64,000 nucleotides of DNA from Vishniacozyma victoriae (Eukaryota; Basidiomycota; Tremellomycetes; Tremellales; Bulleribasidiaceae), in contig JADPYG010000006.1 of NCBI GenBank assembly GCA_017654735.1, forward strand, positions 1 to 64,000, read 5' to 3'. Every line of letters begins with the position of its first letter. The stretch's first letter is position 1. Under the pieces are notes generated by a model, which was given only the letters and a program-made list of their open reading frames with translations, ran no database searches and was not told the DNA's origin. The translations under genes and the position numbers were made by a program. Of the stretch, positions 1-64,000 are shown one piece after another.

Positions 1-647
1 CATTTTAGCTTTTGTCTCTGCTGTATGTTTGAACCCAGTGGGGCGATATGCGAATTTAAGGATGTTATATTCAGGTTTGTACTCATCTAGAAAGAATTGT
101 TCTCGAGCTGTAACGTCGTCTGTTGTATCACCAAAGGCGGGAAAGGGGCCAAGAAGCGTAAAGCGGACGGCTCGGTAGGTTCCTAATACAGGAGACCCGA
201 GCAGGATCTGATATCCAGGATGACGATACGCCTAGTGCAGGCGGACAAAGCGATAGCGAGGAGGAAAAGAAGCCGAAGATCAGTACACCTCGTCAGAAAG
301 CCGCTGCACGAGTCAAGAGCGAGCAGGAAGAGGTCGAGAGTCCGATCAAAAAGGTGAGTCCATATCAACAATGACGTTTACAACGTCTGACTGACCAAGT
401 TCTCCACGAACCTGCTCTCGATATACTCAATCACACACCTCACCCTCACTCCGACTAATGGCGCAATCCGCTTCGCTCGATTTATTGTATCGTCATCCCC
501 CAATTCGCTTGGACCCTCTAGCCCCGCAAATCAGCCGGTACATCATCGGCAAGAGGTTCAGCCAAGAAATCAAAAGGATCACGCAAATCCGGCGTCAAGG
601 CGGAACCACAGTCGGACGCTTCATCGGATTTATCAGACGCTCCATAA
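1..647 (+). CDS. 3' end of a K/E/S-rich nuclear-type protein (partial)
   Basis: The 5' part lies outside the window. An open frame runs from base 2 to 157. A 34-nt intron (158-191, branch-like CCTAATAC) joins it in phase to 192-353, and the final exon 522-647 ends in TAA. The visible tail is low-complexity and charged (PSAGGQSDSEEEKKPKIS, then many K/S/R residues), with a possible SUMO site VKAEP near the end and C-terminal DLSDAP. This composition suits a nuclear or chromatin-associated protein, but no domain is visible and I assign no function. The intron after 353 may instead be two introns (354-399 and 487-521) around an in-frame exon. The first exon is the least certain part. Confidence 0.5.
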
Positions 648-1059
648 CGATAATATGAATTTTGCCGACTAAGCAGTATCTCTACTATTCATGCGATTAT
701 GGTGAGCTAGTGCTATACACTTATTGACCGAGCCACGTCCGCGCGCGCTCTCAGATCAAACTAAATTCGGAGGAGCCGAGGTGCCGAGGTCAGCTGTTAA
801 ATTCCGTCTAAATTCGGAAGATTAATCCGCCGAGTGAGGCTGGAATTCGGCTGAACTGGATCTCTGCTGAATTTTTACCGCGAACGCGACTGGGCGTGTT
901 CCCATCAGATTGACATAAGATAAAGAGCTTTGGATCGACTATTGATCGTTCTTCATTATTGCTAATAAGTCTAATAAGTTGTATTGACTCACCACGGCGA
1001 TCGTGATATAGATAAACTTCTTTACGACCTCGATCTCTGGTGTTAAATCATTTTCGGAG
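648..1059. other. Upstream region of the MFS transporter gene
   Basis: No gene is seen in this 412-bp gap. It holds the repeated element CTAAATTCGGARGA and a CCG-N8-CGG pair (separate entry), followed by an AT-rich stretch before the transporter start. Confidence 0.6.
761..822. promoter_or_regulatory. Repeated CTAAATTCGG element with CCG-N8-CGG
   Basis: CTAAATTCGGAGGA (761-774) recurs as CTAAATTCGGAAGA (809-822). The second copy sits in a CCG-N8-CGG arrangement (804-817), the spaced CGG-triplet geometry that Zn2Cys6 transcription factors bind. It lies about 240 bp upstream of a drug-type transporter, a class often controlled by such factors. Function is inferred. Confidence 0.35.
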
Positions 1060-3373
1060 ATGACCGATCCCAATTCCCCTTCGACATCGTATAAAGATTC
1101 CCTCGAACTCGTCCCCCACAAATCAGCAAACGATCCAGAGCAGGAACTAACATTCGTTAACCCATGCTACGCCGCTCCCACCCCTTTCACAGAACTCCAA
1201 CCCTTCTCAAGTCGACAGAGTCAGAGTAAAATCGAGAACAATCAACCTGAGGGAGGTCACACGTGGGATACCATTCATGAAGGTGATGAGAAGGTTTATC
1301 GAGATGGTGAAATCCAGTTAGATGAGGGAGGGAGGGAGAGGGTCATGTCGAAGACAAAGATGTTCTTGACTGCTGCGGGGATGTGCTTGACTTACTTCCT
1401 TGGAGTGTGTTTTCTCCTATCAAGACCCCTTCATGATCACCATATCTGACCATTTAGACGGCTTCATCGGCTTCTGTAACGCTCATGATCCCCGATATCG
1501 CTCGTAGTCTTGAAGTATCAGAATTGTCGGCTCAATGGGTCGTATCAGCCTATTCGCTGGCTTATGGCTGGTGAGTCCTCCCTTCCTCTTCTCACTCCTA
1601 GATCTCCCTAGGCCTCCTTTCCACTTCCCTGTTTCCCCAATGAGGCTTATCACTCGACCTCACGGATCGCGACTCCCTTCTAAGCAGAACACTGACGAGT
1701 AGTGGACTTCTATTCGCAGGTCGACTAGCCGATCTTTTTGGTCGTAAATGGTTGTACCTAGGAGGTTTATCTACTTTCTGTATCTTCTCAATCATCTCGG
1801 CCGTCATCAAGGTAAGTCAAGGTCATGCGTTGTGTTGAAGCAGCTGACACCCGAAGAATAGGATCGGATTATGTATACTTCGAGCTATTTGCGGTCTTGG
1901 TCTCGCCGTCGCTTCGCCTGCTGGATTTGGGATCGTCGGCGTTACTTTCAAGTATGAACCTGCCCGTACCATTGCATTTGCTGCTTTCGGTCTCGGAGCT
2001 CCGTTAGGAGCAGCTTGTGGTACTTTGATCGGAGGTGCAATGGCTTCGATTTCGAGGTAAGCACTTTCCACCTCAATGTTACAACTGCTGATATAGGAGT
2101 CAAGGATGGAAGTACTTGTTTTACCTACTTGGTGGTCTTGCCGTTATTCCAATCGTCATTGGTCTCATTGTTATTCCTAAAGATGATCCTTCACTGCGAA
2201 ACGTCGATGAGGATAGACGTATCGATTGGATTGGAGGGTTCATCGTTACTGCCGGATTATGTTTGTTTTGCTTCAGTCTGACTGAAAGTGGGATCGCAGA
2301 GAAAGGCTGGGCTACTCCTTGTATGTCATCCCGTCCCTTTCATCTGCTACCTATAGTCTCTCCTATGGGCTGACATCAGACGTGCCAACCCTACTTGTCA
2401 TCTCGATCCTCCTCCTCGTCGCATTCGGATTCTGGGAACGACACCTAGAACGCAACACGACCTTCCCGCCCATCGCCAAATTCTCATTATTCACTCGACA
2501 CAACTACAAAGTAACAATCATCATTATCTCGACGTTCTTCATCACAATGGCAGTTTATGGATATGTCTACCTGGCTACTATTTGGTATCAGACACATATG
2601 GGTATGACGGCTTTACAAAGTGCTATTAGGATGTTACCTTGTATGATTGCTGGGACTTTTGCTGCTGTACGTCGCAGATAGGTGGTCGGAAATCGCTTGA
2701 GATAGAGCTGATCTTTAGGGAAGTGTCATGTGGCTTGGACCGATGGTTAAAGCTCCTGTTTTGATCTTGATTGGGTGTTCTCTTAGCAGGTGAGCAATCG
2801 GGGAACGGGCGGAATGCTGATCGAAAGTATCGCATGCCTGCTCTTTGCCGTTGAACCAAAAGGAACATCTTACTGGGCATGTCAATTTATCTCTTTAATG
2901 CTCATTCCATGGGGTATCGACTTGTAAGCCCATCTGCCTCAATGCGGTCTAAATCTGAACAGTAGTATGGTCTGCCTAGGGAATGTCATGATGTCAAACC
3001 TAGTCGAGCAGTAAGTACCCTCATCCACTTCACGACAATGTCATAAGGGATAAGCTGACAGCAAGGGATGAACAATCAGTAGGAGGTGCAATCTTCCAAA
3101 CATCAATCCAAATCGGTGCCTCAATCGGAACATGCCTCGCTTCACTCGTATCAACAACCCGAGCAGAGACCACAGGTGACTTGGCAAGGGGATTGAAAGA
3201 TGGATTCTGGATGCTCACTGCTTTCGCATGGCTTGGTACGTCTTAAACATATTGCATACGGTGGGGTGCTAATGACAGTTCTGGTGGTTATTGGATTTGG
3301 ATTGAGGAGAGTCGGGCTGGCGAGGGATGTTAGAGGTGTCAATGGACCCAAAGTCGTAGCTGGACCTCATTGA
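1060..3373 (+). CDS. Major facilitator superfamily transporter, drug:H+ antiporter (Atr1-like) type
   Basis: A multi-exon gene with about eight introns. The cytoplasmic N-tail (about 110 residues) is hydrophilic. The first membrane segment follows, with TASSASVTLMIPDIARSL and then SAQWVVSAYSLAYG, as in DHA-type drug/H+ antiporters. Motif A is clear: GRLADLFGRK between segments 2 and 3. Later segments include WKYLFYLLGGLAVIPIVIGL, and the C-terminal half has KFSLFTRHNYKV, VYGYVYLATIWYQ and GAIFQTSIQIGASIGTCLAS. The protein would sit in the plasma or vacuolar membrane and export small molecules by proton antiport. Substrate cannot be read from sequence. Aminotriazole-resistance (Atr1)-like transporters are the closest family I recognise. 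TGA at 3371-3373. Confidence 0.88.
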
Positions 3374-3645
3374 TCTGGTCGACTGTATAAGATGACATGG
3401 TATCGGAGATCTGATAGAGCTTTATAATGATGTAAGATAGATTTATGGATCTAATGACAGTCAAAGGAGGTGTGTGGATTTGATCAACGTCCGAGCTCAA
3501 TATATCGATTTCAATATATTTACATTCCTTTCCTTCTCATTCATCATTCATCATTTCTCTTACTCACTTAAATTCTCACTTAGACATCTTCATCAGAACA
3601 ACATCCTCATTTCCTCTTCTACTCCGCTCAACCAACACAGTCACA

Positions 3646-4757
3646 ATGTCGAAAAGAGGTCTCTCGATGGAGGAGAAGAAAGTCAGGCGTGAGCTACACC
3701 TCTGCGTCTCGTAGAGAAAGCTGATGTCCCAGTCTTGGAGCTATTCCATGAGGAGGTAGGTAGGCGGCTCCTTCCATAAACGCCATACCTGATGTCCAGG
3801 GAGAGTTCTTTACATTCAAGGAGTTGGAGAAGATCGCTCCTAGTACGTCTCATTTCCTTTTCTCCCTCTTTTCATTTACCTTTCTCCTTCTTTTATCACA
3901 TTCACTGGACCCTGTCAGGTGACCTCAGCTGACAAATATAGAGCAGAAAGGGATTAGTAAGCTTGCATGAACTGGTCTTTGCAAAAGCTAAATCCCAGCC
4001 CAGCAGACCGTCAAGGACGTCCTCACCGAAGTAACGGGTGATAGTCTCGTACAATTCGACAAAATGTAAGCTGTTTCGGCCCTCTCTGGGTGATGACCAA
4101 GCTGATAGAATAGCGGTACCGGGAACTGTAAGATCAGCTTTTTGGGTCCGGAATGCGGAATAAAGCTGATGAAGAGATTATTGGTCATTCCCATCAGCAG
4201 CTGGAGCAGTTGTCAGCTTCCACGTTCTCCCAGGAATGATGATCAGCTGATGATGAGAAACAAGATGCCCTCGATAAAGCAAAAGCCGAGTTGGAAAGTA
4301 TCGATTCCAAACTCGCCGAATCCGCTATATCCCTCAAGGAAGCTCGAAAAGGAAGGGAAGAAACGGTGAGCTAGCCTTTGCTCTTTAGGGTAAGCTGACG
4401 TTCAGGACGAACGAGCGAAATTACTCAAAACCCTGGGAGAAGTAAATGAAACTGCTCTAGGGCTTAAATCGGAATTGGCGGCTTTTGGAGCTGCTGATCC
4501 TGTCAAATATGAGAGAAAGAAGGATGCGGTGAGGGTAGCGAAGGAGGCGGCGCAGAAGTGGACCGGTAAGCTGACGGGGCTGTGACAACACCACAAGCTG
4601 ATGGTAGATAATACTCTGATCCTGATGCAGTACGTCAAGGGCGGAGGACAGGTCGAGGACGGGCAATTGAGGACCATGTTGGGCATTGGTAAGTCCTGTA
4701 CTGATCGTGGTACGGAGCTGATATGTAGACGAGACATGGGATGATCTGCCTTTGTAG
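3646..4757 (+). CDS. MND1: Mnd1, meiotic recombination cofactor
   Basis: About nine short exons splice in frame from ATG 3646 to TAG 4755-4757, giving roughly 205-210 residues, the usual Mnd1 length. The N-terminus MSKRGLSMEEKK and the following winged-helix segment (FFTFKELEKIAPKQKGI, then QTVKDVLTEV, then IGTGNYYWSFPS) match the family's DNA-binding domain. The middle is a long coiled coil rich in K/E/A (about residues 80-170). The C-terminus carries the capping segment ending DTWDDLPL. Mnd1 pairs with Hop2 and helps Dmc1/Rad51 capture duplex DNA during meiotic strand exchange in the nucleus. It is convergent with the PRPP synthetase gene, 151 bp apart. The exon chain is confident; individual borders are by eye. 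Confidence 0.9.
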
Positions 4758-4908
4758 TCGGGATGTGTCAACTAAGGGTTGATGTGAGAGGGCTGGGGCG
4801 AATGTCAATAGAACAACCGATGCGATGCAATTCATGCGACACTCTTTCAGCTTCTCTAACGGTACATACATATTGACAATCTCCCTTCCCAGCCTAGCGA
4901 TTAGACGA

Positions 4909-6446
4909 CTAGAAGTATCCAGGTCGGAACAATGCCGAGATGGATTCACTGCATCATCAGTTTCTTGCTCTCGCGGGTTCACAGCAACTGACCCATTGTG
5001 TGTCCGTCGTATACTCTCTGCGATGATGGGAGCGATATCGACAGTTTCTAGCATACCTTCACAAGCTGCTACTCGTTCCGATTGGTCAATCGAGTTGGTC
5101 ACCTAGAAGTCAGCTCGCCCGATGCAACAAAGGCGCATAGCTTACGATGAGCTTTACGACGGGAAGACCCTTGAGATTTTCCATGGTAGTCTCACTCAAC
5201 AATCCTATTCAGTCAATTATGGTCCCCAAGCACTGAGCATCGCCAACTTACCATGAGAGATCAAGGCGTAGACCTCCTTGGCACCAGCATCTCGTAGGAC
5301 ACCGGCGGCCAATCTGACAGTATGTCCAGTATCAACCATATCATCCACCAAGATTGCGACTTTACCCTTGACATCTCCAACGAGCAGTTCCATCTTTTCG
5401 ACAATAGCGCCTTCTTCCTCTTCGTGGACTGATCCGGAATCTGATCCTGATGGGGTAGGTGGGACGGTAGGGATGAAGGCGGGTAGATCTCGTTTACGTT
5501 TACGGTTGATCAAAGCGAAATCAAGGTTGAGCTGGTCGGCTAGGGCCGTAGCACTACTCATTAGCTCATGCCGCAAGGGAACAGATCAAAGCTTACCGCT
5601 TGGCACCACCTGCATCTGGACTGACGATGATGGCGTTCTTCCATCCTGGGATTTCCTGCTTGATGTAGGTAGTGAGGATGGGTTCGGAGAATAGATTGTC
5701 GACTGGGATATCAAAGAATCCTTGGATTTGGGAAGCGTGCAAGTCGAGAGTAATGACGTGGTCGGCTCCGGCGACGGTGAGAAGGTTGGCAACAAGTCTG
5801 GACGTCAGCTTGGTATGCGATGGAGTCATCTATAGCTTACTTAGCGGTGATAGGAGCTCGAGACTTGTCCTTCTTGTCCTGCCTGGAATATGGGAAACAA
5901 GGGATGACAGCAGTAATTCGCTTGGCAGAAGCAGTCTTGCAAGCTGTAACATCAGCCTTGCCCCAAATGCTGAATTCGTAGACTAACCAGAGATCATAAT
6001 GAGCAATTCCATAAGGTGATCATTGATAGAAGGCGGACTGGGAGACTGGAGGATGAAGACATCTTCATCTCGGACCGACGAGTGGATCTGAACGGAAGTC
6101 TCGAGTGACAAGAATTTAGAGACGGAGCAAGGGGTAAGTGTAATACCGAGCCTAATGATCAGCGTCGAGCCTTCATCCGGATTCACCACCTCCGTGAAAG
6201 AAGACCAATCTGACACGGAACGTGCGAGATGGGAAACGTGTGTGTTTTTGGGGTATCGAAAGGAGGGTTTGAGGTAGAAGGCACGATGGTCTAAGAAAGA
6301 TGAGAAGTGGACATACCGAGCAGCGACGGCCTCTGCGAGCTTGGGATGGGCATTGCCTAGGTCTTATGAGCCTTTGCTGGCATATAGATGGGATAGAAGG
6401 TAGACATACCCGTGAGCAGCTTGATTGAGTTTCCAGTCTGATGCAT
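4909..6446 (-). CDS. PRS: Ribose-phosphate pyrophosphokinase (PRPP synthetase)
   Basis: Makes phosphoribosyl pyrophosphate from ribose 5-phosphate and ATP for purine, pyrimidine, His and Trp synthesis in the cytosol. The minus-strand exons start [13 protein letters not shown] and include [17 protein letters not shown] (ATP-loop region), [27 protein letters not shown], and the PRPP-binding loop [14 protein letters not shown]. The last exon is joined by a short intron so that it reads [18 protein letters not shown] and stops at 4909-4911, a normal family C-terminus. My chain gives about 355 residues against about 320 for the minimal enzyme. The excess is a Pro/Ser/Glu-rich insertion after [10 protein letters not shown]. 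Which yeast Prs paralogue it matches cannot be settled here. Confidence 0.9.
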
Positions 6447-7356
6447 TTCGTTGAGCTACGGGATGGTTTCCAAGTGTCGCGAAAGTCGTTGAAGTTCGTT
6501 AAGCTATTTCCCAGCTTTCGGTAGTCCAGTCACTGCTGGCTTTTCTTCGAGGTATTGTCTTGCTTGATGCTATGTTCTAGCCATTGACTAGTGTATGCTA
6601 CTGTCGACAAAGAGTATGTATACGACAATTTGATACTACAATATGACGGATAAGAAATATAGAATTCCTCGGTATACGACAAGGGACGGGAGCAAATACT
6701 AAAAGAGTAATATTTAAAGATGGTGACTGAGCTGCTCGACACCGTACTACTATGAACGACATCTGCAGCTATATGGTAGGCCTCTTGGGGCTCACTTGCT
6801 GGCGATCTTGTGATTTATGCCTGCCATTATCCACGTATGACATGACATATTCTGAGGTCATTCCGATATTCTGCTTCACACAATCATCCTTAGTCAGTAT
6901 ACGTTCTGCGTTAAAGTAGGTTGTCATTGCATCGCCCTCACACCTACTGGTTGAGCAAGATTTCCTCCTGCTCGTAGGGGTTGGTTATCGGTGAATTTGC
7001 TCTTGTAACACACCTCCTTGCACATTGACCCTAGACTTGTTCTGAAGATATCAGGCAGTGTAGTGAGTGTTGTGCAAACAGAATATGATCGAGAACGCAT
7101 GCATGAATTTTGCCTGTCCTCCGAGCCTCCCTGTTCCAGAATCGCTGGCTCCGATCATGCGGCGAGCCCAAAACCGGTCCTCCATAATGCACTCCCAAAT
7201 ACTGTAGTAAGCCTCGAAGCGGCCTCAAGAATGACATACTACCAGAATTCACACTCCCGGGAAAGGGGAACGATTTGCGGAGAAGTGAGACCATCGGACA
7301 CGGGTATGAATGAGCTTGTAAGCTCACCGTCTTGCGCTAAGATCATGCATCAAGTG

Positions 7357-7437
7357 CCGAGATCTCGGGATGCGAACATTGGTCTGGATAGCGCAAAGCT
7401 CGTTTGGGATCTCGGATAGACGTGCCTGTCCCGAGAT
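7357..7437. promoter_or_regulatory. CCGAGAT / ATCTCGG half-site cluster
   Basis: A perfect 12-bp palindrome CCGAGATCTCGG lies at 7357-7368. Further half-sites follow at 7409-7415 (ATCTCGG) and 7431-7437 (CCGAGAT). Four half-sites in 81 bp of non-coding DNA, about 650 bp upstream of the secreted-protein start, could be a transcription-factor array. No factor is assigned. Confidence 0.3.
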
Positions 7438-7950
7438 TCGGACGCGGAGATATTTCTACCTCATATTCCTTTTTGGAATGGAACCCAGGTCCCTGGCTCA
7501 TCGTTGTGACCCTCCACCTTCTTATCATTCGTTATGCTTACCATTGCGACGCTTTTCCTCTTGACATTCGGATGCTGATCGTACTCGCTGGTCACCTAAA
7601 TTCCGGGAGCCTTGGTAAAATCGCTTCCGTGCTCCCCGTCTCCGTACTTGCAGGATCGCGCGAATCTCGATCGAACGATCTGCTTATCGTGACTAATGTT
7701 CTCCTCCGTTCGCCAGACTTCCAAACGGGTAGTGAACGGCGGATTCCTTCGTTCTCCGAGAAATTATGTGATATGACTCAAGCACATCCTTGCCGAATGC
7801 TCGGGACCGACGACTATACGACTCCTCTGTTCACCAATGTAGAATTGACCAGTGCGAGTAGTTCGCTACCACCAAGCCACCGGGTATACACTGGGCCAGA
7901 CAGTGCTATAATTGGGCGCGTGTTGGCCGCCAATGTGATCAAGAGAAAGG

Positions 7951-7958
7951 TATAAAAA
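7951..7958 (+). promoter_or_regulatory. TATA box of the secreted-protein gene
   Basis: TATAAAAA lies 138 bp before the ATG at 8089 and is followed by a C/T-rich leader. This is a canonical core promoter for a regulated, highly expressed gene. Confidence 0.6.
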
Positions 7959-8088
7959 GGTGGTTATGAGCCCCTACACAGTTCCTCACCCACACTTCTT
8001 TTCACCTTGCCCCAGCGATCACTCAGACCCTCACAACTCCCTGCTTTGCCCACACCTCTTCCCGTATCTGTTCACTCGATAACCAACT

Positions 8089-8896
8089 ATGTACATCTCC
8101 GCTCAAAGCATCGCCGCCGCTGCAGCCATCTTTGGTCTCGGCGTCCTTCCTGCCTCCGCTGTTCCCAACGATGAGCACTCTGTCGCTGAGCGATCTTTCT
8201 TCGGGAGCTGGTTCAACACCCCACAGAACCTCTGCGATAAGCCCAACTACGGTGCTGTCGGCAAGCCCTGGGACCATAGCTCCAAGCCCGGAGCTTGGTG
8301 TGGAGGACAAAAGCCTTCTAATTCAGGACAATGGGCCCAGCTTGTAAGTTCCGCTATGCTTGGTACACAGCGATGAAGTACTGATAAGCCAGCCTTTCTG
8401 GGATGGTGGAGACTCTGTCAAATGCAAGTCGATCTTTTCCCGATTCGGCTTGAACATCTGCTTCGGTGGAAACAAGTTTACCAATCTCCCATGGGGATGC
8501 AAGCCCCCCAAGTCGGGCAACCAGCCAGTCTGTGAACTCAACTACCAGGTTCAATACCTCGACTACAAGATCGTCGCCCCCAACGGCTATTGGTCCGGTC
8601 AAACCGTCGGATCCGCCACTCAAGATCCTTCTTACCTGACCTACACCCTCGCCAACACTGTCGACGACTGTTTGAAAGCCTGCGACGGTATCGAGGGGTG
8701 CTCCTTCGTTAACACCTACTACGATACGAATGCTGACGAGGCCGACATCCCCAAGCACGCCCCAGGTGTTTTGACTTGCGCCATGTTCTCCAAGTGCGTA
8801 GGTACCGAACAAAACAACAACTTTGGTGGACAGGACGACCCCAATCAAATTTATAACTCCAACGGTTACTGCAAGTCTGGTGCTTGTGGTAAATAA
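8089..8896 (+). CDS. Secreted Cys-rich protein with PAN/apple-like segment
   Basis: Two exons (8089-8343, 8393-8896) split by a 49-nt intron encode about 250 residues. The N-terminus has a signal peptide (Ala-rich core AAAAAIFGLGVLPASA, cleavage expected near SAVP). The mature protein is rich in Cys, Asn and Gly. The segment DDCLKACDGIEGCSFVNTYY resembles the Cys-spaced core of PAN/apple domains, which bind proteins or carbohydrates outside the cell, and several more cysteines follow to a C-terminus SGACGK. Codon use is strongly C-ending, as in highly expressed genes, and a good TATA box lies upstream. Similar proteins occur in basidiomycetes as uncharacterised secreted proteins. A cell-wall or extracellular role is likely; nothing more specific is supported. 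Confidence 0.8.
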
Positions 8897-9243
8897 ATGA
8901 TACCTTGCTTAGGGAAAGCGAGTTTGTACAGAAGTTGGGACAGAGGTGTTTTTAATCTAGGAATTGATAGCGAGGGAAAATGTATATGATGCGGAACAAG
9001 TTCCGTTTAGTGACCCTCGCATCGATTGAATGACCCACAAATACGATGGGTTCCAAGGGTGTCCAGGCTGCATTGCTCCCACTTGACCGGACGAGTAGCT
9101 GATCCTGTGCTTGATTCTTTAGGAGGTTACATAGCAGCAGAGATGACGTGTATTTATATTTCAGTCTTTATCACCCAATTATGGGACTTGGACGCGGTGT
9201 AGGTATTCATATGGTCTCACTGATTACTACTATGTCAGTCACA
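8897..9243. other. Intergenic region
   Basis: 3' UTR of the secreted-protein gene and upstream region of eIF2A. No gene is seen. In-frame ATGs at 9211 and 9232 precede the eIF2A start chosen here. Confidence 0.6.
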
Positions 9244-11530
9244 ATGTCAGCTCAGTACGCTTGTAAGTTAGCAAGGGTGTAGTTCAAAGATTGGATCATG
9301 GAACTGACAAAATAGTTCGAGCCCAGAAAGCTATTGGTCTAGCAGAGAGCCCATCATTCGAGGTTACTTCTCAGGTCCCAACGTAAGTTGACGCATCCCG
9401 TACAATGTTCATACCAGCTGACAACTAGGGGTACCGCGGCTGTACGATGCCAAGGATACTCGCCTGATGGTCAATGGTTCGCATACGCCTCAGCCTCGAG
9501 GTGAGTCTACGAGCCCGCACCCGAGCCCAGGCACTCAGGCTGACGACATAGCGTACACCTCCTCCCCTCCGCTTCGACTTCTACGCAAGCTGCGCGAGAG
9601 ATCGCTCAGTCAGGTGTGGTCGCTGTCTCATTCTCGCCATTGTCCAGCACTCTATTCACATTCGAAAGACCGGTGAAATCCGAGACGGACGTGCATAGGA
9701 ATGTCAAGGCTTGGTCCGTAGAGACAGGAGAGGAGGTTGGAGGATGGCACCAGAAGACCTTTGATGACTGGTATGTCAGCTGCGGGAGCCGCTCTGCTAC
9801 TCATGCTGATAGCCAGGATCCCCGTCATCACCGCCGACGAGAGTCACCTATTCCGACCAACCAGCTCGGATCTCTTGATCTTCACGCCCGCACTAGCCCC
9901 CCGACCCGCTACACGCCTCAAGGTCGATGGTCAGATCAAGGGTCTTTTCCTCTCCACACCACAGGCTTTGCCCGAGGGGACATCATCGAGTAAACCACTC
10001 CAGCCCCACTCGGAACCTGCTGTAGCGGTATGGATTGGAGAAAAGAAGGGAGCTCCTGCGGTTGTATCGCTTTACCCTATTTCCAAACTTGTGGGCCAGA
10101 GCGCTCCGGATGCCGAGAAGACTGAGACGAGGGATATGCCCACTACAACGGCTAGGAAAGCATTCTACAAGGCCGACAAGTTGCAGGTCAAGTGGAATAA
10201 TGCTGGAACCATGGTGCGTTTTACGTTTGGGTACAAGAACATGGCTGACATCTAGGCTTTATTCCTTACGCACAGCGACGTCGACAGTACCGGTAAATCG
10301 TACTATGGTGAGACCAACCTCTACCTAGTCAGTCTGGATGGATCATTCGATGGATTAGTAGAATTGGACAAAGAGGGACCCATCGGTGATTTCGTCTGGA
10401 GCCCAACTTCAAGGGAATTTACCGTTTGTTATGGATGTAAGTCAACCCTCTTCTGAGTTGTTTACAGCTGCTGATCCGTAGACATGCCCGCCCAGGTCAA
10501 GGTGTTCGATACCCGAGGCAAGCCTGTTCACTCATTCGGCCCCAACCACCGGAACTTCTTGTCATACCAGCCTCAGGGCCGATTACTGCTCAGTGCGGGT
10601 TTCGGTAATTTAGCTGGTGGGATCGATATCTGGGAGGTCAGCACGCGGAAGAAGGTCGCCGAGTTTAAGTAAGCCTTCCTACCTTTCGCTGTATAACATA
10701 GACTGACATCACGCAGAGCCCCCAACTCTTCACATTGCGAGTGGTCACCGGACGGACGATACATTATGACCGCCACTCTCTCTCCTCGTTTACGAGTCGA
10801 TAATGGTGTCAAAATCTGGTGGTGTGCCGGTCAGCTGCTTCATATCCATCTACAGGAGGAGCTATACTCTGCCACGTTCAAGCCATCTTTATTGAAACAC
10901 ACCCCATCGTTCCCATCCGTTTTGCCTGCTGCGCCGGAGCCTAATGCAAGCGTGGCATTGAACCGGGGCAAGGGCGAGTCAAACAGTGGACGTGAGTATC
11001 CATTTAGTTTTTTTAGCTCGGAAACTGATCAGTAGCCGAGACGAAACCAGCCGGAGCCTATCGACCACCAGGAGCCCGTGGAGCACCCGCATCAGATATC
11101 TACCGACGCGACGACTCGGATGATACACCAATGTTCAAAGGAGGCAAACCCTCTGCCCGGTATATCCCAGGAGCCGGTATCCCTGGAGCACCCCCAAAAC
11201 AGCCAGTTGATGGCAAAAAGAAGAAGAACAAGAAAAAGGCGAATGGCGGAGATCAAGTTCTTGTGGAGGAAATGGGCAAAGCGACCATTGAATTGGCTCC
11301 TGTTGTCGAGGTACCAGCTACCGATGATGCTGCCGCTAAAAAGGTTCGAAACCTAGAAAAGAAAGTGAGTCCCTGTTCATATCAGTACTTGGACTGAAAA
11401 CTGATGACAGCTCAAAAGCATTGATGAACTTAAAGCCCGTGTGGCTAAAGGCGAGACCTTGGAGAAGACTCAATTGCAAAAGATTGAAAGTGAATCATCA
11501 CTTCGAGCTGAGCTTAAAGCTATTGTGTAG
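9244..11530 (+). CDS. eIF2A: Eukaryotic translation initiation factor 2A
   Basis: Multi-exon gene. The start MSAQYAFRAQKAIGL at 9244 matches fungal eIF2A N-termini; in-frame ATGs at 9211 and 9232 would only add a few residues. The body is the eIF2A beta-propeller: YSPDGQWFAYASAS, SFSPLSSTLFTFERP, HRNVKAW, then FYKADKLQVKWNNAGTMALF, YLVSLDG, GPIGDFVWSP, QVKVFDTRGKPVHSFG, NHRNFLSYQPQGRLLLSAGF and CEWSPDGRYIMTATLSPRLR, a family hallmark. The C-terminus has a Lys-rich tract and a predicted helix ending SLRAELKAIV. The protein binds 40S subunits and supports non-canonical Met-tRNA delivery and initiation in the cytosol. TAG at 11528-11530. Length and domain order are normal. Confidence 0.93.
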
Positions 11531-11771
11531 GTCTAATTGATTGGCCATGAGGAGGGAAGTCGAGGATGGTGGATGGATGAGGTGTATGAGCATAGATATT
11601 ATTAGCATTCATGGCATGTACTCGACATCATATCATGTATTGCATATCGTCCTGTATTGGTGGTCGTGCTCAGCCAGCTCCGCCACAAATTGTCTTTGTT
11701 GATTCGCAAAAAGTTACATCCTTTTTGTCCACTATCTGTACCTCATACCCTACCTCATCAGCTAGATCAAA

Positions 11772-12218
11772 ATGACCCGTAAGCTTCCTTTGATCATTTA
11801 TCAGAAATTTCATTGATGTGCAAGGTGGAAATCAACGTGATCGTGATAGGGCAAAGGCGGAAGCTGCTGGGTCAGTCACATTACCTTAAAACGTGTGATA
11901 TGTAGCTGATCATTCAGGAGTGGACCCAAGAAACAAACTGGAGATCCAGTAAAGAGGAGAGAAGCGTATGTCGCTTTCGCCCCCCTCACTAAATAGTCTA
12001 GAGGCATATGCTGATGATGTAGCGACGCAAAGGCTCTACAGGAAAAGTGAGTCATTACAACATTACGTCCTGTTTGAATTGATACTGATCATGTAGGATC
12101 GCCGTTCGTCTTCATTGGCAGTAGTGGTACGGTAAGACTGATGATACAGGCCAAGCAAGCTGCTAAAGAGGCCGGAGGCGCACCTGCACCAACAGCGACC
12201 AAGGGCAAAGGCAAATAA
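11772..12218 (+). CDS. SERF/4F5-family small Lys-rich protein
   Basis: Six small exons make a protein of about 67 residues. It starts MTRGNQRDRDRAKAE, the diagnostic 4F5/SERF N-terminus, and continues through GPKKQTGDPVKRRE to a Lys/Ala-rich helix and KGKGK. To keep frame, a 7-nt microexon (12097-12103) must be included, giving QEKIAAKQAAKEAGG; without it the frame closes. SERF proteins are small, disordered, highly basic and bind nucleic acid and amyloid-prone proteins in nucleus and cytosol. It is much too short and fragmented for simple ORF calling. The first exon holds only ATG ACC C. Identity is confident; the microexon is inferred. Confidence 0.8.
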
Positions 12219-12580
12219 GCTCATCATCTCGACTTGTCGATATCAGCATACTATAGAGCTCGAATCGGTGAAGAGACGCAGGAAAATGAGAGGATCTGGA
12301 GCACAGCTGGGATCAAGGATTATGTTGTTTTCAGTATAGGATGAGGAGTGAGCATGTATCTCGTCATTTCACATTCACCTAAAAGTCCTGTCGAAATCCG
12401 GAATGAGGCAGGCGGGGTGATACTGATCCATCTTGATGATTTGCTGCTTCGTGCTTCGAATGGTCAGGTGGTAGATACACCTCCAAGCATGTAGTCTTCT
12501 GATGTCTATCGATGCATATGCAGAAAAACGACAGTGAGACTGTATGAAACATCTAGTTGGGAAACGCCCAACTTCTCCCT
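12219..12580. other. Convergent intergenic region
   Basis: 3' flanks of the SERF-like gene and the PAQR gene. Nothing notable is seen. Confidence 0.6.
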
Positions 12581-13756
12581 CTATTCACCGGTGGCCTCAT
12601 GCCTGCTCCATACCATACCTCTCAAGGCGCAATACTGACTGAAAGCCCCTACAAGCACAAAGACATGAAAGATCTGATGTGAAGACCCAATGTAATCAAA
12701 GGTTCCGGTTGATAATGATTCCGGGATTCGAGCGGCGCTAGAAATCAGCTACGATATCAACGTGAGATGGGAGCCTACTAGAGTACAGCACCTATGATGT
12801 ACGATGCTCCGCCCGCTATTAAGAGGTCCAAGCTAAATTTGTCCCTGACGTGCTGGACGCCGTTGGTTGCTACTAGGTGAATTATCGGGATTACTGAAGA
12901 TAAACCTAAAGCGATAAAAGCGAGTGTCCGGGTCCAGCGGTGCGTTCTCCCCTTTGGAGAAAGGACGGTGTATGCAGTTGCTAGACCTGCTGCTCCTATC
13001 GTGACTAAACGTCAGCTCAGACTAGGAGTCCGAAGAAGTGACTGACCCATATAGCCAATCATCAAGTGTTGGTCATGTTGAAAGCCGTAATACAGACTTG
13101 GCAGGATACTCCCCTCGATCAACATCACTATGCCCATCTACCCATCAGCAATTCCTCATGAACGGGACTCACATAATCTCCTCGATGAGCAGCATCACAA
13201 ACATCTTTGGAATGGCATTGTACCGTGTGGAACCAAGCACTCAACGATAGGCACCCAATCGCAGAGAGCAGGTAGACAGTGAAGGCGAGCTTGTCCTGCG
13301 ATGTCGGCGGTGTGGGGAGAGGATCACTATGACCTGATAGTGATGGGAAATGGGTGGGAAGGAGATGAAGTGGGAGTAGAACCAGATAAAACAAGGCGCC
13401 CAAGGAGTGCGTATGTATGTTCACTGATGTCAGAATGGAGGCATAAAGGAGACGTACCAGTCTCATTATGTATATCTGGGATGTCAGCTTGTATACTATC
13501 ATGCCAGGCTCAACGTACAGCTTACAGCACTCCATAAACAAGCTTTCACACTTCCCAGCTGATGACGATACCCGCTCAACACATATTCATTATCCGTCTG
13601 CCAAGGTAACGACCGTAAACTCTCTTCATACGACAGCAATTTTGGGGTGTTTGACGACGATTGGAGGAGGCTCGTCCGCTCCGATGCAGCCTCAGAGCTT
13701 GATTGTGAGCTCTCGCTAGATGCCATGACCGCTTGATGTCTTTGATGAATAGTCAT
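12581..13756 (-). CDS. PAQR / hemolysin-III family membrane protein (Izh-like)
   Basis: Seven-helix membrane protein of the progestin and adipoQ receptor family. The N-terminal cytosolic part ends in the family signature LSGYRHQLGSVKACLWSA followed, after splicing at a GTACGT donor, by YIHNETVNIHTHSLGAL. Other hallmarks are SAWFHTVQCHSKDVC, a DYMGIVML segment with EGSILPSLYYGF, and the terminal SSHQIFHVFVLVGAF with its metal-binding histidines. These His/Asp residues form the zinc site of the PAQR ceramidase-like fold. Yeast relatives (Izh1-4) affect zinc and sterol homeostasis. Starts at 13756 (MTIHQ) or 13726 (MASSE); stop at 12581-12583. One intron is only about 35 nt. Divergent from CMS1 across 238 bp. 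Confidence 0.9.
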
Positions 13757-13994
13757 TAATGCATGATAGACTCCCTCCCTTGTCGTATAGGTACTAGCAT
13801 GGATCTACGTTGGATTTCTGATGTATGTGGGGCACCAATTAAGCGTATTTAAGCGTAGATTGAGAGCGCGATATGATTATTTTTGAGATCTACATCAAAG
13901 AGTCACTTTCATCATATACATTCAGAGGCATAGCAACGACTATTAGCTCCCTCTGCCGAGAACAAATAACAGCGACAAAGAGACGCAAATCAAG

Positions 13995-15155
13995 ATGGCA
14001 CAAGCCCCAGCGAGAATTGCCAAAACAGGCGGAGACGATCTAGATGACGGACTTGAACTTGACCCCGAACTCCTCGCTTCTGATAATGAAGATGAAAGCG
14101 ATGCCGAGTTTGAGAACGATGCGGACATAGGGGAGGAGGAGACTCGTGTGGCTGTGGATGAGGATTCTGAGGATGAGGAGGGAGGAGGTGCTGATGTAGG
14201 GGAAAAAAGGAAAAGGGAGGGTGACGGGGAAGGGGAGGATGCCGCTGCTGAGAAACGTAGAAGAAAGAGAGAGAAGTTCAAGGAGCGTAAAGCCAAGGTA
14301 AGTCTTGTGTTTATCTCGCAGGCGGAGTAGGATGAGAGCTGATGAGGTAGAGACTTGAGAATATGCCTGAATCAGACCTCAAACCCCTCTTATCGACCTC
14401 AGCAACCCATCTTTCACAATCTCAACTCCGAACCCTCCTCCTCACATCTATTCGAGAGACATTCCCAAGAGCCACCCCAATGGAGATAGACGATATGCTC
14501 CTTCCCGAATCAATGTTACTAGGTGCACCTCAATTCGCCGCTCCTAAAATCGATGATCCCGAGGCGATAGCTGCTGCGGGCAAGAAACGTATAGAGGGGT
14601 TAGTGAAAAGTTCAAAGGGAAACGCCAATGGGACACCTAGGGTCATTGTACTCTGTCTATCTGGGTTGAGGTGTGCGGATGTAGTCAGAGATCTGAGGAG
14701 TATCAAGGGCAAGGGAGAGGTTGCAAAGGTCAGCTAGCTCGGTCATATTCCCGGTCAGTCAAGCTGATAAGACAGCTCTTTGCAAAACACATGAAAGTAC
14801 TTGAACAGGTTAATTACCTACATATGACAAGAGTCTCCATCGCAGTCGGTACACCAGCAAGAATCGCCAAATTAATCTCGGAAGGTAAGCATCCCCGCAT
14901 GATTCTTAGATCAGGCAGCAGCTAACTCGGACAGATGCACTCCAATTGACAAAGGAGACTATGATCCTACTTGACATCGGTCACCGCGATACCAGTACGT
15001 CCAACTCCCCGAGCTTTGATCACGGAGACTGATAGCCAGAAACACGTACATTGTTGACGATGCCTGAAGCCAGAACTGATCTTTGGAAATCACTCTTCAC
15101 GGGTGATGTCAGGAAACGTATAATGGACGTCGGCGCGCACGTTGGTGCTGTATAA
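13995..15155 (+). CDS. CMS1: Cms1-like ribosome small-subunit biogenesis protein
   Basis: Begins with an acidic/basic low-complexity domain of about 100 residues (D/E runs, then KRRRKREKFKERKAK), typical of nucleolar proteins. The conserved Cms1 core follows: MEIDDMLLPESMLLG, RVIVLCLSGLRCADVVRDLR, LFAKHMKVLEQVNYL, SIAVGTPARIAKLI and ETMILLDIGHRDTKTRTLL. This region looks like the remnant of a DEAD-box RecA fold: TPAR stands for the helicase TPGR motif, but I see no Walker A or DEAD box. Cms1 proteins associate with 90S pre-ribosomes and the Mcm10 network in yeast. Four introns; stop TAA at 15153-15155. The CDS ends 93 bp from the convergent F-box gene. Confidence 0.85.
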
Positions 15156-15248
15156 TCGACCCCGAGCCCGTCCTTCCTCTGCTAGATCACAGAGTGTCAG
15201 ATAAGGCTACATGCATACTGTGTACTTCTATGAATACAGTTGACTTCA

Positions 15249-17616
15249 TCAAGGCTCGACACCCTCCCAGCCCCATGTAGAACGTCCAATTGCATGACCA
15301 CATCCCGGACGATGCGATCCTCCCATTCCACCTCTCCCATCGACTCTCTCCCCGGGTTCTGCACCACGCCTCGCAGGCCCTTCACAATCGGGTACTGTGC
15401 ACATGACGCATGGTGGTGTACGTGATCTGTCATTGGCATATAATTCCGCCTTGGCAATAGCATCATGATAAGGCGTCATGTAATCTCGAGGAGTGGCAGG
15501 TTCCACTTCGATCAGACCACTAACTGGATCTGACGGATCGATTGGTGGGGTCACTTCATTCTGGTACGGGAATCGAAGTAAGCGGATATCGAGTGGTGGT
15601 CGAGTTTTGACGGGTGCAGGACCAGTCTTGCTTTTCCCCTTTGTAGATGAAGAGGGTTTAGGTACACCTTGGATCTCCTGAATCCTCCATTCTTCCGCCT
15701 TTCTCAGAGCACGTTCGTATCGGTCTGCGACATGTCCTGCCCATCCAAGGACCTTGGACAATCCATCCCTCCATCCAATGTGAAACTCGTCGTCCCATTG
15801 GGGTAGGCGTTTGCTTGAAACTCCGTACGCTTCACCGCCGATGCAGATCGTTTTGAGGGTCGGTAAGGGCGGCAAGACGAGATACAAAATATCCTGAGGC
15901 GGTAAGGGAACGGACGGCTCTACTGCTGCCGGGGCGCGACCTGCTCTTAAAGGTCGATCTCGGAGGGAGAATGTCGAATGACCAGCTGATCGATGCCCAC
16001 GCCTCGAACGAGCGATCGCGATAGCCCTCTCTCGTTCCGCCGCTCTTGCAGCAGCTTCGATGTCGGTCGGGTCCCGTGGTGCTTCTTCCTCTTCGCCACT
16101 ACCATCTTCATCCTGAGTATGGTTGTTGCTGCTGAGACCGATGGCAGACCGCCTCTCTGCCTCTGCACGAGCCTGCCTTGTCCTCTGTCCCACTTCCCAT
16201 GCGGCTATTCTCCGTTCTCTATCCTTTCCTCTCGCTAGTCCGGCGGAAACACACATCCCTCCCAGCTCTTTACACATTTCCTCCCCTCTGTCTTTCGCCA
16301 TAAACCCGAATAAATTGACGTGGTCCAGAACCAGGTGTTCCAGATTCACATTCACCTTGAGCAAGGTGGTGAAGACGGCATCAAGTCGGAGGTTCGTAGT
16401 CGAGATATCAAGGTATCGGAGCGCTGGGAACAATCCGCCAGAACCACCTGGTCCCACCAAGACATAGGCGATATCTCGACTTGGTACTCTGAATCGCAGG
16501 TGGGTCAAGGTGGAAGCGATAGGCGATGCTCCGAATCGGGCAATACACTTGATATCGAAGAATACGATCGGCTGAGCAAAAGTCTTCGGTTTTGCGTAAC
16601 TCATATTGTCCGCTAAGTAGGGAAAAGGTCCATGTCCCGTGTATCCTTTTACGACCGACTCGTCCGCAGATGTTGGAGGTGTCGAATCTGGCCGAGCTTG
16701 TGAACCGTCCGGATTGAGGGTAAGATCTGTCATACTATTATTGAGACTTGTCAATTGGCTGTTTGCGGCTGTTGTGACGAGACTGGGGATAACCGTTGGC
16801 GGTGCACTATGACGAGGTGGGAGATCTTGTACAATTGACAGTTGTGTAAAAGAGGGAACAGCAGGCCAGCGGCGGTAGAGCGTTTCAACAGCTGTGTCGA
16901 AGTATGCACCTATTTGTCAGCTTTCACCTCACATTCTTGTTGATTTACGTACCTGCGAGGAACTGGTAGTATGTCGCCTGCTCCACGTATGGCCTGAACC
17001 TCATTTCCATACGCTTGATACCCAGCCTTGGCTCTTCAAACATCTCCACTAGGTGTTCAGGCGAGAAGTTTGTCCCAACATTTAGCATCAAAACTCGCAA
17101 ATCGGGCAAGCAGCGAAGAACACTGATATCAGCTGCAGTCTGGGACACATGAGCTGACTCACTTGTTCAAAATATCAGCATCCCCTTTCCAAGTTTCCTG
17201 CTATGTCAGCTATCATACCTTTCCCAGAGTAGAAGACGCACCATGCTAAATGTCCTCGTAGCTTCCGGTCCACCATCTTTCCCTTTCCCCCGCATCTCCC
17301 TCATCTTATGCCACATCGGGACCATCTGGCCTCTACTCCGAGCTACTACATGTCTCCACAAGTGTGTTCTCGAGATCGGATGATCGGGAAAGACTCTTGA
17401 TAAAGCTAATGCTGTGGATTGGAGGTCTTCAGGATTGACCTGTTGAAGCAGATGATCGAATAGCTCTGGCGGTAGGCGCAGGATAGGTGGGATTGTGGTC
17501 GATTCATTGCTTTGGCCTCTGGCTTCGGCGTGATTTGATGAAGGATGTTTTGCGGTCATGGTATGACAAGAAGAAGTTGCAGGATAGAATTCGTAGCACA
17601 TTTTACCGGGATTCAA
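15249..17616 (-). CDS. F-box protein with leucine-rich-like region
   Basis: The N-terminal exon carries an F-box: ILRLPPELFDHLLQQV, then SRVFPDHPISRTHLWRHV, which would bind Skp1 in an SCF ubiquitin ligase. Two short introns (RC donor GTGCGTC, then GTGAGTC) join in frame through SMETWKGDADILNN to CLPDLRVLMLNVG, the start of an LRR-like region. A long exon (to stop 15249-15251) adds FPALRYLDISTTNLRLD, LEHLVLDHVNLFGFM, a charged Arg/Ala-rich coil, LPPLPTLKTICIGG and a Cys/His-bearing end with PPCVMCTVPDCEG. Leucine-rich repeats in F-box proteins choose the substrate; none can be named. Start may be 17616 or the in-frame Met at 17559. Not assigned to a named family. Confidence 0.75.
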
Positions 17617-17975
17617 GGTGGCAATTGCGGGACACTTAACGCCAAATGCTGCTTATCGATGATGCATGGTATTTTGCTATGGAATGAGGGAACTGCTCTG
17701 CAGTGCCGGACAAACTAGACCTGACCTCTATGCATGAAATCGTGTGCTCAAAATCGATGTTCCAGAACAACGGGTAAGAGTACGTCATCAAGCATCAACA
17801 GATCTCACCCGCCTCCGCCATCACTTCTCTCTATCTGATTGCTCCTTTAATACACACACATCCCTATCTAACCAACCTGGGAAATCCCGGTCACATCGGT
17901 GTCAGTAGCAGGTGATTCCTCGTCGTCTCTCGACAGGTCTCTACTCGCTTCTCGTACAACATCAATCACCTTATC
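17617..17975. other. Divergent promoter region, F-box gene / GID4
   Basis: 359 bp, with a short C/T-rich leader before the GID4 start. No gene is seen. Confidence 0.6.
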
Positions 17976-19590
17976 ATGCCTACAGAATCCGTGATACCTC
18001 CACCGACTCCGCCTTCTCAATCGCCCGACATCAATTTCAACTTCCCACCGACCAATCCTGGGGTTCTCAAATGTTCATTATGCGGAGTCAGTAGTCTTGC
18101 ATCTTCATCAGCATACCCACTACACGGCCATGAGGGTATAGTATCAACAAACGATCCGATTGAGCGTTTATGTGGTGGATGTGTAAGGGCACAGGACATA
18201 AGACAGAGAATGGAAGAAGCAGTATCGGAAGAAGGGGATTTACTGGCTCTTGGACTTGGACTGAGGGGAGTGAGAGTCAACGATGGGAGTTCTGGATCTT
18301 CGCCCATACCTGAAGCCGGTGAACGCTCGCCGGTGGAGGGATCCGAGGAGGAGCCTTCGAAACCTATGACCGTCCCGACCGAAACGGACCGAATCTCTCC
18401 ACATGGTAAGGCGCCTGATGCCCCAATCGAACCACCGCAGGTCTGGCGCCATTCCCCGCCTCCGACTGGCGCATCGAATTATCCAACGGATACGAAGCCA
18501 GACGATTCCGTTCCTATCCGTATACTCGAAGTCTGTAAATCCAGGATAAACAGTAAAGGCAAAGGAGCCCTACACCCGGGCGCGACATTCAAGGGCACTC
18601 AGACCAGTGGGAGAAGCGCCTATGAAGTTGAAGTCAAGATAGCTGTACGTCCATTCCTCCCGGTGATTGCATCTTTGGCTGACAAGTAGGATGTGAACCT
18701 GGCAGAATCAACCGTTTCGGGCTACCTATCAATTCAGCATCTCACCGACGCCCACCCAAACTTGACCACATTCTTCACCGGCGAGATCATAGGCCCAGAG
18801 TACGGTTTTATCACCGGTTCCCGATTCGGTGCGAGCGAGAATGACGACATGAGGCATTGGGGGAGATTTGAGCAATTCCGCCGTCCAGCCACGAGGGGCG
18901 ATATGGTACGACCTGAATTGTTCTTTCGAGATCCACAACCGGATAGGAGTAGAGGCGAGACGAGGCCGAAGGATAGGGACTTCATGTTCTTGCGTATCAA
19001 AGAGAGGTTTCTCGTGCCAGATCATCGAGTCAGGGATATCTCCGGAGCGAGCTTTGCTGGTACGTCACTTACAAGCCCAAGGAGTGACATCTGACAACTA
19101 GGATTCTATTATGCGATGATTGATTTCTCACCGGGATTGCGCCGTGACGAGGAACCGGAACTACCATTACTATCGCCAACGCTGAATAGGCCGACGCCAA
19201 TCTCGCCCTCAGCAAGAACGCGAGTAGGGTCAGAATCTGAAGATCCATCATTTCCAAGTATGAACCCCCTGGGCGACCCGACTCCAGCAGCACCCCTAGG
19301 CCGGCGCAGAGTATCTTCTGGCGGAGGATACCAGAGCCCATCGTATCGTCGACCCGGCGACACCAGATCAGGACAGGCTAGGCATGCTAAGTCACCTGGT
19401 GCGCGGGATATGTCGCCATCTATGGGCGAAGCCACAATCAGAGGAGTGAGTACACAGCGTCTCGCAATCGGTCTGAACGAAAAGCTGACATGAACAGTAC
19501 TACTTTCATTCACTCAATCAGGAACCTTTCCAGGAATTGTTTTTGAGCCATGTACCGACCCGTAGTGTATCTACTTTTGAAATGAGATAG
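17976..19590 (+). CDS. GID4: Gid4/Vid24-type substrate receptor of the GID/CTLH E3 ligase
   Basis: The N-terminal ~200 residues are disordered and Ser/Pro-rich, with a small Cys pair region (LKCSLCGVSS, LCGGCVRAQD). The Gid4 beta-barrel follows: YEVEVKI, LAESTVSGYLSIQHLT, PNLTTFFTGEIIG, FITG, HWGRFEQF, DFMFLRIKERFLVPDHRV, DISGASFAGFYYAMID, and after a disordered insertion GYYFHSLNQEPFQELFLSHV with the end STFEMR. These are the signature blocks of the domain that binds N-terminal proline degrons and triggers glucose-induced degradation of gluconeogenic enzymes. The insertion (about 100 residues, Ser/Arg/Pro-rich) between the IDFSPGL strand and the last strands makes the protein longer than yeast Gid4. 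Three introns; TAG at 19588-19590. Confidence 0.92.
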
Positions 19591-19796
19591 AGAAAGCCAG
19601 AGATGTAGGGAATAGGAGGTTGTAATGAGGTCCATATCTTGTCTTTATGAGGAATGTTGTATAGGAATTAGAGAAATATAGGAAATGTACAGCATATAAC
19701 GGAATCAACGCGATTCATGACTCAATGATCAAGTCGCGTCCATGTTCATGTTTCTGTTCATTTACACTTTCCTCATCGTCCTACCAGAAGTGAACA

Positions 19797-21517
19797 ATGG
19801 CTACCTTTGGAGCAAAGCCAGTGACGCATGCGATAGACCCAAAGCTACAGCCATGGGTTGAGAAATAGTCAGTCAGCTAGCGGAGCCCTGGCGGCGAAGA
19901 AAAGCTGACATCCCAGTCGACCCAAAACGATCGACGAGGTCTCGTCACAGGAGAATACGGTTGATGTGCTACGTAAAGCCCTCGTTTCTACCAATGTGAG
20001 CTTATCGGAATAGTCTCTTGCCGCAGAAGCTGACAACGCAGCTCCCGCATATGTTGTTCTATGGTCCACCTGGAACAGGGAAGACCAGTACAATTCTCGC
20101 CCTCGCACGTCAGCTTTATGGGTAAGTTGATTCCGGCTCAAGCCCATCAATGGAGAGAGCGAAGCTGACAATATAGGCCCGATCTCTTCAGAGCCAGAGT
20201 GTTGGAGCTCAACGCATCAGACGAGCGAGGTATCTCAGTAGTCAGGGAGAAGATCAAGACATTCGCTCGAGAGACTCCAAGACACGCTGGTATCTCTTCG
20301 TATGTTTCCCTTCTCCATCACAATGTCAGAGCTGATGATAGTGATGGCAAAGAATACCCATGCCCACCATACAAGCTTATCATCCTCGATGAAGCCGATT
20401 CAATGACTCAAGATGCTCAATCCGCATTGCGACGAATCATGGAGACCTACTCGAGGATCACGCGATTTTGTCTAGTCTGTAACTATGTTACCAGGTCAGC
20501 TTCTTCCATTTCCCATGTGTACGGTCAGCTGAAGGTCAGAATCATTGAGCCATTGGCTTCTCGTTGTTCGAAATTCCGATTCAGGCCGTTAGCGCAGGGG
20601 AGTAGTGAAGCTCGAATACAGATGATTGCAAATGCAGAGGGAGTGCAGGCGGATGAAGGGGTGAGCTTTCTTTCGCCCGTTTCGCCCGTTTTCAAGTGAC
20701 AAGCTGACCTCGCAGGTGCTTCAGCTGATTCTGGAATTGGCAAATGGTGATTTGAGAAAGGCTATCACATACCTGCAAACGGCGCAGAGATTACATGGAG
20801 CCACAAATCCGCCGACGCCCATAACGACATTATCCAGTAAGCTTCTATACGCCTCAGTCGCGCAAAGCTAACTTGTCAGTCCACGAGATTTCAGGAGTCG
20901 TCCCGGGAGAAACGATATCCAATCTCATCGGGGTCGTAGGGATTGATGAGAATGGGCTTAATCCGTCTTTGGCAAAGGGTGGATTCGAATCTGTTAGAAA
21001 GGCAGTCAAGACTGTGGGGAGAGAAGGGTGGAGTGCAGGACAGATACTTGAACAGGTGAGTCTTGCTTTCTCCCATATGAGCTCCGTTCCTGATCTTTTC
21101 CCATTCTCTACCACGCACTCCTGGGCAGATTCTCTGCCCTTCCTCCTTCCTCTCCCATCTCTCCCTTTGTCTCTCCCTCCTCTTTTCCCTCCATCTCCCC
21201 TCTCCCTCCATCTCCCCTCTCCCTCCATCTCCCCTCTCCCTCCATCTCCCCTCTCCCTCCATCTCCCCTCTCCCTCCATCTCCCCTCCCCCTCATTTCCC
21301 CTCCACCCACCCCGTGCCATCCCGTGCTGCAATCCAGTAAGCTGATCGACAGCTACATGATACCCTGATACCCATGGCTACGATACCAGCTATGCCTAAA
21401 GCTTACGCTGCGCTGGCCATTGCCGAGTGCGATAAAGCATTATGCGAGGGAGGTGACGAGGAGTTGCAGTTGTTGGAGTGCTGTCTGAGGATCAAGGAGG
21501 CCATGACCAGGGCATAA
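19797..21517 (+). CDS. RFC2: Replication factor C subunit 2 (clamp loader ATPase)
   Basis: AAA+ clamp-loader small subunit. Reconstructed exons give [13 protein letters not shown], Walker [33 protein letters not shown], Walker [10 protein letters not shown], then [20 protein letters not shown], and the SRC arginine-finger motif in [20 protein letters not shown] and the C-terminal block [10 protein letters not shown] favour the Rfc2 branch (yeast naming; human RFC4). It loads PCNA at primer ends in RFC and in the Ctf18, Elg1 and Rad24 variants, and CTF18 is also in this window. At least six introns; the last, 21056-21350 or nearby, is unusually long and holds a 17-bp minisatellite. End GCATAA at 21515-21517. 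Length is normal. Confidence 0.93.
21192..21293. repeat. 17-bp pyrimidine minisatellite in the last RFC2 intron
   Basis: The unit CATCTCCCCTCTCCCTC repeats five times almost perfectly, followed by a degenerate copy, inside a 250-bp C/T-only stretch. It lies between the GTGAGT donor near 21056 and the acceptor before the final exon. Confidence 0.9.
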
Positions 21518-21790
21518 AATGTACAGGGGGCATAAAATGTACAGGTGAGTACCCCTATCAACATCTAGAGAGAGCTGACTAGGGAGATAGAAATGAGAGA
21601 TACATGCATCTGTATAACAAGGCTTTTATTGTTCGTGGGCGTAAGTATGGCGCGAATATCGGGATCGCTTTTGGTCGAAATCTTCGGAATCCTCCTCGGG
21701 CACTTCCAGTGTATGTCTGGAGCCTTCCCCTGGATGTGTAATTAATGAGTCACGCCTGGGAGTCAGCCTATCCAAATGACTTAATTTACC

Positions 21791-22522
21791 TTAACGATTC
21801 GATACTTGCGACGAAAGTGGAGAAGCTATTCGGGGCATTCTCCGTTTTGGTGTCGGCCACCACCTCCTCACATGCGCACCCGGTTTCTCTTTCTCCGATA
21901 CAGCCTGCGGGCCTGGAAGATCAGGAGCAGGGTGCACGTTGTATCCAGATGGTGAGATTTTTCTCGGAGCTGACCCCTTCTGACCATTCCTCAATCTCGG
22001 CGGACATCGATTGGCGGCTTCTTGATCCCGAGGCAATATCGGGTCGGTGGTAGTGGGCGGTGATGGCGGATGATTGAGCAAAGATGTAAACAGCCGATTG
22101 GGCTTTGGATTGGGAACGGAACCGTCGACCGGATTGAAGGGAGGTGGTGAAGTAGGTTTAAGGTGTTGAGAAGCTGGGTTGAGTGGAGAAGGGATCCGAG
22201 GATTCGTGTAAGAAGGCGAAGATGCTGGGCGAGGTAATTGGGGTCGAAGGGGAGCAGAGGCGAAAAGATGGGCGAATCTTGGTTTTGGTGATGGGACGGA
22301 GCCAAGCGGAGATATCGGTCTTTCATTTTCATTCGCAGGTGGTTCTGGGTGCAGGCTCAGTGGGTCGACATCCAGGTCACTTGGCTTCGTACCCGATACA
22401 GCGCCTACATGGCCAGAACGACTTCGATGGACAATAGGAGAAGGAGGGAGGGTAGTTAAAGAAGAGATTGAAGTGAGTGAATTCCCCATGGACTGGATTT
22501 TAGGTCGTGCTTCTCGGTCCAT
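21791..22522 (-). CDS. Pro/Ser-rich hypothetical protein
   Basis: An open frame of 243 codons with clear low-complexity protein character: SLTTLPPSPIVHRSRSGH, SPLGSVPSPKPRFAHLFASA, PPFNPVDGSVPNPKPNRLF. No domain, signal peptide or membrane segment is visible. The frame closes at 21791. A donor-like GTATCG shortly before the stop could splice, across GGCTGACTCCCAG, to an open region ending in GCCCACGAACAATAA near 21640, or to a second in-frame acceptor. The true C-terminus is therefore uncertain. It probably encodes a disordered protein. Regular Pro/Ser composition over the whole frame argues against chance, but I recognise no family. Confidence 0.45.
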   Translation of the reverse strand: MDREARPKIQSMGNSLTSISSLTTLPPSPIVHRSRSGHVGAVSGTKPSDLDVDPLSLHPEPPANENERPISPLGSVPSPKPRFAHLFASAPLRPQLPRPASSPSYTNPRIPSPLNPASQHLKPTSPPPFNPVDGSVPNPKPNRLFTSLLNHPPSPPTTTDPILPRDQEAANRCPPRLRNGQKGSAPRKISPSGYNVHPAPDLPGPQAVSEKEKPGAHVRRWWPTPKRRMPRIASPLSSQVSNR

Positions 22523-23101
22523 CGAAGCGGTTTAATTTTTGGTTTACGTTAAGCGGGAGAAGCGACAAGAAACACGGACTATTCACAAAGAATGAGAAGC
22601 GGGAAGTACGAGCAAAGCGTCATATCGGTAGAATCCAAGTGGATCCTGGTTTAAAGTCCGATAGCGCCTATTGGCAACGGTCCTTTGATACGACGGCCTC
22701 AGATGGTGGGTTACATCGTGGACGTCAAAGGATATCTTGGTATGGGACGTTTGGAGGATATACGGCCGATATCCAAAAGGAAGGACGGAGCCTACTGCGG
22801 TGAGGGGACAGTGCTTGGCGAATGTGAGTTTATCACGCTAATAAGTGATTCGGGGGAGTCAGCATGAGTGAGAAGCAGAAAAAGAGGAATGAGTACCCCA
22901 AAACGAGCATTCGGGATGATCGCCTTTTTGATGTGGACGGCATCACGACTCTTGCATGCTTCGTTGGTGAGTGGACGGAGTTGGACAAAACATATATAAG
23001 CTGATCCAATCTGCCGTCTCGTCTCATCAACTCCAACGATTCAAATTCAATCACAACAACCAACTTCACCTCATATACCAGCCACCAACAAATTAAACAA
23101 G
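22523..23101. other. Upstream region of metallothionein 1
   Basis: No gene is supported in this 579-bp gap. It contains a TATA box at 22993 and an A/C-rich leader with CAACAACC tracts just before the ATG. Confidence 0.55.
22993..22999 (+). promoter_or_regulatory. TATA box of metallothionein 1
   Basis: TATATAA lies 109 bp upstream of the start codon of the first metallothionein gene. Confidence 0.55.
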
Positions 23102-23308
23102 ATGTATAATAACTCTTTCGTAAGTCTACTCCCCCCTTTCCTGATCCATCTATTGCACAACACGTTTTGATCATAGACCCTCGTCAACGCCTGTGACAAC
23201 GGCGGTAACGGCGGATCATGCAGCTCCTGCGGTCACAGCGGGTAAGTCATATATCCCTCTCTTGTTTCTCATACTCGACTGATAAAAAGATGTTCTTGCA
23301 GCTGTTAG
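23102..23308 (+). CDS. Metallothionein 1 (33-residue Cys-rich peptide)
   Basis: Three exons, 23102-23119, 23177-23241 and 23290-23308, all with canonical GT-AG borders. The 33-residue product has six cysteines in the pattern C-x8-C-x2-C-x4-C-x-C-x-C, with glycine, serine and asparagine between them: NGGNGGSCSSCGHSG, then CSCSC at the end. No aromatic residue lies in the Cys-rich half, as in fungal copper metallothioneins, which chelate Cu(I) or Zn and detoxify metal in the cytosol. It shares exon sizes and intron phases with a second copy 0.8 kb downstream, which supports both. It lacks one cysteine present in that copy. Family is assigned by composition and Cys spacing only. Confidence 0.8.
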
Positions 23309-24082
23309 ATAACCACCCCAACAGCCGAATCGGTATCGGTCCGGCTGTTAACATTTGTTCCCCCTTCTCACCACCTCATCTCAAATTTTGCTAGTTGGCG
23401 ATTCCGCTATTTTGAAGGATGTATCTAGAGGATTAGTTTTATGCATCATTAACCGTTGTCATGTCCGTTCCGGATTATGTCCTTTTATCGGAGCCCAGGT
23501 TGACTCGCTACCACTGATCGGCTCCGCTCATTATAACACTGCGATGAAAGCGGACACAGCACAATAGTTCCATCTCTGCCCTCTCGGGAGGCTGAAAGGC
23601 TGGAAACCAAGGCTCGCTTCGAGCTGTCATCGGACACGCCTGATTCACAGGACAAGGGGATCGCGAGGACTGAGCGGTCCAGAAAGGTCGAGGCAATAGC
23701 ACCTCAGCCTCGAGGCGGATAACCTCCAACCGGGGCAATTCTGTCGGCCTATCTTCCGAACTTAGCTCGAAACGCTTCGAGGTCCTTCTTTGGTGTCTCC
23801 CAACCAGATACACAAACACAGTCCGCAGTCAACTTTATATTAGTCGGCTGGATACGAAGCCTTTTTGAGGTCTTTCCCACACTTGCTTCTTTAGTTCTTG
23901 CTTCTGATGTTACGCCAAGTGAACCTAAGTTAGTCGGTGCCGTCAGAGTAGGGGATTGAAAGGTATATATACCCTCTCATGTACTCCTTCTCTTTCAAAT
24001 CAATACCCACCATTCACAACTCACATAATAACTTTCTACCTCAACTTCAACTTCCAATTCGAATCAAATCAAATCAATAACG
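23309..24082. other. Region between the two metallothionein genes
   Basis: 774 bp with no further gene or third metallothionein copy. A strong TATA box at 23963 and a pyrimidine-rich stretch before it mark the second promoter. Confidence 0.6.
23963..23972 (+). promoter_or_regulatory. TATA box of metallothionein 2
   Basis: The palindromic GGTATATATACC lies about 120 bp upstream of the second metallothionein ATG. Confidence 0.6.
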
Positions 24083-24297
24083 ATGTCTTCCGCTACCATG
24101 GTATGTGTCTTTCTGCTCGAGGTCGACGATTGCTGATCTATAGACCCTCGTAAATGAATGCAACAATGGCGGTGCCGGCGGTTCTTGTTCCAGCTGTGGA
24201 GCTAGCGGGTAAGTCTTCCTCCTCGTTCTTCTACACTCCTTGAATTGGGCGATACTGACGTTATAGATGCTCTTGTGGTTCCGGATGCCAGTGCTGA
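24083..24297 (+). CDS. Metallothionein 2 (37-residue Cys-rich peptide)
   Basis: Three exons, 24083-24100, 24144-24208 and 24267-24297. Exon 1 (18 nt) and exon 2 (65 nt) are exactly the sizes seen in the upstream copy, with identical intron phases. The 37-residue product has seven cysteines: TLVNEC, GGSCSSCGASG, then CSCGSGCQC at the end. Seven cysteines is the count of the classical short fungal copper metallothioneins (Neurospora, Agaricus type), and CSCGSGC is very like them. The peptide should bind Cu(I) or Zn through Cys thiolates in the cytosol. With the upstream copy it forms a tandem duplication. It is far shorter than the large Cryptococcus Cmt proteins. Confidence 0.85.
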
Positions 24298-24407
24298 ATA
24301 GCAACACACCACCCTTAAGTCGATATGGAGTGCTGTGATTGGTCTTAGTTAGATTGAGCGAGTAGGAGTGGGGATTATATGAGTCTTTGAAGATGTATTG
24401 TTTATCG

Positions 24408-26475
24408 TTATACCAAACATCCATCTGCATGTCTCTGAGGTCGATGGACTATCATGCTTCTTTTGACGTACGATCCGATCTGAGCAGTATGGAAGACATC
24501 GGTCGCGGAGCGTTCTACCATTAGCCTGATACCGAGAAAGCCACTAACCTTCAATTCCAGTACCCATGTCAAGCCACCTTTCCCCATCGACTTGAGCTTG
24601 AAGACAACACCGTCTGATCATCAGCTCGACCACTGGTCATATTCAGAGTGACGTACGTGGTAGTCTAGAGGGCTCTTTCATGCGCAAGAGGACTTCAAAC
24701 AAGGGAAAAGCATTCAAGGCATTCGTCATCACCTCCAGCACCTTATCCATTGACCGCATCCCTAGGCGGATCTGATATTCAGCTACTGCTTGACACAGGG
24801 AAATGTCTAGCTCACCGAAGCGAATAATGCCGCATAGGTCACAACAGTCGGGAGAAGAAAGGCGGATACTGTAAATAACAGCGTTCCGAGGAAAAGCTGA
24901 TCGACGTCATAAGCGTAAGAATCGGTTCGCTGTCGCAGGACATTCCACTTCTTGCCTATTGTTAGCACGTAAGCAGATTGATCACGACGCACCTCTGAAG
25001 AGATTCCATAATCCACCCAGACTACTCAGTTGCCATCTCACAAGTAATGAGGTGACTTCGTGGCAGATGCGCAGGTGAAGGGTGAGAAGCGCCATCGCGT
25101 CTCTCACGATGGACAGGAAGAGGGTCAGACCGCCGGATCCACTCAGTGATATGTAATGGAGCGATGCCGACAGGTGCGCTATTAGAATCGGCTGAATCAT
25201 AGCTGGTCATCAGCACCTATAATCCGATGAGCTACATGGACTCACCTCCCCACCATTCGACGATGGTAGTGAATGCGACCCGGAAGAATCGACTCAGTGG
25301 AGTATTCAGCTTCAACCCGACAGGCCAATCATCCAGCCATTCCAACGCTGAGACGACCCAGTCAACAGTATAAAGCTATATATCAGCCTCTCATAGAGTA
25401 TAAAAGGGGATCAGACCTACTTGGAATATATTTGGGATGGTCCCAGACAGAAGAGGCCCATACTGGCTGAGCAGCTCTGATGCGCAGTAACCTAATACTA
25501 GATCATTCTACTCATCAGCCCAACCCTCGCAGGCACAACTCACCAAAATGAGCCAGACAGTATTCCAGAACTTCATGTATCTCTGACTCCTCACATGGAG
25601 AGGTACAGACGGCCTGTGCAGAGTTTGACGGAAATTTGCGGGATCCTCTAAGATTTGCCGAAAACGCAGATTGAGCTGGTGAGCTGATTATCAGCTTGTG
25701 TGGCAGATCTAGGAGCAGAGCACTTACCTGTTGAGCTCAAGTCCAGGATCGAATGGTCCCTTGTAAACGGAAGAGGGAGGTGTGATAGCCACAACGCCAG
25801 TCGAAGGGAGTAAGCCAACGGGACGAAGACCAGAGCGAGATACGAGATTACACCCGGGTCGTTGAAATGTACTGCGCTTTTCGAGTCACCATTCCTTCCC
25901 GAAGCCAATTCCCTCTGAAGACGGCGTACATCATTCAGCTGGGTGATATCAGCTGCGCTACAGATTCCCTCAAATAGAGACTCACCAATGGTAATACAGA
26001 ATCTAGACCAGCTGCTGACTCCCTCCTTGACCCAAGACCGTAGCCATCCTGTCCACCCAGAGTTGACTTTACACTTTCGTTGTCTGAATGTTCGGTGGTC
26101 AGATACCTCAGCCGCCGAGGATCTGGTGGATCGAATAGGATGATCTGCGCAGAAGAGCTGAATTTTAGTACGACTTGAATTGAGCTCGATAGACTTACGA
26201 CGAATTCACCGGTAGACCCCTTTCCAGCATCACCTCAAAGCCCTGCCTAATCGAGACAGGTCGGTCCGTCTTTCCTGCGGATCCTACAACCGTCAGGTTG
26301 GGATACTGATATGCCCGGTCGTCCATCTAACATCAGCCTCATTCCCGGCCTTCGTACTCACCCATTGCTCGACTATCGCGACCACGACCACAACGTCGCC
26401 CACCCTCAGACCCAGAACTAGCCCATGGGCCCTCCGTATCCCAGCTTTGGGCCAGAAGACGCTGGTTGGTGACAT
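24408..26475 (-). CDS. GPI1: Gpi1 (PIG-Q), GPI-GlcNAc transferase subunit
   Basis: Subunit of the ER enzyme that transfers GlcNAc to phosphatidylinositol, the first step of GPI-anchor synthesis. Multi-exon minus-strand gene. Family blocks are clear in the C-terminal half: [80 protein letters not shown], then [20 protein letters not shown]. Several hydrophobic segments match its multi-span membrane topology. The N-terminal exon starts [15 protein letters not shown] at 26475. The final exon reads through a weak donor to a TAA at 24408-24410. Convergent with metallothionein 2 (110 bp) and divergent from the RWD gene. Middle exon borders are approximate. Confidence 0.88.
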
Positions 26476-26705
26476 GCTGAAGCAAGGTAGAATTGATGCC
26501 TGACCGTCCGGCTGGATTGCCGGTAAAATCCGAATTCTGAATTATGGATTTGGCTTATCAGATTACGAGCCCTATCTTCTGTTTGAACATATACACTCGG
26601 CGATTGACTTGTTAGGGCCTACATCAGCCTGAATACCCAGCGCCTTCTCTTCATAATTCTGCTAAAGACTTAAAGGAGATCGTCATATACATCGGCAACT
26701 TCAAG

Positions 26706-27648
26706 ATGCGCTACAAATCCGATGTGGTCGAGTATCAACTTTCAAACATCTCCCTCCTTCAATCCATGTACCCCGAGGCGTCCGAGCTCGAGGTATCCCC
26801 TCACTGTCTATCCGATTATATGACCCTCGAGGCATACCCATTATCATCAGTATCTTCCAACCAAATCGAGCTACTCCACACCACATCAATCGATCAGGGC
26901 GAGCTGGGCTTGATTATCACTTTACCACTAGAGAGATCGAGGGTAGAAATGAATATGCGACAACCATCTTGGCTTACTCGAGTAGATTGGGAACAAGTGA
27001 GAGAACTACCTCCTTCGGTGGAGGGTGAATTGGTCGTGGAATATCTCTTGGAGACGATGGATCTGATTCGACGTCGCGTGAGCGAGTTACCGAAATATCA
27101 AGCTGTTGTGGTGGACACGAAACCGGATCTCACGACGACACAAAAACCAAAGAGCTGTCTACAAAGGGTCTGGTTCTGGTTCCCATCATTATCATCCAAG
27201 GAGAAACGTAGAGATCTGATCGATTTCGCCGAGGAACACCTATTGACGGGATTCCTGCTAGCTGGTTAGTCGTTTCTTACTCATACTTGCCGGTACTGAC
27301 ACCAGGCAAACCCGGATTGTTGTGTGTAGAGGGCTGTGGGCAGGAAGTGGATCGATACATGTCACGTATAAAGTCGGAGAGTTGGTCTGATATTCCCCCT
27401 TTTCAGAAAAAGGTAATCATATCCAGCCAGATCTCTGTCGTCATCTCGCTGATGACCAGGTGACGGAACGACTGAGAAGACCACTAGAGCAGGACCAAAG
27501 GAAATTCAAGACGATAATAGACATCACAGATCAGATCCCGAAATACGGGCAATACAATCATAGAGGCGAGATGGGCGAGGTTAAACGATTGATGGAGTTA
27601 TGGGGAGTCGGCGAGGATTTCTCTGCGGTAGTGATGAACACCTCGTAG
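26706..27648 (+). CDS. RWD-domain protein with DUF1115 (RWDD2-like)
   Basis: Three exons. The first (26706 to about 27266) holds an RWD domain: SNISLLQSMYPEASELEV, followed by LGLIITLPLE, YPLSSVSS and SVEGELVVEYLLETMD, in the strand-helix order of the fold, including the YP turn. After a linker ending FPSLSSKEKRRDLIDFAEEH the DUF1115 region begins: LLTGFLLAGKPGLLCVEG, VDRYMSRIKSESWSDIPPFQ and later MGEVKRLMELWGVGEDFSAV. RWDD2A/B are the named relatives; their function is not established, and RWD domains generally mediate protein contacts. Length about 280 residues is normal. TAG at 27646-27648. Confidence 0.85.
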
Positions 27649-27866
27649 TCGGTGGAACAGACATATGCATGACAAACGGATCAGTAGCACGCTAGTGCCA
27701 TGCCAATGCATGCCTAAGATTGCATGCAGGTGTACGAAATGACAGAAAGTAGGCCTTGAAAGATCCAATCCTAGGCAATCTGTGCCGAAGGTGATGGGCA
27801 TCTTCAAGATGCTTTCATAACCCAGCATATTCCTGGATCTCCCCTGGACATAACTCTCCCTCTCCC

Positions 27867-29231
27867 CTAAAACCTCCTTCCAGAATGAGGCGGTGGTGGC
27901 CCTCGAGCAGGACCAGGTGCGCTCCTTATATTTCGAGGATCCCTTGGATCCCTAGGATCATAACTATTAGGTGGGGGACGATTCATCGGAGGTTGACCGT
28001 TTGGCTGAGGACGAGGAGGAGGACCGCGTGAATCTTGACGGAATGCTCCAGGTGGTGGACCTTGAGTCTGAGCTGGTGATCGCATTGATGAGGCTGGTCC
28101 TCCTTGACGATATGCTGCAGCTAGATTGCCTGCTAGTGCGGGACCGCGAGCTGGGGCTGTGGAAGCGATACCGGGACCTATCGAGCGGCTACTGGATGTT
28201 GCGCCTGGTCTTGAAAGTGGAGCAGCGATGGGTCTTGATGAAGCTGGTCCGGCGGATGTAGAGGCGGGTGGCATGTTGGCAGCTGCTTTCTTTTCGGCTG
28301 CTTGTAGGATCTGGTCACTGGAATGTCAGTTTCGTATGAGAGGAGTGATGGGTGGACTTACTCGAGTAGGTTCAAGCATGCGCAGCATACGACCCATTCG
28401 ACACAATCCTCATTTCCTGTTCCTAATGTTTGCCAGACTTGCTTCTCATCGTCTGTCCTTCCTGTAATGGTGATCCTTGTTCCACCTCCCTTCTCCACTG
28501 GGTTCTTTGCAATCTTTCCAAACTACCATCAGCACCGATCTCACCTTGACACGCCTTTGACTCACCTCTACACGCCTCGGAGGGATCTGATGTCCAGCGT
28601 ACTTAAAGTAAAACATCGTCCAGAAATCGGCGTTGGGATTGGGCTTTGAAATCTGGTACAGCGGCGTATCATCCTGATTCACAATCTTATAGATCGGACT
28701 CATGACTCCAGTATTCTCAATCGTCCAGCGTAGATCCCTACTAGCTTCACAGCGTACGACATTGGCTTTTCCTTGATTTGTTTTAAGATTAGGGGTGGAT
28801 GCGGATGAGTTTGGGTTGGGCTTGTCGGGGGGGAAAAGCTTGGCGACGCATAGATCACCTTGGGGTGAAGGGGTGAGGAGGTAGTTTACACGGTTCTATA
28901 TCGTCAGTGGATGGTCACGATGTAAGCTATGATCTCACTTCTTCCGTATGTCTGTTGATCAGTCGATTGCCTTTGTTTACGGTAAAGGAGATAGGTGCTT
29001 ACAGGTATGTATATAAGATTTGATTTGGCTGTCCTGTCCAAGTTAGCATGAACCTAGACTACGGTAAGATATGACTCACCATGAGGAGTGACGATCAGCG
29101 TCGGTAGATGATTTGGCATAGGCGCATGATGAGGGGATGTAAAGCTGTTTGTTTGTGAGCTCGGTCCAACGACGAGATAAGCGAGGGTAGAAGATGACTT
29201 ACACCGTATATATAGCTGCATTGTTGGACAT
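27867..29231 (-). CDS. Conserved protein of unknown function with Pro-rich tail
   Basis: Minus-strand gene of about seven exons from MSNNAAIYTV at 29231. The ordered N-terminal half includes HHAPMPNHLPTLIVTPHG, NRVNYLLTPSPQGDLCVAKL, ASRDLRWTIENTGVMSPIYK, PNPNADFWTMFYFKYAGHQI, and GGGTRITITGRTDDEKQVW, a beta-rich segment that could be a PH-like or lipocalin-like fold (guess). A short Cys segment VVCCACLNLLE closes it. The C-terminal ~130 residues are disordered, rich in Pro, Arg, Gly and Ser (for example PGPARGPPPPHSGRRF), typical of RNA-binding or scaffold proteins. I recognise no named family and assign no function. TAG at 27867-27869. Confidence 0.7.
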
Positions 29232-30281
29232 GTCGGCAAGATCAAAGAGTGTAGTAGGGTGAGGGCGAGGGTGATTATAAGGGTGTATAGATATCGATAG
29301 GGATGTATTAAGTTGCAAGTACAGAAGAGAGAAAGAGAGACGTATTAGCATCCATTCCGTAGTCAGGGGCTTGTAGAAAGTGTATGTTACTCACCGGACA
29401 TGATGTAAAGCTGTTTAATTCTCCTATATCCTACTCCTCACTACTCTCTGGGCTATCCTTCGTGGTCCTAGTAGTCGTAGTTTGGCAGTCACTTCTTTGC
29501 TCAATAGTCCTATTCCCTAGTATAGTACGCGCTTGGACACCCTCCTTTGCGAATCTTTCCCCGTGTCTTGTTTGTTTCGATAAAGGGGCAAACAAGGGGT
29601 CCCAAGTATACAGATGCACAGACCGCGTCGTGTTCGTGTTCGTGTTCGTGTTGATGGTTGAATGTAATATCGCCGCTGGCTTGAACATCAACTGCGGGAA
29701 TGATAATGATTGACCAAGACTGGAAACTGGAATGTCTCGGAAAAGACAAAACAAGGGATCCGGTGCTAATGAGCCAATATTGCCAAGCCACTCGATCTAC
29801 TCTACGCCTTTTTCCGGCAACTGACTGAATACTGGTATCGTTATTATTATTGGTATCTAACGCGTCGCGTATTCTCGCTAAAAGCACTAGCTATATAGGT
29901 CGCGTAGTCCTGATATAAATAATGATGGTGGTGTGAGGGCTTCTTATATACTAGAAACCTCACTGCATCATGACTTGAATCTGAAAGGGAAAGGGCTCAT
30001 AATCCAGACCACCAAGGGAGGAGGCGGTGGTGGCGTTCGATGACTTATCTCCACTTATTATACCCCTTATGACATTCAAATTACACGGGATCAGTAGCCT
30101 GGGCTCTTCACTAATGCACATGAAGTATATCTGGTATCGACATACGAAATAAACTTCGACCTGCATATTACACTTCTCATTGTTCCTCGGAAAGGCATCC
30201 ATGTTTGCTCAGTTTGAGGTAGATCGATTACACATCAAAGTAAGAAACAAAGTATGCAATTCAATGCAAATACATACATAT
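29232..30281. other. Intergenic region upstream of the unknown gene, downstream of KEX2
   Basis: About 1 kb without a supported gene. It contains a short GTGTTC hexanucleotide repeat at 29630-29652 and AT-rich DNA. Overlapping open frames on both strands look like chance. Confidence 0.5.
29630..29652. repeat. GTGTTC microsatellite
   Basis: About four tandem copies of GTGTTC in intergenic DNA. Confidence 0.7.
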
Positions 30282-33243
30282 CTATGACCGAGCCTCATCA
30301 GCAGCATCCTGCCAAGAACCCGAACTACCACTATGTGAATCATGGGCTTCCACCCTCGCAGAAGACCCAGCCTCGCGTTCAGGCTGATCATTATCCTCAT
30401 ACCCCGCTTGTCGCTTTACATCCCCACCCCCATCCTCGCCCTCATCCTCTAGGAAATCATCATGATACTTCAAAGACGTACTCTCATTGACCCTCCTATC
30501 ATCATCATCGTCATCATCACTCTCATCGCTTGGGCCATCTCCAAACGCATCGTAGAGGTCTTTGCTTCCTGCTGCACCGCCTCCACCACCACCTCCAAGT
30601 TTCCTCCTTCCTCTCTCGAGCAGACCCATGGGGACATCCTCTGCAACAGGGGCGTAGTCTCCCCTTGCGCCTTCTCCATTATTGGCCAAGCCGAATAGAT
30701 TTCTACTCTTCCTCCTGGACCGAAGCAGGAAAAAGACGCCAGCGCCGATACCTGCCAACATGATGATACCTCCAGCACCAGCTAACCAGCTCGAGCTCGA
30801 TGCCAAATCGGTGACGCCGCCCAGGAAACCAGGTTCGCCGAGTTCGTCGGATGATCCAGTGGTAGCGGTAGGATCGACAGCATCGGCGGCTGTCGTAGTC
30901 GCTAAGCCGGGGAGGTGGGCTTCTCCAGGAGCCGAGGCGTGATCGTCAGGAAGATGATCGGTAGGCTTGGGTTTCTGGTTGATGACGGTAGTAGGGTCTG
31001 ATCCCGTTTGTTCCTCATCGGGTTGACCCTCCTCTGCCGGAGCCCAGGGTGTCGTGATGGACGCATCGATAGCTTCACCCCATAATTGTAATGACCAAGC
31101 GACGAAGCGACCAATCTTGTCTGGGTTGGCTGCGTCTTTGACCGTGATGGTCCAAGTTCCAACTGGATTCTCATCCCTGATCATCAGCATCGACTAAGTT
31201 GATTTTAGGAAGTACGCACCAATGCTTGACACTCATAAACTTCCAACCCGCAAATCCGGTAGTAGCCTCGTCGAATCGCCTCTGTCGAGCGAGAACACTA
31301 AGCTGTCCACTTGGACTGAGCAATTCAACCTCGACATCACCTCGTCGCTGATGATTGATCCACACTCGCGCAGTGACATGTTCGAGTCGTTCGACATTGG
31401 CTTCATCCAGCATCTCCTGTGTGACTTCATATGTAGACTTGATCCCGTCGGATGTAATGTATGTACCAGTGCCAGTGACGATGGGGTCGTTTGATTGCTC
31501 GACATCACCTCCGTCTTGACGCTTGATGGTATCCGGGTTCTCTGTAGTGGGTCGTGATAATCGAGGGATATCGTCGGTGGGAAGGTATACTGCAGGAGAG
31601 TCGAACCATGCTTGAGGCTTGACTAGTGGCCATGTCCTTGCTAGCTCAACAAATCGTCCAGCATCAATCTTTCCGTAACCATCTACACTGTCAGCTGTGC
31701 TCAACTATGGAGAGGGAGCTGTACATTTATAGCTGTATTGCCTGCCAGCGGAAGTCGTAGTCCAATCCGGATCGTCCGGACTGAAAGGTACAGAAGTGAG
31801 AACAGCGATATGCTGCATATCACGCCATGTCAGTTCCGGCCTAATGTCAGCTTCGACCAAAATCTAGTGACTTACCTGACTTGGAGTGCGAGTGCAAAGA
31901 CACCAACCGCCAATGGTGCGGCTGCGGAAGTACCTCCATGCGTGTGAGCGCACTTGTCCTTTCCGACATCCGTTGTATGCTATTCCGTCAGCTGGGATGA
32001 CTTCGGAAATGAACAGATTAGCTTACAATATGATCACCACTTCCCGAACTTGGAGCTACCATCATCATGGCAGAACATAATTCCGAGTAATAAGGATGTA
32101 GCCCTTTCCTATCCACCGCACCGATCGTAATTGAAAAGATGGAATTGGTGTATCCATCAAAATTACATTGATCGTCCACTCCACCACCATTTCCAGCAGC
32201 AAAAACAAAGATTGATCCCTTTCCATCCCTTCCTTTCGCAATACCATTAACCATCGCCTTGAGGATTACACCTTCTGGAGCTTCCATGGATTTACCATCA
32301 TCAGGTGGGCCCCATGAACATGAATAGATATCGTTCAATTGGTAGGCGTAGTTAAGAGCTGCTGCTTCGTCTGCATCTGAGATGGGGGCGGATAGGATTC
32401 GGATACCGGCGACTTTGGCATTGTATGCGACTCCGACTCCACAGACGTCGTTGGGTACAGCCGCGATTTCACCAGCACATCGGGTACCGTGTTGGTCGTC
32501 AGAAAGGCGTGGTTTGGGGAGATCCGTGTGGTCGTTAAAGTCGTACGAACCTTCTGCATACTGATATTAGACAATTCTTCCCGAAAGTGGTGACTCACAA
32601 AGTTCTCGGCCAAATCATCACTCTCCATATCCAGCCCATCATCAATAATCCCAACGTGTACTCCTTTCCCAGTGACTCCCTGACTCCATAGGCCAGTGAC
32701 ATTGAGCTCCATGTCCGTCACCTCCTGGTTGATCAGGTGCCATTGCTGGTTGAGCATAGGATCCATCAATCCAATCTCAGTCTGAGCGAACAAGAACTCG
32801 GTATCGTCTCTTGGGAATAATCGGTCCGGCGACGCTAGAGGATGAGGAGCTCGTTTGGATCTCTGCTTGAGAGTATGTGGCGTGAGGGACCGTAAATGCT
32901 TGGAATCTCCCAAGGACCGCTTCGTATCCTGCCTCAACTCTGTCCATCTCCTAACCACAGGATCAGCCTGTTGCAACAGACTGCGCGTATACAGTTCGTG
33001 ATCGTGTGTCGTTCCAGCAGTTCGGACGATCCAATGCCCTTCCAATTCTCCGAGTGGTTCAACCAGTTCAGCTCCTAGTCGCTGAGCTACCTCGGCGGCA
33101 TTGTCCAAAGTTAACGTGGGGGCGAGTTCGAGAGTGTAGTAGGCGTGTGTATCGTATGTCCGTGGTTGGGGGCGTTTTGGAAGTGTGGCTTGCACTTGTG
33201 GTGCAGCAAGTAGCAAGATAGTGATCAGTGTAGAGGACAGCAT
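30282..33243 (-). CDS. KEX2: Kex2/furin-like proprotein convertase
   Basis: Late-Golgi subtilisin-type protease that cuts secretory precursors after KR/RR. Order of parts in about 900 residues: signal peptide (LITILLLAAPQVQA); prodomain with dibasic sites; catalytic Asp in VGIIDDGLDMESDDLAENF; catalytic His in LSDDQHGTRCAGEIAA; SCSWGPPDDG; oxyanion Asn in FVFAAGNGGG; catalytic Ser in HGGTSAAAPLAVGV; P-domain (HVTARVWINHQRRGDVEVEL, then NPVGTWTITVKDA); Ser/Thr/Pro linker; one membrane helix (SSWLAGAGGIIMLAGIGAG); cytosolic tail with an eight-Asp run. All three catalytic residues are present. Short introns interrupt the catalytic domain. The stop is at 30282-30284. Divergent from the UCS gene. 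Confidence 0.95.
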
Positions 33244-33408
33244 AGTGCCGAGCCTCGAGATATGTATACAGTAGAGTAGACTGGGTACTACTAGGCTAGA
33301 GTCAAGCGGTACTACTGGAAATTTGGTTCCGCTACGCGTCGTCGTGTCGAGTAACGTTTACAGTGATGATCCATGATGATATCTGGCAATTGTACCGATG
33401 CTACCAAG

Positions 33409-35595
33409 ATGACAAGCACTCGTGAGGTAGAGCTCAAAGCTCTTCTGGACCGCTTCACCGCTTCCAAACCATCAGCGTCAGCTCCATCTTCGAAAGAGAT
33501 CAAATTACTGGCGGAATCGCTCGTACCCGGTCAACCTCGCGCCGAGCATGCTCTAGCCTATTTGAGCTTATCAAAGATCATAAGCTCCCAAGCTCAATCC
33601 GGAACCTCATCGAAAGATTTACAAGTCAGTGGTGCCGAATATGTCACGGAAGTCTTTGGAAGCTCTACGACCGACCTCGACCCATTGGCCTTTATCCCAT
33701 TTACAGCTTTGGTCGCTTCACTCTTTCCGCTCGATCCTCAATCCGCCCAAATGCTTTTGACGCATCAGATCTCCGTCTCTACCAATAAGGATCTGGTTGA
33801 TGATCCACTGGCTGTTTTATTGGAGGCGGCCGAGCTGCCATCGGCTCTACAACTGGTACTGGCCGACATGCTTGCTCAGGCGGCAGGGACGAAAGTCGGA
33901 CGAGAGGTTATACAATCACGAGCAGAGGATTGGTTGAGAGGAGCCTTGGAACTCAAAAACGACCCGGAGCTGACGGCTGTCTGTGCCGTGGCGCTGAGTA
34001 AGCTCAATGAGGAGGTGGTCCCCGGACAAGAGGGACAGCAGGATATGGACATTATGGGCATGTGCGATAAAATGATGGACGCTGTCAGAGGGAGTCAAGT
34101 TCCAACGACAGCAACTCGATCGTCACTGGAAGGACTGGCCGTCATATCATCGCGTCCTGCTATACGCCAACGACTGGCGGACGATTCTGCCTTTCTCAAG
34201 TCACTCGTAAACCTCTCGCCAATACCGAGACAAAAAGGAGGTTCTCTACCCATCACACCTCGAGCTAGCATCGACCTCGATCTCGAAGCCGAACCTGCCG
34301 ATACCGCCCTTTGCTACGGTATCACCACGATCCTTGTGAATATCACCAGCCTGAAGGCGATACTCTCGGCTGAAGATGAGCAAGCGGCCAAGCTCAGAGC
34401 AATGGCGCTATCTGGCAAGCGGGATACCAGTCACGTCGCACAGGATGACCCACTCGAGTCGGACGAAGCTGTACGCGAAAGAGTGACGCGCGTGATCAGG
34501 GCTGGAGGAATTAAAGCCCTTACTGGACTAGTGAGGGCCGATAGTCAAGTTGTGAAAGCTGGCCTGGGCAAACTATGCCTCAACCTTGTCGAGGATCAGG
34601 GGAATAGGATGGAGTTTATTCGGGATGGTGGATTTAAAGCGCTTTCCACCGTTATTCGAGATCTTTTACCGACATCCGAAAAAGCGCAACCAGCAACATC
34701 CAACGAAGTAAAGATCGTGGCATTACTACCTTCAGCCCAAGCTCTGGCTAAGCTAGTCATTACAACCCCTCCTCACCTCTTATTCCCACCGCCAGTATCT
34801 ACCACATCTCTCAATGCCCTCACACCGCTTTACCATCTCCTCTGCGACTCGTCTTCGTCGTTACTTCAACGCTTCGAAGCCCTCATGGCACTCACCAACA
34901 TTGCCACCATCGAACCTTCAATCGCTACACGGCTGGTACAGGCCACATATACCCCAATCGAAAGAGAAGGCGATACAATGTGGCGTGCAACCGGTCGAGA
35001 AGTCAGAATACGTATTTTCAATCGTATAGAAGAATGTCTTACCAACGACAATACACTTGTCAGGAGGGCTGCTACCGAATTGATCTGCAATTTGATGTCT
35101 TGCGAGGCTGGATATCTGGAATACACCGCTACGACAAACGCCCGTACAGCTTCGAGAATACGCTTAATGCTCATTTTGACCGGTTCCGATGATTTAGCTA
35201 CTCGCTTAGCAGCAGGTGGTACTATTGCAACCATCACCGAATCGCCTGAAGCATGTGCGACCTTGTTGAAGGAAAAGGAACGATCGGCCTGGTCTAGAGT
35301 GATTTCGTATATGGAGTATCAAGATGAGGAGGAAGATGAAGATGGGAACGTCATACCTGTCATATCATCGCTACCGCCAGATGAGGCGTCGATTTATCGA
35401 GCCGCGATCATCTTGTTCAACCTTCTCACTTATGTGACGGGTCTTGAGGAGGTGTCGAAGAAGGAGGAATTGGAGAGGGTTAAAGAAGCTGGTGTTCAAG
35501 ATGCGTTGATGCGTGTTTTGCGATCAAAAGTGGGTCATGAGACCTTAGAGCCAGTTCTTGAATGCTTGAAACTCCTCAAGCGAGAGATTAACTAG
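33409..35595 (+). CDS. UCS-domain myosin chaperone (She4/Rng3/UNC-45 family)
   Basis: A single exon of over 720 residues, rare in this intron-rich window. It is an all-helical ARM-type protein: LSPIPRQKGGSLPITPRAS, GITTILVNITSLKA, GGIKALTGLVRADSQVVKAG, LGKLCLNLVEDQGNRMEFIR, FKALSTVIRDL, LQRFEALMALTNIATIEPSI, NTLVRRAATELICNLMSCEA, RLAAGGTIATITESPEA and RAAIILFNLLTYVTGLEE. These match the central and UCS domains, which fold and stabilise the myosin motor for cytokinesis and endocytosis. It has no N-terminal TPR, as in fungal She4/Rng3. MTSTREVEL at 33409 is the chosen start; an upstream in-frame Met at 33373 would add 12 residues. Confidence 0.88.
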   Translation: MTSTREVELKALLDRFTASKPSASAPSSKEIKLLAESLVPGQPRAEHALAYLSLSKIISSQAQSGTSSKDLQVSGAEYVTEVFGSSTTDLDPLAFIPFTALVASLFPLDPQSAQMLLTHQISVSTNKDLVDDPLAVLLEAAELPSALQLVLADMLAQAAGTKVGREVIQSRAEDWLRGALELKNDPELTAVCAVALSKLNEEVVPGQEGQQDMDIMGMCDKMMDAVRGSQVPTTATRSSLEGLAVISSRPAIRQRLADDSAFLKSLVNLSPIPRQKGGSLPITPRASIDLDLEAEPADTALCYGITTILVNITSLKAILSAEDEQAAKLRAMALSGKRDTSHVAQDDPLESDEAVRERVTRVIRAGGIKALTGLVRADSQVVKAGLGKLCLNLVEDQGNRMEFIRDGGFKALSTVIRDLLPTSEKAQPATSNEVKIVALLPSAQALAKLVITTPPHLLFPPPVSTTSLNALTPLYHLLCDSSSSLLQRFEALMALTNIATIEPSIATRLVQATYTPIEREGDTMWRATGREVRIRIFNRIEECLTNDNTLVRRAATELICNLMSCEAGYLEYTATTNARTASRIRLMLILTGSDDLATRLAAGGTIATITESPEACATLLKEKERSAWSRVISYMEYQDEEEDEDGNVIPVISSLPPDEASIYRAAIILFNLLTYVTGLEEVSKKEELERVKEAGVQDALMRVLRSKVGHETLEPVLECLKLLKREIN

Positions 35596-35788
35596 ATTCA
35601 TTGCATATACATAATGTACTATTACCATGCATAGACCATAGAGACAATAGCATCTGAGCACTCATGATGGAGAAGGTGGTTGATGCGCCACATTGGGTAA
35701 TTCCCGAATTTCCAGGGTGGCGGGATCCCCTTGGTGACTCTGTTGTCTTAATCATCCTTGTAATACACCTATATATCCCTAATCAAAG

Positions 35789-37646
35789 ATGGCAGCTTTA
35801 GCTCGAGCGCTCCCAGCGCCCATCTATACTTCAACAGAGGAAGTCATCGAGGCTCCTCTACCAGCCGCGCCTACACCTTCCAATATCCCTAAATACGGTT
35901 CGCGAAAGGGTTGGAAACCAAAGACTGCTATCGACTTTAATGGTGGAGGAGCTTATCCGGAATGCCATGTCGCTCAATATCCACTTGATATGGGAAGGAA
36001 GAAGCCTGCTGGAGCTGGATCGACTTTGGCTTTGCAGGTTGATCAGGATGGAACTGTTAGATATGATGCTATTGCTCAGTACGGACGAGCACACGGTTCA
36101 AAGGTCCAGTCTAGTTTCAAAGGTAAGCTTCGTATAGCTAGACATCGGTTAGCGCTGATGATAGATCTGGTACCACTCGCCAACCGTGCAGACATGTCAA
36201 AGAAGGATTTAGAGATGGAAAGACCGGATGAAGAAGCAGTCATGTCTACTGCTGAACGTACGCGACTTGCCCTCGAGAAGATCACCCACGGCAAGATCAA
36301 GGCTGCCCAGCCCAAGCACGTACCAAAAGGCAACAACGACGCGTCATACATCCGTTACACACCAGCCAACAACGGAGGAGACGAAGGAAAACAGAGGATT
36401 ATCAAAATGACGGAAGTTCAGGAAGATCCGCTGGAACCACCTAAATTCAAGCACAAGAAGATCCCTCGAGCACCCGATGAACCACCACCACCTGTCTTGC
36501 AGTCTCCTCCTAGAGCTGTTACGGCTCAGGATCAGAAGGACTGGATGATTCCTCCTTGTATCTCGAATTGGAAGAATAACAAGGGTTATACTGTTCCTCT
36601 TGATAAGCGTTTAGCTGCAGATGGAAGAGGATTGCAAGATGTGAGTAGCTGCTACGTACGTAATGTCAACCTAGCTAATGGGATAGGTTCATATTAATGA
36701 CAACTTCGCCAAATTCTCTGAAGCACTATACGTCGCCGACAGACATGCCCGAGATGAAGTCCGAGCTCGTGCACAGATGCAACAGCTTCTCGCCCAAAAG
36801 GAGAAGGCTCAGAAGGAGGAGAACTTGCGAATGTTGGCTCAACGAGCAAGGGAGGAGCGAAGTGGTGTCACACCGTCGGCTGGTGGTTCGGCTATTGGAG
36901 GATCGAGCAAACCCCCACCCGTCATGGGTCTCGGTGGTTACGGATCCGATAGTGATAGTGATAGCGAGGCCGAGGATAGCGAAGACGAGGCTGCAGTCAG
37001 GGAGAGGGAGGAGGTGCGAGCGGAGAAGCGTCGCGAGAGGGAGAAGGAGATGAGGATGAACAACATGGGTACAGAAATGAGGGCCAAGCTGCTGGCAAAG
37101 TGAGTCTATCCCCTTACTGATACAATATGCCGCTAACAATGCAGGGAGCAGAACCGAGATATTTCGGAAAAGATTGCACTCGGTCTCGCCAAGCCAACAG
37201 CAACGAAGGAAACTTTGCTCGACTCGCGTCTGTTCAATCGAGAATCCCTATCAACTGGACACGGTGCCGACGACTCGTACAACCTTTACGACCGACCTCT
37301 GTTCCAAGGCTCCTCGGCCGCCGCCGCCATCTACAAAGCCAAGGGTAACGACCACGGTAACGATGAAGCATATGGAGGTGGAACAGAAGGTGGAATCAGA
37401 ACAGAGATGGAGAAGGACCGATTCGCCCTCGGAAACGCCACTCGTGGATTCGAAGGTGCCGGGTCTGGAGAAGTCCGCGACGGACCTGTCCAATTCGAAA
37501 AGGATGTGGTCATGTCTCTCGATGGTACTTCCGATCCGTTCGGTGTAGAGCAGTTCATGAATGCAGCCAAGAAGGGAGGGAAACGTACAGCCGACGATCT
37601 ACGGGAGGAATCACGTAAGAAGCAGAGGGATGCGGATGATGAGTAG
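35789..37646 (+). CDS. PRP45: Prp45/SNW1 (SKIP) splicing factor
   Basis: Four exons, about 560 residues. The conserved SNW domain is complete: PPYGSRKGWKPKT-like block KYGSRKGWKPKTAIDFNGGG, then YPECHVAQYPLDMG, TLALQVDQDGTVRYDAI, IRYTPANN and the signature PPCISNWKNNKGYTVPLDKR, followed by LAADGRGLQDVHINDNFAKF. Charged helices with RAREER and REREEVRAEKRRERE follow, and the C-terminus has GLAKPTATKETLLDSRLFN, YNLYDRPLF and DPFGVEQFMNAAKKGGKR. SNW proteins sit in the NineTeen-related complex of the catalytic spliceosome and also bridge to transcription. TAG at 37644-37646. Compact 60-70 nt introns. Confidence 0.95.
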
Positions 37647-38053
37647 TCGTGTGGTAATTACTGTTGTGTACATGTTCCCCAGTCTCGGTTCCAGTCATCG
37701 TTTTACCTGCATGTACATCATATTCATCCGCTGATCAAGCGGCTGCCGCCATGGATAGTCGTCGGTGCATATAGTCTGGAATCGGTCCATTGCGCCATAG
37801 CGGTAATCGGATAAATACCGGGGAAACGGGGAAACATCGGCAAAGGGGTCTGTGATTCTCGGCTCATTTCTGGTGGAACAAGGAGTAAGAGGGGAACAGT
37901 ATACCCTACCAAGGGGCACCTTTTATTTGCACGCCATCAACTCTGGATCCCTTGGCCCGGGTATCGTGTTTCTCCGAGCAATTCCCCCGGTCCTCTTATA
38001 TACCTGAACTCCCGCTTTGGAACCCTCATCTCTTCCCCATCTGTACTGCCAAA
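37647..38053. other. Intergenic region PRP45 / beta-glucosidase
   Basis: 407 bp with no gene. The beta-glucosidase leader lies just before 38054. Confidence 0.55.
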
Positions 38054-40807
38054 ATGCCTACTACAAACGACCAGTTCGACAAGTCCTTCTTGGATGCCGA
38101 TATCAACCAGCTCGTCAAGCAATTGACGATGGATGAGAAGGTCTCGCTTCTAGCTGGTTCAGGATGGTGGGAGACTGTCTCTGTTCCTAGGAAGAACATC
38201 CCTAGGTGAGTCTCGAGAGAAGGGTTCTTGGGTAAACAGTGCTGATATATAGCGTCAAGGTCACTGATGGACCTAATGGAGCTCGAGGAGGTTCTTTCTA
38301 CCACATGAGTGAGTCACTGTTGTAGGGCTATGGAATGAGCTGACTGGTAGCCCCCGCTTCAGCTCTCCCCAATGCTACCTGTATTGGAGCTACTTTCTCC
38401 AAGTCGCTCACCGAAGATGCCGGTCGATTACTCGCCGAAGAGACCAAGGCCCGAAATGCCGTCTGCCTCTTGGCTCCCACTATCAACATCCAACGATCTC
38501 CCCTCGGTGGACGAGCTTTTGAATCCTTCTCCGAAGACCCCACTCTATCCGGTCAGATCGCTGCTGCCTACATCAACGGTCTCCAAGGCGAGGGTATCAG
38601 TGCTACCATCAAGCACTTTGTCGGAAACGATCAAGAACACGAACGAATGGGTGAAGATTCCATCATCTCTCAACGAGCTCTCCGAGAAGTTTACCTCCGA
38701 CCTTTCCAGATCGCCCAGAAACTCAGTAAACCATGGGCATACATGACTTCCTACAACAAGGTCAATGGAACCCACGTCTCGGAACACAAGCAACTTCTCC
38801 AGGATATCTTGAGGAAGGAATGGCAACACGATGGACTAGTCATGTCAGATTGGTACGGTACTTATTCCGTCTCTGAATCCATCAATGCTGGTTTGGACCT
38901 CGAAATGCCAGGTCCCGCTCGATGGCATGAACCTGGACTTGTCAACCATTTGATCATGGCTCACAAGATCGATCCTCGAACTATCGACCGAAATGCCGGT
39001 ACGATCCTCAGATGGGCTCAGAAGCTCGCCAAGCTTAATTCTGAGATCGTATACGCCGCGCCATCGGATGAAAAGACACGATACGACGACAAAGAGGCCG
39101 ATGCCAAGGTCATTCGACGAGTTGGTGCCGAAGGTATCGTTGTACTCAAGAATGAAAACTCGGTTCTTCCCGTTACCGAAAAGAAGGTGGCCGTCATCGG
39201 ACCAAACGTCAAGGCACGAGTCTTGACTGGTGGTGGATCCGCTCAACTTCGAGCTGCCTGGTCATCGAGCCCATGGGAAGGTCTCGAGTCCAACAAACCA
39301 TCTGGTGTCGATATCGAGTACAGTCTAGGTTGTGCTGGCGCCAAATTCCTCCCTCAACTCGACGAGAACTTCACCACCTTGGACGGCAAGAAGGGCTTCA
39401 ACCTATCTCACTACAAGCTGGAGGACGGCAAGCAAGCTTCCGAATCGGGCTACGACGAGGTCTGGGATCAGAGTGACATGTTCTTGGCCGATTTCTTCCC
39501 TCCTGGATTCGGAAACGACTGGTTCACCGAACTCAAGTCCGAGTTCACTTCTCCCATCGATGGAGAGTACGAGTTTGGTCTCACTGTTACTGGTCAGGGA
39601 TGGCTATGGGTTGACGACAAGTTGGTCGTCGATAATTCTAAGGACCAAAAGCGGGGTGAGGCGTACTTTGGTAACGGTACTGAAGAGGTCAAGGGTAGTG
39701 TCAAGGTCGAGAAGGGAAAGGTATGTTCTAACACATTTGCAGTCAGCTGACGATCAGAAATACATCGTTCGAGCTCTTCACGATTCCCGAAAGCCAGGTG
39801 CAGCCGATGGTGGTCCAATCACTCCCTTCTCAATCAAGGGTATTAGGATCGGTGCTTTCGCAGTCTTTTCTCCCGATCAAGCTATCGAGGATGCCGTCAC
39901 ACTCGCCAAGAAATCCGACAAGGCAGTTATTGTTTGTGGTCTCAACTCGGATTGGGAGTCTGAGGGATACGATAGGCCCAACCTCCTTTTGCCCCTCCGT
40001 CAGAACGAGCTCATCACCCGAGTCGCCGAGGCCAACCCCAACACTATTGTCGTTATTCAAGCTGGTTCTGCAGTGTCCATGCCTTGGATCGAAAAGGTCG
40101 CTGGTGTCGTATTCGCATGGTACGGAGGTAACGAGACTGGAAACTCAATCGCCGATATCGTTTACGGTAAAGTCAACCCATCTGGTCGATTGCCCATCTC
40201 GCTTCCTGTGCGAGAAGAGGATATCGCGGCCAGCTTGAACTACAAATCCGCCCATACCAAAATCCACTACGAAGAAGGTATCTGGGTTGGTTACAAGAAC
40301 CACAATGCCCGAAAGATCGCCCCACTCTTCCCATTCGGTCACGGTCTATCTTACACTACCTTCGAGTACTCGGATCTCGAGATTACTTCCAAGCCATCCG
40401 ACAATGCCAAGCCAGATGATTGGAAGCTCAAGGTCGCAGTTACCGTTACCAATACTGGTAAAATCGCTGGATCTCACTCGGTACATTTCTACACCTCACC
40501 ACCAAAGGAGACGGCAACGAGCTTGAAGCACCCCGAACACGCTCTACAGGCCTTCGACAAGATCTACGATCTAGAGCCAGGAGCCAAAAAGACCGTAGAG
40601 GTCACCTTAGACAAGTGTAAGTACCTTCTCTATATCCATAGGGTGTGTGGCTGATGAACAGACGCCATTTCCCATTGGGATGATGTCTACAACACTTTCA
40701 GGGTCGAAAATGGGGAATGGAAGGTCAAGGTCGGTACAGACGCCCAGACCTTCTATGGCTCGGAAACATTCGTCGTAGAGCACGATATCGAATGGACCGG
40801 TCTATAA
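38054..40807 (+). CDS. GH3 beta-glucosidase with PA14 domain
   Basis: Hydrolyses terminal beta-glucosides. No signal peptide (MPTTNDQFDKSFLDADI), so probably intracellular. Five exons joined in frame. N-terminal GH3 barrel: LTMDEKVSLLAGSGWWET, KVTDGPNGARGG, LLAPTINIQRSPLGGRAFE, FSEDP, ATIKHFVGNDQEHERM, and the nucleophile Asp in GLVMSDWYGTYS. GH3 second domain: GAEGIVVLKNENSVLPV, CGLNSDWESEGYDR carrying the likely acid/base Glu, and VFAWYGGNETGNSIADIVYG. The PA14 domain interrupts this part (DMFLADFFPPGFGNDWFTEL to GWLWVDDKLVVDNSKDQ). The fibronectin-III-like C-terminus has APLFPFGHGLSYTTFEYSD. This matches the Kluyveromyces-type cytosolic beta-glucosidases with PA14. Codon use is C-rich, suggesting high expression. 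TAA at 40805-40807. Confidence 0.93.
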
Positions 40808-41114
40808 GTAAAATGACGTCAGAAGTCATATACGAAGGAAGGAAGGGAAAATGGAAAGAAGAGATTGTATGCATTGATATCTTGATTCAACTTGGAAAGT
40901 TGACTGGACTGGAGGTCCGTGCGCAGCTGGGCATATGTACATCCCATCTGACAACCTCATCTTCTCTTCCTTCTTTCAACTCTCATCTCTCACATACATT
41001 CTTAATCCCCTTGCTTCTGCTCTACCTTTCCCCTGCTTTACCCTCCTCCTGCTCTATACCTCCTCCGCCTTACTCACCACAACGTCCTCTCACTCGATAA
41101 ACAAGTCTTTAGAG
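40808..41114. other. Intergenic region before the tandem trio
   Basis: 307 bp ending in a C/T-rich leader before the first trio gene. Nothing else is seen. Confidence 0.55.
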
Positions 41115-42632
41115 ATGTCGCGAAACGATAATCGTCAAGATCTCCCTCATGTAAGCTCCAAATGCCCACTCGTGGCAGAAGAACTGACGTATAGACTCCC
41201 GCAGTCAACGCCGCTCTCGATAAGTCCTATATCCGCAAGCTTGAGAATGAGCTACGACTCGCTCAAGAAGCCTTCCGTCACGCCGAACAATGTAGACAAC
41301 TCCAAGCTCAGGTTGAAGAGTATAAACACAACACTTCGAAGATTGTCACTGCCCACAATCGAACACAGGAGCCTGGGGAGGTGATGCACTACATTTCGGT
41401 GAAGCAAGAGCATGGCGTTCCCGGGCCAGGTCAGCTCCTCGATGCTGAACATTATAAAATAGCTGATACGGTAGTGAAACGAAAGACGCTTGCCGAAGTC
41501 ATCGATCTTTGCGATTCCGATGACGAATCCACCGAGGGCAATCCCCCGGGATCATCCTCCGCTGGTACTCCCGACTCTGACCAGAACCACAACGAAACAA
41601 ACTCAATCATCTCGGATACGACTCGATCGAAAATACCTGCTATGCAATCCCGACCTGGACCCGGGACACGTATCTTAGCTACTTCTCAAGCTCGAGCAAG
41701 CAGCAAGAGCACGATGTTCCTGGGGAATGTCATGCCGAAACCTGTGGAGGGCGTTTCCGGTTGCCGCGACTACCACCGCTCCAGCGACCGATGTACCTCC
41801 TGTTCCTCAATCGTATTGGCGTAAGCGACTCGATGCCCCTGGAGAATCCGAGTCTGGACCGACTCCGACTCGTCACACTACCACCACCGATTCATCGACA
41901 TCTGCTACATCGCCAAGCATAACCGGTATCACCGAGCCCTCAAAATCGAAGATCAAGAAACGAGCCCCAAAGCCTAAACCCGATCATCCTCACAAATATC
42001 GAGGACCGGAACTCACCGTCTTATCACTTCGAGCCATCTGGAATCACTTGGATCAAGCCTGGAAACAAGCATCCTGTACCGTTCAGACCATCAAGCGACT
42101 CCAGAGTTGGTGGAACACCAACGTCGTTACTTCTACCCATGGGTTGGACACGCACCAGGTCTATCTGTTGCTCTTTGCACAGTATCAATGGTGGCAGGCG
42201 CTGGAGGAGCAGTGGAACAAGTTCGACGCTCTGCCTGATAAAGACAGAAAGGTGATCATGAAGATGAGGGAAATTAGGCTAAGAAAAGAAAGCTATGCTG
42301 TCAAAGCTGAAGCGGCCCTGGTGAATGAGGGTATCACCAAGAACCACGATGCGGTCTATATGCTAGGAGCTGGGGTAAAGAAGGAGAAGACGGATGAGAA
42401 GGAGATCAAGGAGAGGGGCGAGAGTGAAAAGAGGAAGCGAGCTGGACCTGTAGATGCGGATGCGGAGGTGCATAAGGAGGGTGAAGGTGTCCAGGCGAAG
42501 CGAGTCAGATTCGGAAGCGGGGAGATAGCGAATAATGGAGTCAATGGAGTAGTAGGGAGGGACAAGGGACGGCCAGAGGAGGAAGGAGTGGACGATGGTC
42601 TGTCGAGTGATAGTGACGAAGAGGAGGATTGA
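41115..42632 (+). CDS. Tandem trio gene 1: coiled coil, SUMO-interaction-like motif, shared C-terminal domain
   Basis: Starts MSRNDNRQDLPH; a 44-nt intron (41151-41194) joins in frame. A short coiled coil follows (KLENELRLAQEAFRHAEQ). Then VIDLCDSDDES is a textbook SUMO-interaction-like motif, and SVKQEHG fits the sumoylation consensus. To keep frame, an intron of about 115 nt (41670-41784) must be removed to reach PTDVPPVPQSYWRKRL. The C-terminal domain reads PELTVLSLRAIWNHLDQAWK, RLQSWWNTN, TSTHGLDTHQVYLLLFAQYQ and WWQALEEQWNKFD, matching the two downstream genes. The tail is Lys/Glu-rich with KRKRA (nuclear localisation-like) and ends SDSDEEED. I know no family for the domain. A nuclear protein is inferred. 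Stop TGA at 42630-42632. Confidence 0.7.
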
Positions 42633-42922
42633 GAGATTCCGGTCAATACCTGTAGTGATAGACTCAACCCATGTGTAGAATAGTATGGTATGCTCACTAG
42701 TCGTTTTCATATTGTAGATACTGCATGCATATATAACAGGACTAGACTACTACAGCGACTCGAGTCGTCGAATACCGGCTCGACCCTCTATAGGTCTGGA
42801 CAAATGGCATGCTAAGTGGGGTCTCGGCCACGGAGCGCACAGACCTCCTCAGCCGTGTGGCCTTTCTCGTCCCAAGTGATTCTCCATTCATCACTCTACC
42901 CTCTTCGCCACCTTTTACGACA

Positions 42923-44374
42923 ATGACCTCACCACCAGATGTAAAGCCCAATATCGGTGGTAGAAATGCCCCACGCACTCCTACCTATCCTCTTTCCGAT
43001 ATCAAACCTACCCCTCAGAGCCTTACGAAATACAAGGACTCGATCGATTTTACCAGCGAGGTGAATTCAATTCGCCAAGAGCGAGAGAGGCTGGAGGAGA
43101 AACACCAACTACATAAAAGCGTTCTCGATCTTCGAGAAGAGATGTTACAGGTGAAGGAGGAGAATCGTCGCCTTCGAGAGGCGCGTGGGGTTGTAGACCC
43201 CGAACCTGGTTTGACAGACGCCAAGCTTGGTATCTCACGATTTACCGGTGCTGGGGGAGGCAGCAGCACTTTGAAGACGTACGCCGGGGAAGACGTAGAG
43301 GGAGACGATGATGATGTGATCTTTGTCAGTGAGATCAAGTCCGGGACAGCGAAGCCTGTCGTCGATGTGAAACCAGGTCAGTACCGCCGCCGACACAGGT
43401 CCTCACACCGAGCCTCACTAACAATAGCATCAGTCCCAGTACTTCCATATATCCCCGCTGCAGAGTCAGGACCGGCAGCCATAGAGTTATCGACCCACGA
43501 ATCCGACCACTTCAGTCCGATGATCAGGACAGATCGAATCCATCAATCAAACCCTCTGCCGATCCCAGACGGCCACACAACGCCATCGGTCAGAATGAAA
43601 CGTTTCGGCAAACGAACCCGCCCATCCAGACCTACGTTGACAAGGGAGACCATGCCATCCACTGACTCGTCCAGCTCTGAATCGGAATCGTCGGATGATT
43701 ACCCTAGATCCAGCTCAAGGACAGTGTGGCAAAGGTACTACGGTCAGAAGAGAAAGAAGATCGACCTCCTCAACGTCGCGGCAACGGACACCCTCGATCA
43801 ACGATCCAAGACTGCCTTGGCTGGTCACTCGACACCAGACTCATCCGGGTTTAAAAGATCGCCGCCGCTAGAAGCGAAGAAAGCTCAAAGGACCGAAAGA
43901 CAGACCAAAAAGACCTTCAACAAGCCGCGCGTCGTCGAAAGCGACACCGATGACCAAGACTCACAGCCATATCAAGGGCCACACTTGCATGTCCTTTCAG
44001 TTCAGGCTCTCAACGATCGTTTGAACCGCTCCTACCATAGGCGAGGTATGAGTACCAACACGATCATCAAGCTGTCTCGCTGGTGGCCAAAATCAAGCGT
44101 GATTTCACATCACAGACTAGATGCCAGTGGAATGTTCCTCCTAACCTGGGCTGTGCACGTGTGGTGGAGCAACCTCTGGAATGAGGTCAATTCGCCAAGG
44201 TACAAGTGGCCTAGCGGATCGGGCAGATCAGAGAAAAAAGAGTTGATGTCGAGAGTTAGGGAGGTGGCGTTGATAAAGGAAGGATTTGCGTTGAGGAGTG
44301 AAAGGGATATGATTAGTGCAGACAAGGTCATTTCGCCTGATTCGATTATCAAATTGAAAGACTCGAGGAAGTAG
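42923..44374 (+). CDS. Tandem trio gene 2: coiled coil, acidic hydrophobic motif, shared C-terminal domain
   Basis: Start chosen at MTSPPDVKPNIGG because the trio's third gene begins in the same way; a Met 38 codons upstream (42809) is less likely. Then ERERLEEKHQLHKSVL and QVKEENRRLRE form a coiled coil, and EGDDDDVIFVSEIKSG resembles an acidic-flanked SUMO-interaction motif. A probable 57-nt intron (43377-43433, CACTAACAATAG branch region) removes 19 codons without breaking frame. A Ser-rich, Arg-rich middle follows. The C-terminal domain is PHLHVLSVQALNDRLNRSYH, TIIKLSRWWPK, SHHRLDASGMFLLTWAVHVW and WSNLWNEVNSP. It is closer to gene 3 than to gene 1. No known family is recognised. Confidence 0.7.
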   Translation: MTSPPDVKPNIGGRNAPRTPTYPLSDIKPTPQSLTKYKDSIDFTSEVNSIRQERERLEEKHQLHKSVLDLREEMLQVKEENRRLREARGVVDPEPGLTDAKLGISRFTGAGGGSSTLKTYAGEDVEGDDDDVIFVSEIKSGTAKPVVDVKPGQYRRRHRSSHRASLTIASVPVLPYIPAAESGPAAIELSTHESDHFSPMIRTDRIHQSNPLPIPDGHTTPSVRMKRFGKRTRPSRPTLTRETMPSTDSSSSESESSDDYPRSSSRTVWQRYYGQKRKKIDLLNVAATDTLDQRSKTALAGHSTPDSSGFKRSPPLEAKKAQRTERQTKKTFNKPRVVESDTDDQDSQPYQGPHLHVLSVQALNDRLNRSYHRRGMSTNTIIKLSRWWPKSSVISHHRLDASGMFLLTWAVHVWWSNLWNEVNSPRYKWPSGSGRSEKKELMSRVREVALIKEGFALRSERDMISADKVISPDSIIKLKDSRK

Positions 44375-44757
44375 GATCGACTAGAGCGTAGGCGTAATCT
44401 GCAGGTGTCGTCAATGTTATTTCCCATGTATCACTGAATGAAGATGGACCGAATGTCGATGCCTGTGTTGCTGTGGTCCCGCGACCCAGTCTGGTAAGTA
44501 TCACGGGAGACTGACTCGTCTTCGTCCGACATTCCCCCCTATGCTTGAATCCACAAGTACTCGTCCATGAGTCGTGATACTTGGGCAATTCTCATCAGGC
44601 ATCCTGAGATGGCTTCGGATGAAGAAGTATCCACAGAGTACACTCTGCCGGGGGCCTCACTGACGTCACGTGAACGCACGGACCCATTGGCGGCGGACGA
44701 TGGAGCACGGCCTGCGAGTTGAGCCAACTCTAAGAAGTGTTCCGCCGCCAACGAGAC
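44375..44757. other. Spacer between trio genes 2 and 3
   Basis: 383 bp. No gene is seen, and the promoter has no obvious element. Confidence 0.5.
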
Positions 44758-46161
44758 ATGGACTCCCCCATGGACATCAAGCCAAATATATCAGGGCCCG
44801 CCACTCCTACTCTTTGTCCCTTGCCTCGAATTCATGGCGACATCAAGCCTGCCCTTCCCGATCTCGCTGGAAACGCAACATTGAGAGATTTCCGAAAAGA
44901 GCGAGAGGTCCTGAAGAAGCAGTACGACTTGGAAAAGAGAAACCTTGATCTTGAAGAGGAGAACCGACTCTTGCGATCACGACCGGCTGTAAAGATCGAG
45001 CCTGGAGCTGGGGAGCTTAAGCCAGATTTCACAAGGTTGGATGGGGGCGGTGGATTGACGCCGGTTGATTTGGGTCTCGTAGAGGACAGCGAAGATGAAA
45101 ATGATGTCGTGTTCGTTCGGGAGGTCAAGGGTGGAAGGATCAAGCCCAGCATTTCAGGTAAGTCATCATCTTGATTTGGAGGCCTTCACTGATATTTTGT
45201 AGGTCGAATTCCCTCCGACGCACCAGTTAAGGCAGAAACTTCAACATCTGAATCTTCGATCACCTTGAACCTTGAAGAGGATACCCCGAGCGCCCCTGTC
45301 AACCCAGATCGACGGAGTCAATCGAAGCAACCCCCACTGTCTCATTCCGAGCAACCCGAACGGGCCTCTCCCAGTCTTCCACCCCGCCGGAAGCCAAGTA
45401 TCGTCCGTGGAAAGAGCCACAGAAGAGGATTTTCAGCGGCTTCTCATGGTTCGCCAGGTACTGAATCTTCCGATAGCTCCGACGATACCTACACCGGACG
45501 TTCTCCGACACCTATCTGGGGAGCAACTCGGAAGGAAGGAAAGAAGGCGCGTCGACGTCGCAGAGTCGATATCACGACCAGTCAAAACGGCCACAGACAT
45601 TCAAGGACCGGGAACGGTTCACAATCGAGAGATTCTCGTTTCGCTGGAACCTTGGACACTGCGAAAACGAGTAGTGGGAGCGAGGATGGGAAGGCGGAAG
45701 CCGACGACTCGAACAGTGGCGAAGACGAGTACACTGGTCCATATAGAGGGCCGCACCTCCATGTCATTTCAGTAGAATGGATCAACGATCGTCTTGATCG
45801 CTCGTTCCAGAAATACCGGATGTCTCTCGATTACCTCGGACAATGGGCTGCCGGGTGGCCTAGGACAAAAGTTGCAAGGCATCACCGACTTGACCCCGCT
45901 GGGATTTGGCTCTTGATGGTGGGGGTCCACAAATGGTGGAGTGATCTTCTCGAGGAACTCAATTCCCCAGATGTCGAGTGGCCAGAAGGACTGGATGAAG
46001 TAGGGCAAGATGATATAAGGATGAAAGTCGAGGAGATTACGTTGGCGAAGGAGAGTGCGATGGTCGCGGCGAAAAGAATCATGTTGAAAGACGGCGAAGC
46101 GATTCCGATGGACTCGGTGTTGCATCTCCGTCATGGAACGCGAAATACGATCGAGAGGTGA
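44758..46161 (+). CDS. Tandem trio gene 3: coiled coil, acidic hydrophobic motif, shared C-terminal domain
   Basis: Starts MDSPMDIKPNISG, parallel to gene 2. A coiled coil follows (RKEREVLKKQYDLEKRNLDL), then AVKIEPGAGELKP with a perfect sumoylation consensus, and EDENDVVFVREVKGG, the acidic-flanked hydrophobic core found at the same place in gene 2. A 45-nt intron (45158-45202) leads to PVKAETSTSE, another sumoylation-type site. A long Ser/Arg/Asp-rich region precedes the shared domain: PHLHVISVEWINDRLDRSFQ, YLGQWAAGWPR, HHRLDPAGIWLLMVGVHKW and WSDLLEELNSPDVEWPEGL. TGA at 46159-46161. No family known to me contains this domain. Nuclear, SUMO-linked function is inference. Confidence 0.7.
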
Positions 46162-46343
46162 CCTGGACTCATGGCGAAGGTAAATCATATTAGTTTGTAT
46201 CATAATCAGTAGGCGAGGATGTAACCCCATGACTATAATAACGTTGCATGTCCCCGCCTTTCCTAAGGCGTTTATCCTATATATACAATATATCATAAGT
46301 GTCGTTAATCCTTTTCTTCCAAACTGTCCCTCTAGGTGGGCAT

Positions 46344-48694
<2,351 letters not shown>

Positions 48695-49234
48695 CCTGCC
48701 GCCGTCCTTGTATAGCTTACGTCCACCAGGTCCAGTATCGTTGATAAGCGATTATGTCGGAATATGATGATATTGAACAACCAGATTATTGACAAGTAGT
48801 AGTCGGGATCTAGCTCCACTAGCGAGAAATCCTGCTCCAAATTCTCGTCACCAGCTAATTGTATGTACAAAGGCGCCCAATTGAAGTGGGGCAAACGTGC
48901 CAATTCGGGAATTCGATGCGACCAAAATTCGAATGGCGTGCTTTCCGTACTTCCGGCAAGTTCAGATTGGTATGTGGTATGCTTTCTATGCCTTCTGCGA
49001 GCTTTAGAGAGCGAGCGTGGCTGTTGTGAGCATTGTGGGCTTGATAGATGACTTTTGGGTCCTCATCAACTATGCCGAGGAATATGACAGGCATCAGAGG
49101 ACCCGCACGGTCAGATAGCGTAATCCATAAAGGGGGAGGCGCGGACAAGTATCTGTGCCAATCTCTACATGGATGAATGTGAACCGATTCGCGATGGTAC
49201 AGTCTATGATACATCTTCAGCCTCGCCAGCGAGG
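48695..49234. other. Upstream region of the ZAP1-like gene
   Basis: 540 bp. Minus-strand open frames at 48691-48903 (starting MARLPHFNWAPLYIQLAGD) and 48855-49238 are continuous and not obviously random, but they overlap the ZAP1-like start or lack support. They may be leader or upstream-ORF sequence. I make no gene call. Confidence 0.35.
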
Positions 49235-49627
49235 TCACCTGGCATTCCCCCCTCCGTTCCTATCTCTACTTCCCAATGCCCTTACTACGCCACTGTCAGC
49301 TTTGAATTTAGTCGCAGCGGAGCCACTTACAAAGGCGCCAAGTTCCCACCAGCATCAGCCTGAACAGCATAAGTATCACTCTGCGGATCCTTCGACAAAT
49401 CCTTAGCCTGCCTCTCTTCAAAAGCTCGCTTCTGGAAATACTCTTCCTCGTCTCGTTTGTAAAAGTGTTGGATATTGCCGTTCCTGCCCGTTAGTCCTAT
49501 GTCACGAGAGGAGAGAGTGAACCCACGCATCGCTTCTGACTGCGATCTCGACGGGGACGTCTCCTGGCTGGAGGGCAGTCACTGAGAGGAGGGAAGCGAG
49601 GGTGGATAGGATGATAGCAGATCGCAT
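49235..49627 (-). CDS. Small secreted protein with dibasic processing sites
   Basis: Three exons on the minus strand. ATG at 49627 starts a clear signal peptide, MRSAIILSTLASLLSVTAL. After a GTGGGT intron the frame reads NGNIQHFYKRDEEEYFQKRA, then EERQAKDLSKDPQSDTYAVQ and GGNLAP. With one more intron the last exon gives a stop at 49235-49237 and a total of about 105 residues. Two KR sites, in HFYKRDEEE and YFQKRAFEE, are Kex2-type cleavage points, and KEX2 is in this window. It could be a secreted peptide precursor or simply an ER/extracellular protein with a propeptide. The 3' part is the weak point: other exons further left could be used instead. Confidence 0.5.
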
Positions 49628-50614
49628 GGTGTTGGCGGTGTAGTGTCGGTATGGGAATTGGATGGTGTGATGTCGATTAAGATGTTGACGTGATTGCGAT
49701 AAATTCAAGAGCACTTGATGAAGAGGAGGGAAATGCTCATAGCATTGAGCGATATATATGCGCTCGCGTGTTAGCATCAGTGTAATCAGTAGTCAAGCAG
49801 GTCGTAAAGCGACCAGTCAGCCAGAACACGCCCGGCAACGCCTGGAGACGTATCAGCGGTTCCCTGTCAATGTCACCTAGCAACGGTGTTAGCGATACAA
49901 CTCAGCGACGCTCTCGAAAGCTAATATGATAGATGATAGCGATACTGATGCAAGACAGCGTACTGAACTTCATCACAAACCACTTCATGCGCCTCGCAGA
50001 TCCGTCGATCCCGGCTCGGTAACGGGTTGAGGGATTTTCGATTTATTTACGGAATGATCTTTCGCTTCGCGTTGTATACTACCCCACCACGATGGTATCT
50101 GTTCGACGAATCAAAGAACCACCTGCTTAAGCATTGGGACCGGGTACGGGCTCGTGCTCATTCCAGCTCGTCATCAGGCGGGCGTCATCACGGATATTTA
50201 TGCGGGTGCCGGTTTAAATGGCCGCGAGATGACCCATGACCGACATTCTAGGCCAAGCCAAAATTAAAACGCGCAAGGAGTTGTGTGTATGTTTTTGGTG
50301 CGGGGGTTTATTCAGGTCCATACATAACCCCTTTTTCAAATTGAAAGGGCGTTGACAGGGTAAACGTTAATTAGTGATCTCGAAAATCAGGGCAAACGAC
50401 CCTTAGGCCCTGAAGCCGGTTCAGCTTACACGCTTGTTTCGCAGTTGTCTCTCTTTACGCAGCGGGCCGGGGGTTGGCAGGGTAGGATGGATTGCTCGTG
50501 GCTTGATACTCTTGATCGCCCAGAATCGTTATTGGTGCAGCTTCAAGCTTGTAATACAGGTTCAGAATAATCATAATAATATCATCCGCTGACCGGCCAC
50601 CGAGTCTCTGGATT
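49628..50614. other. Divergent intergenic region
   Basis: About 1 kb upstream of the small secreted protein and of the GT32 gene. Open frames here (for example near 50027) have no protein features. Nothing else is seen. Confidence 0.5.
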
Positions 50615-53113
50615 ATGACCGGAGTACAACAATCCACTCCTTTCATACACACACCCCAAGAAAGTAAGAGTAGAGGCACAAAGGAACGCACAGACCTAGC
50701 ACCGCTCAATAAGAAAACAACGCCTTCGGTCACGCTCGGCCCTTCCGCTGGTCTCCCCGAACAAACCGAAACCGAAATCACCTCAAGTAGTTCAAAGTAT
50801 AGAAATAGAGTAAAGACATCTTCAATAGAAATAAAGCGTCATCTCAACGAACCACGACGAAGGAGTAGTGCTTCTTTTCCATCGCACATCGACACACCGG
50901 CCTCACCTATCCTTTCATCACCCAAAACACGTCCACAAAGATCGAGCACCTTATCCACGACTTCCCAACCCGCCTCTTCATCATCGCGCCCTCATCTTCG
51001 ATCAAGGGCATCTACAAACGTCAGGCTTTTGCCTCCAGACTCGCCGACCCTTTCTGATACTTCGTCCTCACCCGAATCAGCGACTTCAAAGGGAAGGCCA
51101 AGAGCCATGTCTTCGTCACCTAGGACAGCGCGTCAAACGCATCCATACCGCAAAGCCATCATCATCTTTTCCATCCTCGTCAGTCTGTTCCTACTTGGAA
51201 CAGTGATCGTATTATCGAGCGTATCGTACTATCTCGCCTTTCCCGATGGAGCGTTCTTGACAGAGCACGAAGTGCCATGGACTGGGGAGGATTTGATAAA
51301 GGCCTTGTCGGATCCTCCATCTGTGAACGGGACGATCGAGAGGCGACAAGAATGGGAGGAGTTGAAGGCAGAGGACGCAATCATGGGATCAGAGACGATA
51401 CCGCAAATCTGGGACGAAGTCGATGCGAGCGAGGTCAAAGCGGCAGACGTCTCAGCCACCGAGGACTTGGAGGACGACAGCGAGTCCATCAACTTATCCT
51501 CTGACATCGGTAGTGAGGAGGCCTGGGGTATCGACGGTATGGGAACAGGTTCGTACTGGATGAAGGATCAATGGGATGGAAAAGTGCACGACACCAATGA
51601 CTGGTCGAGGTTATACAATGTTACAACGAGGTATGTGCCTTCCTTATCTACGGTATCCAAGCTGACATCATAGACCTGGAGAGAAGATCCCTCGAATCAT
51701 TCACCAGACCTGGAAGAATGATCAGCTACCAGAGAAATGGCGCAAAGCATGGAAAGAATGCCGAGAAGGAATGCCCGATTAGTGAGTGAAGCCTCAACCC
51801 CGCTCTGTATTGGTATTGATGATCAGCGAATATATGCTCTGGACGGATGAATCTGCTCATGCCTTCATGGAGGAACACTACCCCTCTTTCCTCCAGATGT
51901 ACGATTCCTACAAATACAACATTCAACGAGCGGATTCTATCCGATACTTCCTCCTTGACCACTTCGGAGGTATCTACATGGATCTCGATATTGGATGCAG
52001 GCGTCGGATGGATTCTTTGATCCAGGGCGATTGGGAGGTCATTCTCCCTCTGACCAAGCCTGTGAGTCAATTTCGCTGGCCGGAACGATAGAGCTAATGA
52101 GCAGGTCGGTGTTTCGAACGATCTGATCTTTTCATCCAAGGGATCCGCATTCATGGCAGACACCATACACGGACTTGCTGCATTCAACCACGAGTGGTTC
52201 AGCAACTACCCTACTGTCATGTTCTCGACTGGGTAAGTCTCCCGCTCTATACAGGCAACTTGTACTGATCGACAGTCCCATGTTCCTATCGGCTCAATAC
52301 GCAATCTACACCTCCGCACACCCTCTCTCCGATATTCACCAGCGCCACGAAGTACGAGTTCTACCCAAGTCACTGTACGGCAAAAACGCCGACCCTATCC
52401 TCGTACCCCACTCCTTCTTCTCGCATTTCTATGGTTCATCGTGGCACGCCGACGATGCTGGATTCATTGGTTTCCTAGGGAAATCAGGAATCACCGTCAT
52501 GTGGATCGCCGGAATCATTGTCGCTCTCCTAGTCGGCAGAATGATCTGGCAACGTGTCACGAACCGGAAATCATCCCCTGGACCCGGTTACCAACTCCTC
52601 GGTTCCGTGCTTCCTACATCGTCACCACCTCACTCGCCTGACCAACCATTCCAGATCGACCACAGTCAACTCTCTGGAGGTGATATCTCGAATGCATTCA
52701 AGCGAGCTGGGAACCTCATTCTCACTGCTCCTGCTACCCTGCTCAACTCGAGAGGCCGAAGACGACAAGGGCTACTTTACTTCGTTCCGGCAATGTTCCA
52801 ACCTACCCCATCGGCAAATCGACGTCGGACAGCAAGCGAAGCTTCACAATTACCACTCACTGTCCGCCGACGTCGGGATAGCGCAAGTGGAAGCGAGGGA
52901 GAACCACATCTTCCTCCACCACCATATCAGCGAGATAGTCAGGATTGGATCTTGCAAACGAACGGGAATACACAGGCAAATAGTAGGATACCCAAGAATC
53001 CCGCGGATCTCGATATGGCTAGTGTGACGGATGACGCAGGATCATACAGTGGAGATTCTGCTATACTGCATGATGAGCCAGAGAGCGAGTGGGCATGGAA
53101 GGAGGACCGATGA
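50615..53113 (+). CDS. GT32 mannosyltransferase, inositol-phosphoceramide type (Sur1/Csg1-like)
   Basis: Type II membrane glycosyltransferase for mannosylating inositol phosphoceramide in the Golgi, with an additional C-terminal membrane span. The N-terminal ~170 residues are disordered and Ser/Pro-rich, followed by the anchor KAIIIFSILVSLFLLGTVIV. The catalytic region starts at KIPRIIHQTWKNDQLPEKWR and includes YEYMLWTDESAHAFMEEHYP, YNIQRADSIRYFLLDHFGGI and the metal-binding DXD in YMDLDIGCRRRMD. Then come GVSNDLIFSSKGSAFMADTI, FNHEWFSNYPTVMFSTGPMF and a second hydrophobic stretch near GITVMWIAGIIVALLVG. The long C-terminal tail is disordered. This matches the Sur1/Csh1/Csg1 sphingolipid branch of GT32 better than the Och1 branch. 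Four introns; stop TGA at 53111-53113. Confidence 0.88.
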
Positions 53114-53414
53114 TTCGGTACAAGAAAAATAGGAGACGACATGTGACGAGTGATGACTAGATATCTGGGTTTTAAGTAATGTCAAGGGGTTTCTATGGAT
53201 GAAGGGATAGTACATAGGATTAAGGGTTAATACATAGGATAGACATAGGGATTTTTGGAATAACCCATTTGTATTTTTAGAAAGTAGTCTATATCGCGCA
53301 TGAATGCAGCTATGACAACGGTTTTGAGATATCTGATGATATGGGAAATGACAAGAATGAGAATTAGACAAATATTTCAAAAATCCGACACAACTTTCCT
53401 ACCATCACCACACT
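53114..53414. other. Intergenic region before ELP4
   Basis: 301 bp, AT-rich, no gene seen. Confidence 0.5.
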
Positions 53415-54997
53415 ATGCCATCCTTCACCCGACGTATACCATCGACCGCACCACCGCCCCTTCCGACTCTGATCAAGACTGGTGTGCCATCTCTCGATGA
53501 CCTCCTCCACCTCCCACCGTCATCTACCAGTCTGATATTCTCTCCCGACCTCCACTCAACATGGCCCCGACTGATCGCACGTTACTTCACAGCCCAAGCT
53601 TTCCTCTCTTCCGAGAATGTCATCATTATAGGAGAGAGTCAAGGAAGTAGGGATCTAGTGAAAGGATGTATGTGGGTTGACGAACGGAGTCAGGCTGGAA
53701 GTAAAGGGGATGAGAGCGGTAGTGAGGGTGAGATTGATGGAGGTGGGGATAATAGAAGTAAGATTGCTTGGAGGTATGGTGGGATGGAGAAGTTTAGGAC
53801 TTCTATCGGTATGTTCCCCTGTCTCTCATCAGGTCAAGCCGAAAAGGGCGCTGATAAAGATAGGAGAGACTGGTCAATTGAACTTATCGACTACTCTGCC
53901 GAAGTCTATCATTGATCAAGCGGAAAAAGTGAAAGGGTTACAATATATCGATGTCGACTCTCAGGATTCGGCACCTAGCTCATCCGGATCTTCGAGGGCC
54001 TGGACCAAGCTTGGATCAGCTCTGACATCACTCCAAGATATTCTGAGCAAGCAAGACGGAAAGACGACGACCAGGATTGTTGTCAATGAATTGGGGAGTG
54101 CAGATTGGGAGGAACCTTCTTCACAGGTACGTCTCCTTCGATCTCCTTCTTGCTAAAATTCTGACTGGATAGGAGATCCATCGATTCCTTCATGCTTTGA
54201 GATCCCTAGTGAGGGGCCGAAATGCAGTTGCTATGATCACCTTACCCCCTTCTTTCATGAGGAATCAAGATGAGGATGCCATCAAGCGATTGAGCTGGGC
54301 TGTGGATGCTAGCTTAGAGATCAAGGGCTTTGCCGGTAAGTATCGTCCCTTTCCACACAAGACTGTTGGCTGATGATCAGACGATCCAACTCTACAACCC
54401 ATATTCCACCCTCTCCACGGTCTCATTACACTTCACTCCTTCCCCCACACCCACCTCCTTCCTCCTACTATCAAGCACTCCTCTCTCCTCGGCCTATCAT
54501 CAGGTGGAGGCGGAAGTGAGAATAACCTCGGATTCCGCGCTCGAAGGAAGAGGTGGGGAGTCGAGACTGTCCACTTGGGTATCGATGGGGGAGTGGGAGA
54601 AAGGCGTACGGAACCGACTCCTGAGGTCGGGAGGATACTTACTGCTCCCGCCCCTACCGAGAATTCGGAAGGGGTGGAGAAAGCTTCAGGCGGTGGGCAG
54701 GGAGATAATGCGGATGTGGGAGAGGTGAAGATTGAAGGAGGGGAAGTACAGGTGAAAAAGAAGGAGAAGAGAGCGAGGGTACGATTCGGGGAGGATGAGA
54801 TATTGGAAGCGCCGGCTGTCTCAGTCAATCCTTCATCTGGTGGACATGGACATGGACACAGTCATGAGGGCCATGGGCATGGGCACGGACATGGACATGG
54901 GCATGGGCACGGGCAAGGGCACGGGCAAGCAAGCAAAGCAGCCCCAGCACCTAGGGCGACAGTGAGGCATGATAGGCCAGATCTATACGAATTTTGA
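53415..54997 (+). CDS. ELP4: Elongator subunit 4 (Elp4) with His/Gly C-terminal tail
   Basis: PAXNEB-family subunit of the Elp4-6 hexameric ring of Elongator, which modifies wobble uridines in tRNA. Start MPSFTRRIPSTAPPPLPTLI leads to the RecA-like fold block TGVPSLDDLLHLPPSSTSLI, ENVIIIGESQGSRDLVKGCM and IAWRYGGMEKF. A short intron then joins to GQLNLSTTLPKSIID, LQYIDVDSQDS, FLHALRSLVRGRNAVAMITL and KRLSWAVDASLEIKGFA. The tail contains a run of HG dipeptides (SGGHGHGHSHEGHGHG and more) before ATVRHDRPDLYEF, the conserved Elp4 end. Because the conserved terminus follows the repeat, the His-rich stretch is an internal insertion near the C-terminus. Three introns; TGA at 54995-54997. Confidence 0.9.
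54838..54940 (+). repeat. GGNCAY-type coding repeat in ELP4
   Basis: Tandem GGACAT/GGGCAC hexamers encode alternating Gly-His. The repeat lies wholly in frame between the disordered linker and the conserved C-terminus. Confidence 0.85.
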
Positions 54998-55276
54998 TGT
55001 TATGTACTGCATCAATATTTCCATTGTCTGGGGTCAACCTAAGACTCCAGTGCATGTTGCTTTTCAGCTTCGCGACTCCAGGCTGCAGCTGTATGATTTG
55101 AACCATAGTACCATATACTGGGTACGATATACATGAGCTGTGCCTGGCAAAACGCGTCGCGTTAACCTCGTGATTTCTTGATATCTTGTAATCTATACCG
55201 CTTGCTACTCCTTCACTACTCTACCAAAGAGCCGAGCTCTACCTTTCTGTGTTGATAGTCAGACGAGCAAGGATAC

Positions 55277-58200
55277 ATGGAAGGAATCAACACGATGAGC
55301 GAGACCCAGAAAGCTATATTCGAGCCGAATGGTCTCCTAGACTTTTTCCCAACACCCCCTCAGTCACTCGAGGAAGATATCGAACCGCCCACCGGAGCTG
55401 CTCCAAGAAAAACTGAACAAAGACCATCGCAATACCAATACGATGACGATGAACCACCACCTCCTGATTTTGATGAGGAACCTAGTGATTTTGAAGATGA
55501 AGTGCTTGGGATTATGGAGCGTGAAAAGTCGTCCTCGAGTCGTCCATTTGATGGGATGGATATTGATGATGATGAGGGAAATATGCCTGTGGCTTCTTGT
55601 GGGTACCTAATAAGACCAGGGATTAGGGTAGCTGATCAAAGCATCACGTCCGAAGTCACCTGTTTACCATACTCCACCGCCTGACGATGATGAACCACAA
55701 TTGAAGATGCTCCCTGATTTTGCAGCGTCCATCGAATCAATTGCCCCTCTACGAGTAGAAACCGCTTCGGGGAAGAAAGTGATCTTTAGAAGAAGAGCCA
55801 AGCCTGTACCGAAGGCCATTCCTGTATGTCCTATCATTGTGTATCGCAAAAAGAATTGGCTGATCGTTAGCGAGATGGAAAGGGCGTAGGAACCACTGGT
55901 GGATCGGGATTACTTTCTGTACCTATCCATAAATTGCTGGCCGAGGTGGAAGAATTAAAATCTCAACAGGAAGCTATCAGGTCAGTCAGCCTTTAAATTC
56001 GTGCAGTAGAGCTGACGAGTTAGGTTACAGAATCGGTACGATGCCGAGGCCCGAGCCAAAGAATCACTCGGAAAGGGCAAGACAAAGGGAATGTGGGTAG
56101 ATCAATATCGTCCCAAGAAATTCTCAGATCTACTTGGAGAAGACGTGCGTTATCTCGTCTGTTGACGGATCGAGCTGATGACGTAGAGAGTCCATCGGGA
56201 AGTGATGGGTTGGCTGAAAGAATGGGATAAATGTGTTTTCAAAAGGGCAAATCCAGTCAAGAAGCGGCGCTTCAACGATGACGAGGAGGATCCATATGTA
56301 TGTCTTTCCGGCAGATCATCGCTGACAAAAGACGGACTATCTTGGTAGACCAAAGGAGAGGGTAAGTCCCATCTCCAAGAACAAATGGAGGAATGCTGAC
56401 GTCCAGGTGATTCTCCTATCCGGTCCACCGGGGTTCGGTAAAACCACCTTGGCCCATATCGTAGCCCAGCAAGCAGGATACAAAACACTCGAAATCAACG
56501 CATCGGACGATAGATCCGCAGCGACAGTCACAACCCGTATCAAGAATGCTATAGACGCCGGGTCTGGTCTAGCAAGTGACGGGAAACCGACTTGTGTGGT
56601 CATTGATGAGATTGATGGAGCCAGTGGTGGGGGCGATGCGGTATGTTCCTTCTATACTCTGATCTTGGCTGACGGAGTAGAGCTTCGTTAGGAGTTTGAT
56701 CAAGTTGATACAGGATGTGCCGGCCAAGAAGAAGAGTGAGTACACATCTTTGGGGCGTGAAGCTGATGAATAGCAAATACTCCTGCTAAACCCCTTCGTC
56801 GGCCGATCATCTGTATTTGCAATGACTTGTATGTCACCTCATGAGATTGTCACTGATGCCAGATATGCGACATCCCTTCGTCCGTTGCGGCCATATGCTC
56901 GAATCATCCGGTTCAAGAAACCTCAAGCGCAATTCCTTGTCAAGCGTTTACGGGAGATTTGTGAGAGAGAAGGGCTTGAGGCGGACTTGCGAGTCTTGAC
57001 TCAGCTAGTCGAGATGACTTCTGGTGATGTTCGAAGTTGTCTAAATACTCTCCAAGTAGGTGTTCCACCATACTTCATTGGGATCAGCCTGACATACAGT
57101 TTGTCAAATCGAAATCACCAATAGTGACATCCGACCTACTCAAATCCTCCTCAGTAGGGCTCAAAGACGCCGGCACATCCCTCCAAACAGTCTGGAACAC
57201 CCTCACAATTCCCGTTGCCGCCAAACAGCGTCGTAAAATTCAAGCAATAGACGATGGTCGTTATGTCGATAAACTCGCATTCGCAATTCAGTCATGTGGG
57301 GACTACGATAAAGTCCTCCAAGGTCTTTGGGAACATTACCCAAATCTACTACCCAACGACAAGAGTTTAGGTAATGTCGATAGATTACATGATTGGGTCA
57401 TGTTTTATGATCGATTAGCTGGGCGAGTTGGGGAATCTCAGGAATGGGAATTGATGGGGTTCATGAGTTATGGGATCGTTCCTTGGTATACCCATATGGC
57501 TTCGCCTGCGAATAATACCAAACACGTCGAATGGCCCAAGTCGGACTACGAAGTGAGCCAATCTGATCCGGACGAAAGAGTCAGAGCTGATGATAGGCAT
57601 ATGTGGCTAGGACTGCTAATGAGGAGATTGGGACTTCACTCAAAGGGCTTCTACCGCCCATGTTGCGATCCCTCTTCAATCCGACAACGACCATGACTGA
57701 GTTGGTACCGTACATGATGAGAATCATATCACCTCCTCTTAGACCGGTAAGCTGATGGCCTCTTGTTCGATGAAGCTAACAATACAGGTCAATGCAAACA
57801 TCGTCAAGCCCGCCGAGAAGGCCGTATTGAGCAGATTGGTTGATCTGATGATTCCTCTTGGGCTCAAGTTCTGGGTTGAAAAGTCCGAGTCAGGTCAACC
57901 GATGATGCGTCTGGAGCCGTGAGTCATCTCGTCGAGCTGTCACGACTGCAAGCTGACTTCCAGCCCTATTGATGTTTTCATCACGTACGACGGGAAGAGA
58001 GCAGATGATATCGCTGCATCTCGATTCGCAGTTCGCCAACTCGTCGCTCAAGCTGTATGACCTCATCTCACGCCATTTGATGATAAGCTGATGGCCAGAT
58101 GGATGCAGAGATAGCAAGACGTCGAGGTCAAGCCGATGGGAAAGAGGCTATGGGTACTCGAGAGTCTCTGCAGGGGATGTATGGTGCCGCAAAGTAGGTC

Positions 58201-58542
58201 CCATCTCGGCGACATCTTTCCAGAATGCTGCTAACTTCCAGGCAAGGAAAGAAGGTAGAGACTAAAGAGGTTGTGAGTGAACTTGTCTATGACGCAGGCT
58301 TATCTCTTACACGTAGATACCAACGGATTTCTTCGGTCGAGCCGTATCAAAACCTATCCCAATCACGCCTATCGATGACGAAGATCGTGAGTAAAAGTTG
58401 ACATGTTCCGTGCCGGCTGCTGACCTTATCAGCGTCACCTGTTGTCATTGAGATAAGGAAAAAGTTCAGGGCATTGTACAAGTTCCACGAAGGTTCTTCT
58501 AGTGCCGTCAGAAAGAGCGTCAAGATGAGCACGTTGATGTAG
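55277..58542 (+). CDS. CTF18: Ctf18, alternative clamp-loader subunit
   Basis: Large subunit of the RFC-Ctf18 complex, which loads PCNA for cohesion and the S-phase checkpoint. The N-terminal part is acidic (YDDDEPPPPDFDEEPSDFED). Next comes the RFC-box entry MWVDQYRPKKFSDLLGED and WLKEWDKCVFKR, then Walker A LLSGPPGFGKTTLAHIVAQQ, LEINASDDRSAATVTTRIKN and Walker B CVVIDEIDGASGG, followed by RRPIICICNDLYATSLRPLR, LTQLVEMTSGDVRSCLNTLQ and the C-terminal Ctf18 region (HDWVMFYDRLAGRVGES). The last exon ends SPVVIEIRKKFRALYKFHEG to SVKMSTLM with TAG 58540-58542, the expected short tail that contacts Ctf8/Dcc1. Start 55277 or the in-frame Met at 55295. About ten introns. Confidence 0.93.
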
Positions 58543-60303
58543 CCCAGGGTCTTGTGGATATTTTCGCCTATGTGAGACAATGCGACAATAGCTTGGGAAC
58601 GTCATTTGGTTGTAGATTGTCATATCTGGCGTCATTTTTTCTAGAGATAGCTTATCTTGATGCAATCTTGCATGATCTATTCGAGGCGGTGAGATGCAAA
58701 CACGAGTGCGACGCTAGGACGGCAATCCCGGTCACTAGTGGTGAAAAGTGACACAACAAGGGTACATGTAGTCGTGACGCGATCTACCCCACTCATTGCG
58801 TGTCTGTGACCCGTCTGGCGTGTCTCTAGACGATCTAGCCACGGCAAGTTACATGCCGTCTACCGGCTTGCCACTTAGAATGGGCCGTAAATTCGCGACA
58901 TCTGGCTGGAATGGCGTAATCAACCTTGTTCCCCTGATAGTCGTCGGAGGCTTACCACTGGAACAAGCCGTGACTGGGATCAACAAGAGGGCGCTGGCGA
59001 TGAGACGTCCGACTCCAACGGACCTGCTTCAGAGAGGGGCGGGTTTACCCTGCGTGTCGAGTCAGCTTTACAACGCCGTGTTTACCGGAGGATGGGCGTA
59101 TGAGCAGAGGCACGGCGCTAGATTATAATAATCTCCGAGATGGATCGCGGGGAACTGTAAATTACCCCAACAAAAAGGGTGTAAGAGGGAAAGGATGTGG
59201 ATGGTTATACTGTAATTGGACCCTTCAGGGGTTTGCAAGAAAAAGGGAAAAGGAAACCCTTTTTGTGTAACATGGATTGGTGATAGTTTCCTTTTGTAGT
59301 AATATTAGAGGGTATACGGTTAAAGGAGAGGGTTATTGCTTTGAATGGTGCTGGAGTAAGAGATAGATGGGTTACACTGCAGCACCCTCTATCACTCAAT
59401 CTGTCAGAGTAGTATTCACAGTCAAGTACAGCTGTCTCTTTAGGCGCTCTCGATTACTCCCCTACTTGCTGTGAATTAGGATACCGCTTGCTTTGTGAGT
59501 CTTTGTCATAGTCTTCGGCTTCGGACTGGGTGAGAATCGGGCGGGAAGGGGAAGGGGGACGAGCGGGAGCGGTGTACTCCATGGCTCGGTCTCTCGATGA
59601 TGGAAGTCTTGCTGGGGTATCGTGACTTAGGATGAACTTCCGCTGCGCGCAGTCTCTGTCCATGGCGTGCTCGCGACAGAGAACTCTGTGTTGGAGGGGA
59701 TGGATAAAAAGATACCTTATCTCTATCGGAATCCCCCGGCAATGAGGCTTTTCGTGCCCGAAACATCACAATCCACTCCTCTCCTTCGCCTATACATCGC
59801 GCTCAGTCTCCTTGATCTGCGCATGTGACGCAGACAATTCAACTCTATCCATGCATACTACCAACTCAGTCTTCTGGATCTTCATGCTGACAAATAGGTC
59901 TCGCGACCCAGTCCAGCGCTCTTATCTCTGCTCCACCCGATTGCTTCCGCCCAATATCAATAGAACGTATCCCTACTACATATATCGATAGATCGACAAA
60001 TCAAATTCGGTTCATTCTTGATCAACTACACTCATCAAGAGTTCGACCAAAACCAATTCATCAAGCTGGCTTCGTAAACCAGTTTCGATAAACCCTCCGA
60101 CCCCCTTGCGCACGTTTGAGATTCGTCTCGCGGCACTTCTCCTCCTAGTTTCTTGCTACATCTACGACCATTCAATCTAATAACACATACCACGACTCCT
60201 TGTTGTCAATATAAACAATACTATTGTATCTATCGATTTAATAATCAAACGAAATTCCCCTACTTTTACAAAACGATTTGTACGAAACAAATAATCATAA
60301 ACC
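58543..60303. other. Long intergenic region with possible small minus-strand gene
   Basis: 1.76 kb between CTF18 and the bHLH gene. The right half is C/T-rich and looks like a long leader: ATG-TGA at 59823 is a minimal upstream ORF, and a 47-codon frame starts at 59851 (both only if transcribed). Open frames at 58796-59128 have no protein features. A candidate small gene on the minus strand is listed separately. Confidence 0.5.
59506..59769 (-). CDS. Candidate small hypothetical protein
   Basis: An 87-codon minus-strand frame starting MMFRARKASLPGDSDRDK. A GTATCT donor after that segment and a CATGGACAG acceptor would shorten it while keeping frame to the same stop. Composition is Arg/Ser/Pro-rich with no domain. 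It could equally be antisense leader sequence of the bHLH gene. Low confidence. Confidence 0.22.
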   Translation of the reverse strand: MMFRARKASLPGDSDRDKVSFYPSPPTQSSLSRARHGQRLRAAEVHPKSRYPSKTSIIERPSHGVHRSRSSPFPFPPDSHPVRSRRL

Positions 60304-61683
60304 ATGTCGTCAATATCACCTTTCTCCGAACCCCTCCCCTCTCCTCCGCTCCAGTCTGTGCCCGTAGCAGCACCTGCGCCAGTCAAGCCCAAATCGAAAC
60401 CTCGAAAAAGGGTCAACACTGCTGAAAAGCGACATCAGCATAATGCTATCGAGCGTGCTCGACGTGAGAGTCTCAACAACAAGTTCTTGACTCTTGCTCG
60501 TCTACTTCCATCTTTGGCCAACCACCGACGACCATCCAAGTCGGCGATTGTCAATGGTTCCATTGGTCATGTCAACAAGGCACGCGAACAGCGTCTATTA
60601 GCTGCCACCTTGCTCAAGGAGCTCTGCAAGGAGCGCGATGAGCTTTTCGCAGAGGTCAACGAGTGGCGTAAAGCCGGCGGTATCGGTCGCAGAGAAGGCT
60701 CGTCAAACGCCTGGAACGACGAGATGGAGCAGGTTTGCAGTGTCGAGACTGAAGTCTTTGGCAACTTTGCTTCCATGGGTGGCGATGATGATGGGGAGGA
60801 CGAGGCCGAGGCCGAGGTCAGCGAGCCGGTATTCGCTATGCCCTCGACCAACGGTAATGGACTATTCACACCTCGAGACTCTACCGATATCGATCCCATG
60901 ACAATGTTTGCTCAACCTCAACGACCTTCTGCCGTCAACTTTCAATCCATGAACTGGTCTCACGATTTCGCCAACCAGCTCAATGCTCCCATCAACCACC
61001 AAAACCCGACTCCGAGCATGTCCAACAGCACCCCGCTGCCGTTCGGTGCTTTCATGTCCGACTCGACCGACTCGCCCGGGACCTCGCAACTCGGAAACAG
61101 CATCATGCTTACTCCACCCACGACAGCCGATCCAATAAGTATGTACACCCACACACCATCTCCTCCTGCGCCTCGACCATCTAGCGCCAGTATCGATGTC
61201 AAGCCTGTTCTACCCCAGCGACAGAACTCGGCTCAACCGTGGACACCGCAACAACTTTTGTTCTTGCAGCAGATTCAGCAGCATCAAGCTCAGGTTCGAC
61301 AACATCAACAGAACCTCGCCAATCACTATACTTCTTTCCCCGCCAATGTTGCTGCTGGTAGCAACAATCCTGCCGAGGGTTTCACTCAATCCCTCATCGC
61401 AACCATGTTCCCTCAACAGGCTCATGTAGCGCCTCCTCAAGCCCCGGCAAATATGGGCATGAACATGAACATGAACCTCGGCCAAGGTGGAAATGGCGGT
61501 ATGGAGCAGGTTCAGCAATGGCGAAAAGCGGCTCTCACAAGCTTCCTCCAACAGCACGGTCATGCAAATGCCCAGCTTCCCATGCGGGATATGCCATCAG
61601 TTTCGCCATACCAACAACCTATGCTCACCCCTCTTTTGGGTATGAATGGCAATGGTTGGTCGCCGGAGAATGAGGGATTCTAG
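60304..61683 (+). CDS. bHLH transcription factor
   Basis: A single exon of 459 residues. Basic helix-loop-helix domain at about residues 38-90: EKRHQHNAIERARRESLNNK carries the His/Glu/Arg DNA-reading residues of E-box binders, followed by FLTLARLLPSLANHRRPSKS and AIVNGSIGHV, and a short helix ATLLKELCKERDELFAEV. An acidic patch (DDDGEDEAEAEV) and a Gln/Asn/Met/Pro-rich C-terminal half (QIQQHQAQVRQHQQNLANHY, NMGMNMNMNLGQGGNGG) look like activation domains. The protein should dimerise and bind CANNTG-like sites in the nucleus. No known orthologue name is assigned. The leader before the ATG is long, intronless as seen, and C/A-rich. Confidence 0.88.
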   Translation: MSSISPFSEPLPSPPLQSVPVAAPAPVKPKSKPRKRVNTAEKRHQHNAIERARRESLNNKFLTLARLLPSLANHRRPSKSAIVNGSIGHVNKAREQRLLAATLLKELCKERDELFAEVNEWRKAGGIGRREGSSNAWNDEMEQVCSVETEVFGNFASMGGDDDGEDEAEAEVSEPVFAMPSTNGNGLFTPRDSTDIDPMTMFAQPQRPSAVNFQSMNWSHDFANQLNAPINHQNPTPSMSNSTPLPFGAFMSDSTDSPGTSQLGNSIMLTPPTTADPISMYTHTPSPPAPRPSSASIDVKPVLPQRQNSAQPWTPQQLLFLQQIQQHQAQVRQHQQNLANHYTSFPANVAAGSNNPAEGFTQSLIATMFPQQAHVAPPQAPANMGMNMNMNLGQGGNGGMEQVQQWRKAALTSFLQQHGHANAQLPMRDMPSVSPYQQPMLTPLLGMNGNGWSPENEGF

Positions 61684-62105
61684 GGTGGTGGGAGATAATG
61701 TTGTATTTGCTTTCCAGTTGATTAGTTTTGCTCAGTTGTCGCTGCTCTCTTGGTCTTTATGGTTGTCTAGTGCGGTAGTAGTACGTTGTAAGGTAACATG
61801 CACACTCGTCAAGCGCATTACAAAGGGTCTACATACGAATACGGAGTGAATACGACTCCAAGTAACGAGCTTGACAAGGCACTCAGACTGTACTCAGAAG
61901 TAATTGCGCCAAAAGGTAGAATGTGATTGCTGGAATTTGGAATAAGAATGTTGCCCCGCGGCACGTGATTAAATGGCGAGCTTATGAATCATCTTTAAAC
62001 GCGGTTCTTATCTAGCAAGAATCAACTTACTTCTTCTCTACCAGCTACTATAGTATTCAAAGACCCCTCATCATCACGCAGCTGGACGATACATACCTTA
62101 CAGTA
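61684..62105. other. Intergenic region bHLH / glutathione synthetase
   Basis: 422 bp. No gene is seen; the sequence is AT-rich near 61.95 kb. Confidence 0.55.
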
Positions 62106-64000
62106 ATGCCAGGCACAGCAAAGCGCAATTCATACGTCCCCGTTGACGACAAGACCGCCGGTCGGAGCCACAGCACACCGCGACAGGCCGACCGATTCGA
62201 CCAACGCCTAGACACGGTCAAGCACGGTTCACCCAGACCTCAAACTCTAGAAGAGAAACTACGACTCGAAGCTCTCGGTCAGCATGCCCCAGGCAAAAGT
62301 AAAGTAGTGACACTACCTCAATGGCCTCCTAGGCTCAACGAAGACCGTATAGCCTACTTGACACGTAAAGCGACAACATGGGCTCTCGCTCATAGTTTCG
62401 TTCTTGTCCCGCCCCATCCTGCCGATGATGATATGGACCCTAGGGATCGACCTTCCAATCTACCCCCTATTCGAGCTCAACCCGCCCCATTATCGCTATT
62501 CCCCACTCCATTCCCTCGTCGATTATATCAGCAAGCCAATTCTTTGCAGAACATGCTTAATGCGCTTTACTTGCGTGTCACCCTCGACTGGACGTTCATG
62601 GATAGGATAATGGAGAAGGTCGCTCCAGTCGATGCGTTCCAAGCCCGATTATATCATTATGCGAAGAAGATGCGTGGACGGGCAAACACGGTATGTCCTG
62701 CCAATTCTGCGTTGGTGGTTCATCGCTGATGAACAGAGTCGACAACTTGGTATCTTCCGATCAGATTACTTGCTTCACGAACAGGAAGTCGGTAAGCCAC
62801 TCGAGCTACGTCAAGTCGAGTTCAACACTATCGCCTCTTCATTCGGCGCACTATCACAAAAAGCAAACGAGCTACACAGGTGAGTCATGCCAATTGGGAT
62901 TGAGCTGATGGTAGGTACTTGACAAGCTCGACTGGTGGATATTGGGGAGTCGATCCATTATTGCAGGACATGCGAAATTATGCCTCGCCAAAAGCCCTTT
63001 ACGGTGTCTCCGAATCACTCGCTCATGCCTGGCGAGCTTACGGTAACAAACAAGCTATCGTCTTGATGATTGTCCAGCCGGGAGAGAGGAATATTTGGGA
63101 TCAGACTCTCATCGAGTACGAATTGCAATCACGGTATGTCAATCTTGAGCTTCCATCTCGAATACAGCTCATCAACTAGTCACGGAATCAGACTTGAACG
63201 AAGGACATTCAAGGAGCTACAGGACAAGCACAAGCCAATGGGTATCGAGAGGATCAAGAATCGATTACTACTCCCCGGGATGGTCGACGCTCATGGATGG
63301 TCCGAAGTTGCCGTTGTCTACTTCCGAGCCGGTTACGCACCGGAGGACATGATGGATGCAGGACCTGCTCCTTGGGAAGTCCGAGAAATAATCGAGAAAT
63401 CGACCGCTATCAAATGCCCTACGATGGCTATGCAACTCGCCGGTTGTAAGAAGGTTCAACAGGTCTTGGCGGAACCTGGTGTCCTCGAGGAGTTCCTACT
63501 TGGCGAGCAACGACCCGATACTGGTTTCGGAACTGGACGTGGAGTCTTGACGGATGCAGATGTCGTCCGCATTCGAGAGACCTGGATGGGCATGTGGCCA
63601 ATGGATCATACCCCCGCAGGCGAGGAGGGACGTAAACTCGCCATGACGGAGTCGGAACGATTCGTACTCAAACCACAACGAGAAGGAGGAGGAAACAACA
63701 TTTACCGAGGCGACATCCCACCCAAACTCCGTGAATTGTCACAGACAAAGGTCAAAGCTGGAACTCCATCCGCTATCGAACAGTACATCCTCATGGAATT
63801 GATCAAGACTCCTGAAGGACTGCATAATTGGTTATTGAAAGGAGGAGATATGGTCCCAAGAAAGGCCGAGGTGGTCAGCGAGTTGGGGATCTACGGGGCT
63901 ATTCTCTACTTGGACGAAAAGGTTGTTGTGAACAAGAAGATTGGATCTCTTCTAAGGACGAAAGGAAAGGAGAGTGATGAGGGTGGTGTTGCTATTGGTA
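62106..64000 (+). CDS. GSH2: Glutathione synthetase (partial, 3' end outside the window)
   Basis: ATP-dependent ligation of glycine to gamma-glutamylcysteine, the last step of glutathione synthesis, in the cytosol. Start MPGTAKRNSYVPVDDKTAGR. Family blocks appear in order after short introns: LYQQANSLQNMLNALYLRVT, GIFRSDYLLHE, VEFNTIASSFGALS, then LERRTFKELQD, VVYFRAGYAPEDM, AIKCPTMAMQLAGCKKVQQV, RFVLKPQREGGGNNIYRGDI (ATP-binding grasp loop) and IEQYILMELI. The gene runs off the right edge before the C-terminal glycine-rich loop can be seen. It joins the metallothioneins and the Zap1-like factor as thiol/metal biology in this window. No break is visible. Confidence 0.93.

Follow-up and report, generated by a model that had tools for sequence, protein, structure and literature searches.

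The HD mating-type genes of basidiomycetes are neighbouring genes which encode highly variable nuclear proteins with coiled-coil-like N-termini, and no recognition gene other than those of mating type is known to have been cloned in the Kwoniella and Cryptococcus group. Motifs that resemble the SUMO-interacting motif (SIM) are short and are common in acidic disordered proteins. Among the SUMO readers that carry such motifs, PIAS is described as having a VIDLT core whose flanks favour tight SUMO binding (PMC3901395). In Aspergillus, the het genes are reported to occur as allele types common to sister species (PMC11138114).

The locus described herein comprises three tandem genes, referred to as genes 1 to 3. 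New here are a SIM-like motif in each of the three paralogues and the mosaic structure of gene 1, both of which had escaped the original prediction for this DNA.

Organisation of the locus and gene models

The three genes lie head to tail on the plus strand of the window, the whole stretch of 64,000 nt that was analysed, and are flanked by a family-3 glycoside hydrolase gene and a C2H2 zinc-finger gene in the Pfam-based annotation. Further Pfam matches, at 33373-36697, 60304-61683 and 62106-62729, belong to UNC45-central, SKIP/SNW, bHLH and glutathione synthase genes, which are ordinary neighbours. The head-to-tail order that had been predicted was borne out, whereas the predicted introns had been missed and gene 1 proved not to be a single open frame.

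Searches of public contigs at the protein level, limited to candidates with exact words in common with the query, yielded 20 distinct relatives (P0001-P0020; from the sources jgi, ena and lgn), all of which carry either no name or that of 'hypothetical protein'. Their contigs are, at a guess based on length, metagenome contigs; no relative was found on the viral contigs searched. P0003 (gene-3-like) and P0019 (gene-2-like) appear to share one contig, judging from the equal size (4,846) and source of their contigs. Nothing on these genes was found among the openly licensed literature entries listed.

All introns and gene models were predicted from splice-site consensus only. Gene 2 (42923..44374, +) consists of exons 42923-43376 and 43428-44374, separated by a predicted intron of 51 nt in phase 1 (43377-43427), and encodes 466 aa; gene 3 (44758..46161, +) consists of exons 44758-45157 and 45203-46161 around a predicted intron of 45 nt, also in phase 1 (45158-45202), and encodes 452 aa. 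The intron position looks common to genes 2 and 3, because both introns are in phase 1 and both lie 13-17 codons past the SIM-like motif. The predicted intron of gene 2 is in frame and free of stops, so that it appears as protein in a mechanical translation, and the same is true of P0016; P0002, a near full-length relative of gene 3, likewise seems to contain a read-through intron of 16 residues.

Gene 1 (41115..42632, +) begins with exon 41115-41150, followed by a predicted intron (41151-41194) and by a frame which runs from 41195 to about 41760, where another frame takes over and continues to the stop at 42632. A further 45-nt intron candidate, 41430-41474, was rejected: it has a coding score of 0.34 per codon over 14 codons, and all 7 relatives covering this stretch align to it free of gaps. 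Near the N-terminus, gene 1 encodes a charged helix of coiled-coil-like appearance (41225..41326, +), and coiled-coil-like stretches were recognised, equally by eye, in gene 2 (43073..43186, +) and gene 3 (44893..44976, +). The tail of gene 1 (42375..42629, +), with VKKE, the basic patches KRKR and KRVRF and the acidic end LSSDSDEEED, has no counterpart in genes 2 and 3.

The change of frame in gene 1 falls near 41,760 (41750-41770) in the assembly, and codon bias switches frame at the same place, with values of 0.23 and 0.18 per codon on the two sides compared to -0.29 to -0.44 in the wrong frames. The comparison with P0005 gave two abutting matches, 41384-41761 and 41760-42629, and the break site is open in the 9 relatives covering it (P0004-P0011 and P0015). 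An intron bridging the break was considered and rejected: 7 candidates of fitting length were found within a set limited to GT..AG donors and acceptors (GC donors being outside it), and all seven lack a CAG or TAG end. Because of these missing ends and the nine open relatives, a frame break, be it error or real, is preferred to an intron, with a faulty assembly and a broken allele as its two possible origins. The break sits 60-80 nt past the first switch point of the mosaic described below.

The shared C-terminal domain and the age of the triplication

The homology of the C-terminal regions, which had been read from the sequence by alignment, was examined with HMMs built from outside relatives only (9, 5 and 3 sequences for genes 1, 2 and 3, and no window sequence), which were run against the 450 stop-to-stop frames of at least 60 aa in the window and against shuffled frames. 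Each HMM ranked the frames 41679-42629, 42794-44371 and 45193-46158 on top among the 450. The E values were 3.1e-77 to 1.9e-80 for the HMM's own frame and 6.6e-16 to 1.6e-38 for the other paralogues, far beyond chance, the best other real frame reaching 0.3 and the best shuffled frame 0.49. The closer kinship of genes 2 and 3 was also confirmed, their cross matches being at about 1e-37 compared to 1e-16 to 1e-20 with gene 1. On the basis of these profiles and the alignment, the domain was placed at 41997..42380 in gene 1, 43970..44353 in gene 2 and 45742..46125 in gene 3 (all +), with AlphaFold as additional evidence for genes 1 and 3. The motif list originally given for the domain is largely right, except that gene 3 has GW where its 3 relatives have WW, and that the element L-x-x-E-x-N reads L-x-x-Q-x-N in gene 1.

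Structure prediction, which had been proposed as a check, gave a common five-helix domain for genes 3 and 1, with the same layout and helix order (mean pLDDT 82.6 and 80.7). In each of the 17 relatives compared, namely 5 of gene 2, 3 of gene 3 and 9 of gene 1, with P0012-P0014 left out and P0015 covering just 21 domain residues, conservation is higher in the domain than in the preceding stretch. The identities were, for instance, 83.9% for the domain and 57.4% for the stretch ahead in P0001, and 94.8% and 85.1% in P0016; in P0005 the difference is small for one linker piece, at 88.5% as against 91.2% for the domain. The gene 1 domain is 82-94% identical to those of six relatives (P0004-P0009). 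This conservation supports the earlier suggestion that the tandem copies form a diverged family which is under constraint.

The domain tree was calculated from 22 sequences, comprising the 3 window copies and 19 relatives, P0015 being omitted since it ends early in the domain. It showed three groups, one per gene, with 12 rows for gene 1 (support 100/100), 6 for gene 2 (92/90, not starred) and 4 for gene 3 (98/93); the division between gene 1 and the other two genes has a support of 100/100 in this unrooted tree, in which long branches meet at that point. Because each group holds a window copy together with outside relatives, the triplication is, as judged from the tree, older than the split from the lineages of the relatives. 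In the own genome, searched in six frames over 11.58 Mb on 17 contigs and possibly not entire, the gene 3 frame found at least three loci at E ≤0.001, all of them in this cluster, and P0005 found the same loci at E ≤1, with a single gene-1 locus as a lower bound. A lineage-specific expansion would be compatible with these loci, all lying here, within a search that covered the own genome and public contigs.

Family membership was judged by a profile match with E well under 0.001 common to the members. Among 22 members, no convincing match was found in Pfam, where the best E was 0.0029 (Elf4, in 1 of 22) and the most widespread match was DUF5039 (4 of 22, best E 0.01), or in NCBIfam, where the best E was 0.0056 (1 of 22). 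The PDB gave no convincing match by sequence (best E 1.1 and 0.31). The fold matches in the PDB, among them those to CorA, MukF, BAG, Munc13 and myosin V tails, were middling and mixed, none standing out, and were taken as background. With no relative standing out in the three resources, the suspicion that the domain belongs to no existing family holds good, and the three genes stand as a fungal family outside the libraries searched, its novelty being relative to those libraries only.

Searches for particular domains in the 22 members gave no match to RING or SP-RING at E ≤1, to HET or NACHT, or to the homeodomain at E ≤1. A mating-type locus was rejected, as all four homeodomain matches in the 11.58 Mb (L004-L007) are on other contigs, C3 and C11, the window being on C6. 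STE3 had no match in the same, possibly partial, 11.58 Mb, where the controls were equally matchless.

SIM-like motifs and the mosaic structure of gene 1

Each paralogue contains a SIM-like motif ahead of the domain: VIDLCDSDDE in gene 1 (41498..41527, +), kept in all 9 gene-1 relatives covering the site; an acidic run followed by VIFV in gene 2 (DDDDVIFV, 43304..43327, +), kept in P0016; and an acidic run followed by VVFV in gene 3 (ENDVVFV, 45088..45117, +), kept in P0002. Retention thus amounts to 11 of the 11 covering relatives, with a single relative each for genes 2 and 3. A strict SIM pattern, in which a hydrophobic core of four adjoins a six-residue stretch holding three or more acidic residues and no fewer than four that are acidic or serine, matched exactly once per paralogue. 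At least one match occurred in 1.6% of the shuffles of the gene 1 N part and, for genes 2 and 3, whose non-domain parts were shuffled, in 4.4% and 3.4%, figures that serve as a guide rather than a clean test since the pattern was defined after the motifs had been noticed; 13 other frames of the window, with 4,709 residues in all, gave 1 match. The core has its acidic residues behind it in gene 1 and ahead of it in genes 2 and 3, and because of this difference the motif may not be one inherited element across the paralogues.

The psi-K-x-E motif was in excess over shuffles in gene 3 (3 seen vs 0.41 expected, P 0.0055). For gene 1 the excess was marginal in the C part (P 0.059) and absent in the N part (P 0.15), and gene 2 likewise showed none (P 0.37).

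The alignment and trees showed that gene 1 of the window is a mosaic at the protein level, a block at 41699..42036 (+) being nearest to P0005 and both of its flanks nearest to P0004. In columns 41-112 the window protein matches P0004 at 49 of 57 positions and P0005 at 30 of 63; in columns 116-226 the relation is reversed (58/111 and 98/111), and in columns 300-410 it returns to P0004 (100/110 and 64/105). AU tests rejected the pairing of the window with P0005 in the N part (p 0.0013) and the C part (p 0.013), and its pairing with P0004 in the middle (p 0.00054). For the favoured pair, support was moderate with P0004 (86/96 in the N part, 80/78 in the C part) and reached 99/97 with P0005 in the middle, the sole starred value; the pairs had been named after the mosaic pattern was seen.

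A permutation test on ordered informative sites placed 34 of 338 gene-1 triplets at the floor (0.0005), 22 of the 360 possible triplets having been dropped for too few or one-sided sites; the triplets overlap, and this floor is higher than the Bonferroni level (0.00015). The same test placed at the floor none of 59 gene 2 triplets (1 of 60 dropped; smallest p 0.0155) and none of 12 gene 3 triplets (smallest p 0.020), that is 0 of 71, a comparison of unequal power, in which the minimum site numbers were 30 and 15 in the two runs and the gene 2 and gene 3 sets hold fewer close relatives. Part of the P0005-like block is found again in P0009: this protein agrees in columns 116-150 with P0005 at 28 of 35 positions and with P0008 at 22 of 35, and elsewhere it is P0008-like (50/63 vs 26/63 with P0005 in the N part, 90/105 vs 71/105 in the C part).

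A possible adaptor function and comparison with known systems

The best explanation of these data, advanced tentatively and at somewhat less than an even chance, is that the three genes are old tandem paralogues, each probably encoding a nuclear SUMO-binding adaptor, with gene 1 highly variable. The N-terminal coiled coil recognised by eye would pair the protein, the SIM in the disordered middle would dock on SUMO or on SUMOylated partners, and the basic patches would carry the protein to the nucleus, whereas the five-helix domain, in which Trp-Trp pairs and a histidine are conserved, would hold a protein partner. Gene 1 would be the most diverged member, with its own basic and acidic tail and with strongly different versions that look recombined.

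The five-helix domain could instead be a sequence-specific DNA-binding module, in which three short helices come before two long ones that serve dimerisation, which would make the genes transcription factors. Its all-helical prediction with the short helices first (AlphaFold, genes 3 and 1), the basic patches, a single weak LEAFY-type Pfam match among the 22 members (E 0.038) and the PadR-type regulators among the low-ranked fold matches are compatible with such a role. The net charge of the domain (K+R minus D+E), however, is +4 in gene 1, +9 in gene 2 and -5 in gene 3, and this difference speaks against conserved DNA binding; of the 9 invariant domain residues, one is K and the other 8 are W, H or L, and no fold match in the PDB stands out, so that this role is regarded as clearly unlikely. 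The decay of gene 1 in this strain, with a real frame-broken allele and a cluster drifting without function, would explain the break near 41,760, which an assembly error would render identically; it is very doubtful in view of the codon bias kept on both sides of the break, the identity of the gene 1 domain to those of P0004-P0009 and the intact genes 2 and 3.

The mosaic of gene 1 can be traced either to true recombination among diverged versions, which we infer to be rather probable and the likelier of the two, or to an origin in assembly chimeras, be they in the relatives' sources or in the window, or in gene conversion between multiple gene-1 copies carried by the relatives' genomes. The contigs of the relatives are mostly short (the longest per cluster 1.5 to 31 kb) and the break just past the first switch point could mark a faulty haplotype join, but the middle block agrees with P0005 at 98 of 111 positions, which falls short of near-identity and argues that P0005 itself is not the source; moreover, a piece of the block recurs in P0009, whose cluster stands for two contigs, and the own genome shows one gene-1 locus as a lower bound. 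Chimeras or conversion are considered unlikely, although still a serious contender. Gene 1 might also be a multi-allelic self/non-self (incompatibility) gene under balancing selection, partnered by genes 2 and 3, which would accord with the alternation of its nearest relative along the gene (P0004, P0005, P0004), with the AU rejections and the support of the P0005 pairing in the middle, with the excess of floor triplets over genes 2 and 3, and with the parallel to the Aspergillus het genes and their reported allele types common to sister species (PMC11138114). This proposal is nevertheless quite improbable: in the contigs of the relatives, alleles are not separable from species and chimeric assemblies are possible, and none of the 34 floor triplets combines the window with only proteins whose cluster stands for at least two contigs. 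In addition, the P0004 pairing has moderate support in pairs picked post hoc, the gene 2 and gene 3 sets are small, HET and NACHT are without a match in the 22 members, and the divergence of gene 1 was gauged within the family itself. It is tempting to speculate, as a long shot, that both ideas apply together and that gene 1 of this fungal lineage, as a recombining recognition gene with many alleles and without a HET or NACHT domain, works in self/non-self recognition by assembling with its tandem partners in the nucleus in a SUMO-dependent way.

The locus adds a compact and old family of three paralogues with a fold candidate of its own, for which SUMO docking offers a testable working idea. 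In comparison with PIAS and RNF4, which are SIM-bearing SUMO readers, the three proteins show a short hydrophobic core (VIDL, VIFV or VVFV) with an acidic flank, in a stretch without matched domains, and likewise possess basic patches; they differ in that the family has no RING or SP-RING match (E ≤1, 22 members) and its C-terminal domain no convincing Pfam match, SUMO binding being a prediction here. The resemblance to the HD mating-type genes lies in the neighbouring arrangement, the variability, the predicted nuclear location and the coiled-coil-like N-termini, the last judged by eye, whereas the 22 members gave no homeodomain match and the four homeodomain matches of the own genome are on contigs other than that of the window. 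The family also differs from the hetA-hetE genes of Aspergillus in having no HET or NACHT match and in being known from sequences alone. The likeness to these genes is that of strongly diverged versions of one gene, in gene 1 with mosaic structure (PMC11138114). The diversity of gene 1 thus resembles the pattern of incompatibility genes, and if its variants prove to be alleles at one locus, gene 1 would become a direct candidate for a recognition gene.
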